Positions 1-13,659 of a stretch of 13,659 nucleotides of DNA are shown here, in pieces. Where the stretch lies: positions 1 to 13,659 of the forward strand of contig PQAQ01000097.1 in NCBI GenBank assembly GCA_003105305.1, read 5' to 3'. Position 1 is the first letter of the stretch; every line of letters begins with the position of its first letter. The position numbers were made by a program, and so were the translations under genes. The notes under the pieces were generated by a model that worked only from the letters and a program-made list of their open reading frames with translations, ran no database searches and was not told the DNA's origin. Source of the DNA: Candidatus Methylomirabilota bacterium (GTDB lineage: Bacteria > Methylomirabilota > Methylomirabilia > Methylomirabilales > Methylomirabilaceae).

Positions 1-1157
1 TTCACCAGGTTGGCCAGATCGGCCCCGACGAAACCCGGGGTCCTGGCCGCAATAGCCGACAGATCAACCTCCGGAGCGAGCTTGACCGGTTTGACATGCA
101 CCTGCAGGATCTTCTCGCGACCCTTGATATCGGGGCGATCGAGGGCTACGTGCCGGTCGAAGCGCCCCGGACGGAGCAAGGCCGGATCGAGGGTCTCCGG
201 GCGGTTCGTTGCGGCCATGATGATGACGCCCTTATTCGTATCGAACCCATCCATCTCGACCAGCAGTTGGTTGAGGGTCTGCTCGCGTTCGTCGTGTCCG
301 CCCATCGGGTTGAGCCCGCGCGCCTTTCCAAGGGCGTCTAGTTCATCGATAAAGATAATACAGGGGGCCTTTTCCTGAGCCTGGGAGAAGAGGTCGCGCA
401 CACGGGCCGCACCCACCCCCACAAACATCTCGACAAACTCTGACCCGCTCATGCTGAAGAACGGAACCCCAGCCTCTCCGGCCACAGCCTTGGCCAACAG
501 CGTCTTCCCGGTCCCCGGAGCCCCGACAATCAGGACCCCTTTGGGAATCTTGCCGCCGAGACGGCGGTACCGCTCCGGCGTCTTCAGAAATTCGACCACC
601 TCCATCAGTTCAGCGCGCGCCTCGTCGATCCCGGCCACATCGGCGAAAGTCACGCCGGTCTCTTTCTCCATGAACACCTTAGCCTTACTCTTTCCGATCG
701 CCATCAGACCGCTCGCCGCTCCTCCCACCCGCTTCATAAGAAACATCCATACGCCCACGAAGACCAGCGCCGGGAGTATCCATGAAAGCAATGTCGTAAA
801 CCAGGTACTCTCTACCTCGCCGGCGAATCGCACCTTCGACGATTCCAATTCCTGAATGAGGGTCGGATCGTCGACCCTGATGGTCGCGAAACGAGGTTCT
901 CCACCGGCCACCCGTTGAATCTCCTCAACCCTCTCTTTGGAAAGGAGACCTTCCAGTCCTTCCCGTTTCAGCCGCCCGAAGATGATACGGCTCCCAAGGG
1001 TGAGATCTTCCACCTTCCTGGCCTTCAGGAGCACCTTGAATTCGCTATAGGAGAGGGTCTCTGTGTGGCGGGCGATCAGGAAATCGTGAACCGCCAACAC
1101 CACGAAGAAGGCAGCCAGGAAGTACATGAGCGAAAATTGCCGTTGCTTTTTTTCCAT
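1..1157 (-). CDS. ftsH: ATP-dependent zinc metalloprotease FtsH, N-terminal part (C-terminus beyond the left edge)
   Basis: Membrane-anchored AAA+ protease that unfolds and degrades membrane and short-lived cytosolic proteins. The 385 codons visible cover a first membrane segment (about residues 10-28), a periplasmic domain, a second membrane segment (about 118-142) and most of the AAA+ module. Walker A GAPGTGKT is at 212-219 and the Walker B IDEL carries D271 and E272. The pore motif FVGVGAAR and the second-region-of-homology stretch with [19 protein letters not shown] are intact. The zinc site HEXXH would lie about 50 residues beyond the edge, so proteolytic competence cannot be judged. The start ATG (1157-1155) opens MEKKQRQFS; codons 2-4 contain a run of seven A. 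The ribosome site is weak (AGGTG about 15 nt upstream). No better start is visible. The identification is secure. Confidence 0.96.
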
Positions 1158-1227
1158 CGTATTTATGTCTCACACCTTGGTGCGTTGCGGAACCGCTAAA
1201 CTGGCACGACTCGCGACGGCCGGATCT

Positions 1228-2628
1228 TCACCCGATGTTGCAGTTCACCGCCGTCGGCTTCCCGCTGTGGCTCGAAATCAGAATCATCTGCTTGACGAAT
1301 TCGATGACCCGAGGATCGTCGATGTCGTTGTGATCGTGGATCAATCGCTTGTCGACCTGGACGACGAGAAAGGGGTTGCGACCCGCCGAGTTCGCGGTGC
1401 GTTCCAGCACCACGTCACCGAAGGTAATCTTACTGCCGGGACCGTCGCAGACCCAATCACGGCTGGAACGCTCGAACATCCGGATGCTGTCGGCAATACC
1501 GGCGGTCTTGAGTTCCTCGCGTGTGTGTTCCGTCGTCGGATAGAGACGGTGGGTGCGATAGGGTTCGAAATGGCCGACGGCGCGGATATTGGCGTTACGC
1601 TCACTGATCGTTTCTGTTTGACCGGTCTCGGCATTCCGGCGCCGGCGATCGTGCGTTTTTTCGAACATGGTCGAGAACCAGCGCCCGAACGGGAAGGCGT
1701 AACGGGTTGCAGCATCGACCTCGGAGGTCAGCACCAGCATCACCGGCAGTTGTGTGGGGAAATAGGTGCGCCGCTCGGCCGCCATGTCGCTCATCGGCGT
1801 GAACAGGTTGGCCTCAAATGCCGGGTTGATCAGCACCACCAGATTACCGAATCCCTCGACGTCGCTCTTGCGACCGGCCGGGCCGATAGTCTGGATAAAG
1901 CGGTTTTCCAGGATCTGAGCCAGCGCGGTCTGCATGACCGCGCCGCCAAAGCTGTGGCCGACGACCACGAGCCGGGTGTTACTGTTGCAGAGCGTGTCAT
2001 TGTTTTTACTCTCCGCGCGATCGCGACAGACCATGCTGTCCTTGGTGAGCTTGATATCCTCCAACTGACTCAGGACCTCGGCGACTCCGCCGTGCCCGAC
2101 CTTCTGGGCAGTATTTTTGCGGTCCCAGAACGTGATGTTTTCAAGATATTTCACCGGTAACGAGCCGCCACGCCAGCCAAAGTAGAGACCGACCACCTGG
2201 CGGGCAGGGGTGTTGGCGGCTCTGGCCAGGTGGGCCTCGGTATCGCTCAGATTGGCCAACACGTGACGGAAGGTGTTGATATTGGCATCACCGGGCGCGG
2301 CGCTGTGCTTCCAGCCGTGCACGAACACCACCATCAGCAGATCTCTGGTTGCGGCCTCCGTCTGCAGTTTCAACAGGACATCGCTCATCTGGTTACGGTC
2401 CCAAAGCTGGCCCTGGTCGTCGAATTCGATGAATCCGAGCAGGTAGCTGAAGCCATTGCCGCTCGGCAGTTGTTGCAGTGCGTGGGTCTCGCACTCGGGC
2501 GATGGTTTCGGTTCCCGGCTGATGCAGACGTCGGGGTGAACTGTGCGGTATTGCATGTGCGGGGCGCAGGCCGCCACGGCCGGCAGTGCGACAATCATCG
2601 TTACGAGTAAGGCGGTCCTTGTGTTCAT
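1228..2628 (-). CDS. Lipoprotein alpha/beta hydrolase (serine esterase/lipase-like)
   Basis: Predicted outer-envelope lipoprotein of 466 residues with an alpha/beta-hydrolase fold. I chose the ATG at 2628 over an in-frame ATG at 2649: GGGAGGG sits about 10 nt before the former, while the latter has its GGAG directly against the codon. From this start the signal peptide ends in lipobox VAAC with the lipidated Cys at 21. A strand-turn VVFVHGW (H104-G105) resembles the oxyanion-hole HG motif, and GHSFGG places the nucleophile at Ser226. A strand reading LTSEVD could supply the acid. The catalytic His may be in GHFEPYRTH or in the C-terminal ISSHSG (H454). The rest has extra Cys residues (35, 46 and others) that suggest disulfides outside the cytoplasm. 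The substrate is unknown. It lies 70 nt upstream of ftsH and 137 nt downstream of the DUF2950 gene, so it could be in either transcript. Confidence 0.85.
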   Translation of the reverse strand: MNTRTALLVTMIVALPAVAACAPHMQYRTVHPDVCISREPKPSPECETHALQQLPSGNGFSYLLGFIEFDDQGQLWDRNQMSDVLLKLQTEAATRDLLMVVFVHGWKHSAAPGDANINTFRHVLANLSDTEAHLARAANTPARQVVGLYFGWRGGSLPVKYLENITFWDRKNTAQKVGHGGVAEVLSQLEDIKLTKDSMVCRDRAESKNNDTLCNSNTRLVVVGHSFGGAVMQTALAQILENRFIQTIGPAGRKSDVEGFGNLVVLINPAFEANLFTPMSDMAAERRTYFPTQLPVMLVLTSEVDAATRYAFPFGRWFSTMFEKTHDRRRRNAETGQTETISERNANIRAVGHFEPYRTHRLYPTTEHTREELKTAGIADSIRMFERSSRDWVCDGPGSKITFGDVVLERTANSAGRNPFLVVQVDKRLIHDHNDIDDPRVIEFVKQMILISSHSGKPTAVNCNIG

Positions 2629-2723
2629 CGGTGCGTATCCCTCCCGCATCTCCGGCGTATCGGGATCAACGCCGAGGGTCGTAGCCCGAGACCAGGTTGT
2701 TTCGAAGGGAATCTCTTCTCCCG

Positions 2724-2741
2724 GTCCGCAATGACGCGGAC
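2724..2741 (-). other. Small stem-loop downstream of the DUF2950 gene
   Basis: GTCCGC and GCGGAC form a perfect 6-bp stem around a 6-nt loop, 25 nt past the DUF2950 stop codon. No T-run follows on the minus strand, so it does not qualify as an intrinsic terminator. It could be an RNA 3'-end stabiliser or chance. Confidence 0.2.
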
Positions 2742-2765
2742 AACGCAGTTCACTTCGGAATCCCG

Positions 2766-3743
2766 CTAACGAGGAGAAGGCGCCGCGTTCGCCTTCTTCC
2801 AGGACGGATCCGGGTTATACGTCTGCATGGCGCGGGCGATCGCTTCCGTGTCCCGGCCCAGGTCCTTTTCGTAGACGATCCCCTGATGGTTCACGATGAA
2901 GGTCATAACACCGGAGATCCCATACTGCACCGGAAACGCCACCAGCGCAAATCCGCCGATCATCCTCCCCTTGACGACATAGTCGTAGGCGCCACCCGGC
3001 GCGTCAGGCCCTTGGGCCGTCAGAATGCGGTAGACATAGCCGTGATACGGGATCGGCTTGTCCTCGGATGTCTCGCGGGTATAGCCCTCCGCACGGGCAT
3101 TGGCCGCGAGCACACCCAGCGGGCTCGGCTCTTCGCCTTCCTTTGCGGGCCAGTAGAGGCCGTTACGCTTACCCTCGTCACTGCGGAACTTCATCGCGTA
3201 CGTAAGCAGGCCGTCGCCCTCGCGCGACACCCGGGCATACTCCCGCTGCGCGTCAACGTAGGCAAGGCACACCTGCATCGTATTCAGCTCGTTCCGTCCG
3301 ATACGACGATTGAGGATCTCCTCCCTCCCCGCCGCCGCATCGAAGCGCCAGACATCACCAACCCTGACGATGGGGATCGGCAGCGGCCACCGGTCCTCGC
3401 CGATCACCAAAATCGCTTTGGTTTCCGTGGGGCGTTCCAGCTTGTTCAAGCGCTCGTACGCTCGAACGAAGCGCGCCCGCCCCTCCCGGTCGGCCACCGG
3501 GTCCCCGGACGCAATGAGGCCCTTCGCCTCTGGGCCCAGGATCGTCGTGAGCGCCTCCAGGTCTCCAGCCTTGACGGCCGCGACAAGAGCCTGGACCGCC
3601 TCATGAGACGAGCTGAAGCCTCGCGGCTGCGGATCGGCGGCGGTCGCGTCCACGGATGCGGCAATCCAGCACAGCATGGCCGTCGCAGCAACGGCGAGCC
3701 GTCGACACCGCGTGAGACCCGCCTGCCAATCTGAACGCGTCAT
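2766..3743 (-). CDS. DUF2950 family exported protein
   Basis: Exported protein of 325 residues in the DUF2950 family, whose biochemical role is not established. A basic N-terminus followed by a hydrophobic stretch (about residues 15-30, reading RRLAVAATAML) and an Ala-rich end around residue 36 make a signal peptide. After it comes a helical segment (HEAVQALVAAVKAGD) typical of the family start. The C-terminal half holds the family's characteristic region around PIPYHGYVYRILT, GGAYDYVV and PVQYGISGVMTFIVNHQG, ending in a stretch with YEKDLG. The start is the ATG at 3743, preceded by GGGGAGGA with almost no spacer. No better start is visible, although the frame stays open far upstream as antisense read-through of the DUF3300 gene. 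It follows the DUF3300 gene by 94 nt on the same strand; from what I know of these families, they are often neighbours. Confidence 0.88.
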   Translation of the reverse strand: MTRSDWQAGLTRCRRLAVAATAMLCWIAASVDATAADPQPRGFSSSHEAVQALVAAVKAGDLEALTTILGPEAKGLIASGDPVADREGRARFVRAYERLNKLERPTETKAILVIGEDRWPLPIPIVRVGDVWRFDAAAGREEILNRRIGRNELNTMQVCLAYVDAQREYARVSREGDGLLTYAMKFRSDEGKRNGLYWPAKEGEEPSPLGVLAANARAEGYTRETSEDKPIPYHGYVYRILTAQGPDAPGGAYDYVVKGRMIGGFALVAFPVQYGISGVMTFIVNHQGIVYEKDLGRDTEAIARAMQTYNPDPSWKKANAAPSPR

Positions 3744-3837
3744 TCCTCCCCTGCCCCTTTCTTCCGGACTTCGTATTCCGGCGATTGTTAACCCGCCGCC
3801 GCAAGCAACCGGATCAGCTCGATCGCCGGTTATAAGC

Positions 3838-4956
3838 TTACCGTCGTCCTCTGCCCCCCGCCGGGATCTTCGGGGCCGACCCAGCCGCACCCTGACGACT
3901 CGTATGCCCCCGATCGCTGAAGCCCCTGATCTCGGCGCCCCGCCCCAACCCTTCAAACGCGGCCGGCGCACGCGGGGTCCGTGGAGTCGCCGGTGGTTGG
4001 GCGGCAGCGGGGCGCGACGACGGCGATCGCGGCGCCTGCAGCACATGGCCGCGAAACGCCTCGCGGGCCGCCACGCCTGGCTGCGGACCTTGGCCGAAGC
4101 GTTGTCGTACGCTCGGGTCGCGGTACGGAACACTCCAGCGGTGACCGACATCGTGATGCCACCGCGGGACCGTCGTGGTGGTCCGGCTAATAGTGTTGTA
4201 GTTGCGCACATTGACGACGGTGACGTTGTGCCGGTGCCAGTCGAAGCCACCCCAGAGAACTGTGCCTGCCGCAACTCCGACGCCAAACGAGAATACGCCG
4301 GCCCCGACGACATATCCCGGCGGATACCAGACATAGGGCGGATAGGCCGGCGCCCACCACGGCCCGTACACGACACTCGGATCGTAAATCGGCACATAGA
4401 CGGTCTGCGGCATTGCCGGTTCGATCCGGATGGCCTGCGGCTCGGCAATGACCGTCTGCTGCGGGGTGCTCTGGAGATAACCGGCGGACTGGGCCCTCGC
4501 CCGCAGCGTCTGGATCGTCGCCATGACATTGGGTCTCTGAGCCAGGAAGGCGTCTCCTAACCGCTGGGTCCACTCGAGATTTGCATCCATCATGGCAAGC
4601 ACTTGAGGGAAGGCCATCAGCGATTTGACGCTCGGATCCCAGGGCTGCTGTTGCATCGCCTCTTCGAGTTGCGGACCGGCGACGTTCGGATTCGCCCGAA
4701 CCCAGCGGGCAGCCTGGACGACCTCCAACGGATAGGTGGATGCCATGAGGATCTGCGCCAGGAGCGGATCCGGGTACAGGGCGAGGGGAGCAAGCAGTTG
4801 ATCCAGCTCTTCCTGCCGGAAGGTGGGAGGCGCCGGGACCTCAGCGAAGGGTGTCGGAGGCGGCTGGAGAAACTGCGCGCAGGCGCCGGCTGGGATTGCC
4901 AGCAATACGACCAAGGCGCCGATTATTCTGCGCCGTACAGCGTCTGTTATCGTCAT
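3838..4956 (-). CDS. DUF3300 family exported protein
   Basis: Exported protein of 372 residues in the DUF3300 family (E. coli YacH belongs to it); function unknown. The N-terminal signal peptide could be cut after ACA (residue 27); Cys26 gives only a weak lipobox. The DUF3300 domain spans about residues 47-175 with the typical LDQLLAPLALYPDPLLAQIL and TYPLEVVQAARW. An aromatic-proline block (YGPWWAPAYPPYVWYPPGY) follows, then a glycine-rich hydrophobic segment. The tail is low-complexity, rich in Arg, Pro, Ala and His, and ends GRGRR; such a tail is likely disordered. TGAGG seven nt before the ATG at 4956 supports the start. The local DNA is very GC-rich in the tail (about 80% over 3961-4020, counted by eye). 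Probably transcribed with the downstream DUF2950 gene. Confidence 0.9.
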   Translation of the reverse strand: MTITDAVRRRIIGALVVLLAIPAGACAQFLQPPPTPFAEVPAPPTFRQEELDQLLAPLALYPDPLLAQILMASTYPLEVVQAARWVRANPNVAGPQLEEAMQQQPWDPSVKSLMAFPQVLAMMDANLEWTQRLGDAFLAQRPNVMATIQTLRARAQSAGYLQSTPQQTVIAEPQAIRIEPAMPQTVYVPIYDPSVVYGPWWAPAYPPYVWYPPGYVVGAGVFSFGVGVAAGTVLWGGFDWHRHNVTVVNVRNYNTISRTTTTVPRWHHDVGHRWSVPYRDPSVRQRFGQGPQPGVAAREAFRGHVLQAPRSPSSRPAAAQPPATPRTPRAPAAFEGLGRGAEIRGFSDRGHTSRQGAAGSAPKIPAGGRGRR

Positions 4957-5094
4957 GCTGCTGCCTCACTCTTGTCGGTATCAGTGAGCTCAGTCAGGCC
5001 CGATCGATCGAGGATGCGATATTACTCTACCACGTTTGTCATTCACTATCACCCCTTTTCGGACGTTCGGCCATTCTTTGTGACATCAATCCGG

Positions 5095-5123
5095 TCGCAG
5101 CGTCCCGATCTCGATCGCTGCGA
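5095..5123. other. 8-bp inverted repeat between the fusion-protein gene and the DUF3300 gene
   Basis: TCGCAGCG (5095-5102) and CGCTGCGA (5116-5123) form a perfect stem with a 13-nt loop. They sit in the 208-nt gap after the stop of the HlyD-like gene (5165) and before the DUF3300 start (4956). No T-run follows on either strand, so it is not a classical terminator. It may still mark the boundary between the exporter block and the DUF3300/DUF2950 unit, or be an operator. Confidence 0.25.
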
Positions 5124-5164
5124 TTCCGCGTGCGCAGTTGGGGTAACGATTGCCCCCTCCCTGG

Positions 5165-6250
5165 TCACCTCTCTGCGACATACACATCCACCAGCTGACC
5201 GGGAAAGAGTTCGATCTCCTTGGACCTCTCAAACCGGAAGATGACAGGCAACACTCTCACATCGACTCGCTCGGTCCTTTCGTTCGACAAGGCGATCTTC
5301 GGCGAGACATAGGGCTGCACCCGCACAAACTGCAGAGGTATGCTCGTGTTTGTGCCTCGAATGAACATCTGTGCGCGCATTTGCGAAGCCGGAGGGAGCC
5401 TGTGGATCAGGATCTCGTCAATGTAGCATCTGACCCCGAGGTACGCCTGTGAACTGCCCATAACCAGGACGGGGCTCATCCCCTGAGTATAGGTGTCGTA
5501 CGTCCCCAGGGGCGAGATGTAGCTGCCGACCGCACCCTTGACCGAGAAAATCACACCGTCGACCGGCGCCTTGATCGTATACTTGGCCAGCAACGCGCTT
5601 GAGGCCTTGAACGCTTTTGACGCCGCCTCGTACAGTCTTTCCTGATTGGCGATGTCATAGGTCCAGGCGCCCGCCTGTGTCAGGTCGTATTGTCGGTGGG
5701 CCACATCAAGATTCGCTTTGGCTACCTTGACCGCATTGATCGCGTTGTCGAGCGTGTCCCTGCTTATCCCACTGGGATACAGCTCATACAGCTCACGTTG
5801 TTTGTCCAACTGGTCCTGCACATTTTTGAGGCTCGCGTCCGCCTGTTCTACCTGGGCCTTTGCGATCTCCAGATTTTCTTTCCTGGGCTGCGCCTTGAGC
5901 TCCTGAAGCAGCGTGAGCGCCGCTTCTGCCTGCGACTTCTGTTGCTCGACCGTTGCCCGCTGAATAGAATCGTCGATCAGAAGTAATGGCTCGCCCTGGC
6001 GCACGTGGGCGCCTTCGGCAACCAGGATCTTGGTGATGGTGCCTGCGACCTCCGGATAGATATTGGTATTCTGCCCGCTGGTCTGGTAGCTTTCGATGAT
6101 GCCGGTCGCATAGATGCCTTTGGCGTAAGGATTCGGTGCCGGATTGAAGGTCGGAGGCAGCGGTTTTTTGTGGGTTCCGTAAATATAGGCGCTCACCAAC
6201 CCCGTGAGGAGGCCAAGAAACGCAAGGCCGAAGATGATCTTGTTTCTCAC
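5165..6250 (-). CDS. HlyD/DevB-type periplasmic adaptor (membrane fusion protein) of an ABC exporter
   Basis: Adaptor linking an inner-membrane ABC exporter to an outer-membrane channel; 361 residues. A single N-terminal membrane anchor (about 5-24) is followed by the first half of the lipoyl domain (VAGTITKILVAEGAHVRQGE, about 68-88). A long Ala/Gln/Glu-rich coiled-coil hairpin spans about 95-220. The second lipoyl half carries YTIKAPVDGVI and a beta-barrel region follows, ending in FPGQLVDVYV. The start is GTG at 6250, overlapping the ATPase stop by four nt (GTGA) with GGAGGT just upstream, which indicates translational coupling. The hairpin has the length expected for a TolC-type partner, but no outer-membrane channel gene is in the window. 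With the next two genes it forms a DevBCA/MacAB-like tripartite exporter. In cyanobacteria DevBCA exports glycolipids; the substrate here is unknown. Confidence 0.92.
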   Translation of the reverse strand: MRNKIIFGLAFLGLLTGLVSAYIYGTHKKPLPPTFNPAPNPYAKGIYATGIIESYQTSGQNTNIYPEVAGTITKILVAEGAHVRQGEPLLLIDDSIQRATVEQQKSQAEAALTLLQELKAQPRKENLEIAKAQVEQADASLKNVQDQLDKQRELYELYPSGISRDTLDNAINAVKVAKANLDVAHRQYDLTQAGAWTYDIANQERLYEAASKAFKASSALLAKYTIKAPVDGVIFSVKGAVGSYISPLGTYDTYTQGMSPVLVMGSSQAYLGVRCYIDEILIHRLPPASQMRAQMFIRGTNTSIPLQFVRVQPYVSPKIALSNERTERVDVRVLPVIFRFERSKEIELFPGQLVDVYVAER

Positions 6251-6945
6251 TCCACCTCCCCTTTTTCGATGCCCACGAGGTGTCCGTCCTCCATCTTCAA
6301 TATCCGGTCCGCATATTCGAAGATCCGGTTGTCATGGGTCACGATGACAATGCACCGATCCTGAGTCAGTATCTCCTTCTTCACAAATTCCAGAATTCTT
6401 CTCCCTGTGGTCCCGTCCAGGGAAGCGGTCGGTTCGTCAAAAATCAGGATATCCGGACGACTGACCATCGCCCGCGCGATAGCGACTCGCTGCTGCTCCC
6501 CGGTGCTCAACTTGACCGGAGGCAGATGCGCCCTCTCCTTGAGCCCAACGATCTCCAGATAATGCATGGCCTCCCCGATGGAGTCGTTCCAGTCCCGCTT
6601 TTTCAAGATCAGAGGAATGGCGACGTTCTCGACGGTGGTGAGGCGTGGAAAGAGGTGGTAATCCTGAAACACAAAGCCAACCGTCTTCAATCTGAAGTCG
6701 GCTATCCGATCCGGGGGCAGACTCCACACCTCGATATCTTCAACATGCACCGTGCCGGAATTCGGCCGGAGGATCCCGGAGATCATACTCAACAACGTCG
6801 TTTTGCCGCTCCCGGACGGACCCACGATGTAGAGCAGTTCCCCGAAGTAGGCGTCAAAGGTGACGCCTCTGACCGCATAGGTTTTGGCGTCACCTTCCCC
6901 AAACCACTTGACCAGTCCGTCTGCCCTGATCGCCGGCCTCGCCAT
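6247..6945 (-). CDS. ABC exporter ATP-binding protein, LolD/MacB/DevA type
   Basis: Nucleotide-binding subunit of the tripartite exporter, 232 residues from the chosen ATG at 6945. That ATG comes one nt after the permease stop and opens MARPAIRADGLVKWF; an in-frame ATG at 6999 would lie inside the permease gene and add a non-conserved extension. Walker A GPSGSGKT is at 42-49 and the Q-loop Gln at 94. The signature is LSTGEQQR (146-153), with Thr in place of the more common Gly of LSGGEQQR. Walker B is ILIFDEP with D170 and E171, followed by the D-loop SLD and the H-loop His204. All catalytic positions are present. The domain fits LolD-like ATPases that pair with FtsX-type permeases. Gene order permease-ATPase-adaptor with a 1-nt gap and a 4-nt overlap shows one operon. 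Confidence 0.94.
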   Translation of the reverse strand: MARPAIRADGLVKWFGEGDAKTYAVRGVTFDAYFGELLYIVGPSGSGKTTLLSMISGILRPNSGTVHVEDIEVWSLPPDRIADFRLKTVGFVFQDYHLFPRLTTVENVAIPLILKKRDWNDSIGEAMHYLEIVGLKERAHLPPVKLSTGEQQRVAIARAMVSRPDILIFDEPTASLDGTTGRRILEFVKKEILTQDRCIVIVTHDNRIFEYADRILKMEDGHLVGIEKGEVE

Positions 6946-6946
6946 G

Positions 6947-8083
6947 CTAGCCCCGGAAAATATCGAACGGCTCGATCTTGAGTACTTTTCTGACCGCAAT
7001 ATAACTGGATACGGCCGCGATGATCAGGACCATCACGAAGGCGAGCCCCAGGTTAAAATACGTGATCATGGAGGCGTAACTGGGGAGTCGGATCTTTGCG
7101 ATAGTGATAAGGAGGGCGCATAGGCCGATCCCGAGACCATAGCCCGTGAGGGCAGTAAAACCGGCCTGGAAGAGGATCATGTAGACCAATTCTGAGCTCT
7201 TGGCCCCGATCGCCTTTAAGGCCCCGAACTTATCCAGGTTCTCCAGGATGAACGTATAAAAGGTTTGCCCCGAAATAGACAGGCCCACAATAAAGCTTAT
7301 GATGGTCATCAGCAGTATGTTTGTGCCGAGGCCGGTCTGGTACTTGTAATAGTCAGAGATCCTGCGGCTGAATTCGTCTTCCGTCAGGGCCTCATATCCC
7401 AACTTCGCGACTTGCCCTTTGATGTACGGTACGGCCTCGGCGCTCTTCGGTTCGACAAGGATGTAGGAGATCGTGTATCTCGTAGATGGGATATACTGGA
7501 TCGCTCGATTGAAGGTCGTATAAAGGGTCGGGAGGCCAAAGAGTCCGCTGGTCGCCACCTTCGCAATCCCCACGATGACGCCCCGATGGTCGTTGACCTC
7601 AAATTCTGTGCCGAGCCTTGGGTTATCCAACTTGAGAAACTCCTCGTCCTTCACGACAACAAATCCGTTGTCGGCGTAGATATCCTCGATCTGTCCTTCG
7701 AGAATCTCTGGCCTGCCAAATAGACTGGTATCGTCCAGGCCCAGGACCGTGACCGCTTGATACGAACCGCTTCGAAGCTTGACAAGCGCCACTCCGGAAT
7801 AGAGCGGAACGGCGTACTTGACGCCGTCGATGCTTCGGACGGCATCCAGTACGTAGTCCGGTAACGGGATGCTGTTTGCAACCGTCATGACGGCCCGGTC
7901 CATCACCCAGACCTTGGCGCCGACATTTGTCACGGTGGCTGAGGCCTTACTCAAGATCCCGGCAAAAATGGAGGTCATTTGAATCATCAGGAATACCGCA
8001 AAGGTGATTCCCACCAGCAGGGCGGCAAATTTCGCCCGGTCATTGACCAAGAGCTTATAGGCGATCTTCAGGATCCCTCTCAC
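6947..8083 (-). CDS. FtsX/DevC-type ABC exporter permease
   Basis: Integral membrane subunit of the tripartite exporter, 378 residues. Topology is the MacB/DevC type: one membrane segment near the N-terminus (about 18-40), a large periplasmic domain (about 45-255), then three membrane segments. The first of those reads ILLMTIISFIVGLSISGQTF. The motif ENLDKFGALKAIGAK in the cytoplasmic loop is the FtsX coupling region. The C-terminus VRKVLKIEPFDIFRG is typical of the family. The start is GTG at 8083 with AGG seven nt upstream. The protein is close to the usual length for DevC, shorter than MacB because the ATPase is a separate gene. It lies 104 nt downstream of the small secreted-protein gene; the three exporter genes behind it are contiguous. 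Confidence 0.93.
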   Translation of the reverse strand: MRGILKIAYKLLVNDRAKFAALLVGITFAVFLMIQMTSIFAGILSKASATVTNVGAKVWVMDRAVMTVANSIPLPDYVLDAVRSIDGVKYAVPLYSGVALVKLRSGSYQAVTVLGLDDTSLFGRPEILEGQIEDIYADNGFVVVKDEEFLKLDNPRLGTEFEVNDHRGVIVGIAKVATSGLFGLPTLYTTFNRAIQYIPSTRYTISYILVEPKSAEAVPYIKGQVAKLGYEALTEDEFSRRISDYYKYQTGLGTNILLMTIISFIVGLSISGQTFYTFILENLDKFGALKAIGAKSSELVYMILFQAGFTALTGYGLGIGLCALLITIAKIRLPSYASMITYFNLGLAFVMVLIIAAVSSYIAVRKVLKIEPFDIFRG

Positions 8084-8187
8084 TGCCTGCCTCGCGCGCT
8101 CACCCCTGAGAGATGATGACGATGTGGCTGCCGCATTGTTCGATCGCTGCCACGCTACAGGGCCGGCCGAACATTCCGGCAGTCCTG

Positions 8188-8538
8188 TCAGCGGCCCGTA
8201 CAGGTAACCTTCAGAAGACCCTCATTCGCTGCCGGGGTCCATATACCGACAAGAGGCGCTCGCGACAGCGGGTCCTGGTCGGGTACCACCGACACCACCA
8301 GCAGGTTCGTCCCGGCTGGAACGTTGACCGTGACGGTCCCGTCGCGCTTCACCCTCTCGCAGCCGCCAGGAGGATAGGCAATGAGAACTCTGAGGTGGTC
8401 AGCGGGAACGCCGCATGTCTCCTGGAGCCTCATTGTAATGGCCTGCGCCTCAACCCGCGACGGATCCCCCAGTAGTCCCAAACCGAAGAGTATGAGAAGA
8501 GAAACACCAACTCCGCTCGGAAGCACGTGACGTCTCAT
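8188..8538 (-). CDS. Small secreted protein of unknown function
   Basis: A 116-residue protein that I do not recognise. I chose the ATG at 8538 (opening MRRHVLPSG) because AAAGGAGA sits six nt before it; an in-frame ATG at 8589 has no such site. The first 31 residues form a signal peptide (Arg-Arg, then VSLLILFGLGLLG, then VEA before the likely cut). The mature part has three Cys (42, 60, 113), a VTVNVPAGTNLLVVSVVP beta-rich centre and ends KVTCTGR. Two Cys may form a disulfide, leaving one free. It lies 78 nt downstream of the ABC-2 permease and 104 nt upstream of the FtsX permease on the same strand, so it probably belongs to the same transcript. It might be a periplasmic accessory of one exporter; that is inference. 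Confidence 0.75.
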   Translation of the reverse strand: MRRHVLPSGVGVSLLILFGLGLLGDPSRVEAQAITMRLQETCGVPADHLRVLIAYPPGGCERVKRDGTVTVNVPAGTNLLVVSVVPDQDPLSRAPLVGIWTPAANEGLLKVTCTGR

Positions 8539-8616
8539 GATGTCTCCTTTCTGCGATGGGACAGTTCTACAGGTCGACAAGCCGTGCACAGTCCGCTGCA
8601 GCCTCGCATGCGCAGT

Positions 8617-9396
8617 TCACGTGACCATCCTCGGATACAGGCCTGCGGCAAGGAGGACCAGCAGCGTCGTGGTCCCGACCAGGACAGTGAAGTCGAGTTC
8701 AAGGCTCAACGCGCTCGCTCCACCCTGAAGCATCAGCGCTCGGAGCCCATCCACTTGGTAGGTCAGCGGATTGGCGACCGAGATCGTCCGAAGCCAGGTC
8801 GGCATCAGGCTGAGCGGGTAGATCGCGTTGCTGGCGAAAAAGATCGGCATGGTCAGCACCTGCCCGATCCCCATGAAGCGTTCCCGGGTCTTGACGAGAC
8901 ACGCCACGATCAACGAGAGGGTCGAAAAGAGAGCCGAGCCGAGCAGAATCAGGATGATCACGCCAAGAATAGCCCCAGGCCGGAATTGCGTTGCGATGCC
9001 CAGGAAGAGCGCCAGCACGTAGACGATGACGGCCTGTGAGAGGCCGCGGACTCCGGCCGAGACAGCCTTTCCCAGCACAAGGGCCGTCCGTGGCGCCGGG
9101 CTCACCAGATACTTCTGCAGGATCCCGAGGTCACGCTCCCAGATGATCGAGATTCCGTAGAAGATCGCGACGAACAGGACGCTTTGCGCAAGGATGCCCG
9201 GCACCAGAAAATCCACATAGGCGAACCCCCCGGTCGGCAGCTCGCGGACCCGGCCCATCACCCCGCCGAACACGAGTAGCCACAATGAGGGCTGCACCGC
9301 CCGGGTGAGCAACTCCCACGGGTCATGGCGCAGCTTGCGAATCTCGGCATCGGCAACCGCCCAGACGTACCGCATAAACGCACTGAGTCGCGTCAT
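8617..9396 (-). CDS. ABC-2 type transporter permease
   Basis: Membrane subunit of a two-gene ABC-2 exporter, 259 residues, with six predicted membrane segments. The first is in VQPSLWLLVFGGVMG, followed by a FLVPGILAQSVLF segment and the cytoplasmic motif WERDLGILQKYLVSPAPR. That motif, with VSPAPR after an amphipathic helix, is typical of ABC-2 permeases of the DrrB/NodJ/YadH kind. Later segments include AVIVYVLALFLGI, ILGVIILILLGSALF and TVLVGTTTLLVLLAAGL. The region reading FASNAIYPLSLMPTWLRTIS is also a family hallmark. ATG at 9396 overlaps the upstream ATPase stop by ATGA, so translation is coupled. Substrates of the family range from polysaccharides and lipids to drugs; the sequence does not decide among them. 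Confidence 0.93.
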   Translation of the reverse strand: MTRLSAFMRYVWAVADAEIRKLRHDPWELLTRAVQPSLWLLVFGGVMGRVRELPTGGFAYVDFLVPGILAQSVLFVAIFYGISIIWERDLGILQKYLVSPAPRTALVLGKAVSAGVRGLSQAVIVYVLALFLGIATQFRPGAILGVIILILLGSALFSTLSLIVACLVKTRERFMGIGQVLTMPIFFASNAIYPLSLMPTWLRTISVANPLTYQVDGLRALMLQGGASALSLELDFTVLVGTTTLLVLLAAGLYPRMVT

Positions 9397-10202
9397 GACA
9401 ACGCCTGGGCCGTCCGGCGGGCGCGCCGGACCTCGCGATAGCCCCCTCCCGCCTCGATGGACGCTCCGGTAAAGCGGACAAACACGTCGTCAAGGTTCGC
9501 GTCTGCGCTCACCTGAGCTTTGAGTTCTGTGGGCGCACCCATGGCCACGATGCAACCCTGGTGGATGATGGCCACCGTCTCGCACAGCGCTTCGACCTCC
9601 TCCATGTAGTGCGTCGTGAGCACCATCGTCGTCCCGAAAAGGCTCCGGAGTTCCCGGACATGCGCCCAGACCGTCCGGCGAGCCACGGGATCGAGCGCCA
9701 CGGTAGGCTCGTCCATGAAGAGGACGGCGGGGCGATGCAGCATCCCCTGCGCGATCTCCAGCCGGCGGATCATCCCGCCGGAGTACGCGCGGACCAGTGT
9801 GCGACCGGCGTCCGTCAGCCCCATGAGATCCAGGGCCTCGTGAATCCGTCGTTCCTGCGTCGCACGCGCCACGCCGTATAGTCGAGCCGAGACCAGCAGG
9901 TTCTCATACCCGGTCAGCGCGCCGTCCGCGGAGAGGAGTTGGGGGACATAGCCGATCCGGCGACGGACCTCGTGGGGATGGGTCGTCACATCAAACCCGG
10001 CGACCCACGCCCGGCCTCTGGTGGGAGAGAGGAGTGTCGTCAGTATCTTGATCAAGGTGCTCTTCCCGGCTCCGTTCGGACCGATCAGGCCGAAAAGCTG
10101 CCCGGCGGGCACCTCCAGTGAGACCGCGTCAACGGCGGTCACCCCGCCGAACCGTTTGGTCAACTCGATCGTGCGGACAGCCGACATTGGTCCTGTAGTC
10201 AT
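9393..10202 (-). CDS. ABC-2 type exporter ATP-binding protein (DrrA-like)
   Basis: Nucleotide-binding subunit for the adjacent ABC-2 permease, 269 residues from the ATG at 10202. Walker A GPNGAGKS is at 41-48, the signature is YSGGM, Walker B reads VLFMDEP with the D-loop ALDP, and the H-loop is LTTHYMEE. The C-terminal part after HQGCIVAMGAPTELKAQ is the short regulatory tail seen in DrrA-like proteins, here reading ANLDDVFVRFTG. The frame stays open to a GTG at 10355, but the extra 51 residues do not fit the family. ATG at 10202 has only a purine-rich AAAGAAGAA upstream; ATG at 10187 with AGGA close by is an alternative that loses five residues. This is the first gene of the exporter block. 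A TATAAA on the minus strand just before the ATG could be a -10 box, but no convincing -35 is visible. Confidence 0.92.
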   Translation of the reverse strand: MTTGPMSAVRTIELTKRFGGVTAVDAVSLEVPAGQLFGLIGPNGAGKSTLIKILTTLLSPTRGRAWVAGFDVTTHPHEVRRRIGYVPQLLSADGALTGYENLLVSARLYGVARATQERRIHEALDLMGLTDAGRTLVRAYSGGMIRRLEIAQGMLHRPAVLFMDEPTVALDPVARRTVWAHVRELRSLFGTTMVLTTHYMEEVEALCETVAIIHQGCIVAMGAPTELKAQVSADANLDDVFVRFTGASIEAGGGYREVRRARRTAQALS

Positions 10203-10569
10203 TTCTTCTTTATACGGGTCGCCGGGACATTGCCGACTCACCCCGTAAGTCTCACTCAACGCGCCATTCGAGAACAGAACCGCGGCGACACCGAGCGCAG
10301 CGCCGCTGCTGTGAAGCTGAGCCATCGCCATCAGCACAGGAAGATTAGGCGGCACATCCGGCTGGACGATACGCCCGCTTTACCGCCTCTTGTACCACAG
10401 AGGACCGACAACCGGCAAATCGGACGGATGAAGGATCGCATGACTCACGGCGTGGGCGGGGCAGAGAGTTGCACCTTTGCTCAGAAGACGGCGGGCTTCG
10501 ACCGGTCGCCGCATCCTCGTGCGGAGCCAGGCCTTCGCACTTCGCGTTCCTTCCACTAACCACAAATAG
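10203..10569. other. Gene-poor intergenic stretch upstream of the ABC-2 operon
   Basis: No convincing gene is seen in these 367 nt. Open frames exist on both strands but overlap one another, lack ribosome binding sites and match nothing I recognise. One minus-strand frame (10380-10565, TTG start) ends PVVGPLWYKRR and looks somewhat protein-like, so a decayed gene end is possible. The promoter of the ABC-2 operon is expected here, but I cannot place its elements with confidence. Confidence 0.4.
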
Positions 10570-10622
10570 ACGTAGCCGGTCCAGCCCCTCGATCCTTATC
10601 CGGAGGTCTGGACCGGCTACGT
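10570..10622. repeat. Perfect 15-bp inverted repeat (long hairpin)
   Basis: ACGTAGCCGGTCCAG (10570-10584) is matched exactly by its reverse complement (10608-10622). The 23-nt centre can pair further: CCTC (10587-10590) with GAGG (10603-10606). The hairpin begins 10 nt past the stop of the truncated minus-strand ORF that ends at 10632. On the minus strand it is followed by CTATTTGTGG, which has too few T for a classical intrinsic terminator; on the plus strand it is followed by TCTTGCG. Candidates are a factor-assisted terminator, a dispersed palindromic element (REP/MITE-like) or an operator. The perfection of the arms argues against chance. Confidence 0.75.
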
Positions 10623-10631
10623 TCTTGCGTC

Positions 10632-10790
10632 TCATCCACTCACATAAGCGCTTGTCCGCAATGCACAGACCTGAGACCGCGGTACAATCCACGATGCGAG
10701 ATGCTCATGCCGCATCTGCTTGAACAGATTGGGTTGACCGCTGCTGACCTGATACGGATCGGTTCCTGATGCAATGCCGGTAATGGTCAT
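10632..10790 (-). pseudogene. 52-codon ORF, probably a truncated remnant of a small DPYQ-type EF-hand-like protein
   Basis: An ATG at 10790 opens a 52-residue frame beginning MTITGIASGTDPYQVSSGQP and continuing NLFKQMRHEHLAS. This start resembles a family of short bacterial proteins, often annotated as EF-hand or hypothetical, that begin with Met-Ser/Thr-Ile, a Ser/Gly stretch, DPYQ and an F-x-Q-x-R-x-x-F-x-x-L-A-x-A-L helix. Here the resemblance stops after HLAS. The remaining residues (WIVPRSQVCALRTSAYVSG) look random and the frame ends 10 nt before the long inverted repeat. AAAAGGAGGAAAC directly before the ATG is a near-ideal ribosome site. I read it as a gene whose 3' part was lost or replaced, but a genuine 52-residue peptide is possible. 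The family match is from memory and only moderate. Confidence 0.45.
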
Positions 10791-11263
10791 GTTTCCTCCT
10801 TTTGTCGACGATCATGAACGTGGAACATCGCCAGATGCGAGGACCGTCTGCAGGTCCTCCCGTTGTGGAGCATGGCCGGTGCCTCGCCGACTGCGCTGCC
10901 GGCTTCGGTCCACAAGGCCGGCCCCCTGGCGGGCACGTGCCCTGCCGGCATACCCGAGCACGCAAGATCAGAGGCGATGGGGCTTCGCGTGGAGTCGGAC
11001 CTACCCCCTGGGTACCCCCCGCCACCCAGTGCTCTGCCACTGCGTCTTCCCCATCCGCCCCCACGGCAGCTTCCTCCACGCCGCTCATCTTGTTGCCTCG
11101 CCTCCTTCTGAATCCGTCCGGTTTCAATGCACGACCCATGAGTACGCCGAGATGCATCACAAGACAAGTCGCACCCCACTGTGCTATCGATCTTCGACTC
11201 GGGAAAAAGGATTCCATGCGCAGAACCTATCCGGGTCGCGCCTCGTCGCCAACCGTCCTCGAT
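10791..11263. other. GC-rich gene-poor stretch with palindromes
   Basis: No recognisable gene in 473 nt between the response regulator and the truncated ORF. A minus-strand frame (ATG at 11087, opening MSGVEEAAVG) has GAGG seven nt upstream but encodes low-complexity Gly/Pro/Arg/Ala sequence that runs through the start of the next ORF, so I do not call it. Two palindromes stand out: GAGGACC-N7-GGTCCTC (10839-10859) and the 12-bp perfect GGGCACGTGCCC (10931-10942). A minus-strand T5 tract near 11202-11206 lies about 60 nt past the response regulator stop, but no stable stem precedes it. The promoter of the truncated ORF should be here; I cannot place it. Confidence 0.4.
10795..10800 (-). promoter_or_regulatory. 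Strong Shine-Dalgarno AGGAGG
   Basis: AGGAGG on the minus strand, within AAAAGGAGGAAAC, ends four nt before the ATG at 10790. It is among the strongest ribosome sites in the window and is the main reason to take the short ORF behind it seriously. Confidence 0.6.
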
Positions 11264-11656
11264 TCATTCTTCGGTCGCAGCGGAGTGCAGCAGGGCGCGC
11301 TTGACGGTGTCATGGAGCTGCTCGAAGCTGCAAGGCTTGGGCAGCACCGCGAACGCTCCCAACGCGTAGGCTCGCGCAGTGATCGCGTTGTTGAGGTATC
11401 CCTGGCCGGTCACGAGGACGACCCTGGTCCACGGACACGTTGTTCGCATCTTCTCCAGCAGTTCGATCCCGTTCATGCTCGGCATGACGACATCCGTGAT
11501 GACGAGATCATAGGAGGCGGAAGATTGTTGCAGGAGCCTCCACGCGAACAGACCATCGGGAGCCGTGGTCACGCGATACCCGCGTGCGCTCAAGAGGCCT
11601 GCCACGAGGGTCCGCGTACCCTCACTATCATCAACGACTAAAATTCCGCCGGTCAT
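11264..11656 (-). CDS. Stand-alone receiver-domain response regulator (CheY-like)
   Basis: A 130-residue protein made of one receiver domain and nothing else. Acidic pocket D9-D10, phospho-acceptor D55 in LVITDVVMP, switch Thr83 in VLVTGQG and Lys107 in LPKP are all present, so phosphorylation is chemically plausible. There is no DNA-binding or enzymatic output domain and no histidine kinase gene in the window. ATG at 11656 is preceded by a weak GGAATAGAG. It lies 53 nt downstream of the Spy-like gene on the same strand, which makes it the apparent last gene of the ECF sigma operon. It could act by protein contact, as CheY or Spo0F do, or serve a kinase encoded elsewhere. Assignment to the domain is firm; its link to the sigma system is inferred from position. 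Confidence 0.92.
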   Translation of the reverse strand: MTGGILVVDDSEGTRTLVAGLLSARGYRVTTAPDGLFAWRLLQQSSASYDLVITDVVMPSMNGIELLEKMRTTCPWTRVVLVTGQGYLNNAITARAYALGAFAVLPKPCSFEQLHDTVKRALLHSAATEE

Positions 11657-11709
11657 CTCTATTCCGCGGATGAATGATATGGGGCTGTCTTTTCTCGCTC
11701 GTCGATCCG

Positions 11710-12201
11710 TTAATGCTCCTCGTCAAGCAGACTTCGCATCTCCGCGCGTAACTCTTTGAATCGCTGCCAGCGCTTTTTCGCCTTGGTGAGTTGCTCCGGA
11801 GTGAGCAGGTTACGAATCTCCGTGGCGGCTTGGAGCGACTCGTACGCCAGCGATTCCCGAAGCTTGCCGATCTGTTGAGTGAGTGGCGCGAGGTCTTCGG
11901 ACTTCAGTGGACCCGGCGTATAGAGCTTCTCAATCAACTGCTCGCGGGCTGCCCGGAATTGCCGTCGGATGGCATCAAACTTTGGACGATGGCTAGTTAC
12001 AAGTTGTTTGAGCTGCGCCTGCTGGGTGTCCGTAAGGTCTACCCCTTTAACGAGCAGCGGAAGGAAAAGTCCATCCTCTCCTCGCTCCCCTCGTATGGTG
12101 CGATCTCGGTACGGCTGGCTGGAGGCCGAGGTTGTCCAAAGACTCATCGCCAGGATTCCCATCAGAATCACTACACCTAGACGGTTCTTACGTGTGAGCA
12201 T
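11710..12201 (-). CDS. Spy/CpxP-like periplasmic LTxxQ-motif protein
   Basis: Periplasmic helical protein of 163 residues, similar to Spy/CpxP chaperones and to CnrX-type metal sensors. The signal peptide is residues 1-28 (basic NTRKN-like start MLTRKNR, then VVILMGILAMSL, cut near ASS). Mature sequence is a four-helix type with the two hallmark motifs LTDTQ (56-60) and LTPEQ (133-137), joined by charged helices. The tail has many Lys and Arg and ends LLDEEH. ATG at 12201 has GGAGG eight nt upstream; an open extension to 12381 lies inside the anti-sigma gene and was discarded. It lies 46 nt after the anti-sigma gene. In CnrX/ZraP/CpxP systems such proteins sense metals or misfolded proteins; no His/Met/Cys-rich metal site is evident apart from scattered His, so folding stress is at least as likely. 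Confidence 0.87.
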   Translation of the reverse strand: MLTRKNRLGVVILMGILAMSLWTTSASSQPYRDRTIRGERGEDGLFLPLLVKGVDLTDTQQAQLKQLVTSHRPKFDAIRRQFRAAREQLIEKLYTPGPLKSEDLAPLTQQIGKLRESLAYESLQAATEIRNLLTPEQLTKAKKRWQRFKELRAEMRSLLDEEH

Positions 12202-12247
12202 TTCCACATCCTCCCTGTGAATCGGTATCCACTGTGCCGTTGCGCGT

Positions 12248-12727
12248 CTATATCCCTTCCATATCGTCAACCGATCCGTCCTGTCCCTCCAGCTCTCCTC
12301 CATCTCGATCGGCTCGGTCAGAGGCGAGCGGAAGCATAGGCATCTCCCCGTCACCCCCTGCGGAGAGACCGGTAGACGCATCGGCTAGGAAGCGCAAGAT
12401 TTCGTTCTCGTCGTCAGTCCGTTGACGCTGCACATTGACATGGGCGTCACGCCACTGCCACACTCCGATGCTCGTCACCATCACTACCCCTGCCGCAAGC
12501 GTGGCGGCCAGCACTACCCGTCGCGACCAGGGTTCCCTGTCTTGGCGACGGGCAGGGAGTGCAGCCGGCAGCCGCTCCAGCGCCTGACCGATCAACTCGA
12601 GGTCATGGACCAACCGCCGGTACCGAGCCGTACAGTTGGAGCAGGTCTCAAGGTGGGTGAGATCCTCTACGGCGCCTTCATCGTAGTAGACCGACAGCAG
12701 GTTGTGATCTCGCAGACATTCCCTCAT
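12248..12727 (-). CDS. Zinc-finger anti-sigma factor, single-pass membrane protein
   Basis: Predicted anti-sigma factor of 159 residues. The N-terminal cytoplasmic domain carries the zinc-anti-sigma motif H-x3-C-x2-C as H25, C29 and C32 within THLETCSNC, followed by an amphipathic helix that would clamp the sigma factor. One membrane segment covers about 71-90 (VVLAATLAAGVVMVTSIGVW). The 65-residue outer part is acidic and unstructured-looking, rich in Asp, Glu, Gly and Ser. ATG at 12727 overlaps the sigma factor stop by ATGA, the usual coupled arrangement that keeps both proteins in balance. A longer open frame to 12835 runs inside the sigma gene and is not the start. Release of the sigma factor could follow proteolysis or zinc-site oxidation; the sequence does not say which. 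Confidence 0.88.
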   Translation of the reverse strand: MRECLRDHNLLSVYYDEGAVEDLTHLETCSNCTARYRRLVHDLELIGQALERLPAALPARRQDREPWSRRVVLAATLAAGVVMVTSIGVWQWRDAHVNVQRQRTDDENEILRFLADASTGLSAGGDGEMPMLPLASDRADRDGGELEGQDGSVDDMEGI

Positions 12728-13251
12728 GCGTCTTCTCCGAGCGTCTCCCGCAGACGCACTATCGCCCGAAACAAATGGCGCTTCACACTCCCGGTGCTCA
12801 GACCCAACGCCTCCGCCACATCCTGAGTCGGCCAAGCCTCAAGATGGCGCAGCACAAAGACCTCTCGCTGTCGCTGGGAGAGCTGCCGGAAGGCGCGCTG
12901 AATGCGATGGCGGGTTTCGCCGGCCAGCGCGGTAGCATCCGGCGTCGGGTCGTGGTCCACCAACTCAACCTCCTCGGCCATCTGGTCCCAGAGGCGCCAC
13001 CACGCCGCCCGCTGCCGATCGCGACAGGCGTTGATCGCGACTCGCGTAAGCCAGCGCCCCCATGCCATATCGCGGTCTGCCCTCCAGTCCCGCTCAACAA
13101 GCTTGAGAAATACCGTATGGACGACGTCCTCTGCCTCCTGGGGATTCCGCAGGACAAGGCGGCACACCCGCAGGAGACGCATCCCATGCTCACGGTAGAG
13201 TGCCTCACATTGCGCGCGCCACAACGAGCGATCGTCACGGTGTCCATCCAT
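12724..13251 (-). CDS. ECF-family RNA polymerase sigma factor
   Basis: Alternative sigma factor of 175 residues (group 4, extracytoplasmic function). Region 2, about residues 19-82, includes NPQEAEDVVHTVFLKL and the promoter-melting part RWLTRVAINACRD. A linker rich in acidic residues follows. Region 4, about 117-172, has LSQRQREVFVLRHLE and the helix-turn-helix DVAEALGLSTGSVKRHLFRA that reads the -35 element. There is no C-terminal extension. The start is ATG at 13251 with GTGAG eight nt upstream; a GTG at 13254 directly before it would add one residue and cannot be excluded. It is first in the operon with the anti-sigma, Spy-like and receiver genes. An ECF-type promoter directly upstream suggests autoregulation. 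Confidence 0.94.
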   Translation of the reverse strand: MDGHRDDRSLWRAQCEALYREHGMRLLRVCRLVLRNPQEAEDVVHTVFLKLVERDWRADRDMAWGRWLTRVAINACRDRQRAAWWRLWDQMAEEVELVDHDPTPDATALAGETRHRIQRAFRQLSQRQREVFVLRHLEAWPTQDVAEALGLSTGSVKRHLFRAIVRLRETLGEDA

Positions 13252-13270
13252 CACGTCATCTCACTCGTTA

Positions 13271-13300
13271 TAAACGAATAACCGACCCTGTCGGTTGACA
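13271..13300 (-). promoter_or_regulatory. Predicted ECF-type promoter of the sigma operon
   Basis: On the minus strand TGTCAACC (13300-13293) is followed after 13 nt by ATTCGTT (13279-13273), giving AACC-N16-CGTTTA. AAC in the -35 and CGT in the -10 at 16-nt spacing is the common ECF pattern. The expected RNA start, near 13263, leaves a leader of about 12 nt that still includes GTGAG. The spacer contains most of a 7-bp inverted repeat (AACCGAC-CCT-GTCGGTT, 13280-13296) that reaches into the -35, a possible operator. The identical arrangement recurs upstream of the divergent gene. Confidence 0.6.
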
Positions 13301-13406
13301 TGAGGTGCAGGTTGCTGCCTTTCAAGAGCCCTGAGCTCGCTGATCCATTGGACCTCCCATCATCTCTGATGTTTAGGGCATATCACCCGAACTGATTCGG
13401 CGTGTT

Positions 13407-13436
13407 TGTCAACCATCAGGAGGCACCATTCGTTAG
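13407..13436 (+). promoter_or_regulatory. Predicted ECF-type promoter of the divergent secreted-protein gene
   Basis: TGTCAACC (13407-13414) and ATTCGTT (13428-13434) are separated by 13 nt, matching the sigma-operon promoter in both boxes and in spacing; the shared form is AACC-N16-CGTT. RNA would start near 13443, leaving a leader of about 100 nt before the ATG at 13547. A short inverted repeat CCGAA-CTGA-TTCGG (13387-13400) lies just upstream of the -35. Confidence 0.6.
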
Positions 13437-13533
13437 TAAGAATGAAATGACGTATTGCATGAGGTAGAACTGAGTGTCACCTTTCGGCACCCCACACAGG
13501 CGGATGAGCTGCCGATACGCGGGGCCATTCCAC

Positions 13534-13539
13534 AGGAGG
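13534..13539 (+). promoter_or_regulatory. Shine-Dalgarno AGGAGG of the right-edge gene
   Basis: AGGAGG lies seven nt before the ATG at 13547. This near-optimal site fixes the start of the short visible reading frame. Confidence 0.8.
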
Positions 13540-13546
13540 AATTCGA

Positions 13547-13659
13547 ATGCGACGATTGGTAGCTGCAAGTGTAGTATTTGCATGCGTGACCGGCTTCAAT
13601 CTTTCCACAACGGCTACCACACCCGCCTTTGCAGAAGAGGGATGGAGCAGATCGACACC
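13547..13659 (+). CDS. Secreted protein, N-terminal part (continues past the right edge)
   Basis: Only 37 codons are visible. They begin MRRLVAASVVFACVTGF, continue through a Thr-rich stretch and reach AFAEEGWSRST, which is a signal peptide with a likely cut after AFA (residue 29). The product should therefore be periplasmic or outer-membrane. Nothing in the mature part identifies a family. It is the only confident plus-strand gene, divergent from the ECF sigma operon, and its predicted promoter matches that of the operon. In comparable loci such targets can be envelope proteases or chaperones, but that is only a guess here. Confidence 0.8.
   Translation, partial: MRRLVAASVVFACVTGFNLSTTATTPAFAEEGWSRST

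Follow-up and report, generated by a model that had tools for sequence, protein, structure and literature searches.

The sigma operon and its neighbours

Near the right-hand end of the window, that is, the whole stretch of 13,659 nt analysed here, lies a minus-strand operon headed by the gene of an ECF sigma factor with regions 2 and 4 (12724..13254; start codon GTG at 13254 or ATG at 13251). The predicted product of 176 aa matched Pfam Sigma70_r2 and r4/r4_2, gave no match for region 3 and ends directly after region 4, the arrangement of regions 2 and 4 alone by which ECF (group IV) factors are recognised. Its score for NCBIfam sigma70-ECF was above the cut-off.

The sigma stop codon is overlapped by the ATG of a gene for a putative anti-sigma factor (12248..12727, minus strand). 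The product carries a zinc-type H-x3-C-x2-C motif and, as judged by eye, a hydrophobic segment; residues H25, C29 and C32 are invariant among the four anti-sigmas of the genus. Since neither Pfam nor NCBIfam gave a match, the protein is referred to here as a candidate anti-sigma factor only. Its match to the counterpart in genome G012 continues past the TAG codon of the window (12191-12248), so that the C-terminal tail is shorter in the window.

The third gene (11710..12201, minus strand) encodes a periplasmic protein of the Spy/CpxP/CnrX/ZraP type, a candidate sensor. Both family profiles scored above their cut-offs (Metal_resist PF13801, 36.5 bits against 29.2; LTXXQ PF07813, 26.0 bits against 24.3), and Spy (3oeo) was matched by profile with an E-value of 1.9e-4. 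The AlphaFold model had a pLDDT of 74, with low values for residues 1-44. Its top 23 Foldseek matches in the PDB were CpxP, CnrX, Spy, ZraP and a Salmonella VirG-like protein at probabilities of 0.94-1.00, and the fold was accepted on this basis with weak E-values (best 0.014, none ≤0.001). The operon is followed by a single-domain response regulator (11264..11656, minus strand), and similar ORFs were seen by eye at the same place in loci L038 and L039. At the opposite end of the window an FtsH-like ATPase/protease frame (3-1157, by eye) is cut by the contig start.

On the plus strand, 13547..13659 holds the beginning of a gene, the predicted target of the sigma factor, that is cut by the contig end; it encodes the N-terminal portion of a secreted protein that is Spy-like (Metal_resist-type). 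The remainder of this gene forms the start of contig C154 (23-base overlap; Metal_resist 37.3 bits). The counterpart in G011 is also Spy-like, with a Metal_resist score of 28.9 bits lying just below the cut-off of 29.2.

A matched pair of probable divergent promoters

A pattern scan of the whole window located two sites of the form TGTCAACC-N13-ATTCGTT, both letter-perfect in the two boxes. Promoter P1 (13273-13300, minus strand; -35 box 13293-13300, -10 box 13273-13279) faces the sigma operon, and promoter P2 (13407-13434, plus strand; -35 box 13407-13414, -10 box 13428-13434) faces the divergent secreted-protein gene. The exact recurrence of the boxes at equal spacing on opposite strands, as described in the initial annotation, was therefore confirmed. 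No other match was present in the 13,659 nt, even at ≤3 mismatches. At that same tolerance, which is looser than an exact pair, shuffles of the whole window gave a mean of 0.28 matches, and two or more in 8 of 200. Within the 292 nt that separate the start of sigma from the divergent ATG (13255-13546), an exact, non-overlapping pair of the 8+N(10-20)+7 type arose in none of 1,500 dinucleotide shuffles, in keeping with the earlier claim that a chance match is very unlikely. Elsewhere in the assembly (2.1 Mb, 80% complete) there was no further match with 0 or 1 mismatch; three matches had 2 mismatches.

The distance from the end of the -10 box to the start codon is 21 nt for P1 if sigma starts with the ATG at 13251, or 18 nt with the GTG at 13254, and 112 nt for P2 (divergent ATG, 13547). 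AAC in the -35 element and CGT in the -10 element constitute the ECF promoter layout described in PMC8103513 and PMC3426412. Both motifs are present in P1 and P2, separated by an ECF-like gap of 17 nt, and together with the conservation reported below they bear out the ECF-promoter reading first proposed for these sites. Between their perfect boxes, P1 and P2 have very different spacers. A hairpin in the P1 spacer of the window was considered and dropped, as alignment by eye indicated that it is not kept in relatives. A literature search with TGTCAACC as a word returned, among the matches listed, no paper on ECF promoters by title.

Conservation within the genus

The closest database proteins carry the name candidate division NC10, the relatives in the phylum are Rokubacteria, and the genus is probably Methylomirabilis. 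The sigma gene is present in 4 of 15 genomes of the genus, and the anti-sigma gene in the same four. Comparison of the intergenic region revealed both sites in all three same-genus relatives with an intact sigma operon, the boxes being unchanged except that in G011 and G012 a single T of the P2 -10 box is replaced by C. Across the four genomes, 15 of 15 box columns were invariant in P1 and 14 of 15 in P2; of the 240 columns lying outside these 28-nt sites, 85 were invariant. The retention of P2 in 3/3 relatives supports the earlier proposal that the divergent gene is the likely target, its dependence on the sigma factor being predicted from sequence.

The 15 genomes were scanned with TGTCAACC-N13-AYTCGTT, which at ≤2 mismatches gave 109 matches against 71 for the reversed pattern. 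All 11 exact matches fell in the four sigma-bearing genomes, each of which had at least one, and none in the other 11 genomes: eight lie at sigma loci, two before lpxC and one before a broken second sigma copy. The Y of this pattern was added after G011 and G012 had been inspected at their divergent sites, so that the independent finds are G011:C268, G012:C67 and G012:C41 (exact) and G009:C173 (1 mismatch). Counting against the association, the three matches with 1 mismatch all occur in genomes without a detected sigma gene (G003, G007 and G009). Inexact matches (1-2 mismatches) were no commoner in sigma genomes than in the others (2.4 vs 2.7 per Mb), which suggests that the regulon is small; a broad regulon was rejected for the same reason.

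The broken second copy (L040, G012:C41) is a partial sigma gene with an internal TAG, and yet a perfect promoter site stands before it. G012 is listed with 4% contamination.

Sites upstream of lpxC

Exact sites precede lpxC in two sigma-bearing relatives (G011:C268 and G012:C67; the LpxC assignment was confirmed by Pfam for G012), and the 1-mismatch site of G009 also precedes lpxC. Neither sigma nor anti-sigma was found in G009, which is 83% complete. In the other 12 of 15 orthologous upstream regions, G000 and G010 among them, the best match had at least 5 mismatches. Among the four sigma-bearing genomes of the genus, lpxC carries the site in only two, and the window's own genome is not one of them, which counts against the proposed switch.

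In G012 (L089) the lpxC site and its 17 nt leader agree with the sigma P1 of the same genome at 43 of 45 positions, and the lpxC promoter looks like a copy of that sigma promoter. Alignments inspected by eye placed the lpxC sites of G012 and G009 in an insertion relative to G000, G001, G004, G005 and G006, with a housekeeping promoter resembling TTGCGA-N17-TACAAT downstream of the sites. Most other genomes have unrelated sequence at this place (G011 is misaligned there). The lpxC upstream regions of G010, G014 and G002 (L096, L100 and L103) have differing, palindromic-looking sequence at the same position, again by eye.

Distribution across the phylum

Sigma homologs were detected at E ≤1e-30 in 21 of 95 phylum genomes. 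From 24 homolog matches, 23 were used; the one left out was the broken second copy G012:C41, which has a perfect site. With the phylum pattern TGTCAACC-N13/14-YTCGTY, a sigma-facing site was found for 21 of the 23 homologs at ≤1 mismatch and for all 23 at ≤2, so that the regulon motif put forward as testable in the initial annotation has comparative support. A divergent site at ≤1 mismatch accompanied 7 of the 23; its absence from the remaining 16 sigma loci counts against a general pairing. Forty permuted patterns, applied at the 1-mismatch level, yielded at most 1/23 sigma-facing and 0/23 divergent sites. At more distant ECF loci (23-37% identity), a sigma-facing site at ≤2 mismatches was found in none of 22.

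In 23/23 loci sigma is followed by an open frame carrying H-x3-C-x2-C and, after it, a Spy-like frame, giving every sigma gene a putative anti-sigma gene next to it; the profile for the downstream frames was built from at least 5 of these 23 loci, which match by construction. The sigma factor of the window belongs to the ECF class on all features that were checked. A shorter pattern, GTCAACC-N14-YTCGTY, is present in 73 of the 95 genomes and is unspecific by itself; the phylum evidence is consequently carried by position and context and not by the short pattern. The boxes are common to the genus and Rokubacteria, the latter often having G at the first -35 position and C at the last -10 position.

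Divergent genes and other candidate targets

The gene facing the divergent site is Spy-like in the window's genome, G011 and G012, and elsewhere comprises a glycine-zipper plus a PEGA protein (G010), a glycine-zipper protein (G066) or an RND pump (G052), the second sigma of G062 being left out of these identifications. A glycine-zipper-like ORF, seen by eye, comes next after the Spy-like gene in G011 and G012, and in G012 is followed by a PEGA-like ORF of 19.5 bits, below the cut-off of 20.8. In G084, a member of the Rokubacteria, a divergent pair of sites stands on a contig other than that of sigma; the site with 1 mismatch faces a Spy-like gene, and the one with 0 mismatches a glycine-zipper cluster in which a small secreted protein precedes a glycine-zipper lipoprotein. 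The single Rokubacteria matches G062:C123, G073:C130 and G067:C115 had no clear target.

Spy-like and glycine-zipper genes were also surveyed for gene-facing sites, covering 24 of 59 Spy-like matches (24 of 30 loci) and 30 of 56 glycine-zipper matches. At ≤1 mismatch and ≤1000 nt, such sites were found for Spy-like genes in 2/6 cases in sigma genomes and 0/18 in others, and for glycine-zipper genes in 3/10 and 1/20, respectively. Allowing 2 mismatches, the glycine-zipper figures were 3/10 vs 3/20. Four of the six Spy-like and seven of the ten glycine-zipper genes examined in sigma genomes had no site at ≤2 mismatches, a result that counts against the proposed switch. Four minus-strand loci already included in the survey counts lacked a site at ≤2 mismatches, one of them having just 87 nt upstream. 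Judging from these counts in sigma and other genomes, the association of the site with genes outside the sigma locus is patchy.

One glycine-zipper gene with a 1-mismatch site (L223, G038:C85) belongs to a genome that is listed as 100% complete and has no sigma homolog at E ≤1e-30, an observation that counts against the association.

Interpretation of the paired sites

P1 and P2 are best explained as divergent promoters of the adjacent sigma factor, which in Methylomirabilota (NC10/Rokubacteria) would form a positively autoregulated envelope-stress switch whose regulon is small and patchy. We give this reading a probability of about 0.88. It is based on the observed sites, their spacing and conservation, their co-occurrence with sigma, and the gene content of the operon and of the targets.

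The 28-nt sites could instead be bound by a separate repressor or activator, rather than by RNA polymerase with the ECF sigma factor. Such a protein would suit the letters that the genus sites have in common outside the boxes, namely NNCAG in the spacer and CTC before the -10 box (each letter in at least 10 of 12 sites), as well as the similarity extending downstream of the site in G012. The NNCAG letters were not kept, however, in the 15 Rokubacteria sites compared, where the boxes largely were; these 15 were drawn from 19 sites, of which two were set aside for their N12 spacing and another two for having 2 mismatches, one of the latter being N12 as well. The AAC/CGT layout, the ECF-like spacing, the placement of P1 18-21 nt before the sigma start in the window and the tracking of the sigma gene by exact sites all make a separate regulator improbable.

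Neither is the likeness of the boxes readily attributed to a recent inverted duplication of one promoter region without shared regulation. The window pair combines perfect boxes with very different spacers, and over four genomes the boxes are nearly invariant while the flanks diverge, the ground on which neutral duplication was rejected as very improbable. In its favour, P1 and P2 of G010 differ at only 1 of 28 positions, and this case, together with the 43 of 45 positions matching between lpxC and sigma P1 in G012, indicates that copying of promoters does seem to happen. The proposal that TGTCAACC represents a housekeeping -35 box (TTGACA, contained within GGTTGACA) in reverse complement, making the sites sigma-70 promoters that read the other way, was rejected as having next to no probability, given that 13200-13600 contains no sigma-70-type pair (shuffle mean 0.4) and that the co-conserved partner box lies on the opposite side at fixed spacing.

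Proposed mode of action

For the ECF switch favoured here we infer sigma binding, sigma dependence, start sites, the release mechanism and the signal from the features described above. In the resting state, sigma would be held by the zinc-type membrane anti-sigma factor. Sigma would be freed by a signal from the envelope, probably misfolded protein or damage and possibly metal, which the Spy/CnrX-type periplasmic protein may help to sense. Free sigma would then fire both promoters: P1, so that sigma, anti-sigma and sensor are positively autoregulated, and P2, which would yield the second Spy-like periplasmic protein. The predicted outputs of P2 in relatives also include glycine-zipper and PEGA-type envelope proteins, and in some relatives sigma may additionally fire an added promoter before lpxC. 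Back-to-back switches of this kind appear to let a stress regulator turn on its own genes along with a neighbouring envelope-protection gene, which is a known kind of circuit.

For an ECF sigma factor of NC10/Rokubacteria, the phylum that includes the nitrite-dependent methane oxidisers, these results supply a promoter motif backed by comparison of genomes, together with a predicted regulon of small size. No paper on such an ECF system in NC10/Rokubacteria was found among the matches listed in a literature search. Envelope chaperones and lipoproteins, joined in some species by LPS synthesis, would be linked by a single switch, and the lpxC case is well suited to studying how a regulon acquires a further gene by what looks like promoter copying.

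Comparison with known systems

The ECF classification presented in PMC8103513 comprises 157 groups, 102 of them without functional insight. Literature searches for ECF factors with LTXXQ or with Spy/CpxP found no matching system by title. ECF41 promoters have the form TGTCACA-n16-CGTC and the regulon is very small (PMC3426412). The window system resembles ECF41 in the start of the -35 box (TGTCA), in the -10 core and in its very small predicted regulon, but differs in its -35 box as a whole (TGTCAACC), in the candidate anti-sigma factor with H-x3-C-x2-C and in a sigma factor without a large C-terminal extension; neither the ECF41 promoter form nor that extension was found.

In CnrYXH of Cupriavidus metallidurans, the ECF sigma CnrH, the anti-sigma CnrY and the periplasmic sensor CnrX are encoded together, as are sigma, candidate anti-sigma and a CnrX-fold periplasmic protein in the window operon. 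The window sigma also matched CnrH in sequence (E 2.2e-6). To our knowledge, CnrY has no zinc motif of the H-x3-C-x2-C kind, whereas the window anti-sigma does, so that it is not an anti-sigma of the CnrY type; membership of the Cnr type is not claimed because of this difference. Cnr gene order and targets differ from those of the window system, and a Ni/Co-type ligand set was not evident by eye in the periplasmic protein of the window. CnrY has been grouped with class II anti-sigmas, which embrace the outer surface of sigma (PMC8103513).

We tentatively suggest a Methylomirabilota ECF group, given no group name here, in which a zinc-type membrane anti-sigma is combined with a Spy-fold sensor and a second Spy-fold protein is driven back to back. 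In such a folding-stress feedback loop, Spy-type holdases might serve as sensor and output alike, and the regulon might grow by physical copying of the autoregulatory promoter; this wider proposal is a good deal less certain than the switch itself.

The -35 box of RpoE is given as GGAACTT in PMC8103513, distinct in sequence from TGTCAACC. At the level of the circuit, the predicted switch shares with E. coli sigmaE and Cpx the logic of an envelope stress response, periplasmic proteins of the Spy/CpxP type (by fold matches) and an LPS theme. Both E. coli systems, sigmaE (rpoE-rseABC) and Cpx (cpxP, spy), are envelope stress responses in which LPS biosynthesis is a theme. Spy and CpxP of E. coli are Cpx/Bae targets encoded outside an ECF operon, unlike the Spy/CpxP-type protein of the window, whose gene lies within the sigma operon.
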